Below are positions 1-51,942 of a stretch of 51,942 bases of DNA, piece by piece. The position numbers and the translations under genes were made by a program. This stretch comes from Phycisphaerae bacterium (GTDB taxonomy: Bacteria; Planctomycetota; Phycisphaerae; Tepidisphaerales; Tepidisphaeraceae). The first letter of the stretch is position 1. Each line of letters starts with the position of its first letter. The stretch spans positions 1 to 51,942 of the forward strand of contig JAICIO010000035.1 in assembly GCA_025924315.1 (NCBI GenBank), given 5' to 3'. Below the pieces are notes generated by a model. It was given only the letters and a program-made list of their open reading frames with translations. It did not search any database and had not been told where the DNA came from.

Positions 1-167
1 ACTTCGTAGTGGTTCTGCAAGCCATTAGCCAGTAACTCCTGAATCGCCTTCTCATCGCGCGAATCGATCCCCGCGACGGCCTGCTCGAGACGAACATCCG
101 CCTCCGCCTTCTCGAGTATCGCCCCGACCCGATCCGCGAGCGTCGAAAAATCCCAGTTGAGTGACAT
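1..167 (-). CDS. Hypothetical protein, N-terminal 55 residues only
   Basis: An open frame reads leftward from an ATG at 165-167 and leaves the window at position 1 without a stop. The visible protein begins MSLNWDFSTLADRVGAILEK and is rich in Glu, Ala and Asp, so it is likely a soluble cytoplasmic protein with a helical N-terminus. No signal peptide, membrane segment or catalytic motif is visible. The codon pattern (GC-rich third positions) fits the neighbouring genes. I do not recognise the family; the rest of the gene lies outside the window. Confidence 0.5.
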   Translation of the reverse strand, partial: MSLNWDFSTLADRVGAILEKAEADVRLEQAVAGIDSRDEKAIQELLANGLQNHYE

Positions 168-201
168 GACGTGAACAGCCTGATGCTTTGTGGCATTCGT
201 C

Positions 202-270
202 GGGTCCGCTTCAGCGGACCGGTTATTTGCTTTTCGAACGAATGAATAACCGGTCCGCTGAAGCGGACCC
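202..270. repeat. Palindromic element, family A copy 1
   Basis: Inverted repeat whose arms are GGGTCCGCTTCAGCGGACC followed by GGTTAT, and the reverse complement. The loop contains TTTTCGAACG, which read on the minus strand gives the CGTTCGAAAAGC core seen in copies 4 and 5, so this copy is inverted relative to them. It lies between two minus-strand genes. Other copies: 1461-1527, 5894-5966, 24688-24761, 48438-48512. Confidence 0.93.
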
Positions 271-280
271 TACAAGAGAT

Positions 281-847
281 TCAGCAAACGTATCCGAACA
301 GATGCATTCCGACGTGTGCGACCACGTAGCCCAGCGCCACACCACCGAGCACATCGCTGGGCCAATGCGCATCGAGCACGTATCGCAACAGCGCCGTGAT
401 CACTGCCAAAACCCAGAACGTAATCTTCGCCTGCGGAAAAAGACACGCCAGCGTGACGGTGAGCGCAACCGCGCAGGCGCTGTGGCTCGATGGAAAACTT
501 TCCCGGTGGTTCGCGTGTTTGAGCGACGGCCCGAGGAATCTCCCCGCATTTTCGCGGTTCGGACGCACGCGGCCGAAGAGTCGCTTGAGGATCATGCAGC
601 TGATCGATGTCGCGAGAACGCAGGAAACAATCGCGATCGGGGCTTTAATATTCTTCGGATCAAATTGCCAGACGAGGATGGCCGCGAGTGGCGTCGCGAC
701 CGATTGGCCGTACTGCGCGAGGAATGCCGTCTCGCGCTTCACATCTCCGCGAAAGCTTAGCGAAAGCGTCGTGCGCACGCCGCGCATCTCGAGGACGAGA
801 AGGACCGCGCAGCCGACAAGAAGAATCCCAAGCAAAACGAAGCTCAT
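281..847 (-). CDS. PAP2-superfamily membrane phosphatase
   Basis: A 188-residue integral membrane protein of the type 2 phosphatidic acid phosphatase (PAP2/acid phosphatase) family. All three signature motifs are present: K88-x6-R95-P96 (KRLFGRVRP), P119-S-S-H122 (FPSSHSA) and R155-x5-H161-x3-D165 (RYVLDAHWPSD). H122 and H161 would be the phosphohistidine nucleophile and acid/base of the family. Hydrophobic segments at about 3-20, 50-62, 70-87, 124-138, 143-157 and 167-183 fit a polytopic membrane protein. Family members dephosphorylate lipid phosphates such as phosphatidic acid or undecaprenyl pyrophosphate; the substrate here cannot be read from sequence. It is followed downstream (lower coordinates) by a family A palindrome. 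Confidence 0.88.
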   Translation of the reverse strand: MSFVLLGILLVGCAVLLVLEMRGVRTTLSLSFRGDVKRETAFLAQYGQSVATPLAAILVWQFDPKNIKAPIAIVSCVLATSISCMILKRLFGRVRPNRENAGRFLGPSLKHANHRESFPSSHSACAVALTVTLACLFPQAKITFWVLAVITALLRYVLDAHWPSDVLGGVALGYVVAHVGMHLFGYVC

Positions 848-895
848 GTGCGGCGGTAAGTTATCCGCGGAAGTGAGGGTTGGGAAGAATTGGGA

Positions 896-979
896 TTTAT
901 TTAGCCGCGGGGCTTGCCGCGCGCGAACGCCGCGGAGCGAAACGCGTCACGCGCGGGGCGAGCCCCGCGGCTAAATAAA
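896..979. repeat. Inverted repeat family B (TTTAGCCGCGGGGC arms)
   Basis: Near-perfect 23-nt arms begin TTTATTTAGCCGCGGGGC and pair across about 38 nt of GC-rich loop; one mismatch (GGCTTGCC versus GGCTCGCC) separates the arms. It lies immediately downstream of the rpiB stop codon and could end its transcript, but the GC-rich loop and lack of a T-run do not fit a classical terminator. Confidence 0.88.
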
Positions 980-980
980 G

Positions 981-1424
981 TCACCACTCTTGTTCGAGTT
1001 TCTTGATCTTGTCGACGCGCTTTGAGTGCCGCCCGTCGGAGAAATTCGTCGAGAGGAAGATGTCCACGATCGTGCGGATCTGTTGTTCGCTCAGCAGGTC
1101 GGTGCCAATGCATACGACGTTGCAGTGATTGTGCTCGCGCGAGCGGCGGGCCGTGAATTCGTCGTGAACCAGGGCGGCGCGGACCCCTTTGATTTTATTC
1201 GCGACGATCGACATACCGATTCCGCTGCCGTCGAGCAGAATGCCGACCTCGTATTTGCCATTAGCCACGGCTTTCGCCGCGGGCGCCGCGTAGTCGGGAT
1301 AGTCGCAGGCGCTGGTGCCTTCGCAGCCAAAATCCTCGACGTTGTGGCCGGCGCGCTTCAGCTCCGGGATCAAACGACGCTTGGCCTCAAACGATCGATG
1401 ATCACTCGCGACGGCAACATTCAT
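981..1424 (-). CDS. rpiB: Ribose-5-phosphate isomerase B (RpiB/LacAB family)
   Basis: A 147-residue RpiB-family protein, the usual length, predicted to interconvert ribose 5-phosphate and ribulose 5-phosphate in the pentose phosphate pathway. The N-terminal ASDHRSFEAK matches the substrate-binding DH motif, GSGIGMSIVANK (66-77) is the phosphate/anion loop, and H98 in EHNHCNVV matches the conserved ring-opening histidine. Unusually, the position of the E. coli-type catalytic Cys (CGTGIGMS) is Asp65 (DGSGIGMS). Some RpiB proteins use an acidic residue elsewhere, so activity is plausible but chemistry may differ. It lies downstream of the Sua5-phosphatase fusion on the same strand, the same pairing as the Bacillus ywlC-ywlE-ywlF(rpiB) cluster, with a family A palindrome between the two genes. 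Confidence 0.9.
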   Translation of the reverse strand: MNVAVASDHRSFEAKRRLIPELKRAGHNVEDFGCEGTSACDYPDYAAPAAKAVANGKYEVGILLDGSGIGMSIVANKIKGVRAALVHDEFTARRSREHNHCNVVCIGTDLLSEQQIRTIVDIFLSTNFSDGRHSKRVDKIKKLEQEW

Positions 1425-1460
1425 TCGAATTCCTCCGACGGCCTCGGCTGTTTCCTGTAC

Positions 1461-1527
1461 GGTGCGCTTCAGCGCACCGGTTATTTGCCGTTCGAGCAGA
1501 GAGTAACCGGTCCGCTGAAGCGCACCC
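1461..1527. repeat. Palindromic element, family A copy 2 (compensated variant)
   Basis: Same architecture as the other family A copies, but the outer stem reads GGTGCGCTTCAGCGCACC where the others read GGTCCGCTTCAGCGGACC. The substitutions are paired within the left arm, keeping its small inner hairpin, which suggests the structure is maintained. The loop contains CCGTTCGAGCAG, the same orientation as copies 4 and 5. It sits between the fusion gene and rpiB. Confidence 0.9.
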
Positions 1528-1540
1528 TACATGTGCCTCG

Positions 1541-2659
1541 TCATGTTAAAACCTTTTCCGTCACACGCTTCTCGATCAGCGACTTCAACTGCGTCGCGAC
1601 TTCATTGTACAGGGAAAGGTCCCCGCCGATGGGGTCCTCAATATCCGCGGACGGATCGAGCGTCATCGTCTTCTCCGCGGCCGAGGGAACCAGCGCCGCG
1701 ACGGCCTGCGCGTGGCTACGGCTCATCGTGAAGATCACATCGGCCTCGTGAATCAGCTCAACCGTCAGCGGCTTGGAGCGATGCTTCGACAGATCGCCGC
1801 CCATCGTGCGCACGACTTCGATCGCGGGTTGCGCCGCTCGCGCGCCAAACATCGCCGATGCGCCCGCTGACGTCACGTTGATCCCCTTCTTCTCCAGCTC
1901 GGCTTCGCTGATGTTCAGTTTATCGGACAGCACGCGGCGTGCGATCGCCTCCGCCATCGGGGAACGGCACGTATTGCCGCTGCACACAAACAATACCGTC
2001 GTCCGCATCAGCCGTTCGATAATCCGCTCATCGTAAATCCCCGTCCGCACGATCTCGTAATGGTCGTCGTACACGCGTACAAGCGTCGACGGTTTGGTAA
2101 TCTGCGACGGCCCAGCGTCAATGACGAGTTCGACTTTACCGTCGACTTCTTTCGCAAACTGGTCGACCCGGTGGGCGGAATCCGACCCACCGTTGCTCGC
2201 GACGGTGAGCACAACCGGCTGATCGACATATTGAAGCACATCGGACGCGACAGGATGATCCGGGCAGCGCAGCGTGATCGTCGAGCCGTCGTAAAGATCG
2301 CCCTCCGCGACGTTCAACTGCTTCGCGACGGCGGAGCGCCGCTCCGCCGGCACCTCAAAGATCAAGCCGACCGGCCCCGGCCAAAGCTTCCTCATCATCC
2401 GCTTGCCGAGGTCGTTCACTGGACCGAGCAATTGCATCGCTCGATCCGCATGCGGCAGATGCACCGTGAACGGCTTATCGCCCGTGCCACGAAAATCCTT
2501 CAAACGCTGTTTGGCTGACGGATTGCTCAGCACGCCCGCGACGCCATAGACGGTTTCGGTCGGCAACACGACGAGCTGGCCATTCTTCAGCAGCTCGGCC
2601 GCGCGCAGGATCTCGCGCGGGTAGTCGCTCGTCGCGAAAATGTCTACGATCGTCGTCAT
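1541..2659 (-). CDS. Sua5/YrdC (threonylcarbamoyl-AMP synthase) fused to LMW phosphatase
   Basis: A 372-residue two-domain protein. Residues about 10-210 are a YrdC/Sua5 domain (VVLPTETVYGVAG, KPFTVHLPHADRA, KLWPGPVGLIF), which in the family makes threonylcarbamoyl-AMP for the t6A37 modification of ANN-decoding tRNAs. Residues 221-372 are a complete low-molecular-weight tyrosine phosphatase domain: P-loop C226-SGNTCRS-P234 and general-acid loop D342-P343. Thr230 occupies the position that is Thr in the phosphoarginine phosphatase YwlE and usually Ile/Leu in tyrosine phosphatases, so a phosphoarginine substrate is possible (inference). No stop or frameshift separates the domains. In Bacillus separate sua5, ywlE and rpiB genes lie together; here the first two are one gene and rpiB follows. 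Confidence 0.9.
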   Translation of the reverse strand: MTTIVDIFATSDYPREILRAAELLKNGQLVVLPTETVYGVAGVLSNPSAKQRLKDFRGTGDKPFTVHLPHADRAMQLLGPVNDLGKRMMRKLWPGPVGLIFEVPAERRSAVAKQLNVAEGDLYDGSTITLRCPDHPVASDVLQYVDQPVVLTVASNGGSDSAHRVDQFAKEVDGKVELVIDAGPSQITKPSTLVRVYDDHYEIVRTGIYDERIIERLMRTTVLFVCSGNTCRSPMAEAIARRVLSDKLNISEAELEKKGINVTSAGASAMFGARAAQPAIEVVRTMGGDLSKHRSKPLTVELIHEADVIFTMSRSHAQAVAALVPSAAEKTMTLDPSADIEDPIGGDLSLYNEVATQLKSLIEKRVTEKVLT

Positions 2660-2724
2660 GTGTCTTTCGATTATCCGCGTGTGGCTTTCAGAGTGTCAAG
2701 CCGACGCGATTAGATAGGACGTTG

Positions 2725-3324
2725 ATGCGCGTGAACGATGTCACAATGCCGCGAGCGTTGATCTTCGACATGGACGGCACGCTGACGGAACCGCTGCTCG
2801 ATTTTCCGCACATCAAGGCGGACCTCGGCATCGGCGATCGGCCAATTCTCGAAGCAATCGCTGAAATGAGCGACGCCGAGCGACAACGGGCGGATGCGAT
2901 CCTGCACGACCACGAAGATCGCGCCGCCCGCGATTCAACGCTCAACGCCGGTTGCAAAGAACTGCTCTCCTGGATTGAATCTCGCAAGATTCGATGGGGC
3001 ATCGTCACGCGGAACAGCGCGCGGTGCGCGAAGATTGTGTTAGCACAGCACGCGATTGAGCTCGAAACGCTCGTCACGCGCGACGACGGACTGTTCAAAC
3101 CGCATCCCGCCCCGCTCCTTCTCGCCTGCGAGCGCATGGATGTATTGCCGAATGATGCTTGGATGATTGGCGACGGCCAATATGATGTCGAAGCGGGGCT
3201 CGCGGCGGGTATTCCAACCGTATGGATTAGCCATGGCCGCGACCGTTTCTTTGACGCGATGCCATGGAAAACAGTGCGGGATCTCCCCGAATTGCACGAA
3301 TTGTTGCGATCCCTGACGGTGTGA
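2725..3324 (+). CDS. HAD-superfamily phosphatase
   Basis: A haloacid-dehalogenase-like hydrolase of about 199 residues. Motif I is FDMDGT (nucleophile and acid Asp), motif II is the Thr in IVTRNS, motif III is the Lys of FKPHPAP, and motif IV is IGDGQYDVEAG. A short helical cap between motifs I and II (about 60 residues) places it with phosphoglycolate phosphatase-like subfamily I enzymes; the substrate is unknown. ATG codons at 2725 and 2746 are both possible starts, and an upstream TTG at 2722 is less likely. It lies 32 bases upstream of the LolA-like gene on the same strand and they are probably co-transcribed. Confidence 0.85.
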   Translation: MRVNDVTMPRALIFDMDGTLTEPLLDFPHIKADLGIGDRPILEAIAEMSDAERQRADAILHDHEDRAARDSTLNAGCKELLSWIESRKIRWGIVTRNSARCAKIVLAQHAIELETLVTRDDGLFKPHPAPLLLACERMDVLPNDAWMIGDGQYDVEAGLAAGIPTVWISHGRDRFFDAMPWKTVRDLPELHELLRSLTV

Positions 3325-3356
3325 CTGCGAACGTGTCTGATAGGGAAAGGAATCTC

Positions 3357-4181
3357 ATGCGAAAATTGATTGCCTCTTGGGTCGCGGTCGTTTCGATCGC
3401 AGGCTGTGCCAGCGCGCAAAACGCGCCACCGCTGATCAATCCCGTCGGCGCCGACGCAAAACCACCCGCGGCGGCGGTGGGTGATCTGAATCCCGATTCG
3501 TCCATCGACCAGATCCTCGATGCCCTCAGGGCCCGCGGCGAGGACCTCAAGACTTTCACGGCCAATGTCTCGCTCGAAGACAAAGATCCCGGCCTCGGCA
3601 ACTCGACCACGCAAACTGGCAAAGTTCTCTACGACAACTCGCGGCCGAACCAGAACGCCCGCATCCGCGTCACGTTCGACCAAGTCAACGAAGACGGAAA
3701 GATCCGCAACGAAAAGCACGAATACCTGCTCGACGGCCAATGGCTCACCGAGCGCACTTTCCGAGAGAAAAGCCAGATCCGCCGCCAGGTCCTCGCACCC
3801 GGCGAAAAGATGAACCTGCTCAAGCTCGGCGAAGGTCCATTCCCTCTGCCGATCGGTCAGCCCAAAGAGGAAGTCTACAAACAGTTCGAAGTGCAGAAGA
3901 TCGTGCCGTCGAAAGACGATCCGCCCGGCACCGTCCACATCCGCCTCACCCCCAAGCCCGACACGCGCTTCGCGAAGCAGTTCAAGAAGATCGAAGTGTG
4001 GGTCGACGACAAAACCCATTTCACCAACCGCATCGACGTGGTCGATCCCAACGGCATCTCCGCGAAGTCCACGAAACTCACGGACATCAAGGTAAACCCG
4101 CCGCTGAAAGACGACGACTTCAAGCTCGAGCCGATCAACGAGAAGGAATGGAAGCTGATCGAGGAACCCTTCCAGGAGTAG
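3357..4181 (+). CDS. LolA-like periplasmic lipoprotein
   Basis: A 274-residue exported protein with a lipoprotein signal (MRKLIASWVAVVSIAGC, lipobox IAGC, modified Cys17). The mature part has an N-terminal amphipathic helix (SIDQILDALRARGEDLKTF) followed by beta-strand-rich sequence, including ARIRVTFDQ, KIEVWVDDKTHFTNRIDVVD and a closing FKLEPI segment. This is the layout of the LolA/LolB half-barrel fold that carries lipoproteins or lipids. The start is set by ATG 3357 with AAAGG six bases upstream; the frame is open 31 codons further upstream, but that would overlap the HAD gene and bury the signal peptide. Being a lipoprotein it is not classical soluble LolA; planctomycetes have many such LolA-superfamily proteins. 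It ends just before a palindromic repeat. Confidence 0.72.
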   Translation: MRKLIASWVAVVSIAGCASAQNAPPLINPVGADAKPPAAAVGDLNPDSSIDQILDALRARGEDLKTFTANVSLEDKDPGLGNSTTQTGKVLYDNSRPNQNARIRVTFDQVNEDGKIRNEKHEYLLDGQWLTERTFREKSQIRRQVLAPGEKMNLLKLGEGPFPLPIGQPKEEVYKQFEVQKIVPSKDDPPGTVHIRLTPKPDTRFAKQFKKIEVWVDDKTHFTNRIDVVDPNGISAKSTKLTDIKVNPPLKDDDFKLEPINEKEWKLIEEPFQE

Positions 4182-4190
4182 CGCCACATT

Positions 4191-4232
4191 AAAGGGTCCT
4201 GTCCCCTTTAATTAAAGGGGACAGGACCCTTT
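4191..4232. repeat. Inverted repeat family C (AAAGGGTCCTGTCCCCTTT)
   Basis: Perfect 20-base arms starting AAAGGGTCCTGTCCCCTTT pair across a 2-base loop. It lies between the convergent LolA-like gene and the small membrane protein gene. It supplies the last codons and the TAA stop of the minus-strand gene. It may also act as a shared terminator. Confidence 0.92.
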
Positions 4233-4498
4233 GATTTTCGATAAGCCATCAGTTGGACGAGAAACACCAGCAGACATCCTGCCTTCCACATCAGCAGCCA
4301 CCACGGTCGCCACCATGCGCCGGTTTGCGCTTCGGCATAATCCGACAGACCGAAGAAAACGAAGGTGACAGCAGTGACAAGACACTTCCGGCGCCGCCCC
4401 TTCGCAACCGCCGCGATCGCGAAGCCAATTCCTATCGCGATCCAGAAGCAGCATTCGAAGTAATTTGAATCCGCGAAGAAGTCACTGATCGAAAGCAT
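4208..4498 (-). CDS. Small membrane protein, 96 residues, C-terminus encoded by a repeat
   Basis: The protein has three hydrophobic stretches (about 12-31, 40-50, 68-85) and a Trp-rich core with FFGLSDYAEAQTGAWWRPWW. I recall similar Trp-rich small membrane proteins in planctomycetes and verrucomicrobia, but the function is unknown. The final residues SKGPVPFN and the stop lie inside inverted repeat C, so the original C-terminus was probably different or ended earlier. The ATG at 4496-4498 is the first Met; no strong ribosome-binding site is visible. It faces the LolA-like gene convergently. Confidence 0.62.
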   Translation of the reverse strand: MLSISDFFADSNYFECCFWIAIGIGFAIAAVAKGRRRKCLVTAVTFVFFGLSDYAEAQTGAWWRPWWLLMWKAGCLLVFLVQLMAYRKSKGPVPFN

Positions 4499-4566
4499 CG
4501 GCCGTCCTTCTCATGAAGAAGCGGACGGCCGATGTTGTTTGTGACTGCAAACTTCTGAGGCTTTAG

Positions 4567-4617
4567 ACGTGACACGGCCTTCCAAGACGTGCGCATGGCC
4601 TAGAAGGCCATGTCACG
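4567..4617. repeat. Inverted repeat family D copy 1
   Basis: Imperfect inverted repeat beginning ACGTGACACGGCCTTCCA and ending GGCCATGTCACGT. It resembles the element at 20706-20760 (GTGACACGGGCTTCCAGCCC), so the two are treated as one family. It lies between the small membrane protein gene and the 3' end of the aminotransferase gene. Confidence 0.8.
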
Positions 4618-4639
4618 TTGAATCACTTATAGACTTACG

Positions 4640-5872
4640 TTACGCCTGCGCCGTTTCCGGCTTGCCTTTCGGCTTGCGCGGAACCAAAGCGCGCTCAAGA
4701 TTTCGCATCGCTTGCTTCAGGCGATGCTCGTTCTCCACCAGCGCGATGCGAACATATCCTTCACCATGCTCACCAAAGGCGCGACCGGGCGCCAGCGCCA
4801 CCTCCGCCTCGTCCATCATCCGCAGGCAGAAGTCGATCGTCCCTTCGCGGTCTTTGAAATGTGCCGGGTTGATCTTCGCCCAGACGAACATGCTTGCCCG
4901 GGGCTTGTCGTAGGCCCAGCCAAGTTTGTCGAGACCGTGGCACACCACATCGCGGCGGTGCTCGTAGATCTTGCTCTGCTCGGACGGAATGTTCAGGCAT
5001 TCGCGCATCGCGATGACGCTGGCGATCTGGATTGGCGCGAACATGCCGTAGTCGTAATAGCCCTTGATCGTCGCAAGCGCTTTCACCATCTCCGCATTGC
5101 CGGCGCAGAAGCCGCAGCGCCAGCCGGCCATGTTGTAGCTCTTGCTCATCGTCGTGAATTCGACGCCGATCTCCTTCGCGCCGTCGGCCGACAGGAAACT
5201 CGGCGCCTGGTAGCCGTCGAAGTTGATCTCGCCGTACGCGAAATCGCTGATGATCATGATGCCGTATTTGCGGCACATCGCGATCGCGCGATCCCAGAAC
5301 GGGGCTTCGATCGTCATCGCGGTCGGGTTGTGCGGATAATTCAGAATGAGCAGCTTCGGCGTCGGATAGAGTCCTTCGATCGTGCGCTCGATGCGGTCGA
5401 GAAACGCCTGATCGTTCCCCAGCGGCACGCGAATCACGTTCGCCCCCGCCATTGCGACGGCGTAGATGTGGATCGGAAACGCGGGATCGCCGACGATGGC
5501 GGTGTCACCCGGACCGAGCAGCGCGAGGCATAGATGGCTGAACCCTTCCTTGCTGCCGATCGTCGCGATGATTTCGCTCTCGGGATCGAGCGTCACGCCG
5601 TACTTGTCGTGATATTTCTTCGCGACCTCTTTTCGCAAGCCCGCGATTCCGTTGCTCACGCTGTATCGGTGATTGCGGGGATCGAGGGCGGCTTCGGAAA
5701 GCTTTTCGACAACACATGTCGGCGTAGGATCGGTCGGATTGCCCATGCCCAGATCGATGATGTCGATGCCCGCGACGCGCTTTTCGTACTTCATCTTGTT
5801 GATGCGCCCGAAAAGGTACGGCGGGAGGCGGCTGATGCGGGAGGAAACGTCGATTTTGAATGGCGGGTTCAT
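4640..5872 (-). CDS. alaC: Class I/II aminotransferase, AlaC-like
   Basis: A 410-residue fold-type I PLP aminotransferase. Landmarks are [13 protein letters not shown] (39-51), [16 protein letters not shown] near 69, [19 protein letters not shown] (105-123), NYPHNPTA with the PLP-ring Asn (178-185), D210/Y213 in ISDFAYGEI, and Schiff-base K244 in [15 protein letters not shown], followed by the phosphate-binding Arg. This pattern matches AlaC/YfdZ-type alanine aminotransferases and the related LL-diaminopimelate aminotransferase branch. Pyruvate-glutamate transamination is the more likely activity, but DapL-like activity cannot be excluded from sequence. A conserved Arg late in the protein ([10 protein letters not shown]) would bind the substrate carboxylate. 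It is flanked by repeats D1 and A3 and looks monocistronic. Confidence 0.85.
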
Positions 5873-5893
5873 GATGATGCTCGATGACTTTTC

Positions 5894-5966
5894 GTAGGGT
5901 CCGCTTCAGCGGACCGGTTACGCGCTTTCGAATGAGAATAACCGGTCCGCTGAAGCGGACCCTACA
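5894..5966. repeat. Palindromic element, family A copy 3
   Basis: GTAGGGTCCGCTTCAGCGG arm, loop containing CTTTCGAATG, and the reverse-complement arm ending CCCTAC. The loop core reads in the same direction as copy 1. It lies between the parvulin gene's stop and the start of the aminotransferase gene, so it occupies the aminotransferase promoter side. Confidence 0.93.
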
Positions 5967-5993
5967 AATACATTTTCGATCGGAAACGAAACG

Positions 5994-7142
5994 CTATTTG
6001 GCTGGAGCAGGATTGGTTGCGGCCGGAGCCGCCGCGGGTGCGGGCACAAGGTCCGGCGCCGCTTGCGTCGCGGGCGCGTTCATGTTCCGTTCGCGCTCCA
6101 TCTCCTTGCGCATTTCGACCGGATCCTTGATCTTGGTCTGCTGCTGCGTGAGGCGATCCATGAACTGCTTCTTCAGCGTCGGGTCGAGAATCTGAATCGT
6201 CTGAAGCACCTGTGCGCTAAGCTGCGCGCGGAGTTGCTGAATCGTCACCTGCGACAAACGCTCGACCAGATCCGCGCGAACCGAATCCTTCACATCCTCG
6301 AACTTCACCGCCTTCGGGGGAATCCGCTCGACCATCTTGATCAGGTGGAATGAATGCGCATTTGCGATCGGATCCGACACCTCGCCGACCTTCAGATTGA
6401 ACGCAGCATCCTTGAATGCTTGCGGATAATTCGCCGCCTGCCGACTGAACGGCGGAAGATCGCCACCGAGCGGCGCGGTGTTCGCGTTCTGGCTCATTTC
6501 CTTCGCAACCTGCTCGAACGGCTCGCCCGCCGCCAGCCTCCGCTTTGCTTCGGCGATGTCCTGCAGGCTTCCACACTCGATGTGCCGCACGTGCACGGTC
6601 TCGCCGTAAAGCGAGCGAAACGCTTCCTGCACCTTGTCGTCAGTGATCTGCTTTTCGACCATCGGCGTGGCGATCTTGTGCAGATACGCCTGCTGCTCGA
6701 CGACCAGATCGAACTCCTGCTTCTTCATTCCCTTCTGCGAAAGGAATTGATCGAGCAGCCTTTCGGAATCTTCTTTCTTCGGGCTGTTGAAAAGGCGGTT
6801 GAGCATCAACTCGCGTTCGTGCGCAATGTCTTCCGGCGTGACGGTGACGTGCGCGTTGGCGGCATCCTGCTTCGCGAGTTCGAGCTGCACGAGGTTGAGC
6901 AGCATGTTCAGGCCGTAGGTGTCGATCAGCGGCTGAACGAGATCGGCCTTGCTGATGTCCTTGCCGTTGATGCGCGCGATCGGCTGACTATCCGCGATGG
7001 AAGCTACAGGTTTTGGCGCCTCGGCCTGGGGCTGGATCGGCGGCGCAGCGCTGGGCGCAAGCGGCGCCGGCGCGGGGTCTTTCGACGTCGCACAGCCAGT
7101 GGCCAGAATTGCCAAAACAACCGCAGTAGCCCGGAATTTCAC
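5994..7142 (-). CDS. Parvulin-type (PpiC/SurA-like) peptidyl-prolyl isomerase lipoprotein
   Basis: A 382-residue exported PPIase. The GTG start at 7140-7142 is preceded by GAGGAG at good spacing and gives MKFRATAVVLAILATGC, a lipoprotein signal with Cys17. A Pro/Ala-rich linker follows, then a SurA-N-like region with PIARINGKDISKADLVQPLI. A parvulin domain at about 185-285 holds VHVRHIECGS, AKRRLAAGEPFEQVAKEMSQ, GGDLPPFSR and SFHLIKMVERIPPK. The C-terminal tail is again Ala/Pro-rich. It probably assists folding of outer-membrane or periplasmic proteins from a membrane anchor. The frame stays open 39 codons upstream of GTG, but that extension has no ribosome-binding site and would bury the signal peptide. 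Confidence 0.85.
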   Translation of the reverse strand: MKFRATAVVLAILATGCATSKDPAPAPLAPSAAPPIQPQAEAPKPVASIADSQPIARINGKDISKADLVQPLIDTYGLNMLLNLVQLELAKQDAANAHVTVTPEDIAHERELMLNRLFNSPKKEDSERLLDQFLSQKGMKKQEFDLVVEQQAYLHKIATPMVEKQITDDKVQEAFRSLYGETVHVRHIECGSLQDIAEAKRRLAAGEPFEQVAKEMSQNANTAPLGGDLPPFSRQAANYPQAFKDAAFNLKVGEVSDPIANAHSFHLIKMVERIPPKAVKFEDVKDSVRADLVERLSQVTIQQLRAQLSAQVLQTIQILDPTLKKQFMDRLTQQQTKIKDPVEMRKEMERERNMNAPATQAAPDLVPAPAAAPAATNPAPAK

Positions 7143-7243
7143 AGCCAGCTCCTCACAGCGAAGGTCCGAAGTATCGAAACGAGCCAAACATGTGTCAAGG
7201 AAGCCGAACGCTCGAACCAACGAATGCTTTTCTGTAGCATAGG

Positions 7244-7323
7244 AACCACAGATGAACACAGATGAACACGGATCAGATCCGAACCGGCAATCGATCCGTG
7301 TTCATCTGTGTTCATCTGTGGTT
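7244..7323. repeat. Inverted repeat family E (CCACAGATGAACACAGATGA)
   Basis: Near-perfect 30-base arms built from a tandem word (GATGAACAC repeated) around a 20-base loop. It lies between the divergent parvulin and aldolase genes and ends only 14 bases before the aldolase ATG. It therefore covers the leader and ribosome-binding area of the aldolase transcript and could fold over it. Confidence 0.93.
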
Positions 7324-7337
7324 AAACAGCAGCTTTC

Positions 7338-8351
7338 ATGACGAAACCGCTCAGTGGTATTTTCACGCCGAACATCGTGCCGCTCGATCCTCGCGGCGAG
7401 ATCAACGAAGGCGAATTGCGCCGCTACGTCGATTGGTTGATCGATCGCGGGGTGCATGGGCTTTATCCCAACGGTTCTACAGGAGAATTCACGCGCTTCA
7501 CGCCGGATGAGCGCAAGCGAATTATCAAAATTGTCTGCGAGCAGACTAAAGGACGCGTGCCGATTCTTGCGGGCGCGGCCGAGGCCAATACGCGCGAGAC
7601 GATCAAAGCCTGTGAGCTGTATCACGAATACGGGGCTCGCGCCGTCGCGATCGTTTCGCCGTTCTATTACAAGCTCAGCCCCGACAGCGTGTACGCCTAC
7701 TTTCGCGAAATCGCGACGAACAGCCCGATCGATGTGACGCTGTACAACATCCCGATGTTCGCCAGCCCCATCGATATTCCGACGCTCCGAAGGCTCAGCG
7801 AATTTGATCGCGTGATCGGCATCAAGGATTCCTCCGGCGACGTCGCGTTCATGGGGCGAATGGTGAACACGATCCGCCCGAATCGCCCCGACTTTGTGTT
7901 CCTCACGGGTTGGGATGTCGTGCTGATCCCGATGATGCTGATGGGAGCCGACGGCGGAACAAACGCGACCAGCGGCGTCGTGCCGGAGCTCATGCGGCGC
8001 ATGTGGGATCTTTATCAAGGCAAACAGCAGGACGCGGCGATGGAGATTCAGCTCCGCTTGATCGAGCTGTTCGACACGATGCTTTACTCGGCCGATTTTC
8101 CCGAAGGGTTTCGCGCGGCGGTCGAACTGCGCGGATTCGAATTCGGGAAAGGTCGTCAGCCACTCTCTGAAGCGCAATCGGTCGATCGCGTTGCCCTGCA
8201 GCGTGTATTGCAATGCATCCTCGCCGACTTTGGTGTGGTCGATGCGCCGCTCGAAGGCTGCGTAACGCGCAGCGGCGATCTCGAGCGCGACAAGGTCGCG
8301 CAGATCGCACAGGAAGTGATGAGCAAGCTCCGCGAGCGGGGTGTGATTTGA
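7338..8351 (+). CDS. DapA/NanA-family class I aldolase
   Basis: A 337-residue member of the dihydrodipicolinate synthase / N-acetylneuraminate lyase superfamily. It carries the phosphate/carboxylate loop [11 protein letters not shown] (41-51), Tyr136 in TLYNIP and the Schiff-base Lys163 in GIKDSSGD. The C-terminus is about 40 residues longer than typical DapA. Substrate is not decided by sequence; the superfamily includes dihydrodipicolinate synthase, sialate lyase and 2-keto-3-deoxy-sugar-acid aldolases. The neighbouring galactonate-dehydratase-like enolase (12622-13800) makes a 2-keto-3-deoxy-sugar-acid aldolase attractive. It overlaps the shell-protein gene by four bases (TTGA), implying translational coupling. 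No strong ribosome-binding site is seen; the leader is the end of repeat E. Confidence 0.85.
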
Positions 8352-8989
8352 CGGTTCGCGCCTATCCCGCAATTGGGCTGGTTGAGCTGAACAGCTTCGC
8401 GGCGAGCCTCGCGGCGCTCGATGCGATGGAGAAGGCCGGCAATATCGAGTTGCTGCAGGCGGAGATCAACGATCTCGGCGGAGTGCTGCTGAAGTTTTCC
8501 GGAGACACCGCGGACGTCGATGCCGCGCTCGCGGCGGCCCGCTCGATCGCCGATCAGATGCACACGCGTATCGTCTCCGATGCCCTCCGCGCTCCGACGG
8601 CCGGCGCCGAGTTCGCGGCGCTCGCCAAACCCGAATTCAGCCCGCTGATCGAACAAGACGTCGTTCACACGCCGAACTGGCAAACACTGAAAGAAATCAA
8701 CATGAGCGAAGAAGCCCCTTTTGCAATCGGCATGATCGAAACCCAGGGATTCACCGCCGTCATCGAAGCGATCGACACCGCCTGCAAGGCTGCGAATGTC
8801 GACGTGCTCGCCCGCGAAAAGCTCGGCGGCGGGTACATCACGGTCCTGATCAAAGGGGACGTCGCCGCCGTCAAAGCCGCCGTGAACGCCGGCAAAGAAC
8901 GCCTCGAGCAACTGGGCTTAGGCAAACTCATCGCCGCCCACGTCATCCCGCGCCCAAGCAAGTCCGTCCTCGCGCTATTGCCCAAGTAA
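8348..8989 (+). CDS. Tandem-domain bacterial microcompartment shell protein (BMC-T type)
   Basis: A 213-residue protein with two bacterial-microcompartment domains. Domain 1 (about 7-90) begins [20 protein letters not shown]; domain 2 (about 121-213) begins [20 protein letters not shown], continues through the predicted pore segment [15 protein letters not shown] and ends with the typical [14 protein letters not shown]. Such tandem proteins form pseudo-hexameric trimers that tile shell facets. No iron-sulfur Cys is seen at the pore. The only start that includes domain 1 without invading the aldolase is TTG 8348, overlapping the aldolase stop as TTGA. An internal ATG at 8702 would give domain 2 alone, the size of a single-domain shell protein. 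No other shell gene is in the window, so this is an outlying shell gene or part of a reduced compartment. Confidence 0.83.
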
Positions 8990-8997
8990 AACAAGGA

Positions 8998-9074
8998 GAT
9001 TGTCCACGAAGGGCGCGAAGGGACACAAATGAATTGCTTTTCTTCGTGCTCCTTCGTGTCCTTCGTGGACAATC
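8998..9074. repeat. Inverted repeat family F (GATTGTCCACGAAGG)
   Basis: Arms of GATTGTCCACGAAG and its complement, with partly complementary CGAAGGGACAC/GTGTCCTTCG inside. It fills the gap between the convergent shell-protein and esterase genes and directly abuts the esterase stop codon. It may serve as a two-way terminator. Its arm words resemble family G (13815-13920). Confidence 0.88.
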
Positions 9075-10001
9075 TTATTTTGTTGCCTTGGAAGCCGGTT
9101 GCGTCGTCGCGGCTTTGAGATGCTGGTTGAAGAACTCGAAGATCATCATCAGATTCTTCGGCGTGCCGAATTGAGGCCCACCGTGACCGGCGCCCTCGAT
9201 GAGCTCCAGGTGTGATTCCACGCCCGCCTTCTTCAGCGCCTCATCCAGATACTCACTCTGCTTTGGATTCACCAGCGGATCTTTCGTGCCCTGCATGATC
9301 AGGCAGGGCGCATCGTCCTTCGTCACATACGTCACCGGGCTCGCCTGCTTCGCCTGATCGAGATGCTCGCTCAGCGGCCCGCCAAATAGATGCGTCAGCG
9401 CATCGCCCGCGACGTGCTCGTCGTGAATCTTCGTCAAATCGGTCGGCCCAAAGAGATCCACGACGCATTGCACGCGACTCGAAAACTCCGGATTGCCCTC
9501 GTCGCCCTCGAGTTCCTTCACGTCACCGCTCGTTCCCAGCAGCGCCACGAGATGCCCACCCGCGGACGCGCCCCACGCACCAATGCGATCGGGATCGATG
9601 TGGTACTCCTCCGCGTGCGCGCGAAGAAACCGAACGGCCGCCTTGCAATCGTAAATCTGCGCCGGCCAGATCGCTTCCTGCGTCAGACGATAATTGATAC
9701 TCGCGACGACGTAACCGAACCGCACGAACCCAACGCCCGGATTCGGCGCCTTGTCGCCCGCCTGCCACCCGCCGCCGTGGACGCAGATGATCAGCGGCAA
9801 GGGTTTGGTTGGATTTGGTGGGATCGCAATGTCCATCGATTGTGACTTCCCGCCGCCTTTCACGTACGGCACATCGCGAAGAACCGTTGTTCCCGCGGGC
9901 AGCGCATTCGGCCGCGGACGCGTCGTTGGCTTCGTCTGCGCGGTCGCCGTCACGAAGGTCGAAGCAAATAGCACCACCGCAATGGAATGTCTCTTGAGCA
10001 T
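9075..10001 (-). CDS. Secreted alpha/beta-hydrolase (esterase/lipase-like)
   Basis: A 308-residue exported esterase. A signal peptide (MLKRHSIAVVLFASTFVTATA, cleavage near AQ) precedes a Pro/Thr-rich stretch and an alpha/beta-hydrolase domain. The oxyanion-hole motif is HGGGW (75-79), the nucleophile elbow GASAGG places Ser146, an acidic residue lies in GTKDPLVNPKQ, and the catalytic His is in EGAGHGG near the C-terminus. The HGGG form and overall length resemble acetyl-xylan and feruloyl-type esterases of the BD-FAE/hormone-sensitive-lipase groups. Its place 10 bases downstream of the ceramidase-like gene indicates co-transcription with the sugar-acid operon, which fits removal of acyl groups from a polysaccharide or glycolipid substrate (inference). 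Confidence 0.85.
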   Translation of the reverse strand: MLKRHSIAVVLFASTFVTATAQTKPTTRPRPNALPAGTTVLRDVPYVKGGGKSQSMDIAIPPNPTKPLPLIICVHGGGWQAGDKAPNPGVGFVRFGYVVASINYRLTQEAIWPAQIYDCKAAVRFLRAHAEEYHIDPDRIGAWGASAGGHLVALLGTSGDVKELEGDEGNPEFSSRVQCVVDLFGPTDLTKIHDEHVAGDALTHLFGGPLSEHLDQAKQASPVTYVTKDDAPCLIMQGTKDPLVNPKQSEYLDEALKKAGVESHLELIEGAGHGGPQFGTPKNLMMIFEFFNQHLKAATTQPASKATK

Positions 10002-10011
10002 TTGTTTCCCG

Positions 10012-11388
10012 TTATGGCAACATCGATTTCATCGCGTCACGCGCCGAATCAATCAACTTCTCCAGCGCCCCGCGATCGAACGGAGATTGCCACACCTGAT
10101 AGATATCGCGGTCGTACAACTCCGCCGGCGGAAGATAACCGGCCGATCCGTTCACCAAATTCATCACCGCGACGTGTCGTGGCGCGAACGCGGCGCGCAA
10201 ATCGATCTGCAATTCCGAATACGCTTCGTTCGGATGGCCAACGAGCAGCGCATCCCCAATCCGCCACGCCCATACCGGCATTGGCGAGCTCGTGCCGTCA
10301 CCAACCGTCCGACGAACCGCACGCTTTCGCCACAACCGCTCTTTCAGCACCGGATCCGTCTCGCGCTGCCACTGTGCTTCGACCTCCGCCAGCGACGGAA
10401 GCGATTTCAGCGGCAGACCGACCGTCACCTGCTTCGCGGCGAGCGCGCGGCTCGGCTCGATGTCCGCGGCTTTCCACACCGCCAGCGGCGCGCCCGACTC
10501 TACAACGCCGGAATACCGCACTTCTTGCCCGGCTTTCAGCATCGCTTCCAGCGCACTCATCACCGCGAAGCCGAGCCGCCGGCCGTGCCGATCCGCGATG
10601 CTCGTATCGCCCGTGTATTGCTCGGCGGGCGCGAGCTCCCCGGAGGCGCCCTGGAGAAATAGCACCGGCGCCTGCGTGTGCGAGACGACGAGATCGCGCA
10701 TCGCGCCGACATAGTCCGGCGAAATCAAATTGTTCTCCCACGCGAGCGTCGTCGGATGACACGCATAGTTGACGATCGTCGCGAGAATCCGATCCGTGCT
10801 CGACGTGATGCGGCCGACGAGCAGCGTGTCGTCCGCGACATCGGACGGATTGAAACCGCAGATGATCCGCTTCCCACCGGACTCCGGGAGATCGCGATTT
10901 TTCGCGAGATCGCACTTCCCGTAATGCCACGTCAACGTCGCGAGACGCGAACTGTTGATCGCCTCGTGATACGCGCGCTCGGCCGACTCGCTTAGCAGCT
11001 GGAAGTATGGCTCAATGAGATGGCCACCCGGCTTGCTTGCATCATCGCGGCGGGCGCTCGGAGCGGCGTGATTGTGGGTGAGGCAAACCATCACGCGCGA
11101 TTCATCGCCGACGTGTTTCAACACCGCGTCGCGAACCGATCGCTCGTCCTCTTTCGTCCGCCACGTCATCAGATCGAGGCCCATGAGAACGAGCCGATCG
11201 TGCGGACGATCCTCCGTCGCGAAAGTGATGCAGGTGAGATAGAGCGGCTTGTGAATCCCTTCCGCGACGTCGTGCCTGGCGGCGCCCCAACTTCTCGCAT
11301 AGATGCCGATCGGCGGGGTGACATCAACGCGTGACACGCCGATCAACCCGCGAAACGAGGAGGTCGTGATGGTCAGCGGATCGCTCAT
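10012..11388 (-). CDS. Neutral/alkaline ceramidase-like N-terminal domain protein
   Basis: A 458-residue protein matching the N-terminal domain of neutral/alkaline non-lysosomal ceramidases. Landmarks are GLIGVSRVDVTPPIGIYARS, VLMGLDLMTW, the zinc-binding-type motif VCLTHNHAAP (101-110), VNYACHPTTLAWENNLISPD and FLQGASGELAPAEQY. Such short bacterial relatives, lacking the C-terminal domain, are widespread in planctomycetes; true ceramidase activity is unproven and amide or ester hydrolysis of a sugar derivative is equally possible. No signal peptide is visible. The ATG at 11386-11388 overlaps the stop of the SDR gene as ATGA, which fixes the start; the frame is open for about 150 more codons upstream, but that stretch is antisense-like, Arg-rich and overlaps the SDR. 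Confidence 0.82.
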   Translation of the reverse strand: MSDPLTITTSSFRGLIGVSRVDVTPPIGIYARSWGAARHDVAEGIHKPLYLTCITFATEDRPHDRLVLMGLDLMTWRTKEDERSVRDAVLKHVGDESRVMVCLTHNHAAPSARRDDASKPGGHLIEPYFQLLSESAERAYHEAINSSRLATLTWHYGKCDLAKNRDLPESGGKRIICGFNPSDVADDTLLVGRITSSTDRILATIVNYACHPTTLAWENNLISPDYVGAMRDLVVSHTQAPVLFLQGASGELAPAEQYTGDTSIADRHGRRLGFAVMSALEAMLKAGQEVRYSGVVESGAPLAVWKAADIEPSRALAAKQVTVGLPLKSLPSLAEVEAQWQRETDPVLKERLWRKRAVRRTVGDGTSSPMPVWAWRIGDALLVGHPNEAYSELQIDLRAAFAPRHVAVMNLVNGSAGYLPPAELYDRDIYQVWQSPFDRGALEKLIDSARDAMKSMLP

Positions 11389-12164
11389 TTGTTCGCGGGG
11401 GTGACGAGGGAAAGTCCGCCGTCCATGAGGATGACGCTGCCGGTGGTGTGGCGATTTTCGGGTTCGCAGAGATGCGCGACTTCCAACGCGACTTCGTGCG
11501 GCTCGATGAGCTCGCGCGTCGGCACGCGCTCGGCCGCCTTTTCGCGCGAGCCGGGCGTCTTCGCCCAGAGCTGGGCGCTCAGGCCCGCGTTCACATAACC
11601 CGGCGCCACTTCGTTCACGAGAATCCCGGCCGGCGCGAGATCGAGGGCCATGCATTTGCAGAGCATTCGCAGGCCGGCTTTCGCAACGCAATAGGTTGTG
11701 ATGTTCGGATGCGGCGCGTGCGCGGCCCAGGAACCGATGAACACGATCCGCCCCGGCTTCTTCGCATCGAGCAGTCGCATCGCCGCGCTCTGGGCCATGT
11801 GGAAGGCGCCGGTGAGATTGATCGACAACTCGCGCAACCATTCTTCTGGCGTAACACTGCGAACGCCTTTGAGCGTGACGATCGCGGCGTTGGGAATGAT
11901 GAGCGTGGGGACGCCGAATTCGGATTCAATGTTGCGAATCCAGGTCGCGACTTCGGTAGCGCTGGAGACATCGACATTGTCGTAGCGCGCGCGAACGCCG
12001 AGGCTGCGTATCGCCTCGAGAAACTCATTCGCATGTGAGGACGGCCGAACATCGCTGATCGCAACAAACGCCCCGCGGCGCGCAAGCTCCAGCGCAACAG
12101 CGCGGCCGATGTCGCCCAGCCCGCCGCTGATGATCGCAACTTGATTGTGAAGCGTTTTGCTCAT
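11385..12164 (-). CDS. Short-chain dehydrogenase/reductase
   Basis: A 259-residue classical SDR. The cofactor loop is SGGLGDIG (13-20), the structural NAA motif is at 92-94, and the catalytic triad is S145, Y158 and K162 (TTYCVAK). Asp38 after the second beta strand (AISDVR) favours NAD(H) over NADP(H). The tail GSVILMDGGLSLV is the usual SDR C-terminus. Position between the dehydratase/GNAT pair and the ceramidase-like gene, with a 4-base overlap downstream, points to oxidation of a sugar, sugar lactone or keto-deoxy acid in the same pathway (inference). The exact substrate is unknown. Confidence 0.88.
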   Translation of the reverse strand: MSKTLHNQVAIISGGLGDIGRAVALELARRGAFVAISDVRPSSHANEFLEAIRSLGVRARYDNVDVSSATEVATWIRNIESEFGVPTLIIPNAAIVTLKGVRSVTPEEWLRELSINLTGAFHMAQSAAMRLLDAKKPGRIVFIGSWAAHAPHPNITTYCVAKAGLRMLCKCMALDLAPAGILVNEVAPGYVNAGLSAQLWAKTPGSREKAAERVPTRELIEPHEVALEVAHLCEPENRHTTGSVILMDGGLSLVTPANK

Positions 12165-12168
12165 GCAG

Positions 12169-12588
12169 TCACTTCAACCGTTTTCCCATGTTGACGCGCT
12201 CTTCCACGTCATAGCCGATCTTCTTGTAAAACTTCACGACCGCCGGGTTCGTCGCTCTCACCTGAAGATTTACCTTCGGACAGCCAAGCCGTTTCAGTTC
12301 CATCTCGGCGCGCTGCATCAACGCCTTTCCCACGCCATGCTTTCGATGCTCCGACGCCACCGCGAGATAGTTGACCCATCCGCGGTGGCCTTCGTAGCCG
12401 ACCATTACCGTGCCGATGATTTTCCCATCAATCGCGGCGACGAAAAAGAGGTTTGGTTGCCATGCGAGCTTGAGGGCGATGTCCTTGTGCGGATCGTTCG
12501 CGGGGATGGTGAGATTGCAGTCGTGCCAGAGTTGGACGACCTGCGGTTCGTCGCGGAATTCGAAGATGCGGATGTCGACTGTGGGCAT
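12169..12588 (-). CDS. GNAT acetyltransferase, YpeA-like
   Basis: A 139-residue GCN5-related N-acetyltransferase. It shows the acetyl-CoA site SEHRKHGVGKALMQ, the beta-bulge GTVMVGYEGHRGWVNYLAVA and the C-terminal NPAVVKFYKKIGY typical of the family. The stretch LWHDCNLTIPANDPHKDI and the ending MGKRLK closely resemble E. coli YpeA, a small GNAT whose acceptor substrate is not established. It lies 4 bases from the SDR gene and 33 from the dehydratase gene in one transcription unit, yet this does not reveal the substrate. Confidence 0.85.
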   Translation of the reverse strand: MPTVDIRIFEFRDEPQVVQLWHDCNLTIPANDPHKDIALKLAWQPNLFFVAAIDGKIIGTVMVGYEGHRGWVNYLAVASEHRKHGVGKALMQRAEMELKRLGCPKVNLQVRATNPAVVKFYKKIGYDVEERVNMGKRLK

Positions 12589-12621
12589 GAGAGGCTGGCC
12601 CTGCGGGCCACCGCTAAACGA

Positions 12622-13800
12622 TTACCAGTCGCCGACGCTGCCATCCTTGTAGAAAACGCGCTGCAGCGTCTCCTGCTGAAACGGATGCTTGCGCACTTCG
12701 TCTTCGTTGATCTCAATCCCGAGCCCCGGGCGCGTATTGGGTCGCACAGTGCGGCCTTTCGTATCAACGGTGAAACCTTCCTTCACCACATCCGCCCGCC
12801 ATGGGACATCGGAGTGAACCGTCTCGCAGATGACGTAGCTCGGCGTGGCGAAGCCGAGCTCGAGCGACGCGGCGGTGCTGACCGGCCCCTGCGGATTGTG
12901 CGGCGCAACCGCGACGCGATAGGCCTCCGCCATCGCGGCGATCTTGCGGGCTTCGCTCAGGCCGCCGCAGTGGGTGATATCCGGTTGAATGACGCTGGCG
13001 GCGCGGCGCTCGAACAACTCGCGAAATCCCCACGTGCCGACGAGGCGCTCGCCCGTCGCGATCGGCGTTTTCACCGAGCGTTGAATCAGCGCGATGTCTT
13101 CCATCGTTTCCGGCCAGCACGGTTCCTCGAACCAATACAAATTGTAGGGCTCGAGCGCTTTCGCGAAGAGCAAGCCCATCCGCGGTGAAGGGCGCGCGTG
13201 GCAATCGACCATGATATCGATCGAATCCCCGACAGCGTCGCGCATGGCCTTCACGCAGGCTTCGGCGTAGCGGATCGGTTGCAGGCCTTCGAGCGGCGCG
13301 GTTTCGGGGACGGCCATGCATTTGAAGGCGGTGAAGCCTTCCTCGACGGCCTTGTGCGCGAGATCGCCGAAGCGTTTCGCGTCGGCGGGGTCGCAGCAGT
13401 ACATGTCTTCCATCTTCCCGCCGCCGAGGTGCGAGTAGAGGCGGATGTAATCGCGCACCGGCCCGCCCCAGAGCTTGTGACACGGCACGCCGCGCACTTT
13501 GCCGACGATGTCCCACAGCGCGATGTCGATTCCGCTGATGGCGGTGCCGCGCACGATGCCGTTGCCGTGCCAGAAATGTTGGCGATACATCATCTGCCAG
13601 AGATGCTCGACGCGCGTGGGATCTTCGCCGATGAGCAATTGCGCGAGATCTTCGATCGCGCCGACGACTCCGCGGGTGTGCCACTCAAGCGTCGCCTCGC
13701 CCCAGCCGTAAAGGCCGGGTTGGTCGGTGTGGACCTTGACGAAAATCCAGTTGCGCATCCGCGCGTGACAGACGAGGGGTTCGATCTTGGTGATCTTCAT
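12622..13800 (-). CDS. Mandelate racemase/enolase-superfamily dehydratase, galactonate-dehydratase-like
   Basis: A 392-residue enolase-superfamily enzyme. Metal ligands are D199 (VDCHARP), E225 (FEEP) and E251 (TGER); H201 two residues after the first ligand and H301 in APHNPQGP are the acid/base pair characteristic of galactonate-dehydratase-type members. The substrate-capping domain starts [10 protein letters not shown] and carries [10 protein letters not shown]. By family it would dehydrate an aldonate such as galactonate to a 2-keto-3-deoxy acid, supplying a substrate for a KDG/KDGal-type aldolase like the gene at 7338-8351. Other acid sugars (fuconate, rhamnonate, gluconate) are possible. 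It leads the GNAT-SDR-ceramidase-like-esterase run and is separated from the six-hairpin gene by repeat G. Confidence 0.86.
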
Positions 13801-13814
13801 AGTGGTTCAAGTGA

Positions 13815-13920
13815 GAAGATTGTCGCGAAGGCGCGAAGAGCGCGCGAAGGCCACGAAGTAATGCCTCAACTTTTATTCTTCGCGGGCTTCGCGGAATCTT
13901 CGCGTCTTCGCGACAGCTTT
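13815..13920. repeat. Inverted repeat family G (TGTCGCGAAG words)
   Basis: Imperfect long arms made of CGCGAAG words: AAGATTGTCGCGAAGGCGCG on one side and CGCGTCTTCGCGACAGCTTT on the other. It lies directly downstream of the stop codon of the six-hairpin-like gene and upstream of the dehydratase start. It could attenuate or process a transcript shared by both genes. Confidence 0.85.
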
Positions 13921-15483
13921 TTATTTCCCTTTCTCCACCGACGCGAGCAGCTGCATCGCTCGTGCCGTGTTCACGGTGCTATTTATCCAGTACGTGCGAT
14001 CCTTCGTTTTATACATCCGCGTCGGGTAACGGCCGTCGTATTGCTTTTGGGCGATCGTCAACTCATTCGCGAGCGATTCGGCCTTCGCGAGGTAAAGCGG
14101 CTTGTGCGTCGCTTCGTACGCGTGCATGTACGCGACGATCATGAAGGCCGAGCTGCCGGAGATCGGCTCGAACATCGCGAATTGTTCGCACGAGCACGGC
14201 GTGAACCATTCGTTCAGCGGCATGAATTTCGCGCTCGACGCGGGCGGTTGTTCCCAGACGACGAATTGATCCTCCGCGAAATTGAGGATCTCCGTCGCGA
14301 GGTCTTTCTGGCCGTGATCGAACAGGTAACCGGCGAAGAGACACGCCTCATGTTTCGAAAGGTTTTCGTACGGCCCGCGGAGCTTGCCGTCGTCGAATTG
14401 CGCGTTCCAGTCGAACGTTTTCACCGGGCCGTCCATCATGAACTTCACCGCCTTGTCGAGCGGCGCTTGCGCATCATCGAAATGATACTGCGTGACCATG
14501 CGATCGAGGAACTGAATGACCACCGACGGAACCATCTCGATCGGCGCGAACGGCTTGTTCGTCGTGTTATCGACTTTGAGATACCACGAGCCATCGGGAA
14601 GCTGGAGCTTCGCGTAGGTTTTCACGATGCGCTTCGCGGCGTCCTGATACTTCTCGTCGTGCGTGACGTCGTAGAGATCGAGATATCCCTGGCAGACCTC
14701 GGACGGCGAGATGAGCATCGTCCAATCGTCGTTTTCGCGCGTGGTGGGTTTGGCGCCGTGATACGTCGGCGGAAAGTATTCGAGCGGGGTGCCCTCTTTG
14801 CTGGAGATACTGAGGGTGAAATCCGCGGCGGCGCGACCGATCGCGATGGCCTGATCCGCGTCCGCGGGTTTCGGATCCTGCATCGCGTACATCGCGCATC
14901 CGCTGATTAGCGCGCCCGTGATTTTCGAAGCATACCGATAGAGCGGATATGTTGGATCCGGCTTGCCGGTCGTTCGCCAGTTCTGCACGAAGGATTCGCC
15001 CATCGCGCCCTTCAGCGCGATCGCGGCGCTTTCACTGTACGGGACAACAGGAGCTGCGTACGGCCCGCGAAACGGTGCGGCGCGATGGAAGGTTCGTTCG
15101 CTGGCGGTTCCGAGCGACTCACCTTCTTTGTTGATCGCTTCGACCTTAACCGTCGTTGTGCCGACCGGCAGGCGGTTCCACACCGGCGCGAGCGACGCGT
15201 GCGGGTCGTGCGATTCGAAGTCGAGCATCCCGCCCGTGGCGGTGCTGATCGTGAAGATGTACGTGGCAGCGCCGTCGACGGTTTTGAAATCAAACGCCGG
15301 CACCCAGATGAACTGCCGCGACGCCTGGTTCCAGAATGGCGACTTTCCGGGCACCCCGGGGCGGATCGGCTTGAGCGTTTCCGCCAGCGCCTGGTTGCGC
15401 AGCTCCTGCGTCGTCTGCGCAACGACATTGGTCGCGAGGAAACTGACCAGCAAAGCGGCGACGATCGAAGTGAATGTGTTCAT
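13921..15483 (-). CDS. Secreted six-hairpin (alpha/alpha-barrel)-like protein
   Basis: A 520-residue exported protein with signal peptide MNTFTSIVAALLVSFLATNVVA. After a beta-rich N-terminal part of about 120 residues (FWNQASRQFIWVPAF, TTTVKVEAINKEGESLG, fibronectin-like) the rest is helical with repeated hairpins. Aromatic motifs such as LPDGSWYLKVD, DDWTMLISPSEVCQGYLDLYD and RTYWINSTVNTARAMQLL are typical of six-hairpin glycosidase folds. It may be a glycoside hydrolase, polysaccharide lyase or epimerase; no family-defining catalytic pair could be assigned. The ATG start overlaps the symporter stop as ATGA, so both are translationally coupled, suggesting that this protein produces what the symporter imports. 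Confidence 0.7.
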   Translation of the reverse strand: MNTFTSIVAALLVSFLATNVVAQTTQELRNQALAETLKPIRPGVPGKSPFWNQASRQFIWVPAFDFKTVDGAATYIFTISTATGGMLDFESHDPHASLAPVWNRLPVGTTTVKVEAINKEGESLGTASERTFHRAAPFRGPYAAPVVPYSESAAIALKGAMGESFVQNWRTTGKPDPTYPLYRYASKITGALISGCAMYAMQDPKPADADQAIAIGRAAADFTLSISSKEGTPLEYFPPTYHGAKPTTRENDDWTMLISPSEVCQGYLDLYDVTHDEKYQDAAKRIVKTYAKLQLPDGSWYLKVDNTTNKPFAPIEMVPSVVIQFLDRMVTQYHFDDAQAPLDKAVKFMMDGPVKTFDWNAQFDDGKLRGPYENLSKHEACLFAGYLFDHGQKDLATEILNFAEDQFVVWEQPPASSAKFMPLNEWFTPCSCEQFAMFEPISGSSAFMIVAYMHAYEATHKPLYLAKAESLANELTIAQKQYDGRYPTRMYKTKDRTYWINSTVNTARAMQLLASVEKGK

Positions 15484-17147
15484 GCGAATCGAATGTAGAA
15501 GAAGATGACAATTGCGGTGATGATCGCCCACCAGATGAACGGCCGACGGAGTCCACGATACTTTGCCCGCTGCTCGGGCGGAAGTCGGAGGCTGTCTTTT
15601 GTCCAAATCAGGCCCTTGAGCTCGTCGTCGGGCTTCGGCGCTGTGAGAAGACTGACGGCAACGCAGACGACGATGCAGGTCCAGAAAACGATGCCGGTGC
15701 GATTTTGAAAAGCCAGCTTCGGAACGAGTTTCTGAAGCGCAACCGAGAGCGGAATCGTCAAGATTCCCGCGGCCAATGCGCCAGCTGTCGTCGTGCGTTT
15801 CCACAGGATGCCGACAAGAAACATCGTCGCGATGCCGGGCGTGAAATAACCGTAGGCGTCGAGGAGATAGAGGAAGATCGGTTTCTTCGAGTGACGCGTG
15901 AGCAATTCGGCGCAGATCACGCCGACGATGATCGCGAGGATTCCGAAGACTCGGCCGAAGAAAACGGCTTGGCGGTCGGTGGTGTCGTCGGAGCCGTCGC
16001 CGACGGTGACCGCAGAATCATCGGACGATCCGCCGGCGCCGATCCTCACCGGCTGTGCGCGTTGTCGCTCAAGGGCGCGCCATCGTCGCCACGGGATATA
16101 GAAATCGATCGTCGCAATCGTGGTGACGGAATTCACCGCGCCGGACATATGCCCCATGACGGCGGCGATGAGGCCTGCCATCACCAACCCGACGAGGCCG
16201 GCGGGAAGCAGCTTCTCCACGAGCGTGGGAAACACGAGGTCCGCGCGCTCGAGCTTGGGAAAGAGCGCCGGCGCGACCAGGCCCGGCACAATGATGATGA
16301 TAGGGAGAAGGAACTTCAGATAATCGGTGAAGACGACCCCCATGCGCGCGTGCCATTCGTTCTTGGCCGCGAGCGCACGCTGCACGATGAACTGGTTGGC
16401 GGCGCAGTAGAACGTGCTGATGCAGAGCGTTCCGCCGAGGTACATCGTCCACGGAAAGTCAGGATCGCTCGCGGGCAAAAGCAGATGCCATCCACCGGGG
16501 CCCTGCGAGGCGTGCAGCGCTGGTTCTATTCCGCCAACCGCATGAATCGTCGCGACCGAGAGCGCGATCCCGCCCATCAGGAGCACCACCAGTTGAAGCA
16601 TCTCTGTCCAGACGACGGCGCGCAGTCCGCCAAGGATCGTGTAAATCCCCGTGAACGCGGCGAGCGCGATAATGCTGTACGAAAGCCGAATCCCCAGCAA
16701 CGAATTGATGGCAAGCGCCCCCATATAGAGCACCGCGCCAATCTCGACGAGAAGGTATGTGAGCAGGATCAGCGCCGCGTACGTTGCGCGCACGCTCGAT
16801 CCGAAACGCCGGTAGAGAAACTCCGGGACGGTATAAAATCCGTTGCGCAAATAAAACGGCAGGAAGATCCAGAGCAGCGCGTTGAAGCCGACGAGAATCG
16901 CGCCCCACTCGGTCACCATCGCGACGAATCCGCGGTTGTACGCGACGCCCATTGAGCCGATCAGGTGATGACTGGAGATATTCGCGGCGACGATCGATCC
17001 GCCGACCATCCACCACGGGAGCTTATCGCCGGCGAGGAAGTAATCGCGCTTGGTTTGCTTGCCACGACGCGCGGCAAACAGACCGATGCCGAGGACGGCC
17101 ACGAGGTACAGCAGAAAGATGGAGGTATCAAGCCAGCCCAGCTGCAT
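15480..17147 (-). CDS. Sodium:solute symporter (SSS family)
   Basis: A 555-residue polytopic inner-membrane carrier of the solute:sodium symporter family (SGLT/PutP-like fold), with about 13-14 hydrophobic helices. N-terminal landmarks are GWLDTSIFLLYLVAVLGIGL, KTKRDYFLAGDKLPWWMVGG and SHHLIGSMGVAYNRG, typical of the sugar branch (SglT/YidK type). A non-conserved hydrophilic segment with DSAVTVGDGSDDTTDRQAVF lies around residue 380. It should import a sugar or sugar acid with Na+. It heads a minus-strand unit in which the next gene overlaps by four bases. Repeat H (17244-17318) lies upstream of its start. Confidence 0.9.
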   Translation of the reverse strand: MQLGWLDTSIFLLYLVAVLGIGLFAARRGKQTKRDYFLAGDKLPWWMVGGSIVAANISSHHLIGSMGVAYNRGFVAMVTEWGAILVGFNALLWIFLPFYLRNGFYTVPEFLYRRFGSSVRATYAALILLTYLLVEIGAVLYMGALAINSLLGIRLSYSIIALAAFTGIYTILGGLRAVVWTEMLQLVVLLMGGIALSVATIHAVGGIEPALHASQGPGGWHLLLPASDPDFPWTMYLGGTLCISTFYCAANQFIVQRALAAKNEWHARMGVVFTDYLKFLLPIIIIVPGLVAPALFPKLERADLVFPTLVEKLLPAGLVGLVMAGLIAAVMGHMSGAVNSVTTIATIDFYIPWRRWRALERQRAQPVRIGAGGSSDDSAVTVGDGSDDTTDRQAVFFGRVFGILAIIVGVICAELLTRHSKKPIFLYLLDAYGYFTPGIATMFLVGILWKRTTTAGALAAGILTIPLSVALQKLVPKLAFQNRTGIVFWTCIVVCVAVSLLTAPKPDDELKGLIWTKDSLRLPPEQRAKYRGLRRPFIWWAIITAIVIFFYIRFA

Positions 17148-17243
17148 GCACGAACCTTTGTAGCCGCGAAGGCTTTAGTCGCAATCCTGATCGCGAAAAA
17201 AGTGCTGATTATTCCAGGCGCTTGAGCAACCGGCGCTGTGCTT

Positions 17244-17318
17244 CGTGTAGCCGGCGAGCTTGCTCGCCGTTTTCTTTTGGTTGGAAAGGCAACGGCGAGC
17301 AAGCTCGCCGGCTACACG
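17244..17318. repeat. Inverted repeat family H (perfect 28-base arms)
   Basis: Arms begin CGTGTAGCCGGCGAGCTTGC and are perfectly complementary over 28 bases, with a 19-base loop. It occupies the gap between the upstream pseudopilin gene and the symporter gene (both minus strand). Each arm also contains a smaller palindrome (GGCGAGCTTGCTCGCC), giving a cruciform-like double structure. Confidence 0.95.
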
Positions 17319-17330
17319 CAGGTTTCCGTG

Positions 17331-18302
17331 TCACCACATCTGATACGACGTCGCGTTGCCCCACCGCGGCTGAACTTCATCGGGGGACGGATTGGGATTT
17401 GTGAAATGGATCCCTTCACTATCAAAGGACGTCCGTGTCGCGCGGCGGAGATCGACGTGGCCGTCGCCGTAGAGATTGTTCTTCCACCCGCTCAGTTTCT
17501 TTCCGCGGACGAAGCCGTGAATGAACTGGAACCCGACGGCGCTCGCGGCGAAGCTCGCCTGGCGGCTTTGATCGGTCATGATGACTTTGTTGGCGGCGCC
17601 TTTTTCACTGTACTTGATGATGTAATCGTCGCGATTGTCGCCACTCTGGTTGGCATCCCAGTACCGCCAGTCGAATTTGGCTGTGCCAGGCGCGGCGGCG
17701 AGCGCCGACGCCGGCAAGTTGTATCCGCTCGCGGAACTCCCGAACGTGCCGGTGTAGTGATAAGCGGGATACCACGGGTCGGGATTTGCGACGTACCAAT
17801 ACTTGATGCGCCCGCGCGCGAGCATGAAATCCGCGGGCCAATGGCTTAGTGTGCCGCCCGGCGCCGGTGGCGAGGTGCCGGCGATGTCGTTGTCCCAGAA
17901 GAAATTGGACGGGCAATAGAAGATTTCCAGCGCCTCGGCGGAGAAATTCGCCGCGTTCGGATCGGCGCCGGGAACCACGATTCGCGCCAGCGCTTCTTTC
18001 ACATTGGGATAAGCGAGCGGCACTCCGCCGACGTTTACCGGGCCGTCCGGGCTGCCGATGGTGCCGCCCTGCGTGAGCGTTTCCGGGCTCTGCAACGACA
18101 TCGGCGGAAGCATGCCCTTGTTGTTGTTGGAGTAGATCATCAGGATCTGGCCGCACGAGCGCAAGTTGCTCTTGCATTGAATGTCGTACGCATGCTCGCG
18201 GGCACGCTGCAGCGCCGGGAGAAGGATCGCGATCAGAATTGCGATAATCGCGATAACGACCAGGAGTTCGACCAACGTGAACGCGCGTCGAGACAGAGAC
18301 AT
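17331..18302 (-). CDS. Prepilin-type N-methylation domain protein, copy 1
   Basis: A 323-residue type II secretion-like pseudopilin. The leader [20 protein letters not shown] carries the conserved Glu5 and a long hydrophobic helix, but the residue before the cleavage site is Ala rather than Gly. The C-terminal half has [14 protein letters not shown] and [18 protein letters not shown], which align with the next gene and match the H-X9-DG type of protein expanded in planctomycetes. Role unknown; these may be secreted fibres or surface proteins. GGGAGG lies 4 bases before the ATG at 18300-18302. It lies 30 bases downstream of its paralogue, on the same strand. Confidence 0.86.
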
Positions 18303-18332
18303 GAGTCCTCCCGTCGGCCATCGATTATCGAT

Positions 18333-19268
18333 CTACCACAGCATCTCCCCCGAGCCGCCGCTGTTCACCGGGCCATACCCGGGCTGAAGCTCATCCACGC
18401 TCGGACTCGCATTCGTGTAAACCGTTCCATCCGTGTTGAACGAAGTCGCATGCGCTCGAACCGATCCGGCATGGCCATCACCGTAAAGGTTGTTCTTCCA
18501 CCCCACGAGACGGCTCTTGTTGTTCTTACCATGAATGAATGTGAAGCCGAACGCCGTCGTGTTGCCACTGGTGCCCTGCCGCGATTGGTCGGTCATGATC
18601 ACGATGTTCGAAACATTCTTGTCACCAAGTTTGACCATGTAATCGTCGCGATTGTCGCCACTGTGATTGCGGTCCCACCAACGCCAATCGACTGAACCGG
18701 CGATACCCGCCTGGGAGTTATTCATGACTGGGAAGGTGCCCCTGTAATGATAGAGTGGGAACCACGGATTCGGGTTGCCGAGATACCAGTACTTCGTGTA
18801 GCCGGACTTCATGAAGTCTTCCGGCCAGTGGCTGCTAGTCGTGTTGTGTGCGTCGGCATCCCACAAATAGTTCGCCGGGCAATAAAAGAGCAGCATGTTG
18901 CCGGGGCTGTAGGTTCCGCTGACCCACGGCGAACGGCCGGGATTCAGGATGCGATCGAACTGGTACCGCATGTTCGGATACGGCCCCGCGATAGTGCGCG
19001 CTGTTGCGGTCGAGCCCGTCATCTGCGGGTTGACGCCTTGCACGATCTGCTGCACGTCTTCGATGCTCGACGGCGGGATCATGCCTTTGTTCGCGTTCGC
19101 ATAGATGTAAACGGCTTGTCCAATTGAGCGAAGATTCGAGAGGCATTGAACACTGACGGCCTGTTCGCGCGCCGCCTGAAGCGCCGGAAGTAATATGGCA
19201 ACGAGGACGGCGATGATGCCTATAACGACGAGGAGTTCGACCAGCGTGAACGCTTTTCGTAATCGCAT
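18333..19268 (-). CDS. Prepilin-type N-methylation domain protein, copy 2
   Basis: A 311-residue paralogue of the following gene. Leader [20 protein letters not shown] again has Ala before Phe. Shared blocks include [54 protein letters not shown] and [19 protein letters not shown]. The ATG at 19266-19268 has CAGGGG upstream; the frame is open 21 codons further, but that would place charged and polar sequence before the prepilin leader. The two genes are tandem, same strand, and likely one transcript. They probably arose by duplication. Confidence 0.85.
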
Positions 19269-19414
19269 GAGCTTGTAACCCCTGAAACGGCCGAGAACGA
19301 GCGCGGAACAACCGATGGGACCCGCAGTCATCAGAATAAACGACTCTGATCGTTTTTAATAGTTAAGGTCCCGACAATATTCCGGAAAGACGTCATTGGC
19401 GGGGATCGTTTGAG

Positions 19415-20683
19415 CTAATCCGGCAGCGGCCGCCCCTTCGTCTCCGGGGCGAACCAGATCAGGATGAGCCCAAGTATATAAATGAGCGAGACATACGCGC
19501 CCATCTTCGCGTAGTCACTCCCCAGGAGCCCGCCGGACAGTGCCCCAACCCCCGCGAGGATGCGACCGAAGTTGAACGCGATTCCCTGCGCCGTCGCCCG
19601 CACGCGCGTGGGGAACAATTCGGGCAAATACAGGGGCAGCCACCCATACACCGCCGCGGTGATGGCGCCCACAAAGAACGAGAGCGCGAGGAACCCGTTG
19701 TTGTACTCGTGAAAACGGGTGAACAACCATTCGCACCCGATCAGCGACCCAAGCGACAGGAGAAAATACGCGATTCGCCGATTGAATATCGCCGCGAGGT
19801 ACGGCGCGATCATGCAACCAATGATCGCGCCGAGCCCCAGCGCCATCTGTACGTTGCCCTGCGACGAATCCCCATGCCCTGGCAGCGCCCCGACCCACGA
19901 TGGGATCTTCTGCACTGCGCCCCATGTCCCAAGTAGTGCAATCGAAGCAAATACAATCGCCAGCAACGTTGCTTTGAAGAGCGGGCGATCCTGCACGAGC
20001 TCCGTCAGCGGACGCGTCGGCGATCGCTTCTGCGTCTCCTGCCATTTGTGCGATTCCGGAACGAACATTCGAATGACGAACGTCAGCAGCGCCGGCACGG
20101 CGCCAATAATCGCGAAGATGCGCCAGTTCGTTTCGTTCACTTTAATTACCGCGCCGATCAGGCCGATGATCACGAACCCCACGTTGGCGGCCGCGCCAAT
20201 CAACCCCGCCAGCAATGGACGGCGCTTCGCTTCCCACACCTCCATCACCAATGCCACGCCAAGCGCCCACTCTCCGCCCATGCCGATCGCTGCGATGAAA
20301 CGGAGTCCCGCGATCTGAAGCGGCGAAGTCACGAAATAAAGCAATCCCGTGAATCCCGAGTAAACGAGAATCGAAAACGCCATCGCCCGAACGCGGCCGA
20401 TGCGGTCGCCAAGCCACCCGAAGACCAATCCCCCCGCCGCCGCGCCAAAGAGGAAGCTCGCATCAATAACCTGATGCCACCACTTAATCGTGTTCTCGTC
20501 CGCATGCCCCGCGAGCAGTTTGCCCAGCGCTGAGCGCGCGATCTGCGGAAAAATCCCCATCTCCAGCCCGTCGAACATCCACCCGAGAAACGCCGCCGCG
20601 AGGACGAGCCATTTGCCGGTTGAGGGCACACGCGACGTTTCGTGCGCCAGCGGCAGTGGATCGTCTGTTGTCAGTTGTGACAT
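19415..20683 (-). CDS. Major facilitator superfamily transporter
   Basis: A 422-residue MFS carrier with about 12 hydrophobic helices. The conserved loop 2-3 motif is FGWLGDRIGRVRAMAFS, and helix 1 carries FLGWMFDGLEMGIFPQIA, the D-containing signature of the aromatic-acid/sialic-acid (AAHS/SHS) type carriers. Helix 4-5 RFIAAIGMGGEWALGVALVMEVWEAKRR also fits. A central loop (PESHKWQETQKRSPTRPLTE) links the two halves. It would import an organic acid with protons; the substrate is unknown. It is followed by 146 non-coding bases before the pseudopilin genes, and repeat D2 lies upstream. Confidence 0.88.
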   Translation of the reverse strand: MSQLTTDDPLPLAHETSRVPSTGKWLVLAAAFLGWMFDGLEMGIFPQIARSALGKLLAGHADENTIKWWHQVIDASFLFGAAAGGLVFGWLGDRIGRVRAMAFSILVYSGFTGLLYFVTSPLQIAGLRFIAAIGMGGEWALGVALVMEVWEAKRRPLLAGLIGAAANVGFVIIGLIGAVIKVNETNWRIFAIIGAVPALLTFVIRMFVPESHKWQETQKRSPTRPLTELVQDRPLFKATLLAIVFASIALLGTWGAVQKIPSWVGALPGHGDSSQGNVQMALGLGAIIGCMIAPYLAAIFNRRIAYFLLSLGSLIGCEWLFTRFHEYNNGFLALSFFVGAITAAVYGWLPLYLPELFPTRVRATAQGIAFNFGRILAGVGALSGGLLGSDYAKMGAYVSLIYILGLILIWFAPETKGRPLPD

Positions 20684-20705
20684 TCACAAACTCCATCGTG
20701 ACGAT

Positions 20706-20760
20706 GTGACACGGGCTTCCAGCCCGTGCGCGCCCCGCACGGGCTCGAAGCCCGTGTCAC
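20706..20760. repeat. Inverted repeat family D copy 2
   Basis: GTGACACGGGCTTCCAGCCC on one side and GGGCTCGAAGCCCGTGTCAC on the other, closed by a short GC-rich loop. Related to 4567-4617 by the shared GTGACACGG-CTTCCA start. It lies between the DUF6807-like gene's stop and the MFS start codon. Confidence 0.9.
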
Positions 20761-20767
20761 CTCAGCG

Positions 20768-21979
20768 TCATTTCTCTTCGACCGTCACCTTCACCGGTGA
20801 GACGAAATCGTGATACATCGCCGCGTAATGATCGGGCGAATCAAATCCCTTCGCACCGTCCATCACGATCAACCGGTACTTCAAATGCAGCGGCTTGCCC
20901 TCATCGACCATGCCGGTGAAGAACGATCCGAAGCGCCCGTACGACCGCGTCGAGTACACAATCGGCCGCGGATTGGTCGAGTCATCCATATGCACGACGA
21001 CGTACGGCTGCTTCCTTACCGTGAATAGCGAGGCGACCCAGTTCTCGTTGTCCCAGAAATCATTCGGCCGCGAGGTCGCCTGCGGCGGTCGAACATACTT
21101 CGCGGTTCCCGTCGAGCCCGCCTTCTGATCCGCACCCGCGACTTCATTGTCCGCCCGGAAATGAAACCCCGCATGATGCGGATCGCCGCCGAGGTTGATT
21201 TCGCCTTTGAGGCTCTCAACGGTGATGTCGTAATCGATCACGAGTTGATCCGCGGTGATGCGCCACGTCTTTACATCGCGTGTGTCGCGCACGACCGGCT
21301 TGTTGTCTTTGCCGACCCAAATATTCGTCGCCACCTCGCGCGCAACGACCGGGCCGGTGAATTCCTGATCGGTGAGATACTTCTCATGCTCCTGATGCAC
21401 ATCCGGGCAGTGCCAGAAGTCGCCGTACTGTGTCTTGAACCCAAAGAAAATCCCGCGGTGATGCGTGTACAGCCCGCCGGGGCCCTTTGTGATAAACCCG
21501 TCGCCATTGAACGCGTAAACATGCGTGAAAGGCTTGAACGTGTTCGCGCGATCCTTTGGATCCCACTTAATCATGCCGCGGGTGATCTTGTGATCGCCGT
21601 ATACCAAATCGCGGAAGCCATCGCCGTCGATAAACCTGAACGCATCCGCCGCAGGTTTCGACGAGGGCGCATCGAACGTCAGCGTATATTCCGAAGGCAG
21701 ATTTTTATTTGCCGGCATCAGCCAGTACGCCGTCGCGCCCTCGGACGACGGCTGAATTTGAACCGGGATCGCGAGCAAAGCGTTGGTTGAAGAAATCAAT
21801 TCGCCCGTTTTGGCGCCATCCGGTGCCTGAATCGAGACACTGACCGGCGTCGGAATCGATCCCGCAGGCAAGTTTTCGATCTTCAGCTTAATGCCACCCG
21901 AATCCGCCCGTGTTATCGGGACCCAAAAGCTCAGCGCCAACACCGTCACACAAGTGGCAAACGCCCGCGGAATCTGCAT
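20768..21979 (-). CDS. Secreted DUF6807 (methane oxygenase PmoA-like) protein
   Basis: A 403-residue exported protein. The ATG at 21977-21979 gives a signal peptide (MQIPRAFATCVTVLALSFWVPITRA). The middle and C-terminal parts carry THHRGIFFGFKTQYGDFWH, PDVHQEHEKYL, LGGDPHHAGFHFRADNE and RPIVYSTRSYGRFGSFF, the hallmark blocks of the PmoA-like/DUF6807 family common in planctomycetes and verrucomicrobia. The fold of this family is beta-rich; the function is unproven and the PmoA name is historical. The gene is divergent from the first PVC cytochrome, with only 55 bases between start codons, so the two may be co-regulated. Confidence 0.83.
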   Translation of the reverse strand: MQIPRAFATCVTVLALSFWVPITRADSGGIKLKIENLPAGSIPTPVSVSIQAPDGAKTGELISSTNALLAIPVQIQPSSEGATAYWLMPANKNLPSEYTLTFDAPSSKPAADAFRFIDGDGFRDLVYGDHKITRGMIKWDPKDRANTFKPFTHVYAFNGDGFITKGPGGLYTHHRGIFFGFKTQYGDFWHCPDVHQEHEKYLTDQEFTGPVVAREVATNIWVGKDNKPVVRDTRDVKTWRITADQLVIDYDITVESLKGEINLGGDPHHAGFHFRADNEVAGADQKAGSTGTAKYVRPPQATSRPNDFWDNENWVASLFTVRKQPYVVVHMDDSTNPRPIVYSTRSYGRFGSFFTGMVDEGKPLHLKYRLIVMDGAKGFDSPDHYAAMYHDFVSPVKVTVEEK

Positions 21980-22034
21980 TATGATGCTCCGAAAATCGAT
22001 CTCCGAATCCCGAGCGCCTTTTCTACCACAAGCC

Positions 22035-24629
22035 ATGACGATTTGCCGAATCCTCGCAACGCTTCTACTCGCGATCTCGATTCCTTCATTTGCCTTCGCG
22101 CTCAGCACGACTGAGCCTTCGGCGCCACTGCCGGCGACCAACCCGAACTTCAAGAAGATGGCGAAGATCTCTCCGCCGAGCCCGAGCGACGTGCCGCCGC
22201 CGCCGACGTCTCAGCCGGTCCCACTCCTCACCGCGGAGGACGAGCTCACCACCCTTCACCTGCAACCCGGCTTTCATGCGGAAGTCGTCGCGACCGAGCC
22301 CATGGTGCAGCATCCGGTGCAGATCTCCTGGGACCCCGACGGCCGGATGTACGTCGTCGAAATGCGCGGCTACATGCCCAACATCCCGGGGCAAGGCGAA
22401 GACCAACCGGTCTGTCGCATTTCGCTCCTCGAAGACACCGACGGCGATGGCCGCATGGATAAGTCGACCGTCTTCTGGGACAAGCTCGTCATGCCGCGAA
22501 CGGTTCGTGCGGTCCGCGATGGCGTGCTCGTCGCAGTCCCGCCGAACCTCTACTTCTGCCGCGACACCAACGGCGACGGCGTGATGGATGAGAAGACCGT
22601 CGTCCTTACCGACTACGGCATGAGCGACAATGTCGAGCACATCGCCAACGGGCTCGACTACAACATCGACAACTGGATGTACAGCACGTCCTATGACAAG
22701 CGCCTGCGCTGGCAGGATGGACGCTGGATCACCGACACCGTGCCGGTCCTCGGCCAATGGGGCATCACCCACGACGACTACGGCCGTCTCTTCCACAATT
22801 CCAACAGCGATTACCTCCGCGGCAGCATCTTCCCACCGATCTACGGTGATCGCAATTCCCACTTTCGCGCTACAAGTGTCAACGAGCAGATTGACCGCGA
22901 CCAAACCTGTTGGCCGTCGCACAACACCGCCGAAAACCGTGGGTATATGGAGAACTTCCTCCGCGCCGATGGCACGCTGCGCGCGTTCACGGCGGCGTGC
23001 TCGCCGATGATCTATCGCGGCGGATTGTCGAAGGAAATCGAAGGCAACGCGTTCGTCTGCGAAGCCTCCGCCAACATCGTTCGCCGCAGCATCATCCACG
23101 AACAAGACGCGGGGCTGTGGGCCACGAACGCTTACAAAAACCAGGAATTCATCGCTTCCACCTATGAGCGCTTCCGCCCGGTGAATCTGCAGACCGGCCC
23201 GGACGGTGCGATCTACGTCGTCGACATGCACCACGGGCTGATCCAGCATCGCCTCAGCCTCACCGCGTGGAACGCACAGAATTATCTGCAGCGAGAGCTT
23301 CAGAAATATCTGCTCACCGGCCGAATCTTCCGCATCGTGCCCGACGGCGCGACGCTCTATCCGAAGCCGCAGCTTTCGAAGGCGACGACGCAACAGCTCA
23401 TCGACGCCCTCTCGCATCCCAACGGCTGGTGGCGCGACACCGCCCAGCGAATCCTCATCGAGCGCGGCGATTCGAAGGCCGTCCCTATCCTGCGAAAGCT
23501 CCTCGCGGAAAATCCCAATCCACTCACGCGACTGCACGCGCTGTGGACGCTGGAAGGTTTCGGCCGACTCAACACGCAAACGCTTAACATGGCTCTGGCA
23601 GACAAGGATGGGAAAGTTCGCGCCGCCGCGATCCGCACCTGCGAGCCGATTCTGTACTCATTCGCGCGCCGCGCCGAAATTCTGCCGGACGTGTTGAAGC
23701 TCGCCAGCGACCCCGATCCGGCCGTGCGCCTGCAATTCGCGCTGACCATCAGTCCCATCGGCACGCCCGAGACCGACGCCATGATGGCCCGCATCATGAC
23801 CGAGCACGCCGACAGCAAATACGTCCGCGAAGCGATCATGACCGGCCTTCGCGGCCGCGAGTTCGATTTCCTTCAGCGCCTGGTGCAGGACCCAAAATGG
23901 AGCGACCGCGGCGATGGCCGCAAAGAAGCGGTGACCGCGCTGTCGACTGCGATCATCGCCGAGGCGAATCCGAAGCACATGGCGCAGCTGCTCGATCTCA
24001 TCCCCGCGCAGCAAGGCCACACCGGCTGGCGGCAGACCGCGATGCTCGCGGGGTTCCCGAACATCGTGAAAGGCCGCCGCGTGCATTCGGTTCTGCTCGA
24101 CGTCCCGCCGCTCGGGATGCTCGCGCTTCGGCGCACGTATGGCGAGCAGCTCAGCAGCACATTGCCGCGAGCGTTCGAAATCGTCCACTGGCCGGGCGAT
24201 CCCGCGTACGTTCCGCCGGTGCCTCCACGTCCGCTGACGGTCGAAGAAAAATCGCGCTTCGAGCTCGGCCGAAAGGTTTTCGGCGCGACGTGCATTCAGT
24301 GTCACAAGGCGACCGGCCTCGGTCAGGAAGGCCTCGCCCCACCGCTCCTCGATTCCGAGTGGGCGCTCGGATCGGAAAAACGAATCATCCGAATCGTGCT
24401 CCAAGGCGTGAGCGGACCGATCAACGTCAACGGCCGCACGTACAGCTACGAAATGCCGATGCTCGCCAAACTAAGCGACGAAGAAATCGCCGCCGCCCTC
24501 ACGTATGTGAGAAGAGAATGGGACCACGACGCCGAGCCCGTCGCCCCCAAAACCGTCACCGAAGTGCGAGCCGAAGTCGGCAACCGCCTCCGCCCCTGGA
24601 CGGAACGCGAGCTACTGCAGATCCCGTAA
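22035..24629 (+). CDS. PVC-type CxxCH heme protein with dehydrogenase-like propeller and HEAT repeats (1)
   Basis: An 864-residue exported multidomain protein. A signal peptide (MTICRILATLLLAISIPSFAFA) and Pro-rich linker precede a beta-propeller 'membrane-bound dehydrogenase' domain (FHAEVVATEPMVQHPVQISW, MYVVEMRGYMP, DTDGDGRMDKSTVF, TGPDGAIYVVDMHHG). A HEAT-like helical region (about 440-690) follows. A C-terminal cytochrome c domain has C753-IQC-H757 and GLGQEGLAPPLLDSEW. These proteins are hallmarks of planctomycetes and verrucomicrobia and are thought to oxidise sugars or other substrates in the periplasm, passing electrons to the heme; substrate unknown. ATG 22035 is chosen because it starts the signal peptide; the frame is open 48 codons upstream but overlaps the divergent gene. 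Confidence 0.9.
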   Translation: MTICRILATLLLAISIPSFAFALSTTEPSAPLPATNPNFKKMAKISPPSPSDVPPPPTSQPVPLLTAEDELTTLHLQPGFHAEVVATEPMVQHPVQISWDPDGRMYVVEMRGYMPNIPGQGEDQPVCRISLLEDTDGDGRMDKSTVFWDKLVMPRTVRAVRDGVLVAVPPNLYFCRDTNGDGVMDEKTVVLTDYGMSDNVEHIANGLDYNIDNWMYSTSYDKRLRWQDGRWITDTVPVLGQWGITHDDYGRLFHNSNSDYLRGSIFPPIYGDRNSHFRATSVNEQIDRDQTCWPSHNTAENRGYMENFLRADGTLRAFTAACSPMIYRGGLSKEIEGNAFVCEASANIVRRSIIHEQDAGLWATNAYKNQEFIASTYERFRPVNLQTGPDGAIYVVDMHHGLIQHRLSLTAWNAQNYLQRELQKYLLTGRIFRIVPDGATLYPKPQLSKATTQQLIDALSHPNGWWRDTAQRILIERGDSKAVPILRKLLAENPNPLTRLHALWTLEGFGRLNTQTLNMALADKDGKVRAAAIRTCEPILYSFARRAEILPDVLKLASDPDPAVRLQFALTISPIGTPETDAMMARIMTEHADSKYVREAIMTGLRGREFDFLQRLVQDPKWSDRGDGRKEAVTALSTAIIAEANPKHMAQLLDLIPAQQGHTGWRQTAMLAGFPNIVKGRRVHSVLLDVPPLGMLALRRTYGEQLSSTLPRAFEIVHWPGDPAYVPPVPPRPLTVEEKSRFELGRKVFGATCIQCHKATGLGQEGLAPPLLDSEWALGSEKRIIRIVLQGVSGPINVNGRTYSYEMPMLAKLSDEEIAAALTYVRREWDHDAEPVAPKTVTEVRAEVGNRLRPWTERELLQIP

Positions 24630-24647
24630 CATCGCAAAGCTTGTGTG

Positions 24648-24668
24648 GCACAGCCGCCCCGGCTGTGC
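24648..24668. terminator. GC-rich hairpin after the first PVC cytochrome gene
   Basis: GCACAGCCG and CGGCTGTGC pair across three bases, 18 bases after the stop of the cytochrome gene. No T-run follows, so factor-independent termination is uncertain. The word TGTGGCACAGCCG may instead be a short member of the palindrome families seen throughout the window. Confidence 0.45.
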
Positions 24669-24687
24669 TCGTTGCGCGAGCAGACTT

Positions 24688-24761
24688 GTAGGGTCCGCTT
24701 CAGCCGACCGGTTATTCTCCGTTCGAAAAGCAAATAACCGGTCCGCTGAAGCGGACCCTAC
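24688..24761. repeat. Palindromic element, family A copy 4
   Basis: GTAGGGTCCGCTTCAGCC arm (one mismatch from consensus, GCCGACC) with complementary arm ending GGACCCTAC. The loop holds CCGTTCGAAAAGCAAATAACC across the arm boundary, matching the reverse complement of copy 1. It sits between the convergent cytochrome and amidohydrolase genes. Confidence 0.92.
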
Positions 24762-24773
24762 GAAGAGCCGGGA

Positions 24774-25760
24774 TCACGTCAGCTTCAAAAGCTTCTGCGC
24801 ATTCTTGTAGAGCAGCTTGCGCATGGCTTCCTTATTCGGCGCAAGGCGCTGAATCGCGGTGATCATGTTCGCCCCCGTGCAGCGAGGTGACACCCCCGCG
24901 ACGTCTTCGCAGTCGCTGCCGAAGAGCATCTGGTCCTGATGTCGCTCGATAAACCACCGCGCGTGATCCTCGTCGCGGATCAGTGCGTTCAGGCCCGACC
25001 CCGCGGACATGTCGGCGTGGAAGTTGGGATAGTCGCTGAGGTATTTGTCCGTCAGCCCACCGCGATCGACTTTCCCCTTCGGGTAATTCTGGATCACGTT
25101 CTGCGGGTTTTTATCGATGTTCGCCCACATCATCTGCGCGTGGCCGATGAAATGCGTCTTGGGAAACTTCTTCAGCATCTTTTCGAGGTTCGCGAAGCCT
25201 GTGTTGAACGTCTCGTACTGAAAGTGCATCAGGATCGGCACCTGATACTCGGCCGCGAGTTCGTAGAGCGATTGCATCTCAGGCGAATCGCACGGCACGT
25301 TGAACTTCGATTCGCCAATCCCGACGGCCCCGTTCTTCAGCCACTTTTCGATCGTATTTCGCGCACCGGGCAGATCCGGCACTTCGTTCGCCATGAAGTA
25401 GTAAACGTGCGGATGCGCCTGCGCGATCGGCACGCACGTGTCGATCGGCCCGGCGCCGGCGTACAAACCGTTCGCCTTCCCAAGCAAGGTCGATTGCGTG
25501 TTCACATTCGAACCCGACGGCAGCAACACCGTCTGCGTCACGCCCATGCGCTTCTGGTGATGCAGCAGCGCCGCGTTCGATCGGCCGTGGTAATTCGTGT
25601 GCTGGTGAATGTCGATGATCTGCTCATCCCACGTCGGTTTCGTTGTCGATTGTGAAGTTGCAGGCGCCTCCGCCGCTTGCGGCTTAGCGGATAAAACCAG
25701 GGTCGCAGCTCCCGCAACCGCCGCACCGAGCACCTGACGCCTCGTCATGCCTTCACCCAT
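24774..25760 (-). CDS. Exported amidohydrolase-family (TIM-barrel metal hydrolase) protein
   Basis: A 328-residue amidohydrolase-2-type protein. The N-terminus MTRRQVLGAAVAGAATLVLS looks like a twin-arginine signal (weak R-R-Q motif), so export in folded state is likely. The metal site starts with IIDIHQHTNYHGRS (H52-x-H54), and later blocks GIGESKFNVP, LMHFQYE, FIGHAQMMW and LFGSDCEDVAG supply the remaining ligands expected for the family. The substrate is unknown; relatives act as hydrolases or decarboxylases. The start could be ATG 25760 or, four codons later, ATG 25748, which gives the cleaner Tat leader. The gene is divergent from the second PVC cytochrome with 61 bases between starts. 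Confidence 0.85.
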   Translation of the reverse strand: MGEGMTRRQVLGAAVAGAATLVLSAKPQAAEAPATSQSTTKPTWDEQIIDIHQHTNYHGRSNAALLHHQKRMGVTQTVLLPSGSNVNTQSTLLGKANGLYAGAGPIDTCVPIAQAHPHVYYFMANEVPDLPGARNTIEKWLKNGAVGIGESKFNVPCDSPEMQSLYELAAEYQVPILMHFQYETFNTGFANLEKMLKKFPKTHFIGHAQMMWANIDKNPQNVIQNYPKGKVDRGGLTDKYLSDYPNFHADMSAGSGLNALIRDEDHARWFIERHQDQMLFGSDCEDVAGVSPRCTGANMITAIQRLAPNKEAMRKLLYKNAQKLLKLT

Positions 25761-25821
25761 CTGCCGTTTCCTTCCGTAAAGCCGCCGCTATATTCATCGA
25801 AACAAGCGAGAAACTCCAAAC

Positions 25822-28743
25822 ATGAATCGATTCATCGCGATCGCGTTGCTGATCCTTGTCGCGTCCTCTGCCCACGCCGCCGAGCCCGAAGTCAAAGCCG
25901 AAGACCTTCCGCGAACGAAGCCCGTCGAGCCGGCGGACGCGGTCAAGACCTTCAAAGTTCGTCCCGGTTTTCACATCGAGCTCGTCGCCGCCGAGCCGCT
26001 CGTCGTCGATCCGATCTGCATGAGCTTCGACGAGAACGGTCGCCTCTTCGTCGTCGAGATGATCGATTATTCCGAGCGTCGCGCCGAGAAGCTTTCGCGC
26101 ATCTGCATGCTCGAAGACACCGACGGCGACGGCAAGTTCGACAAGTCCACGATCTTCCTCGATCACCTTCCCTGGGCGACGGCGGTCATGTGCGTGAATG
26201 GCGGGGTGCTCGTCGGCGCGTGCCCCGACATTATTTTTGCGCGCGACACGAACGGCGACGGCAAGGCCGACGAGGTGAAGACGGTCTTCACCGGTTTCGG
26301 CAGCGACGAGAAATTGAATGTGCAGGGCTTGTTCAACAACTTCATCTGGGGCATGGACAATCGAATTCACGGTTGCTCGGGGCACGACGGTGGGAGCGTC
26401 GTGCGCGCAGAGCAGAATCGGGGGACGGCGCTCGACGTGAAGGACAAAGGCTTCGTGATCGATCCGCGCAACTGGACGATGACGACCGAAGCGGGCGGCG
26501 GGCAATATGGCTTGAGCTACGACCAATACGGCCAGCTCTTCACCTGTACCAACAGCAGTCACTGCGAAACGTTCATGTACGACGCGCGCTACGCGGCGCG
26601 AAATCCGAATGTCACGCTTCCTGATCCACGGATCAGCATCGCCGCGGACGGACCGGCCGCGGAGGTGTTTCGCATCAGCCCGGAAGAGCCGTGGCGCGTG
26701 ATCCGCACACGCTGGCGCATCGCGGGGCTTGTCGGCGGACCGGTGGAAGGCGGCGGACGATCCGCGGGATATTTCACCGGCGCCACCGGCATCACGATCT
26801 ACCGCGGAAACGCATTCCCACCCGAATACGTCGGCGACGCGTTCGTCGGCGACGCGGGGGGAAATCTCGTCCATCACAAGCGCATTAAACGCAACGGAAT
26901 CGACCTCGTCGCGGAGCGACCGGCCGACGAGCAGACGAGCGAGTTCTGCGCTTCGACCGACACATGGTTCCGCCCCGTCGATTTCGCCAACGCCCCGGAT
27001 GGGACGCTCTACATCGCCGACATGTACCGCGAGGTGATCGAGCATCCGTGGTCGATTCCGCCGAACATCAAGAAGTTCCTCGACCTCAACAGTGGCAATG
27101 ACCGCGGCCGGATTTATCGGCTCGTGCCTGATGGTTTCAAACAGCCCCCGTTGATGAACCTCAGCCGGGCAAACCTCTCCTCGCTTGTAGCACTGCTCGA
27201 ATCTCCCAACGGCTGGGATCGTGACACCGCCGCACGACTGCTCTTCGAAAGGCAGAACAAATCAGCGGTGCCGCTCTTGAAGTTTCTTTTCGAGACAGGG
27301 ACGCCGATCGGAAGGATTTATGCGCTTCACGCGCTCGATGGACTCGAATCGCTCGACGATGAGACGGTGATGAGTGCCCTCGGAGATCGCGATGAGCACG
27401 TCCGCGCCCACGCGATCAAGCTCGCGGAACGTTCAGAATCGCCCGCGATTCAAACCAAGCTGCTTTCGATGGCGAACGACGACTCGCAGATCGTTCGCTA
27501 TCAGCTCGCGTTCAGCCTCGGCGAGTTGAAAGACCCGAAGCGCATCGATGCGCTCGCGAGGGTCCTCCGTCGCGATATCGACAACACGTGGATTCAGTCG
27601 GCCGTCCTCAGCTCGCTCGCGAGCGGCGCCGGCCAGCTGTTCAGTTCGCTCTGGGCAGATAAGGAATTGCGAAGCAATTCGTTCAACGCGAAGCTTGCGG
27701 AGTTGATGGGTGTAAGCGGACGCGCCGAGGACCTCGATCGCTTTCAAACCGCATTTCGGACGGCTCCCGATGCCGCGACATCTTTCGCGATGGCAAATGC
27801 GTTTTCCGCGGGCGCAATGCGGGCGGGGAAACCCCTTCCGCAGGACATGGCCGTCGCACTGGAGTCGGCACAGGAATTTGCGACAGATACCCATGCCCCG
27901 CGTCCAGCGCGCGTCGAAGCGATTAAGTTGCTGCGATACGCGCCGCCGAAGCTTGCGTCTACGCCGCTCCTTACGGTTCTTCAGAACAAGGACCTCGAAT
28001 CTGTCCAGCTCGCGGCGATCGAGTCGCTTGATGCTGTCGCAGGAGACGAGACCGTCACGGCGCTCATCTCAGCGTGGCCGAAGCTTTCGCCGCGCGTGCG
28101 AATCGCGACCGCGGATATCCTTGTGAAGCGGCCGGAACGTGCGGCGGTGTTGTTGAATGGCATTAAATCAAAGACGGTCGCGCAGACGGATTTGAGCGTC
28201 GCACAGGTCGCTCGATTGCTGAATAGTTCGGACCCAAAGGTCAAAGCACTGGCCGCGGAAGTTCTCGTCGCCCCCGCGGCGCAGCGCGAGGCGGCGATCG
28301 AGGCGATGAAAGCCGCCCTTTCGCTCAAGGGCGATCTCACGCGCGGGCATGCGATCTATGCGGCCCGATGCATCTCGTGCCACCGGGCGGGGAACGAAGG
28401 CCACGCCGTCGGCCCGGATCTCGTCACCGTTCGCAACGGCGGGCCGGAGAAGATTCTCACGAACATTCTCGATCCCAACCGCGAGGTCGCGCCCAATTAC
28501 ATCGCCTACATGGTCGACACGAAGGACGGCGAAAATGTTCTCGGCATTGTGACGAGCGATACCCCGGCCAGCATCACGCTGCGCGAGGCGTACGGGAAAG
28601 AGACATCGATTCCGCGAGATAAGATCAAGAAGATCTCGAGCCAGCGGAAATCGCTGATGCCGGAGGGCCTCGAAGTGGGCCTCAAACCTCAGGACTTCGC
28701 GGATCTGCTCGAATTTGTGCAGCATTTCCCAACCGGGAAGTAA
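25822..28743 (+). CDS. PVC-type CxxCH heme protein with dehydrogenase-like propeller and HEAT repeats (2)
   Basis: A 973-residue exported relative of the protein at 22035-24629. Signal peptide MNRFIAIALLILVASSAHA is followed by the propeller domain (FHIELVAAEPLVVDPICMSF, LFVVEMIDYSERR, DTDGDGKFDKSTIF, FANAPDGTLYIADMYREVIE). A longer HEAT-repeat region lies at about 460-830. The C-terminal heme domain has C850-ISC-H854 and the EGHAVGPDLVTVRNGGPEKI block. It differs from the first copy by the C-terminal extension PNYIAYMVDTKDGENVLGIV, which is usual in the classical members. It probably oxidises a periplasmic substrate and passes electrons to a respiratory chain; the substrate is not known. Confidence 0.92.
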   Translation: MNRFIAIALLILVASSAHAAEPEVKAEDLPRTKPVEPADAVKTFKVRPGFHIELVAAEPLVVDPICMSFDENGRLFVVEMIDYSERRAEKLSRICMLEDTDGDGKFDKSTIFLDHLPWATAVMCVNGGVLVGACPDIIFARDTNGDGKADEVKTVFTGFGSDEKLNVQGLFNNFIWGMDNRIHGCSGHDGGSVVRAEQNRGTALDVKDKGFVIDPRNWTMTTEAGGGQYGLSYDQYGQLFTCTNSSHCETFMYDARYAARNPNVTLPDPRISIAADGPAAEVFRISPEEPWRVIRTRWRIAGLVGGPVEGGGRSAGYFTGATGITIYRGNAFPPEYVGDAFVGDAGGNLVHHKRIKRNGIDLVAERPADEQTSEFCASTDTWFRPVDFANAPDGTLYIADMYREVIEHPWSIPPNIKKFLDLNSGNDRGRIYRLVPDGFKQPPLMNLSRANLSSLVALLESPNGWDRDTAARLLFERQNKSAVPLLKFLFETGTPIGRIYALHALDGLESLDDETVMSALGDRDEHVRAHAIKLAERSESPAIQTKLLSMANDDSQIVRYQLAFSLGELKDPKRIDALARVLRRDIDNTWIQSAVLSSLASGAGQLFSSLWADKELRSNSFNAKLAELMGVSGRAEDLDRFQTAFRTAPDAATSFAMANAFSAGAMRAGKPLPQDMAVALESAQEFATDTHAPRPARVEAIKLLRYAPPKLASTPLLTVLQNKDLESVQLAAIESLDAVAGDETVTALISAWPKLSPRVRIATADILVKRPERAAVLLNGIKSKTVAQTDLSVAQVARLLNSSDPKVKALAAEVLVAPAAQREAAIEAMKAALSLKGDLTRGHAIYAARCISCHRAGNEGHAVGPDLVTVRNGGPEKILTNILDPNREVAPNYIAYMVDTKDGENVLGIVTSDTPASITLREAYGKETSIPRDKIKKISSQRKSLMPEGLEVGLKPQDFADLLEFVQHFPTGK

Positions 28744-28771
28744 GATCGGTGTCGTACGTTACGTGGAAACG

Positions 28772-28856
28772 AACCCGCGGAGCTGCGCTCCGCCGCTAAA
28801 TAATGAAGACGAGCGCTCGTTTCTCTAGTTAGCGGCGGAGCGCAGCTCCGCGGGTT
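28772..28856. repeat. Palindromic element, family J copy 1 (intergenic)
   Basis: Perfect 26-base arms beginning AACCCGCGGAGCTGCGCTCC around a 33-base loop (85 bases in all). It lies between the cytochrome gene and the downstream hypothetical secreted gene. The second copy is at 44521-44604, inside a coding sequence. Confidence 0.95.
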
Positions 28857-28881
28857 GCTTCATTCCAAACCGAGGTGCGCG

Positions 28882-29517
28882 ATGAAAAAAGCGGCAGGTG
28901 TTTTGGCGGGCGTCGTGGTCATCGGTCTGCTTTGCATCCGCTCGCACGGCCAAAACGAGCCGGCGCAATCGAGCGACATGCCGATCGTCGTGACGAATAT
29001 TCCGAAGCCGACGACGAAGCTCGAAGCGATCGCCGCGGCGAAAGGCGCGCTTCTGGTGAAGGGCTACACCGACATCGCTACGCTGCAAGGCGAGGACGGA
29101 TCGACCTTGCGCGTGACGGCGGTCGAGATCGCGGACGAGTCGCGCGGCACGCGGCAAACCGGCGTCGCGATGCAGGTAACGACGCTGAACCGCGGACGCG
29201 GCGCGACATCCATGGTCGATTCGGAAGACCTCAAGTCGCTGCTCGATTCAATCGATTCGATCGCAAAGACCGACCACGCGGTGACGCGCATGGGCGATTT
29301 CGAATCGAGTTATCGCACCAAGGGCGATCTGGAAATCGACAATCTGCGTACGGGCAACGGCCGCGTGGTGACGATCAGCGCCACGCAGATTCTTTCGCCG
29401 TCGGGATTGGTGGTTTACGGAACGGCGCCATTTCGGGTGTCGCGTTTGGCGGACATCCGCCAGGCGATCGTTTCGGCGCAGGACGCGCTCGATCAATCGA
29501 AGGCGGAAGAGAAGTGA
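28882..29517 (+). CDS. Hypothetical secreted protein, 211 residues
   Basis: MKKAAGVLAGVVVIGLLCIRSHG is a signal peptide, followed by a short linker and a mixed alpha/beta domain. Visible segments include KLEAIAAAKGALLVKGYTDI, STLRVTAVEIADESRG, a long middle helix SEDLKSLLDSIDSIAKTDHA and a final helix RLADIRQAIVSAQDAL. I recognise no family. ATG 28882 has GAGG ten bases upstream and begins right after repeat J1, so its leader may be supplied by the repeat's flank. It is followed by repeat K. Confidence 0.78.
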   Translation: MKKAAGVLAGVVVIGLLCIRSHGQNEPAQSSDMPIVVTNIPKPTTKLEAIAAAKGALLVKGYTDIATLQGEDGSTLRVTAVEIADESRGTRQTGVAMQVTTLNRGRGATSMVDSEDLKSLLDSIDSIAKTDHAVTRMGDFESSYRTKGDLEIDNLRTGNGRVVTISATQILSPSGLVVYGTAPFRVSRLADIRQAIVSAQDALDQSKAEEK

Positions 29518-29527
29518 TCTAGGAAAT

Positions 29528-29629
29528 GGTGGCACCGACATTCCTGTCGGTGATCGGACGCCGTAATCGGCGGCCGATATGCGTCGATGATTACATCGAC
29601 GCATCACAGACAAGAATGTCTGTGCCACC
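29528..29629. repeat. Inverted repeat family K (GGTGGCACAGACATTC)
   Basis: Outer arms GGTGGCACCGACATTCCTGT and the complement of GGTGGCACAGACATTCTTGT, with smaller palindromes in the loop (GCGTCGATG-ATTA-CATCGACGC). It lies between the convergent hypothetical genes at 28882-29517 and 29665-30738. Confidence 0.85.
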
Positions 29630-29664
29630 GAAGCAGCTCAAGCATGAAGCGGACGTAATCGCCA

Positions 29665-30738
29665 TCACTCGCGTTTCGCGTCTTCGATCGCTTTGAGATA
29701 GGCCGGCGGAAGGTTTTGCAGGTTCCACCACCGCACTTTCTGGGTGTAAATCCAGACGTATTCGTCCGAATGTCGTAATGCGCTTCGGAGACTGTTTTCG
29801 AAAACCTCCGGCGGAAAATAGTTCTTCGAAACGTCTTTCGTGTTCCATCCGAGCTTCTGCCAGTCACGATCGAGCCATAGACCGAACCCGCTCGAGAGAA
29901 AATGAGCGTACTTGTCGGGATTCGCGACGAGCGGCAGTGCGCCCTTCCGCATCATTTTGACTCCGTCATCAAATTCGCTGTCCTGTTTCCAGCCGTAGGA
30001 AATCTCGAACCCGTCGATGATTTTCGTTTTGTCATTGGCGACGTCGAGCATGCCGTCGAGGAACGCAGGGAGCAATCCGTAATGGATCTGTGGAAGCTTT
30101 GATGCATCCTTCGCACCCTCCACGAGCGGCAGTGAATAGCCGTAGGTGAGGAAGACCTTGATGTTCGGAAACTCCGTTTGCAGCGCCGTCATGAACTCCC
30201 GTCCGCGGGTGCGTACCTGGGCGGCGTAGGCATCGAACGACTTCGTTTTCGCGTCGCGCTGCGATGCGTAGGTCCAGAGTTGGGCGGAGTACATTTCGGT
30301 ATCGAAGAGGATACCGGCGCAATTGCCCTCACGGGCGACTTTCGCGGCGAGGCGCGCGTTGTTTACGACAGCGGAGAAAACGTCAAACCAGTCAACGTCG
30401 CCCGGCTGAACGTTGAGGCGCAGGAAATTGTCGGTGAGACGATCGGAGTGCGTGTGCTTCAGATCATCGATCGCGGGGGCGAGTTGCGCTTCGGTGAGTT
30501 TTTCGCGGCCCCATGCTTCGCTCATCAAGCTGCCGATCCGGCCGTCGGACTTGCGGTACATCACGCGAAACACGCAGCCGTCGAACGGACGTTTCTCCAT
30601 CTCGGCGATGTGCTGCCGCATGAATGCGGTGTCGGGCATATCCCAGCCGAATTCGATCACCTTCTTGTTCGACGGACGAGTTTGCGCGAGCACCGGCAGG
30701 CAGAGCACGACAATCGCGAGCGACCAACAGAAATGCAT
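29665..30738 (-). CDS. Secreted hypothetical protein, possible TIM-barrel glycoside-hydrolase-like
   Basis: A 357-residue protein with a short signal peptide (MHFCWSLAIVVLCLPVLA). The sequence alternates strands and helices as in a beta/alpha barrel, with conserved-looking acid motifs NCAGILFDTEMYSAQLW, KIIDGFEISYGWK and DEYVWIYTQKVRWWN. These suggest a carbohydrate-active enzyme; the acidic residues in DTEMY and GFEIS could be catalytic, but no known family could be assigned. It is divergent from the next gene with 37 bases between starts. Confidence 0.68.
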   Translation of the reverse strand: MHFCWSLAIVVLCLPVLAQTRPSNKKVIEFGWDMPDTAFMRQHIAEMEKRPFDGCVFRVMYRKSDGRIGSLMSEAWGREKLTEAQLAPAIDDLKHTHSDRLTDNFLRLNVQPGDVDWFDVFSAVVNNARLAAKVAREGNCAGILFDTEMYSAQLWTYASQRDAKTKSFDAYAAQVRTRGREFMTALQTEFPNIKVFLTYGYSLPLVEGAKDASKLPQIHYGLLPAFLDGMLDVANDKTKIIDGFEISYGWKQDSEFDDGVKMMRKGALPLVANPDKYAHFLSSGFGLWLDRDWQKLGWNTKDVSKNYFPPEVFENSLRSALRHSDEYVWIYTQKVRWWNLQNLPPAYLKAIEDAKRE

Positions 30739-30775
30739 TGGGGCAGTATAACGACGGGGCTAGAATAGGTTCATC

Positions 30776-31579
30776 ATGAAGCGACGATCTCTACTCGTTT
30801 TACTGCTTCTGGCGAGCGTCGCGGCGGCACGAGCCGGTGACGGCGCCAGCGCGACGAAGCCGGCGAAGCTGCCGAAAGCGACCAGCCGCTACAACGTCGG
30901 AAATCTGCCGGGACGTTATCGCGATGCGAAGGGGCAGCTGCGGCATTTCGCGCTGAAGCATACGACGCCGCTCTACGACGGCAGCGGGCGCGAAATCGGC
31001 ACGCTGACCGAGCCGGTGCTGCTGAACATCGGCGTGGCGAAAGATATGGACGTGAGCGGCAGTGGTCGAACAGAAAGCCTCGCGTGGGCGTGGGCGACGA
31101 AGGCGGGGTCGGGGTGGGTGGCGCGCAGCGCGCTCGTCGATCCGCCGAAACCGGATGCCGATCCGGCGCGCGATCCGAAACAGCCGAAGGAATCGAAAGA
31201 GGCGATGACGATCGACTGCGCCGCGGGTCGGGAAAAGCTAAAAGGCCTGCGTCACGTGGGCTCGTCCGGCGAGATCCCCGAAGGCAGCGGAAATATGGGC
31301 GAGCACTACGCCGGGCGAAATCCGGGGGACAAGGATTATGTCTATCTGCTGCTCGCCTGCCCGAACGTGATACGCGGCGGCGTTGCGAAGGATTCGATTC
31401 CGAACGGCGAGAAGTTTATCGAGGGGCTCGATGAGAACGGTCAGCCGATCACGGAAACAATGACGATGTACAAGGGCGGGGATTTGAATCAGCCGGTGAA
31501 AGTGACGTTTCTCTACGGTCGCACCGCGACGAGCAACGGCTGGGGATGGCTTGCGCGCGCGAACGTCCGCGAGCGGTAA
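30776..31579 (+). CDS. Hypothetical secreted protein with SH3-like repeats
   Basis: A 267-residue exported protein: signal peptide MKRRSLLVLLLLASVAAARA, then two similar beta-rich modules ending in GSGWVARSALV and GWGWLARANV, as in small SH3-like domains. A Pro/Asp/Lys-rich linker (PPKPDADPARDPKQPKESKE) separates them. The second module begins with REKLKGLRHVGSSGEIPEGS. I do not recognise a family; such modules often bind peptidoglycan or carbohydrates, which is only a possibility here. It is followed by repeat L. Confidence 0.65.
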   Translation: MKRRSLLVLLLLASVAAARAGDGASATKPAKLPKATSRYNVGNLPGRYRDAKGQLRHFALKHTTPLYDGSGREIGTLTEPVLLNIGVAKDMDVSGSGRTESLAWAWATKAGSGWVARSALVDPPKPDADPARDPKQPKESKEAMTIDCAAGREKLKGLRHVGSSGEIPEGSGNMGEHYAGRNPGDKDYVYLLLACPNVIRGGVAKDSIPNGEKFIEGLDENGQPITETMTMYKGGDLNQPVKVTFLYGRTATSNGWGWLARANVRER

Positions 31580-31592
31580 TGCAGCCACGCCT

Positions 31593-31656
31593 GTAGGGGC
31601 GACGCTTGCGTCGCCCTTTCGTCCAACCCGAGGGCGAACGCAAGCGTCGCCCCTAC
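31593..31656. repeat. Inverted repeat family L (GTAGGGGCGACGCTTGCGTC)
   Basis: Nearly perfect arms with one extra base on one side, enclosing a short loop. It lies between convergent genes. Its last bases supply the TAG stop codon of the carbonic-anhydrase-like gene. Confidence 0.92.
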
Positions 31657-32135
31657 GTCACGCTGTGAAACGATAATCGGTCGTTTCTTCGCATCGCTAA
31701 ATACATTTGCACGTTCATTCGCGGGAAGCGTTCGAGGACGCCGACCGCGGCGTGGTGCAGGTCTTCGACCTGAGCCGGGATGCATTCATCGGGGGTGAGT
31801 TTCAACCGCTCGGCGTAGTGGGCACATCCGTAGTGCGAGACGAGCACGATCTTCTGCAATTGATGCACGCGGACGAGCATCGACAGCTGCCGCCACGGTT
31901 CGTGCGCGTCGTAATTCGATTCGACGAGGCAGGCCGGGCCGCCGGGCACGGCGAAGCGATCGTATCTCGGGATGTGCAGGTGGTTGTGACAGAAGTCGTC
32001 GAAAGCGTCGCCCCACCGGCCGTCGCTGCAATACATCGCGAGCGCGCCGATGCGGTCGGGGTTCCATCGCTCGAATGAAACGAAACGCTGCGGGAACTGA
32101 TGCGCGGGGGGAGTGAGAACGCTCGATCCAGTCAT
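31653..32135 (-). CDS. Beta-carbonic-anhydrase-like protein
   Basis: A 160-residue protein carrying the beta-carbonic-anhydrase metal-site motifs. CxDxR is YCSDGRW (C36, D38, R40) and HxxC is SHYGCAHY (H101, C104), giving the expected Cys-Asp-His-Cys set. PGGPACL between them fits the active-site region. It is shorter than typical beta-class enzymes (about 200 residues), and the C-terminus ends early in repeat L, where the stop codon lies. Hydration of CO2 is the family's reaction; activity here is unproven because some such homologues are not anhydrases. GGAGG lies 4 bases before the ATG. Confidence 0.7.
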   Translation of the reverse strand: MTGSSVLTPPAHQFPQRFVSFERWNPDRIGALAMYCSDGRWGDAFDDFCHNHLHIPRYDRFAVPGGPACLVESNYDAHEPWRQLSMLVRVHQLQKIVLVSHYGCAHYAERLKLTPDECIPAQVEDLHHAAVGVLERFPRMNVQMYLAMRRNDRLSFHSVT

Positions 32136-32250
32136 GGCGCCTCCGGGTCTGAGAGCGGCGCGTCACACGATCGGACGAACTGGTTTTACCGAAGTGCATC
32201 CCGTGTGCGGAGTATAAAGCCGAGCGAAAGATCGAATCAGATTTCCACAC

Positions 32251-32283
32251 AAAAAAACCGGGCAGCGTTTGAACGCTGCCCGG
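32251..32283 (-). terminator. Rho-independent terminator of the exopolysaccharide unit
   Basis: A 12-base-pair stem (CCGGGCAGCGTT/AACGCTGCCCGG) with a two-base nominal loop is followed on the minus strand by seven T's. It lies 28 bases past the kinase stop codon. This is the clearest terminator in the window. Confidence 0.9.
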
Positions 32284-32311
32284 TCGTTGGTTTCGTTTCG
32301 ATGGATGCCCG

Positions 32312-34657
32312 CTACGCTTGCGCGTCCTCGTTGGACGGCGTGACGGTCGTCGGATCGGGCGTTGCACTGTTGGCGACGACCGGGGCCGGCGTGTCCTGGT
32401 ATTCGTAGTAGGTCTTGATGTTGCGACCGTAGTAACCGCCGCCCTGTGAGCGGACGCCGTTGAGCACCACGCCGAGGTGTTCCGCCTTGAGCATGCGGAG
32501 CTGATCGCGCATGCGCTGGAGGAGTCCGCGGCTGTTGCTGCGGGCGCGGACCACGCTGATCACGCCATCGACGCGCGGCGCGAGCGCCACCGTTTCGCTG
32601 ACGAGCAGCATGGGACCCGAGTCGAAGATCACGTGATCGTATTCTTCCAGTGCCCGCTCGATGAAATCGATGAGCAGCTGGCTTTCCATGAGCTCGGTCG
32701 GGTTGGTCGGCCGCGGACCGGTCGTCATGATGTCGAGGTTCGGCACTTCGGTCTGGTGAACCGCCGTCTCGAAGTTCTCGATGTCGCTGAGGCAGTTGCT
32801 GAAGCCCATGTCGTTGCCGGCGGTGAAGAGCTTGTGCAGCTCCGGCCGACGGAAGTTGGCATCGACGAGCAGGATCCGACGGCCATTGAGCGCCAGACCC
32901 GCCGCGAGGTTGCAGGCGACGGTTGTCTTGCCGTCCTGCGGGCCGGGGCTCGTGACGAGAATGCTGCGCGTGGTGTCGAGCGACGCCGCGTGCTGCATGC
33001 GCGTCCGCACCTGGCGGAACTGTTCCGCGATGATCGACGTCGGGGCGCGGAAGATAACCAGCGGGAGCGGGATATCGTTCACTTCCGGATCGTCGTCCTC
33101 ATGCGGGATCATGCCGAGCAGGTTCATCTGACCGACGCGCTGGATGTCGCGCGGCGAGCGGACGGTCGTGTCGACGATCTCGCGAGTGAACGCGATGCCG
33201 AGACTCAGCGCGAGGCCCAGTGCGACGGTAACGGCCACCGTGATCGGCATGCGTGGGAAGCTGCGGCTGTCCGGCTGTTCCGGCATCTGCGCCCAGTCAA
33301 TCGCGGCCAAGTCGGCACGGTTGTTGTACTGAGCGATTTCGTCCAGCTTCTCGGTGACCGCCTTGAGCTGTTCCTGATCGTACTGCAGCTCGTCCTTGTT
33401 CCGCAGGTAATCCATGCGGACCAGATTCACTTCGCCGAGCTCGTCCTTCAGCTTGTCGATGTACTGCGTGATGGTGTCGAGCTGCGCTTTGGCCGACGCA
33501 ACTTCGCCCGCGAGGCCATCGCGATAGTTCACGCGCAGATTCGCGCGGACCTCTTCCATCTGACGTTCGAGCTGCCGGCGAGCGGTTTCGCAGGCGGCTT
33601 GCTGCTTCTTGTAAATCGGGTTCTGATCACCGAGGCCCTGGCCGGCGAGTTCGTCGAGGCCGAGTTCCCGTTCATTCAGCGTCCCGCGCAGCTGGCGGAC
33701 CGTCGGGTCGTTGTTCACTTCCTGCGTGAGTTCCGGCGGATCGATTCCTTGATCGAGCTGCTTCTTCACGTTTTCGTACTGCGCCTGCAGCAATTCATAC
33801 TTGGTGCGGATATCCCACTGCTTGTCGGACGAAGCGCGAAGATCCATTTCCTTCGGGCTGACTTCGCCGGGATTTCCCGAGACGCCGTCTTTGGTCAGCG
33901 TCATCGACTGCCCGCGCATGTCCTGCTTGAGGTTGGTGATCTTGCCTTCGAGCTTCTGCCTCGTCAGCGTCAGGTCCGACGTGCGGTTGCTCTGCTTGCT
34001 GGCGTTGATCTCGCTCTGGTTGTGGAGATGGCGATTGACCAGCTCCTTCATGATCGTGACACAGTCCTTCGGCACGCTGAAGGACATGCCGACCTGGATG
34101 AGCTTCGAGTCGGCGATCGGCGCGACCGTGAAGTTATCCTGAAGATCTTCCTTTGCGGCCGTGAGATCCGGCACAACCTTGTACGTTCCATCCGCCTGCT
34201 TGGCCTGCACCATGAACTGGTGGAACCAGACAGTGTTGCGAACCGGGTTGTACGGATCCGTGAGAACCTGAGTGAAGAGCGAATCGTGCTTGAGCAGCTG
34301 CGCTTGCGTGCGCCCTTCGATGTTCAAGACCGACGTGTCGAGCTCGGGCTGCTCCGACTGCATCGGGTTGTATCCGCGGATGGGCTGGATCTGCACATAG
34401 CCGATGGCCGTGTAACGGGGGAACTTCTTCGCAAGGAAGAAGTTGAGCGCGATCCCCGCACCAATGGAGATGATCAACGTGATGATGATCAGCCACGCAT
34501 TCGCACGGAGGACGCGCCAGACGTCGCCCCCAGTCATTCCGAAGCCCTGCTGAGCATGGCTCGGGTGTACACCGGCCACCTGCGTTGGCATGGCCAGCGT
34601 CCCTGGCTGATTAGGCCGGGGCAAACGAATGCTGGTCGTTTGCGGCAAGGTGGTCAT
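32312..34657 (-). CDS. Wzc-like polysaccharide co-polymerase / tyrosine autokinase
   Basis: A 781-residue fusion of a Wzz-like chain-length regulator and a BY-kinase. Transmembrane helix 1 (about 53-75) and helix 2 (about 465-490) flank a periplasmic region rich in coiled coil (about 200-460), with a Pro-containing SFPRMPIT before helix 2. The cytoplasmic kinase has Walker A SPGPQDGKTTVACN, Walker A' LLVDANFRRPE and Walker B HVIFDSGPMLL. The tail GGYYGRNIKTYYEY supplies a tyrosine cluster for autophosphorylation. It should control polymer length and export together with the Wza-like lipoprotein. GGAG lies about ten bases before the ATG. It is the last gene of the exopolysaccharide unit. Confidence 0.9.
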   Translation of the reverse strand: MTTLPQTTSIRLPRPNQPGTLAMPTQVAGVHPSHAQQGFGMTGGDVWRVLRANAWLIIITLIISIGAGIALNFFLAKKFPRYTAIGYVQIQPIRGYNPMQSEQPELDTSVLNIEGRTQAQLLKHDSLFTQVLTDPYNPVRNTVWFHQFMVQAKQADGTYKVVPDLTAAKEDLQDNFTVAPIADSKLIQVGMSFSVPKDCVTIMKELVNRHLHNQSEINASKQSNRTSDLTLTRQKLEGKITNLKQDMRGQSMTLTKDGVSGNPGEVSPKEMDLRASSDKQWDIRTKYELLQAQYENVKKQLDQGIDPPELTQEVNNDPTVRQLRGTLNERELGLDELAGQGLGDQNPIYKKQQAACETARRQLERQMEEVRANLRVNYRDGLAGEVASAKAQLDTITQYIDKLKDELGEVNLVRMDYLRNKDELQYDQEQLKAVTEKLDEIAQYNNRADLAAIDWAQMPEQPDSRSFPRMPITVAVTVALGLALSLGIAFTREIVDTTVRSPRDIQRVGQMNLLGMIPHEDDDPEVNDIPLPLVIFRAPTSIIAEQFRQVRTRMQHAASLDTTRSILVTSPGPQDGKTTVACNLAAGLALNGRRILLVDANFRRPELHKLFTAGNDMGFSNCLSDIENFETAVHQTEVPNLDIMTTGPRPTNPTELMESQLLIDFIERALEEYDHVIFDSGPMLLVSETVALAPRVDGVISVVRARSNSRGLLQRMRDQLRMLKAEHLGVVLNGVRSQGGGYYGRNIKTYYEYQDTPAPVVANSATPDPTTVTPSNEDAQA

Positions 34658-34797
34658 ATTTTCTCGCTCCTACCGGAAGACACTGACAAAGACAGGCGCG
34701 GCGATTGTACAGTCCGATGCGCCAATGTGCATGAAAACGTTCCCATTTACCCACTTATTTCTAAGAAAATCGCGCTTCTGTCACCCGCAAGGTTTAC

Positions 34798-37700
34798 CTA
34801 ATTTCTCATCGCGGCCTGAGTTGCAGGGGTCGGCTCCTGCGGACCGCTTTTAATCTGCCGGCGCGCTTCGTCCAGCGCCGACTCAATCTTCGGTTTCAAT
34901 GGGGGATCAACGCGTTGGTCTGTCCCCTCCAACCTATCGGCGAGTTCCTCAGCCCGCAGAAGGTACTTTTCTGCTTCCCTTGGCTTCGGAGGCTGCAGTT
35001 TAAGATGTGCCTCGCCTAAATGGTAGAGGACATCTTCAAAAACTTGTCGATCCAGCGCCTGCTGAAGCAATTCGATGCCTTTGGGCACCTCACCGTTCAA
35101 CACACTCGCCCAGCCGTACGTGTCGATAATCAGCGGTTGAATCACGCCGAGCTTCTGCATCTGCTCATACGCCTGGCGACTGTAATCCAATACTTCTTCG
35201 GGCTTTGAACCTTCCATCGTGAGCAGCAAACACGCAAGATTATTCTTGGTCACATAATCTTCCGGATGTTTCGCCAGCGTGCGCTCGTAAACGTTTTTCG
35301 CCTTCTCGACTTCTGGCGGCTGCAACGACAGATAAATCACCGACGCATAACCCAGCGCGATGTCCTGCTCCGCATCGTTCAGCTTGTCGAAGTCCGCTAA
35401 CACGCTGTCGATCGACTGCACCGCGTTGGTCCGGTCCTGCTTGAGCATGTACAGATAACCCGCGACGAGACGCCAGCGCGGATCTTTCACCGCCAGCGGC
35501 TCCACGAACTGGAGCGCTTTATCCGGACCCAGCTCGTGGGCCATCGTTCGCACGATCGCGCGGCCGTCCTTGTCGTCCTTGGCCGCGTTCGTCAGCGCCA
35601 GCGCCTGCTGGAATTCCGCCAGCGATTTGTCGCGCTCGCCCAGACCCTTCCATGCAACCGCGCGAGCCTGATACGCCCACCAAAGATCCTTCTGCTTCGC
35701 CAGCAGCTGATCCGAATCATTCAGCACCGTTCGATAATCGTGCTGAGCCAACAGGATGTCGTAGTACGTGCGCGAGACGCTCAGGTTGTCCGGCGCCAGC
35801 GCGATCGCTTCGCGGATGCTCGTCAGCGCCCGCTCGAGATCCTTTCGCTGCAGCCACATCACCGCTTCGGCATGACGAAGATCGACGTCGTTCGCGAGTT
35901 GCGGCACGTTGCGCGCTTCACGCAGAACGCGAGCGACTTCAGTCCAGCGCGGCGGACGATCGGTTGCGTACAGCTCGGCGAGCTTCAATCGCGCGGTTTT
36001 TTCCGCGGGGTTGAATCGGATCGTCGCATCCAGCTCGCGCGCGGCGCTGTCCGTGTCGCCCTTGCGGCTGAACGCTTCCGCCAGCAGATATCGCGCTTCC
36101 ATCTTCGCGGGCATCAGCTCGCGAACGAGCGTCAGTTCCGCGATTGCCTGGTCCAGGTCCTTGTGCGGGTAACGAAGCCGAAGCAACCCGCGGTAGTAAA
36201 GTGCGGCCGGATTGCGCGGCTGCTGCGCGATCACCTTGTCCAGCTCCGCGGCGGCCTCCGTCGGCTTCTTGCTGTTGATGTCCACGTACGCCATGAGCAA
36301 CTGAAGCTCCGGCGTTTCCTTGTTCTGCTTCTTCATCGCCGCGTCGATCAGCGCCTTCGCTTCGTCGTTTCGCTTGGCGGCGATCAGCAGCTCGATGCGC
36401 CGCTGTTCGATTCGCGGATCGGTGAACGTCGAGCTCGTCAGCACAGTGATCGCATCGTTCTCGCGATGCTGCATCGAAAGGAGGTCGGCCAGCTGCAGCT
36501 GCATTCCTACCGTCGGATTGGTCGCGAGGAAATCGCACAGCAGCTTCTCCGCTTCCGGCACACGACCGGCGCGGCGGTAGTATTCCGCAAGACCTCCGAC
36601 CGCGGCCGGCTGATCCTTTTGCGACGGTCGCGAGATCAACGCTTTCCAGAGCTGCTCGCCGCCGTCGATATTCTTCAGTTGCAACGAAAGATCCGCGCAC
36701 GTGTCAGTCAGGCTGAGATCATCCGGCCAGCGCTGCACAGCCTTGGCAAACGTGTCGCGCGCTTTGGTGAGATAGTCGTTCTGGCCCTGCTCATCCCCCG
36801 CCGCCTGCTTCGTTCGCGCCACCGCGATGTACGCGTTGCCGAGGTTCCGATACGACGCCTGCACCATCGGGTTGCGGTCGAGCATCTGCTCGCGCTCCGG
36901 CAGCACCTTGAGCGGATCGCCGTAGTTCGTCTCATACTCCAGCGCCAGTTCCTTGAGCGTGTTGTCGTTCGGCAGGATCACGCGGGCCCGGTCGATCGCC
37001 TTTTTCGCTTCCGCGGGACGCGCCAGGGCATACAGGCACTCCACCATCCCGCGATAGGCGTCGACGTTTTGCGCCTGCTTATCGATCGTCCGCTGATAAC
37101 TCGTCACCGCCTCTTCATAGCGATTCTGCGACTGCAGCGCCTCGCCCCAGATCAACCAGCTCTGCGCCATTTCGGGCAGCGTCTTGGTGGCGTCTTCCGC
37201 GATCGCCGACGCGCCGGTCACGTCGCCCTTGGCGCTGGCGAGGCGGAACTTGAAGCTCCGCCCGCCGATGTGGTCGACATCCGCCTTGGCGAGCGGATCG
37301 ATCGACTTCGCGGCGTTGTCCCAGTCCTTCTGCAGAAGCTGGTACTGGAAAAGCTGCTGGAGAACGCGCGGGTCGTTGGGCTTGAGCTTCTGCGCCGCCT
37401 GCAGGTGCTCCATCGCCTGCGTGTTGTCCTGATCCTGCAGGTAAAAATCGTACAGCGTCAGCTCGCGCTCGAACGGATCGGCGATCTGGTCGATCAGCGC
37501 GCGGTTCTTCGCGCGGGCTTCGTCCGGAGTCGCGCTCGCGAGCGTCTCGCGCAGCGCCTTGAGCGCCGGATTCTGCGGATTCTTCGCGATCGCCTGATCG
37601 ATCGTCGCGATCGCCTGATCTTTATGACCTGTGCTGGCCTGCACGCGCGTGAGCGAGATGCTGGCGTCGACGTCGGCGGGATTTTCCTTCAGCAGCGAAT

Positions 37701-39450
37701 CCAACAACCGCGTCGCCTCGTCATTCTTGTGAAGCGCCGCGGCGACCTGCGCCTTGGCCAGCCGATCCTGGCGGTTGGTTTCCGGCAGCTTCCCGTACTG
37801 CGCATCAATCTGCGCCGCGTCCTTCGTCGGATCGAGCGTGCGCAAGACCAGCAGAATCACCGACGGATCATTGGGACGCAGCTTCGCCAGTACGTCGACG
37901 TGCGGCTTCGCGTCCTTGAAATCATTTTCGGAGACGAGCAGCTGCGCCAGCTGAAGCCGCGGTTCGAAATAGCTCGGCAGCTTCTCGACGATCTGCTGGA
38001 GACGCGTGCGGGCTTCACCCGTCTGCTGCGTCTGCGCATATCCACGGGCGAGAAGATAAATCGTCTCGTAGCGCCCGGTGTCGTTCTCGTCCATCAGGTT
38101 GAGCGCTTTAGTGAGTGTCTGAATCGCGGGAACGACATTTCCGCGATAAAGATCCATCTTTCCACGCACGCGCAGCACCGCCGGCGCTTCAGCGCCCATC
38201 GAGGTGGACACTTTGTTGATCGTGTCCTCGATCTGCGCCATCATCGCCTTGCGCTTGGCCGCATCCGGCTCGACGAGGTAGGAATCGAGCCGCAGGTTGG
38301 CGAGGTTCAGCAGCACGTGCGTCTGCTGGCTGCGGATCAGTGCACCGCGCGGCCCGCCGAGGGGCGCGGTCTCTGCGGGGATATCGCTCAGCAGCTGGAT
38401 CGCTTCCTCGCGGCGGTTGTTAACGACCAGCAAATCAGACAGCGCCAGGCGCACGACGATCTCATTCGGGCGTTCCGCGATCAGCTTGCGGTAAATTTCT
38501 TCGGATTTCTTCGCATCGCCTCGCCGGGCCAGCAGCTTGGCATAATATCCCGCGCAATCCAGATACAGATCGGACTTCGGATCGACCAGCGCGAGCGCCG
38601 TTTCGGCGCGCTTCGACGCGGTTTCCATCTCCTGGTCACTCTGCGGCGAAGGTTGCGTGATGATCGCTTCGAAATTCGCCACCTGCGCCAACCTGAAGAA
38701 CATCGCGGCGTTCTTCGGCTGGTTCTGCAGCGCTGTCGTGCAGAGCTGATCAATGTCCCCGATGATCTTTTCAAGCTGTTGCTTATCGCCCACGCGTGAG
38801 GCTTCGCCCGCTTGCAGCAGCATTCCGCGCGAGATGTAGAACGGGATGTCGGCGCTGGTCGGATCCTGCTTCATCAAGTCTTTAAGCGTGTTGATGTCTT
38901 CGTTGAGCTTGCGCGGGTCGGGCTGCGAGCCGCTGATGGCGGACTGCACGCCCGCGATTGGTCCGGCTGCTTTTGCGTTGATGTCGCTCGGATCCGCGAT
39001 CGTGAGCAGACGCGCTTTTTCGCGAATGTACGTGTATGCCTTCGGAGCCGGCCGCGGCATCAGCTCCACTTCCTGTTGCACGCGGGAGAGCAGACGCCGC
39101 AGCGCGTCGACATTCGTCGCGTCGATGTCGAGCGCATGCTCCCACGCCTGTTGTGCCTTGACGTAATTGTCGGGATCAAGCGACGATTGAGCGTCCAGCG
39201 CATCGCCGACCATCACCCACAGCGACGGATCCGCCGGCCGCTTCGAAATCGCGGTCCCGAAATCCGTCGCCGCGTCGGCGTACTTCTTCTCCGCCATCGC
39301 CTCTTTGCCGGCGAGCACGTACTTCGTCGGGTCCTTCCTGGCTTCGGAATAGAAGTAGTATCCGGTCGCGCCCGCGCCGGCGACGACGACAGCACCGAGA
39401 GCGATCACGAACTTCTTGTTGAGCTTCGTTTTTTTCTTCTTCTTCGCCAT
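34798..39450 (-). CDS. Giant TPR-repeat protein of the exopolysaccharide locus
   Basis: A 1550-residue protein made almost entirely of tetratricopeptide repeats. The Lys-rich start MAKKKKKTKLNKK is followed by a single membrane helix (about 14-34) and then TPR-like units (for example AGKEAMAEKKYADAATDFGT, QSWLIWGEALQSQNRYEEAV, AALYYRGLLRLRYPHKDLDQ). It is most likely anchored in the inner membrane with the repeats in the periplasm. TPR proteins of this kind accompany exosortase/exopolysaccharide systems and are thought to scaffold assembly. No enzyme domain is visible. It follows epsI by 69 bases and lies 140 bases from the kinase gene. Confidence 0.88.
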   Translation of the reverse strand: MAKKKKKTKLNKKFVIALGAVVVAGAGATGYYFYSEARKDPTKYVLAGKEAMAEKKYADAATDFGTAISKRPADPSLWVMVGDALDAQSSLDPDNYVKAQQAWEHALDIDATNVDALRRLLSRVQQEVELMPRPAPKAYTYIREKARLLTIADPSDINAKAAGPIAGVQSAISGSQPDPRKLNEDINTLKDLMKQDPTSADIPFYISRGMLLQAGEASRVGDKQQLEKIIGDIDQLCTTALQNQPKNAAMFFRLAQVANFEAIITQPSPQSDQEMETASKRAETALALVDPKSDLYLDCAGYYAKLLARRGDAKKSEEIYRKLIAERPNEIVVRLALSDLLVVNNRREEAIQLLSDIPAETAPLGGPRGALIRSQQTHVLLNLANLRLDSYLVEPDAAKRKAMMAQIEDTINKVSTSMGAEAPAVLRVRGKMDLYRGNVVPAIQTLTKALNLMDENDTGRYETIYLLARGYAQTQQTGEARTRLQQIVEKLPSYFEPRLQLAQLLVSENDFKDAKPHVDVLAKLRPNDPSVILLVLRTLDPTKDAAQIDAQYGKLPETNRQDRLAKAQVAAALHKNDEATRLLDSLLKENPADVDASISLTRVQASTGHKDQAIATIDQAIAKNPQNPALKALRETLASATPDEARAKNRALIDQIADPFERELTLYDFYLQDQDNTQAMEHLQAAQKLKPNDPRVLQQLFQYQLLQKDWDNAAKSIDPLAKADVDHIGGRSFKFRLASAKGDVTGASAIAEDATKTLPEMAQSWLIWGEALQSQNRYEEAVTSYQRTIDKQAQNVDAYRGMVECLYALARPAEAKKAIDRARVILPNDNTLKELALEYETNYGDPLKVLPEREQMLDRNPMVQASYRNLGNAYIAVARTKQAAGDEQGQNDYLTKARDTFAKAVQRWPDDLSLTDTCADLSLQLKNIDGGEQLWKALISRPSQKDQPAAVGGLAEYYRRAGRVPEAEKLLCDFLATNPTVGMQLQLADLLSMQHRENDAITVLTSSTFTDPRIEQRRIELLIAAKRNDEAKALIDAAMKKQNKETPELQLLMAYVDINSKKPTEAAAELDKVIAQQPRNPAALYYRGLLRLRYPHKDLDQAIAELTLVRELMPAKMEARYLLAEAFSRKGDTDSAARELDATIRFNPAEKTARLKLAELYATDRPPRWTEVARVLREARNVPQLANDVDLRHAEAVMWLQRKDLERALTSIREAIALAPDNLSVSRTYYDILLAQHDYRTVLNDSDQLLAKQKDLWWAYQARAVAWKGLGERDKSLAEFQQALALTNAAKDDKDGRAIVRTMAHELGPDKALQFVEPLAVKDPRWRLVAGYLYMLKQDRTNAVQSIDSVLADFDKLNDAEQDIALGYASVIYLSLQPPEVEKAKNVYERTLAKHPEDYVTKNNLACLLLTMEGSKPEEVLDYSRQAYEQMQKLGVIQPLIIDTYGWASVLNGEVPKGIELLQQALDRQVFEDVLYHLGEAHLKLQPPKPREAEKYLLRAEELADRLEGTDQRVDPPLKPKIESALDEARRQIKSGPQEPTPATQAAMRN

Positions 39451-39519
39451 TGCCCAAAAGCCCTTTGCTCCCCGCGCCAGGAACGATCAACGAAATGAAA
39501 ACGAGATGCGCCCGCGCCC

Positions 39520-40437
39520 CTACCGCGCCGGTTCGCTGCTCGTCGCTTTCTTCCAATCCGGCAGACACTTTTCGATCTCCGGCAACGCGTAGGTCAAAAA
39601 CCCGCGCATCACCGGCGCTGCCTTCTCTCTCTCACGGAGCAATGTCATCAGCTCCACCTTCGCATAGTACCCGTACCGCTCGCGGAGGTTCTGTAAACTC
39701 GCTCGCACGCCCAGCGGATCCGATTCGTAGTGACCGTTCACGTGGAAGAAATACGAAACGTTCCGCGTGCTGAATTCGTTGCCGGCGCCGACCTGATCTT
39801 CGAAATTGATCAGCCGTGCAGGAATCGTGCGCTGCCCTTCCGGCCGATTCGGGAAGACCTCCCAGTTCACAATCTGGTATTCCGAGGGCGCGAAACCGTC
39901 AGCCACATAACAGCGGTCGGGAATGTGCGCCACCGTATCGGCCGAGCCGGTGTAGTACGTCACCGCCAGGCGAATGCATGCGTCGGGCCGGCTCCGCTGA
40001 ATCTCACCCAGCAGCTTGGCCCGCTCGTCAGTCGACTTTCCTTCGAAAGCGGCGATCTCTTTTTCGCTCACCTTCGTCGAGTCCACGTAATCGCGGAAAA
40101 TGTATTTGTCGGTGCCGAGCACTTCTTCGATCTCGTGCTCGAGCGTTGAATCCTTCGAGACCTGCATCCACGGCCCGAGCCGCGAGGGGATCGTCTCAAC
40201 CGGCTTGGCGAGCGGCAGCGGAAGCTTCTTGAAGTACAGCTGCATGTACCGCGTCGCGGCGTTGAGCGTGACAGCGGCGACCAACAGCACGATCGTTACC
40301 GTGATAAAGCTCGGCTGACCCAAGCTACGGCGCAACGGCGAGCCCTTGCGGTGCCAGCGCAACGCGAACACGGCGATCACAATCGCCGCGATCAGCAGAA
40401 AGGGCCAAGAAACATCGAGGCTCAAATCGAGCTTCAT
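39520..40437 (-). CDS. epsI: EpsI-family exosortase-associated protein
   Basis: A 305-residue protein with two N-terminal hydrophobic helices (about 10-26 and 45-60) and a soluble EpsI/DUF3485-type domain. Visible blocks are ETIPSRLGPWM, VTYYTGSADTVAHIPDRCYV with ADGF, NWEVFPNRPEGQ and the late NVSYFFHVNGHYES. EpsI proteins are paired with exosortases and are needed for exopolysaccharide production, by a mechanism still unclear. The ATG overlaps the exosortase stop by four bases (ATGA). Confidence 0.85.
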   Translation of the reverse strand: MKLDLSLDVSWPFLLIAAIVIAVFALRWHRKGSPLRRSLGQPSFITVTIVLLVAAVTLNAATRYMQLYFKKLPLPLAKPVETIPSRLGPWMQVSKDSTLEHEIEEVLGTDKYIFRDYVDSTKVSEKEIAAFEGKSTDERAKLLGEIQRSRPDACIRLAVTYYTGSADTVAHIPDRCYVADGFAPSEYQIVNWEVFPNRPEGQRTIPARLINFEDQVGAGNEFSTRNVSYFFHVNGHYESDPLGVRASLQNLRERYGYYAKVELMTLLREREKAAPVMRGFLTYALPEIEKCLPDWKKATSSEPAR

Positions 40438-41669
40438 GCGCTATCCCTCGGCGGAGTCGGCGCGATGATGATGCCGGGATCGATGCCATGCCGCTCCGGC
40501 AACGTGGGCCGCCGCGCCACGCGCCGCCGCGGAACCGGAATCGTGACGCTCTCTGCAGCGGGCAGCGGAGCCGGTTGTTTCGGCGACGGTTGTTTCGGCG
40601 TCGTTGGCGGACGAACAATTCCGGCATGGCCCGGATCGGCGCCTTCCACTTCTTCCACAAAAATATGGTCGAGCACCCAGCAAACCAGCAGCAAGAGGAA
40701 GAACGCGGGTATCAGCATCACCATGCCGACGAACTGGTGCGCGAAACCGTTCGCCAGCTCCGTGCTCACGTATGTATCGAGCAAACCCTGTCCACTCACG
40801 CGCATCACGTTGCAGAAGATCGCGATCGGAATGCCCGAAAGCGTGATCAAAATCTTTTGCCACAATGGGCGATTCGAAAGAAATCCAATCGCGGCGCCGA
40901 CCGAGATGAACGTCATCAGCGAGCGCATGCCTGCACACGCTTCGGCGACGTTCAGCGTATGCACTGGACGCATCACGCCGTCGCCGATGCGGATCTTTGT
41001 GCCGATCTGCAGCGCCGTGACCCCCGAGATCTGCATCGTCTTGACCGCGACATTCGCCGCCAGGTTCTGAAGCGGTGTCGCCACCCAGCTATACACCAGA
41101 CCGGGCCAGGGTAAAGCACATATTAAGAAAACAATGGGGAACCATGCAATCCGCATGACGTCCCAACCGCACAGAGTGAGCACGACGCCGAAGAGCGTCA
41201 TCACCATGCCGAAGTCTTTCACGAAATCGTTCTGCCCCGGCCAGATGCCGTAGGCGAACGTGAGCAGCCCACCGAAAAGCGTACCCAAACCCCAGTCGAG
41301 CAAGACCGCCAAACCACCGAGGATGATCATGCCCCATCCGCCGGAGGTCACGTTCGATTCCTGCGAAGGCACAAACTTCGGACCGACGAACATCGCGACC
41401 AACCCCAGCGCGATCACCACAGCCGCCGAAATAAATCGCGCGCGGCTGAAGTTTCCCGCCAGCAGCGGTTTCACCTTCGCCTTCAGCAACTCTTCGCGAT
41501 TGAGGTAGAGAAAATACAGCCCGATGAACGGAATGCAGATCGAGTGACCCCAGTTCGGCTCACCCGTGAAAGGATTGGTTTTCAGCCAGAGGCGAACCAG
41601 ATTGAAGCGAAAGGTGAGCACCATCAACAAGGTGACGATGCCGATCTTGACCCACGCCGTCTGCGTCAA
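40434..41669 (-). CDS. Exosortase/archaeosortase-family transpeptidase
   Basis: A 411-residue polytopic membrane protein with the exosortase catalytic triad: C245 in VAEACAGMRSL, R290 in FCNVMRVSGQGLL and H311 in GFAHQFVGMV. About eight hydrophobic helices surround it. A hydrophilic Pro-rich tail of about 65 residues (PKQPSPKQPAPLP, RRRVARRP) follows the core. Exosortases cleave and anchor proteins with PEP-CTERM-like tails. The TTG start at 41667-41669 is the first usual start codon in frame; a CTG at 41739-41741 with GAGG five bases upstream is an alternative that would add 24 residues. Confidence 0.9.
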   Translation of the reverse strand: MTQTAWVKIGIVTLLMVLTFRFNLVRLWLKTNPFTGEPNWGHSICIPFIGLYFLYLNREELLKAKVKPLLAGNFSRARFISAAVVIALGLVAMFVGPKFVPSQESNVTSGGWGMIILGGLAVLLDWGLGTLFGGLLTFAYGIWPGQNDFVKDFGMVMTLFGVVLTLCGWDVMRIAWFPIVFLICALPWPGLVYSWVATPLQNLAANVAVKTMQISGVTALQIGTKIRIGDGVMRPVHTLNVAEACAGMRSLMTFISVGAAIGFLSNRPLWQKILITLSGIPIAIFCNVMRVSGQGLLDTYVSTELANGFAHQFVGMVMLIPAFFLLLLVCWVLDHIFVEEVEGADPGHAGIVRPPTTPKQPSPKQPAPLPAAESVTIPVPRRRVARRPTLPERHGIDPGIIIAPTPPRDSA

Positions 41670-41836
41670 ACCGGCGTAGCGGCGCGCGTCTCCATCAATG
41701 GACGAGGCATCAGACGGCGGAATGGAAGCAGCCGTGCTCAGAGAACCCTCACGATGGTGTCGTAGCTCACCGAATTAGATCGGTGATGTGGATGCGACGT
41801 TTAACGTGTCGGCAACAAATTAGCCCGATAAACCAG

Positions 41837-41883
41837 CTATCGCGGGAGCCGATCGTAAACAATACGACCTGCTCCCGCGATAG
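41837..41883. terminator. Long hairpin downstream of the Wza-like gene
   Basis: CTATCGCGGGAGC pairs with GCTCCCGCGATAG (13 bases) and the loop contains further pairing (TCGTA/TACGA). It lies about 60 bases after the stop of the export gene and upstream of the exosortase gene. It could partially terminate or process the transcript; there is only a short T-run. Confidence 0.55.
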
Positions 41884-41945
41884 TTCTGGGCGTTTTAACC
41901 CGATTTTTTCGAGACAAACTGCCCAGTCTCAAATCACCCGCTTAA

Positions 41946-43556
41946 CTACTTCTGAAGCGGGGCAAAGTTGCGGTCGTAGAGGAAGCCAAAGCCATACGTG
42001 ATGCGGAACGCGCCACGGATCGCCGCAACGAACGGCGCCAGGGCATTCGTGCCGACCATCACCTGGTCGTCCGGCTTCAGGAAGATGTCCGGCTGTTCGC
42101 CGGCGAAGATCGCCGCGAGGTCGATGCGGCAATACACTTCCTTGTCGCCACCAATTCGGCGGACGAGGCTCGTCTGTTCCGGAATCGCCACCTGGTCAAG
42201 CATGCCGGCCGCGATGACCGCCTGCTTGAGCGAGATGTTCCGGCCCGTCAGGCTATACACGCCCGTACGCAAAACGTGGCCACCCATGTAGTACTCGCCT
42301 ATCACCGGCTGCGGGACGATGATCATGTCCTGCGCGCGGATGACGATGTTGTACTTGAACTCACCTTGTTCGAGCGCCTGATACGGAATCTTGATCACGC
42401 GGACGTCGGTCGGTTCCTGGAGCTCATTGAACTCAAACTGTCCCGGCGCGGTGGAAGCGGCGGGCGCCATGTTGTTGCTCGCAGTCGCGACCGGCGCGGG
42501 CGGAGGAACTGGTGTCGCCTTCGGGAACGTGGCAGGCGTGGTCACATTCACGTTTGCATTCGCGTTCGCTGCGTTCGCGGGCGCAGGCGTTGTGGGAGCG
42601 GCGGCGGCAGGCGTCGTCGGCGCGGCGTTGGTATCCGTCGCGGCGGGCGTCTGGCTCGTCGCGGGCTTGTTACCCTGCACCAGAACCGGCTTGCCATCGA
42701 TGATGATGAAGCGGCCCTGATCCTCCGCAGGCGTGGTGGTCGCCGGCGCCGCGGGTGCGGCCGCGTCACCGGTCGTCTGCAGATAAATCGGCTTGTTCGC
42801 CTGCGGCGCTTCGGACTTCGGCGCGAGCATGTCGTTGCTCGGCGCCGAGGCCGGTGCGGCCGCGGGCATCGTCGTCGCGCCTGCCGGCTGCTGTTCATCC
42901 GACTTCAGCTTGCGAACGACGTAGATGTATTCGGTCGTCGGATTCGTCACGCCGCGCGCAAGCACGAGCGCATCGAGCAGCCGGAAATCGCTGTTGATGA
43001 TCGCGTACTGTCCCGGCGCGTTCACCGCTTCCGAGATGCTGAACGTGCGGTTGCGCGCTTCGATCACCGTCACCGAAACTTGCGCCTTCTGGATCAAGTT
43101 CGCATCCGCGTAGGCCTGCTGAACCGCGACTTCCAGCTGCGCCTCGGTGAGGCCTTCGGCCTGGATCTGACCGATCAGCGGAAGACTGATCTTGCCGGTT
43201 TCGCTCACGCGCATCTGCTTGAGCGTTTCGACCTGCGGACCGACGAGATCGGTGATCGACACCGCGAGGAGGTCGCCCTTGCCAATCGCGTAGTCGTGCG
43301 GGATGACGACGAGATCTTCGGGTTTGGGATCGGTCGCTTGTGAGTATGAGACCTGCGGCTCATCGATGCCGGAGGTGAGACGGTCGAGGATCGGCCGAAT
43401 GAGCGGATCCTTCTGATAGCGACCGATTTCCGACGGGTCGATCCAACCCATGGTCGGGTTGACCCCCGTGTTGCAGCCACTGAATGTGACAAGGGCCAAA
43501 GAAAGACACGAAGCCGCTACAGGGATGCGAAATCGAGAGAGATGCGGAAAACGCAA
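41946..43556 (-). CDS. Wza-like polysaccharide export lipoprotein with two SLBB domains
   Basis: A 536-residue outer-membrane lipoprotein. The TTG start (GGAG upstream) gives signal sequence with lipobox FSGC and Cys28. The export domain holds YAIGKGDLLAVSITDLVGPQ and RVSETGKISLPLIGQIQAEG. A first SLBB-like block (SISEAVNAPGQYAIINSDFR) and a second (YYMGGHVLRTGVYSLTGRNI) flank a roughly 150-residue Ala/Pro/Thr/Asn-rich linker (about 225-375) not usual in Wza. The C-terminus ends FAPLQK. It likely forms the outer-membrane pore for the polymer made by this locus. It is the first gene of the unit. Confidence 0.88.
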   Translation of the reverse strand: MRFPHLSRFRIPVAASCLSLALVTFSGCNTGVNPTMGWIDPSEIGRYQKDPLIRPILDRLTSGIDEPQVSYSQATDPKPEDLVVIPHDYAIGKGDLLAVSITDLVGPQVETLKQMRVSETGKISLPLIGQIQAEGLTEAQLEVAVQQAYADANLIQKAQVSVTVIEARNRTFSISEAVNAPGQYAIINSDFRLLDALVLARGVTNPTTEYIYVVRKLKSDEQQPAGATTMPAAAPASAPSNDMLAPKSEAPQANKPIYLQTTGDAAAPAAPATTTPAEDQGRFIIIDGKPVLVQGNKPATSQTPAATDTNAAPTTPAAAAPTTPAPANAANANANVNVTTPATFPKATPVPPPAPVATASNNMAPAASTAPGQFEFNELQEPTDVRVIKIPYQALEQGEFKYNIVIRAQDMIIVPQPVIGEYYMGGHVLRTGVYSLTGRNISLKQAVIAAGMLDQVAIPEQTSLVRRIGGDKEVYCRIDLAAIFAGEQPDIFLKPDDQVMVGTNALAPFVAAIRGAFRITYGFGFLYDRNFAPLQK

Positions 43557-43831
43557 GACGCGCTCCTTTCCAGAACCGTGAGGCTTGCCTGTTTTATCGA
43601 CAAGGGCCGTCCATTAATACAGCCCATTGCATGTCTGCTACAGACCCCGAACAGGCGAACCTGGTTGGGTGTCACCGGCAATCAGTCCATTGAGTTGTGG
43701 GATTGTGCAACAAAAACCCACTAGTTGCAATGCCTTTTATCACGCGCACATTCCGGCGGGGGAAGGAGTTATCGAACCTTCAAGGGGGCTGGGGAGTCTG
43801 CACCGGATAAGATGGGCACAATCCCGGTGTT

Positions 43832-45052
43832 TCAGATCCCGATCGGATGATCCAGCCCCGTTCCGATCCGAATCGCGCTTTCCCGAAACGACTGGACCTC
43901 AAGCAGATGTGGCGCGATGTGCGTCCGAATAAAGCGGGAACCAGCGGATTCTCCCCGCGCCATCCACGTGAGCCTTCTGATCGACCGAACGACTTTTTCA
44001 TCGACCGGCCGACGCAGCAGGTCATACCGATCCATCTCGCCGCGCGAAACGAGCTGGCTGAAGACCCACGCATCTTCGATCCCCAGATTCATCCCCCGCG
44101 CCCCAATCGGCGAGTGAATGTGCGCTGCATCCCCCGCCAGAAACACGCGACCTTTTTGCAATCGCTCCGCAATCCGGTGTGCAACTTTGAATTTCGATTC
44201 CCACACCGGAGGCCCCGCCTGCTTCGAATCCGGGAGGAGCGAAATCGGATTCGGCAAATTCGCGATCACGCGCCACAGTTTCGGCCCCGCGGATTCTTCA
44301 CGCTTGTCCGCCACCACGCGAATGCAGAACACAAATCCGCCGTCGTCCAAAAACCAAATCTGCGCGCGTTCTTCATCGAGCGAAGTCTCGAGCGGCACAT
44401 CCGCGAGATACCATTCGCGATCGACGGAGGAGCCGTCGAACGACAGGCCAACCGTTTCGCGCGCGCGACTGTGTGCGCCATCCGCACCAAGCATCCACGG
44501 GCAGACGTAAGATTCCGTCGAACCCGCCGAGCTGCGCTCCGCCGCTAAATATTCAGACGACGGCTCCGCGCCATAGTTAGCGGCGGAGCGCAGCTCCGCG
44601 GGTTCTTCGTTTCCGCGCAACACGACTTCAACACAACCCGTCTCATTACGGCAGGACGTCAACTCCACGTTTCGTTCAACGCGACCACCCGCGGCTTCCA
44701 ACGCCTCCTCGAGCAACTTTTCGGTCACCGCCTGCGACAGCGCAAGCATGAACGGGTAACGCGGATGAATTCCGTCGAACGAGATCTCGCCCGAATGCTT
44801 TGAGCCGAACCGAAACTGCCCACCATGAATCCGCACGCCGCGCTCGAGCATTTTCTCCGTCACGCCGGTCGGCTCGAGAATCTCCATCGTCCGCGGATTC
44901 ACCGCCAGCGCCCGCGATTCGACAGACGGATGCGACCGACGTTCAACAATCCGCACCCGCACCCCACCGCGCGCCAAAAACAACGCCGCCGCCAACCCCA
45001 CCGGCCCGGCGCCAACAATCAGAGGAAGTTCCTTTTGCTGAGCGACAACCAT
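43832..45052 (-). CDS. FAD-dependent aromatic monooxygenase (PheA/TfdB type) with in-frame repeat insertion
   Basis: A group A flavin monooxygenase of about 406 residues. The FAD dinucleotide fold is LIVGAGPVGLAAALFLARGG, the second motif is MLGADGAHSRARETVG, and the ribityl-binding GD motif is VFLAGDAAHIHSPIGARGMN. Such enzymes hydroxylate aromatic substrates using NAD(P)H and O2. Between the second strand region and the DG motif there is a 28-residue stretch (EPAELRSAANYGAEPSSEYL followed by AAERSSAGS) encoded by palindrome J copy 2, in frame and without stop codons. Whether the enzyme tolerates it is unknown. ATG 45052 is preferred; a GTG at 45070 is also possible. Confidence 0.83.
   Translation of the reverse strand: MVVAQQKELPLIVGAGPVGLAAALFLARGGVRVRIVERRSHPSVESRALAVNPRTMEILEPTGVTEKMLERGVRIHGGQFRFGSKHSGEISFDGIHPRYPFMLALSQAVTEKLLEEALEAAGGRVERNVELTSCRNETGCVEVVLRGNEEPAELRSAANYGAEPSSEYLAAERSSAGSTESYVCPWMLGADGAHSRARETVGLSFDGSSVDREWYLADVPLETSLDEERAQIWFLDDGGFVFCIRVVADKREESAGPKLWRVIANLPNPISLLPDSKQAGPPVWESKFKVAHRIAERLQKGRVFLAGDAAHIHSPIGARGMNLGIEDAWVFSQLVSRGEMDRYDLLRRPVDEKVVRSIRRLTWMARGESAGSRFIRTHIAPHLLEVQSFRESAIRIGTGLDHPIGI
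44521..44604. repeat. Palindromic element, family J copy 2 inside the monooxygenase gene
   Basis: 84 bases, arms AACCCGCCGAGCTGCGCTCC and complement of AACCCGCGGAGCTGCGCTCC (one mismatch, CGCC versus CGCG). The arms match copy 1 (28772-28856) almost completely, while the loops differ. Its length is a multiple of three and the minus-strand frame has no stop, so the host gene stays open. Confidence 0.95.
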
Positions 45053-45149
45053 CCCCTCATTTACTCCCACGCGTTTGCTTTTGTCGACGTCTGAGTTGCG
45101 GCAAGAATCGATCTAACCGTCGCAGCAACATTCAAGGCCGGGATATGCG

Positions 45150-45977
45150 TCATACCTTCGTGCGCTTTCGATAGAGCGATCGACCGTGCGGCTGGGCGGA
45201 TCCGGTGTACGTCGGAAGCAGTGGTTGCAGGAGCCTCTTCGCGCTTTCGGGCCAATCGTTTGGAATCTTCTGCGTCTTCGCAACCATCTGCGCTTGAATG
45301 CGCTCGGGAAGTTTTTCAAAGTCCGGTTGATACCAGAGTGTGATCAGTGTGCGTCGCGTGTCCGTCGTGTTTTCGTGCGCGGCGTGAAGCAGTCGCGCGT
45401 CGCCGATAAGCAGATCGCCGGCGCCGACGCAAACGTCGATCTCGTCGGGCCGATCGCTGAAAGCGGGATTGGTCATCTCGCGCGCTTCGCTGAGTGCTTT
45501 GCCGTGCGGTTCGAGAAGCGCATCGTGCAATGAATTGTGTTTGACGTGCGAACCGGGAATCACCCGCAGGCAACCATTCTCACGACGCGTATGAGAAAGG
45601 TAATACATCGCGAAGAGCTGCGGCGGATTGGCGCCGTAGCTGTACTCATCCTCCCACGCAAACCAGTCGTAATGCCAGAACAACCGCGGACTGTGCGACG
45701 GCTTGCTGATGATGTAACCGTCGGTGAACGTCGGCCGCGGCCAGCCCATCGATGCGAATGCTTCAAGCGCCGCGGGCAGAGCGATCAGCTCCGCGAAGAT
45801 CGGATCCGCGCTCGTCGTGAGCATGCTGCCCTGTGCGCGAGTGCCTGCGCGTTGCGCGTCCGATTGCGCCGCAAGCATGTCATCCGTCGTCGCGATCAAT
45901 CGGTTCAGCAGATCCGACGACAGCACGTTCTCAAACCGACAAAAGCCGTCCCTTAAAAGTTGCTCGCGATGCGTCAC
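45150..45977 (-). CDS. Phytanoyl-CoA dioxygenase (PhyH)-family oxygenase
   Basis: A 275-residue Fe(II)/2-oxoglutarate-dependent dioxygenase of the PhyH type. The iron facial triad is H102-x-D104 (WHYDWF) with the distal His198 in ARLLHAAHENTTDTRRTL; Arg208/209 would bind 2-oxoglutarate. Other blocks are GYIISKPSHSPRLF, YYLSHTRRENGCLRVIPGSH and AGDLLIGDARLL. The substrate is not known; the family hydroxylates fatty acyls and many natural products. It starts with GTG (45975-45977) and lies about 80 bases from the monooxygenase gene on the same strand, so co-transcription is likely. Confidence 0.85.
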   Translation of the reverse strand: MTHREQLLRDGFCRFENVLSSDLLNRLIATTDDMLAAQSDAQRAGTRAQGSMLTTSADPIFAELIALPAALEAFASMGWPRPTFTDGYIISKPSHSPRLFWHYDWFAWEDEYSYGANPPQLFAMYYLSHTRRENGCLRVIPGSHVKHNSLHDALLEPHGKALSEAREMTNPAFSDRPDEIDVCVGAGDLLIGDARLLHAAHENTTDTRRTLITLWYQPDFEKLPERIQAQMVAKTQKIPNDWPESAKRLLQPLLPTYTGSAQPHGRSLYRKRTKV

Positions 45978-46017
45978 GCAGTCCTCGCTTCATTCCACAA
46001 CTACAGCGCTTCCGGCC

Positions 46018-46066
46018 GCTTGCGGTTTCGCAGATCAGAGCGCGTCGATCTGCGAAACCGCAAGCG
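46018..46066. repeat. Inverted repeat family M (CGCTTGCGGTTTCGCAGATC)
   Basis: Two perfect 20-base arms around a 9-base loop. It lies in the gap between the divergent PhyH and lpxC-fabZ genes, nearer the PhyH side. The stem could act on either leader. Confidence 0.93.
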
Positions 46067-46232
46067 ACTCCGAGACTTTATAATTGACACTAGCGCCGCA
46101 CCGCACCGCCGTTGACCGTTGTTGACCAAATCACGGGAAAACACAAAACGAACCCAAAACCCGGCCAAGACGTTGTATGCCCGGCGCTTAGCGCTTGAAT
46201 TGGGCTTTGCTTCCCGTTCCAGAGAGTTCCGA

Positions 46233-46238
46233 TATAAT
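46233..46238 (+). promoter_or_regulatory. TATAAT -10 box upstream of lpxC-fabZ
   Basis: A perfect TATAAT lies 37 bases before the GTG of lpxC-fabZ. The best -35-like hexamer is TTGCTT at 46207-46212, with a 20-base spacer, which is longer than optimal. Treated as a tentative vegetative promoter for the lipid A operon. Confidence 0.35.
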
Positions 46239-46275
46239 TCAACGGCTCGGGTGGATTTACGCACGAATTTGAAAC

Positions 46276-47589
46276 GTGGCAGTCGCACAAAAAACAATTT
46301 CCAAGGAAGTTACCCTCGCGGGACCCGGGCTTTTCTCGGGTGAGCCCGCGACGTTGACCTTTGTCCCCGCCGAGCCGGGAGCGGGGATCACATTCATCCG
46401 CGAGCAGGATTCTCGGGTCGCGACGATTCCGGCGCACATCAGCAATGTGATGAAGCTGCCCCGCCGCACATGTCTGAAAAACGGCACGCTGCATATTGAA
46501 ACGGTCGAGCATTGCCTCGCAGCGCTAGCGGGGCTCGGCATCGATAATGCGACGGTGAAGCTCTCCGGCGGGAAAGTTGGCGAGCTTCCCGGCATCGACG
46601 GCAGCGCCCGTCCGTTCGTCGATGCGATCAACGAAGCCGGCATCGTCGAACAAGACCGCGAGCAGACGCCGCTGATCATCAAGAAGCCGGTCGAAGTGAG
46701 TGTGAACGGCGCGCAGATCGCCGCCCTTCCCGGGCCGACCGATCACCTCGAAGTCATTTACAGTTTCGAAGCCAAAGAGCTCGGCAAGCAGACGATTTGC
46801 TTCAACCTCGGCGACGACGATTTCGTCAATTCGCTCGCGCCCGCCCGAACCTTCGTCTTCGAAAAAGAAGCCCAGGCCCTGCGCGATCGCGGGCTGGGTA
46901 CGCATCTCAGCCCGAAAGACCTGCTCGTGATTTCCGATCACGGGCCGATCGACAACACGTTTCGCTTTCCCGACGAATGCGCGCGGCACAAGGCGCTCGA
47001 TCTGATCGGCGATCTGTATCTCGTCGGCCGGCCGTTGCGCGGACGCCTCGTCGCGCACAAGAGCGGGCACGAGATGAATCACATGCTCGCGCGCAAACTG
47101 CTGCAGCAGGACGAAACCAGCTGGCGGCAGAGCCTCGTCAATCGCGAAGGCGCGCTCGATATCCGCCGTATCCAGCGTATCCTGCCTCACCGATATCCGA
47201 TGCTGCTCGTCGATCGCGTGCTCGAAATTCAAGGCGACCAGCGCGCGATCGGAATCAAAAACGTCACCTTCAACGACATTTTTTTCCAGGGTCATTATCC
47301 CAATACTCCCATCATGCCGGGCGTTTTGATCGTGGAAGCGATGGCCCAGCTCGGCGGCATCCTGCTCAGCCAGAAGCTCGAACACACCGGCAAGCTTGCG
47401 GTGCTATTGAGCATGGATAAGGTGAAGATGCGCCACGCGGTGGTGCCTGGGGACCAACTGATTCTCGAAGCCGTGACCGTGCGCGTGAAAACCCGCACCG
47501 GTCACGTGCGCTGCAAGGCTTTTGTGCAAGATAAACTGGCCGCCGAGGCCGATATTAAATTCATGCTCGTCGACGCGGAGCCCGTGTAA
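46276..47589 (+). CDS. lpxC: LpxC-FabZ fusion: UDP-3-O-acyl-GlcNAc deacetylase / 3-hydroxyacyl-ACP dehydratase
   Basis: A 437-residue bifunctional enzyme for lipid A and fatty acid synthesis. Residues 1-290 are LpxC with zinc ligands H79 (TVEHCLAAL), H238 and D242 (DECARHKALDLIGDL), base E78 and H265 (KSGHEMNHM); these are the same residue numbers as in E. coli LpxC. Residues 297-437 are FabZ, with H340 (FFQGHYPNTPIMPG) and E354 (IVEAMAQLGG). Such fusions are known from Bacteroidetes and occur in planctomycetes. The start is GTG 46276, just after a TATAAT box. lpxA follows after 3 bases, so they are co-translated. Confidence 0.93.
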   Translation: MAVAQKTISKEVTLAGPGLFSGEPATLTFVPAEPGAGITFIREQDSRVATIPAHISNVMKLPRRTCLKNGTLHIETVEHCLAALAGLGIDNATVKLSGGKVGELPGIDGSARPFVDAINEAGIVEQDREQTPLIIKKPVEVSVNGAQIAALPGPTDHLEVIYSFEAKELGKQTICFNLGDDDFVNSLAPARTFVFEKEAQALRDRGLGTHLSPKDLLVISDHGPIDNTFRFPDECARHKALDLIGDLYLVGRPLRGRLVAHKSGHEMNHMLARKLLQQDETSWRQSLVNREGALDIRRIQRILPHRYPMLLVDRVLEIQGDQRAIGIKNVTFNDIFFQGHYPNTPIMPGVLIVEAMAQLGGILLSQKLEHTGKLAVLLSMDKVKMRHAVVPGDQLILEAVTVRVKTRTGHVRCKAFVQDKLAAEADIKFMLVDAEPV

Positions 47590-47592
47590 GTA

Positions 47593-48411
47593 ATGTCGAA
47601 GATTTCTCCATTAGCTCAAGTGGATCCCCAGGCGAAGCTCGCGCCCGACGTGGAGGTCGGCCCGTTCTGTGTGATCGGCCCGCGGGTGACGATCGGCCCC
47701 GGATGCAAGCTGCTCAGCCATGTCGTGATCTCCGGCATCACGACGATCGCCGAGAAGAACACGTTTCATCCGCACTGCGTGATCGGTGGCCCGCCGCAGG
47801 ATTTGAAATACAGCGGCGAGCCGACGCAGCTCGAAATCGGCAACAACAACGTCTTTCGCGAATGCGTGACGGTGAACACCGGCACGGTGCAGGGCGGGAA
47901 GATCTTCGGCGGCGGAGTCACGCGCGTCGGCGACAACAACCTGCTGATGGTCAATGCCCACCTCGGCCACGATGTGCAGCTCGGGAGCCGGTGTGTCATC
48001 GCGAACAACGTCATGCTCGCGGGTCACATCATTGTTGGCAACAATGTTGTGATGAATGGCCTGGCCGGAGTGAATGCATTTGTAACAGTTGGAGACTTTG
48101 CATATCTCGCCGGTGCCGCGCGCATACACATCGATGTGCCGCCGTTCGTGAAGGTTTCCGAAAAAGATCGCATTCGCGAACTCAACTCGGTGGGCCTCAA
48201 GCGCGCCGGATTCGCCGCCGCCGATATCGAAGCACTCGATGAGGCGGCTCGCAAGCTCTTCTTCGGTCGCGAGCGACCGTTCAGCGTCGTGCTCAAAGAA
48301 TTCAACACGATGAACGGCTTGAATCCTCACGTGAAGACCCTGATTGAGTTCCTCCACCGCCGCAACGAGGGCAAACACGGCCGCTATCTCGAAAGCCTTC
48401 GACCGAAGTAG
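47593..48411 (+). CDS. lpxA: Acyl-ACP--UDP-N-acetylglucosamine O-acyltransferase LpxA
   Basis: A 272-residue left-handed beta-helix acyltransferase that starts lipid A synthesis by acylating UDP-GlcNAc. The hexapeptide-repeat region runs from about 7 to 190, with VIGGPPQDLKYSGEPTQLEI (63-82) and NVFRECVTVNTGT. The catalytic His is H126 in NAHLGHDVQLG, with H123 also conserved. The segment DVPPFVKVSEKDRIRELNSV followed by GLKRAGF differs from E. coli LpxA in the part of the protein that contacts sugar and acyl chain. The C-terminal helical domain follows (190-272). It begins 3 bases after lpxC-fabZ. Confidence 0.93.
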   Translation: MSKISPLAQVDPQAKLAPDVEVGPFCVIGPRVTIGPGCKLLSHVVISGITTIAEKNTFHPHCVIGGPPQDLKYSGEPTQLEIGNNNVFRECVTVNTGTVQGGKIFGGGVTRVGDNNLLMVNAHLGHDVQLGSRCVIANNVMLAGHIIVGNNVVMNGLAGVNAFVTVGDFAYLAGAARIHIDVPPFVKVSEKDRIRELNSVGLKRAGFAAADIEALDEAARKLFFGRERPFSVVLKEFNTMNGLNPHVKTLIEFLHRRNEGKHGRYLESLRPK

Positions 48412-48437
48412 ATCCAACCAATTTGCAGCGGTCTGTT

Positions 48438-48512
48438 GTAGGGTCCGCTTCAGCGGACCGGTTATACCCCCGTTTGAAAAGCACGTAACCGGTCCGCTGA
48501 AGCGGACCCTAC
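48438..48512. repeat. Palindromic element, family A copy 5
   Basis: GTAGGGTCCGCTTCAGCGG arm and complement ending GGACCCTAC; loop CCCCGTTTGAAAAGCACG, same orientation as copy 4. It lies 26 bases after the lpxA stop codon, between lpxA and the converging delta-60 protein gene. Confidence 0.93.
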
Positions 48513-48534
48513 AAAACCGTGAATTATCCAATCC

Positions 48535-48568
48535 AAAAAAAGGGACGCCGCTCATCGCGGCGTCCCTT
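48535..48568 (-). terminator. Rho-independent terminator for the delta-60 protein gene
   Basis: A 12-base-pair stem (AAGGGACGCCGC/GCGGCGTCCCTT) with a 5-base loop. On the minus strand it is followed by a T-run. It lies about 140 bases downstream of the delta-60 protein's stop codon at 48709-48711 and may also help stop lpxA transcripts from the other side. Confidence 0.85.
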
Positions 48569-48708
48569 CGGTTTGCAATCAACTCTTTGACAACTTACGT
48601 GAGGACATCCAGCACGATCGACGCCATCACATTCGTCGCCCGTGCTCGCGAGCTCGCAAAACAAGCTGGGCTTCGCGCGTTCTTCGAGCCTCGCGTGGTC
48701 AGTGACAT

Positions 48709-50844
48709 TTACGCCATCTCCGCCTGGATCGACGCAAGCACGTCGTTCGCCGAGCTAATCAGCGTCTGGCCGATCGATGAGCTGATCTTCCCCGAGGACA
48801 TCCAGTCATTCACCTGGTTGATGAACGACTGAATCTTGTTCATTGCTGCCGAGTACTGATCCGAGTCCAGCTTCGCGGCCGCGCCGTCGAGCTTGGTCAT
48901 GAGCGAGTTGGTGTTCCCACTGTTGAGCAAGCCGTCATCGTGAAGGGTATCGACCTGTGAGATGATGTCATCGATCGCCTGCTCCGGAGTGAGCACCGTG
49001 ACGGTAACTGTTCCGGTCGCCGTGCCATTGTGGCCATCCGAGATCGAGTAGGTGAAAGTGTCGCTGCCGGCGAAGTCCGTCGCCGGCGTGTAGGTGATCT
49101 GCCCGTTAGAGAACGTGACGTGTCCGCCGGATGCGCTCGTCGCGCTGACGCTCGTGAGCGTGATTGCATCGCCGTCGGCATCGGTGTCGTTCGCAAGCAG
49201 AGCGGTCGCCGGGAACGTAAGCGCGACGTTCTCATCTGTCTTCTCCGCATCCGCGTTGGCCACCGGGTTGTGGTTTGGAGGCGCGACATTTACCGTCACT
49301 GTGGCGGAGTCGGTCCCGCCCTTGCCGTCGCTTATCGTGTACGTAAACGTATCGGCGCCACTGAAGTTCGCCGCGGGGGTGTACGTGACGTTCATACCAT
49401 CGAATGTGACGCTTCCCCCATTGGCGCTCGGCGAGGTGACCGACGTAACCGTGAGCGCATCATTGTCCGCGTCCGTGTCGTTGGCGGTCAGATCATTCGC
49501 GGCAAATGTCAGGGGAGTGTTGGCATTGGTGCTCTTAACGTCATCAACCGCGACCGGGTCGTTGTTCGGCGGCGTGACCACATCCGATCCAGTCATGCGC
49601 ACGACGAGCACGTCCGGATCGAGCGCCGTCGACGTATTCGAATCGAACTTCGTCGCGAAACCGGAGCCGACAATGTTCCCATCCGACTGAATCGCGACGC
49701 TTTCGATCCCGGTATCCGAATAACCGCTCGGCTGACTCACCGAGCTGATGCCACTCGAGCCGAACGAGTTGTCCATCGAGCCGTCGCCGTTGAGCCGCGC
49801 GATGAAGCCGATGTTCGAGAAGCTGAATTCCATTCCCCCGACCACGACCTTGTGATCCGACTGGATCGCGATGCCCTGCGCGTCGGCGTTAGATCCGCCG
49901 AAGTCGAGGTCCGTTCGCCAGACCTGTGCGCCGCTTGCGCCGTCCAGCTTCATGACGGTTCCGATGTCGGCGCCAACTCCACCAATGGTACTGCCATCAA
50001 GGTCGAAACTATGGCCGTCAATCACGATGTCGTTGCCATCCGTTGCGACGCTCACCGCGTTGCCGTAAGCGATCTGCGCCATTCCCGAATCGCCGAAGTT
50101 GGGATCGATCTGCAGCGCCGGCGTAAAGCGAGCGACCGCGAAGTTGCTTTCAGTGTCAGCGTCCTCGCCGGCGACGACGATCCCGCCGTTCGACTGCACC
50201 GCGACGCCGAACACTTCCATGCCTGGCGCGTTGATGTCGACCTCGCCCGGCGTGATCGTCGCGCCGTCGCTGCTGATCCGCGCGACTGCGGCGTAATCGC
50301 TTCCGCCGAAGTTTGTCGTGCCGGCGACGATGATGTTCGATCCATCCATCGCCAAACCCCAACCGTTTTCATCGCCTGACCCCCCGCCGACCGGATCGAT
50401 GAAGTCAACCTTCCTGACACCAAAGTCGCTGTCAGCTGTGCCGTTCGCGTTGAAGCGCTCGACCGCCATGTCGACTGAGCCGTTCGCGCCGATGGCAGTG
50501 CCAAGCACGAGGATCTTGTCGTCGCTCTGCACGATCATCGCGCGGGGGCGCGTCACGTCCGGCGTCACGTCAAAGCCGCTCTCGAGGTTGCCGTGCGTGT
50601 CGTAGCGAATGAGGTGATAGCTCGCGTCCTGTCCAGCGAGCACGACCGTTTCGCCCGTCGATTGCTGTGCGAGGACGTGCCCGTCATCTACCGCGCCGTT
50701 GAAGTCGGTGATCGTTTGCCCCCCGGTGCCGAAGGTGGTGTCGGGCGCTCCCGCGCTCATCAGCCGACGCTCTTCGAGTTGTTCGATGACAGACCGAGTG
50801 GCGCGCATCAACGACGATGCCGCGCGCGATTGCGACGCGTTCAT
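48709..50844 (-). CDS. Secreted delta-60 repeat / tandem-95-type repeat protein with planctomycete LEER motif
   Basis: A 711-residue surface or secreted protein. GGAGG lies 4 bases before the ATG at 50842-50844. Residues 20-31 (IEQLEERRLMSAG) match the planctomycete LExRxLLSA-type N-terminal motif. Next come delta-60-type repeats, each with a D-x-x-FG pattern (PDTTFGTGGQ, ADSDFGVRK, IDPNFGDSG, MDNSFGSSG). Two cadherin-like/tandem-95-type domains follow, with DPVAVDDVKSTNANTPLTF and NPVANADAEKTDENVALTF, each ending in DTFTY-ISDG. A helical C-terminus with NSLMTKLDGAAAKLDSDQYS resembles a small helical domain of unknown role. No PEP-CTERM tail is present. It is transcribed against lpxA. Confidence 0.85.
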   Translation of the reverse strand: MNASQSRAASSLMRATRSVIEQLEERRLMSAGAPDTTFGTGGQTITDFNGAVDDGHVLAQQSTGETVVLAGQDASYHLIRYDTHGNLESGFDVTPDVTRPRAMIVQSDDKILVLGTAIGANGSVDMAVERFNANGTADSDFGVRKVDFIDPVGGGSGDENGWGLAMDGSNIIVAGTTNFGGSDYAAVARISSDGATITPGEVDINAPGMEVFGVAVQSNGGIVVAGEDADTESNFAVARFTPALQIDPNFGDSGMAQIAYGNAVSVATDGNDIVIDGHSFDLDGSTIGGVGADIGTVMKLDGASGAQVWRTDLDFGGSNADAQGIAIQSDHKVVVGGMEFSFSNIGFIARLNGDGSMDNSFGSSGISSVSQPSGYSDTGIESVAIQSDGNIVGSGFATKFDSNTSTALDPDVLVVRMTGSDVVTPPNNDPVAVDDVKSTNANTPLTFAANDLTANDTDADNDALTVTSVTSPSANGGSVTFDGMNVTYTPAANFSGADTFTYTISDGKGGTDSATVTVNVAPPNHNPVANADAEKTDENVALTFPATALLANDTDADGDAITLTSVSATSASGGHVTFSNGQITYTPATDFAGSDTFTYSISDGHNGTATGTVTVTVLTPEQAIDDIISQVDTLHDDGLLNSGNTNSLMTKLDGAAAKLDSDQYSAAMNKIQSFINQVNDWMSSGKISSSIGQTLISSANDVLASIQAEMA

Positions 50845-51193
50845 GAGACCTCCGCGGAGTTCGCGAAAAATGAAATGGATATGACTCAACCCAGTTACAG
50901 CGTTTGCCCGCACAGCCCAGCGCAGGCACTTGAATCACTTCGCCGAATTGCCCGCGGTCGAAGCGAAGCGCGGATGCTAACGAAGCCGCGCGCGCACTGT
51001 CCAAGAAAATTTCGGTTTGACAATTGGAATTATCACGTGATCGGACTTACACATCCCCTCTTTTCGCCAGATTTCCGCGTCGTTAGCAGACAGTTGCGGC
51101 TGCGTCGGCAAGGTCCGGATAAAGATTCTTGTCGGCACTCGTCGCGTTTCGGCGCTTGAAGTTCGCTCGTGGCCGTCTGACAATCGCGCGCGT
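50845..51193. other. Non-coding region between the delta-60 gene and the Gfo/Idh gene
   Basis: About 350 bases between divergent starts. It contains the GGAGG ribosome-binding site of the minus-strand gene, a TCACGTGA palindrome at 51033-51040 preceded by AATTGGAATTA, and a TTGACA at 51017-51022 without a matching -10 box. No tRNA, small gene or riboswitch was recognised. Confidence 0.4.
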
Positions 51194-51942
51194 ATGTCGA
51201 TCGAATCTCAAAAGCGTGGCATGCAGAAGATGGTTCCCGTCGGCGTCGTCGGCTGCGGACGAATGGGCCGGCTTCACGCGCGCGTCTACTCGCAGATGCC
51301 CAACGTGCACCTCGTCGGCGTGTACGATGCGCACCACGAGACGGCCGAGGAAGTTGCCGCTGAATTCAAGTGCAAGGCGTTCGGCAATCTTCGCGATCTG
51401 CTGCCGCAGGTGGCCGCGACAACCATCGCCGTCCCCACGAAATTCCACGCCGATCTCGCCGGCCCCTTTCTGAACCGCGGGATCGCGTGCCTCATTGAAA
51501 AGCCGCTCGCGCAGGACGTGCATCACGCGCGGCTCATCGTCGATGCATCGCACCAATACAAAGCGCCAGTCCAAGTCGGCCACATCGAACGCTTCAACCC
51601 GGCCATCCGCGCGATGGAGCACCTTAATATCCAGCCGCGGTTCATCGAGGTCACGCGCATCAGCCCGCTCACGTTTCGCAGTATCGACGTCGGCGTCGTG
51701 CTCGACATGATGATCCACGACATCGACATCGTGCTGAAGCTGGCGAATTCGAAGGTGAAGCAGATCGATGCCGTCGGTGTGAGCGTCATCGGCGACGTCG
51801 AGGACATCTGCAACGCGCGCCTCAAATTCGAAAACGGCGTCGTCGCGAACATCACCGCGTCGCGTCTCGCGCTCAAAACCGAACGCAAGCTGCGCGTCTT
51901 CAGCGAAGACGCGTACGTTTCCCTCGATTATCAAAAGAAGTA
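51194..51942 (+). CDS. Gfo/Idh/MocA-family oxidoreductase (partial, open at right edge)
   Basis: 249 visible residues of a NAD(P)-dependent sugar oxidoreductase. The dinucleotide fold is VGVVGCGRMGRLHARVYSQM, followed by TIAVPTKFHADLAGPFLNRG and the conserved EKPLA motif; VGHIERFNPAI and MIHDIDIVLKL are the second-domain blocks. The last codon is incomplete (TA at the edge). Starts at 51194, 51221 and 51230 are possible. In planctomycetes and several other lipid A-producing bacteria a Gfo/Idh enzyme stands near lpxA, and the GnnA type makes the 3-keto sugar used for 2,3-diamino lipid A; whether this is such an enzyme is open. Other sugar dehydrogenations are equally possible. Confidence 0.8.
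   Translation, partial: MSIESQKRGMQKMVPVGVVGCGRMGRLHARVYSQMPNVHLVGVYDAHHETAEEVAAEFKCKAFGNLRDLLPQVAATTIAVPTKFHADLAGPFLNRGIACLIEKPLAQDVHHARLIVDASHQYKAPVQVGHIERFNPAIRAMEHLNIQPRFIEVTRISPLTFRSIDVGVVLDMMIHDIDIVLKLANSKVKQIDAVGVSVIGDVEDICNARLKFENGVVANITASRLALKTERKLRVFSEDAYVSLDYQKK

Follow-up and report, generated by a model that had tools for sequence, protein, structure and literature searches.

A probable REP-dimer-like repeat inserted in frame in an FAD-dependent monooxygenase gene of a Phycisphaerae bacterium

Introduction

How does a palindromic repeat that is dispersed through a bacterial genome come to lie, without a break in the reading frame, in the middle of an enzyme gene? The question is raised by a 51,942-nucleotide stretch of DNA from a Phycisphaerae bacterium (contig JAICIO010000035.1 of assembly GCA_025924315.1, hereafter the window), in which a first-pass annotation described a palindromic element inside an FAD monooxygenase gene and a matching intergenic copy. 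The explanation to which the data lead, with a probability of about 0.85, is that a dispersed, non-autonomous REP-dimer (REPIN-like) element has been inserted into this gene.

Results

The element and its host gene

The host gene (43832 to 45070, minus strand) encodes an FAD-dependent monooxygenase (PF01494, FAD_binding_3) of 412 amino acids, with a GTG start and an ATG six codons further on. An 84-nt inverted repeat, located at 44521–44604 on the minus strand, occupies nucleotides 467–550 of its coding sequence in frame; the open reading frame passes through the element without a stop, as had been claimed. Two REP-like hairpins in inverted orientation make up the element, which encodes about 28 amino acids around PAELRSAANYGAEPSSEYLAAERSSAG, SAANYGAEPSSEYLAAER being one peptide predicted from the insert; the stretch EPAELRSAANYGAEPSSEYL indeed stands ahead of DGAHSRARE in the host protein. 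In gene direction, the 5′ arm (AACCCGCGGAGCTGCGCTCCGCCGCTAA; 44577–44604, minus strand) forms a hairpin of its own, GCGGAGC-TGC-GCTCCGC, and the 3′ arm (TTAGCGGCGGAGCGCAGCTCGGCGGGTT; 44521–44548, minus strand) carries one substitution, CGGCGG for CGCGG; the arm mutation noted earlier as CGCCGAG versus CGCGGAG is real. The arms flank a spacer (44549–44576, minus strand) whose sequence and length vary across the family. Taken as long inverted-repeat arms, 44520–44552 and 44573–44605 are 94% complementary, and the fold of the whole element, a single long hairpin, is far more favourable than those of shuffled sequences (RNA −65.8 kcal/mol, z −9.0; DNA z −8.1).

The second copy in the window is intergenic (28772–28856, minus strand). 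Re-examination of the window bears out the first-pass annotation as to the coordinates and sequence of the element, the match of both arms to the intergenic copy, and the lengths of 84 and 85 nt. A 20-nt core has four matches in the window, two in each element, where 0.03 are expected from shuffles. The weight laid on 84 versus 85 bases is without meaning, as family members span 67–90 nt; 84 nt is no special coding length but simply the length seen most often among family members.

Comparison with uninterrupted homologues, proposed earlier as a check, was carried out with sequences taken from 392 genomes of the phylum; two truncated rows of the alignment lie outside the insert position. Every homologue spanning that position, including some that are 46–50% identical, has a gap of 26–28 residues opposite PAELRSAANYGAEPSSEYLAAERSSAG, and none among them bears the segment, whose presence there had been named as counting against an insertion. 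Cutting out exactly the 84 nt raises the homologue-HMM score from 366.3 to 378.1, which beats every control deletion of the same size; the nearest control (376.7) overlaps the insert. Relative to the closest solved structure, rifampin monooxygenase 5vqb, there are 34 query residues where the structure has three, which places the insert after one conserved block and ahead of the block that holds the DG motif. In the homologue alignment, this position is a turn of variable length. It presumably corresponds, in this fold, to a beta-hairpin turn just ahead of the conserved DG motif. A single-sequence structure prediction of the monooxygenase (mean pLDDT 32.7) was set aside. The data contain no close relative in which this locus is free of the element, the nearest homologues being about 50% identical.

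A dispersed family of hairpin dimers

The window's own genome (6.57 Mb in 262 contigs, 97% complete) was searched with the arms. Allowing up to two mismatches, 42 and 53 matches were obtained, against none for a reversed-pattern control; a pattern with free stem positions found 102 arms, which cluster into about 63 places. This number of places, together with resolvable homologues that lack the segment, upholds the view that a repeat of mobile type has been inserted into a coding sequence. The 37 full dimers measure 67–90 nt (mode 84, 12 of 37), with 17 divisible by three, and a covariance model built from them re-detects dimers with E-values to 4e-21. Their alignment shows near-invariant arms around a variable spacer, with the consensus AACCCGCGGAGCTGCGCTCCGCCGCTAACTA-spacer-TATTTAGCGGCGGAGCGCAGCTCCGCGGGTT and the family ends AACCCGCGG...CCGCGGGTT.

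Each dimer consists of two inverted arm units of about 28 nt, each itself a hairpin, on either side of the spacer; many dispersed copies of a short (20–40 nt) hairpin unit, as expected of REP sequences, are present. Dimers with unlike arms reveal which structure is maintained. Counted arm by arm, the local hairpin pairs are held in 261 of 264 variable pairs, and the long stem is broken in 229 of the 264. Compensatory changes within the arm hairpins include AGC/GCT, TGC/GCA, TCC/GGA, and ACC/GGT. The unit that is kept is thus the arm, as in REP sequences. Arms end in TTAG on the inner and AACCC on the outer side. Neither a GTAG nor a CGTC tag occurs at a unit end in the alignment of 37 dimers, and the family is for this reason kept out of both superfamilies; we file it as a REP-dimer-like element outside them. 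A search of 150 relatives turned up, in three other genomes of the same family, a few copies, nearly all with a GTGC/GCAC stem. At four intergenic copies (L084, L088, L098, and L117), a coding-like open reading frame ends exactly at the end of the element, its stop codon (TAA or TGA before ACCC) being supplied in part by the terminal AA or A of the repeat.

No target-site duplication was found in the 37 full copies, shared flanks amounting to at most 2 nt. Together with the behaviour of unlike arms, this agrees with mobilisation of a REP dimer in trans by a Y1 (HUH) transposase. Ten Y1_Tnp genes are present in the genome, and none of them (0/10 in the 262 contigs) was found to be flanked by the monooxygenase-type repeat, so that the mobiliser is only inferred. 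Several Y1_Tnp genes (L035, L036, L037, and L039) are bracketed by short hairpin repeats of their own; it seems, therefore, that several independent transposase–repeat pairs exist in this genome.

A second inverted-repeat family, whose outer ends carry GTAG (GTAGGGTCCGCTTCAGCGGACCGGTTAT), is much larger, with 759 arms genome-wide at up to three mismatches; its copies in the window lie at 196–279, 1454–1533, 5891–5968, 24685–24764, and 48435–48515. Two arms of this family, about 690 bp apart, enclose an IS200-like Y1 transposase gene at L032 (positions 1280–2100; contig C56). This locus was dropped as a candidate REP-flanked RAYT, as on inspection it reads as an IS200-like tnpA between second-family arms; either an IS200 element has inserted into a second-family dimer, or the gene is the mobiliser of the second family. 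Further hairpins of different sequence occur in the window at 17241–17321, 8981–9091, and 7244–7323 (arms of 31–49 nt, 76–100% complementary). A 437-residue open reading frame at 46276–47589 is, judged by eye, presumably an LpxC-FabZ fusion.

In-frame copies in other genes

At least four further genes of the genome carry the repeat in frame, each with homologues that lack it, so that in-frame insertion recurs in five unrelated genes, the monooxygenase included. In a GT4 glycosyltransferase (L096; C37:37973–38056), the element encodes KPAELRSAGNYGEGASAAYLAAERSSAG within the variable linker between two Rossmann domains. A GH2 mannosidase-like gene (L108; C64:11811–11890) contains it in the opposite orientation (APRSSAPPLNGETGASIVSGGAQLRG); this insert, 36 codons in total (108 nt, about 25 nt beyond the element), is absent from a 76% identical homologue and from a paralogue in the same genome. 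At L126 (C73:10032–10120), the copy keeps the frame and lies in a predicted signal peptide, between its n- and h-regions (MSSRALVAS-insert-FICAFVVITCLAA); the homologue in a relative, G020, has an uninterrupted signal peptide. UbiD (L210) contains a single arm, DEPAALRAAAKQ, with 26 residues where E. coli UbiD has three. In G020, the stretch DLAPERSSGG between regions 2 and 4 of an ECF sigma factor is probably a degenerate single arm, to judge by its sequence. Long open reading frames through the element at L079, L100, L106, L107, L110, and L127 were rejected as genes for want of a Pfam match, and at the shikimate kinase locus L089 the element lies upstream of the likely start.

For a random strand and phase, the frame stays open in 9% of full copies (20/222). 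The most permissive strand-frame is open in 11 of the 17 copies divisible by three and yields PAELRSAANY...YLAAERSSAG. The monooxygenase and GT4 copies are read in this frame, as are, to judge by the arm peptides, those of UbiD and the sigma factor; altogether, four of six in-gene copies use it. Five of the roughly 63 places are in genes, counting only open frames that read through an element, versus roughly 50 that blind insertion would place there at an assumed coding density of about 85%. These numbers point to selection against genic insertion or to intergenic sites being preferred. A shaping of the arms that often makes genic insertion survivable, by which the repeat would generate a recurrent, tolerated linker peptide, is considered quite unlikely.

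Discussion

Several other explanations of the monooxygenase segment have to be weighed against insertion of a REP dimer. The variable length of the turn at this position would suit a normal variable part of the enzyme family that merely resembles the repeat. The DNA, however, is a near-perfect copy, in both arms, of a family with about 63 places, and homologues spanning the site do without it; a normal-domain origin was rejected on the homologue alignment, and its probability is practically negligible. A gene that was inactivated recently and is open by chance would suit the site of the insertion, shortly before the conserved DG motif, and there is no close relative in which selection after insertion could be tested. 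Yet all 412 codons are free of stops and frameshifts, codon-position G+C is alike on both sides of the insert, the FAD-binding, DG, and GD motifs are intact, and in several other genes, too, the element stands in frame in a loop or linker, all of which makes a pseudogene unlikely.

The nature of the element and the fate of its transcript can be judged in the same way. In its size, its terminal inverted repeats, and the dispersal of its copies, the repeat would equally suit a MITE derived from a DDE-type insertion sequence. Such an element should not, however, lack a target-site duplication in 37 of 37 full copies, nor would it need arms that are each a hairpin kept by compensatory changes, and this assignment is very unlikely. 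Finally, a hairpin as stable as this one at the RNA level (−65.8 kcal/mol) could in principle be removed from the mRNA or bypassed, so that the peptide is never made. No Rfam family, and therefore no known self-splicing element, was detected in the window, and removal would require neither a length in frame nor an open frame, both of which nevertheless hold in the genes examined; we regard it as highly improbable.

For the REP dimer, the following course of events is proposed. The element would move as a single-stranded hairpin through the action in trans of a Y1/HUH transposase (RAYT or IS200-like), a mode of movement expected to leave no target duplication. An insertion into a gene would survive only if its length is a multiple of three, its frame is free of stops, and its site is a loop or linker; few frames, chiefly that of PAELRSAANY..YLAAERSSAG, would qualify. 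The inserted segment would then be translated as a tolerated extra turn; we make no claim that the host protein benefits from it. The repeat in the monooxygenase gene is likely to be becoming protein, as the first-pass annotation had put it. Few palindromic repeats are known to lie in frame in coding genes; the present family adds to them one that stands outside the GTAG and CGTC classes, and it offers several datable insertions in unrelated enzymes. As insert-free homologues exist for each gene, these insertions form a natural set for determining which protein positions tolerate an insertion of 28 residues, and the same set serves to ask whether mobile hairpins contribute protein sequence.

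Among known systems, the REP dimers of the GTAG and CGTC superfamilies are likewise dispersed short hairpins arranged as inverted dimers with spacers of 20–100 bp, the spacers being variable, as here, in dimers with the tags inside; they also occur in frame within open reading frames, coding for 20–30 residues, with peaks in Opitutus terrae (PVC group), where the GTAG cases are most numerous, and in Rickettsia conorii, whose RPE-4 and RPE-6 are CGTC repeats (Di Nocera et al. 2013, PMC3733652). In contrast to these, the present family ends in TTAG inside and AACCC outside, and the search for a REP-flanked transposase belonging to it was negative. REPINs similarly comprise two inverted REPs around a spacer that disperse as one unit; their definition comes from Pseudomonas, where the REPs are of GTAG type and a RAYT is linked to them, whereas the transposase link of the present family is only inferred (Bertels and Rainey 2011, PMC3116915). 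The Rickettsia palindromic elements (RPEs) resemble it in being a palindromic family that lies in frame in unrelated genes and encodes a recurrent peptide (Ogata 2000 and 2002, summarised in PMC10969869). Compared by description, RPEs are about 150 bp long and belong to an obligate intracellular lineage, in contrast to elements of 67–90 bp in a 6.6-Mb genome. The repeat family described here is new, and the phenomenon it exemplifies, palindromic repeats in frame within genes, has been described before in Rickettsia and a few other bacteria.
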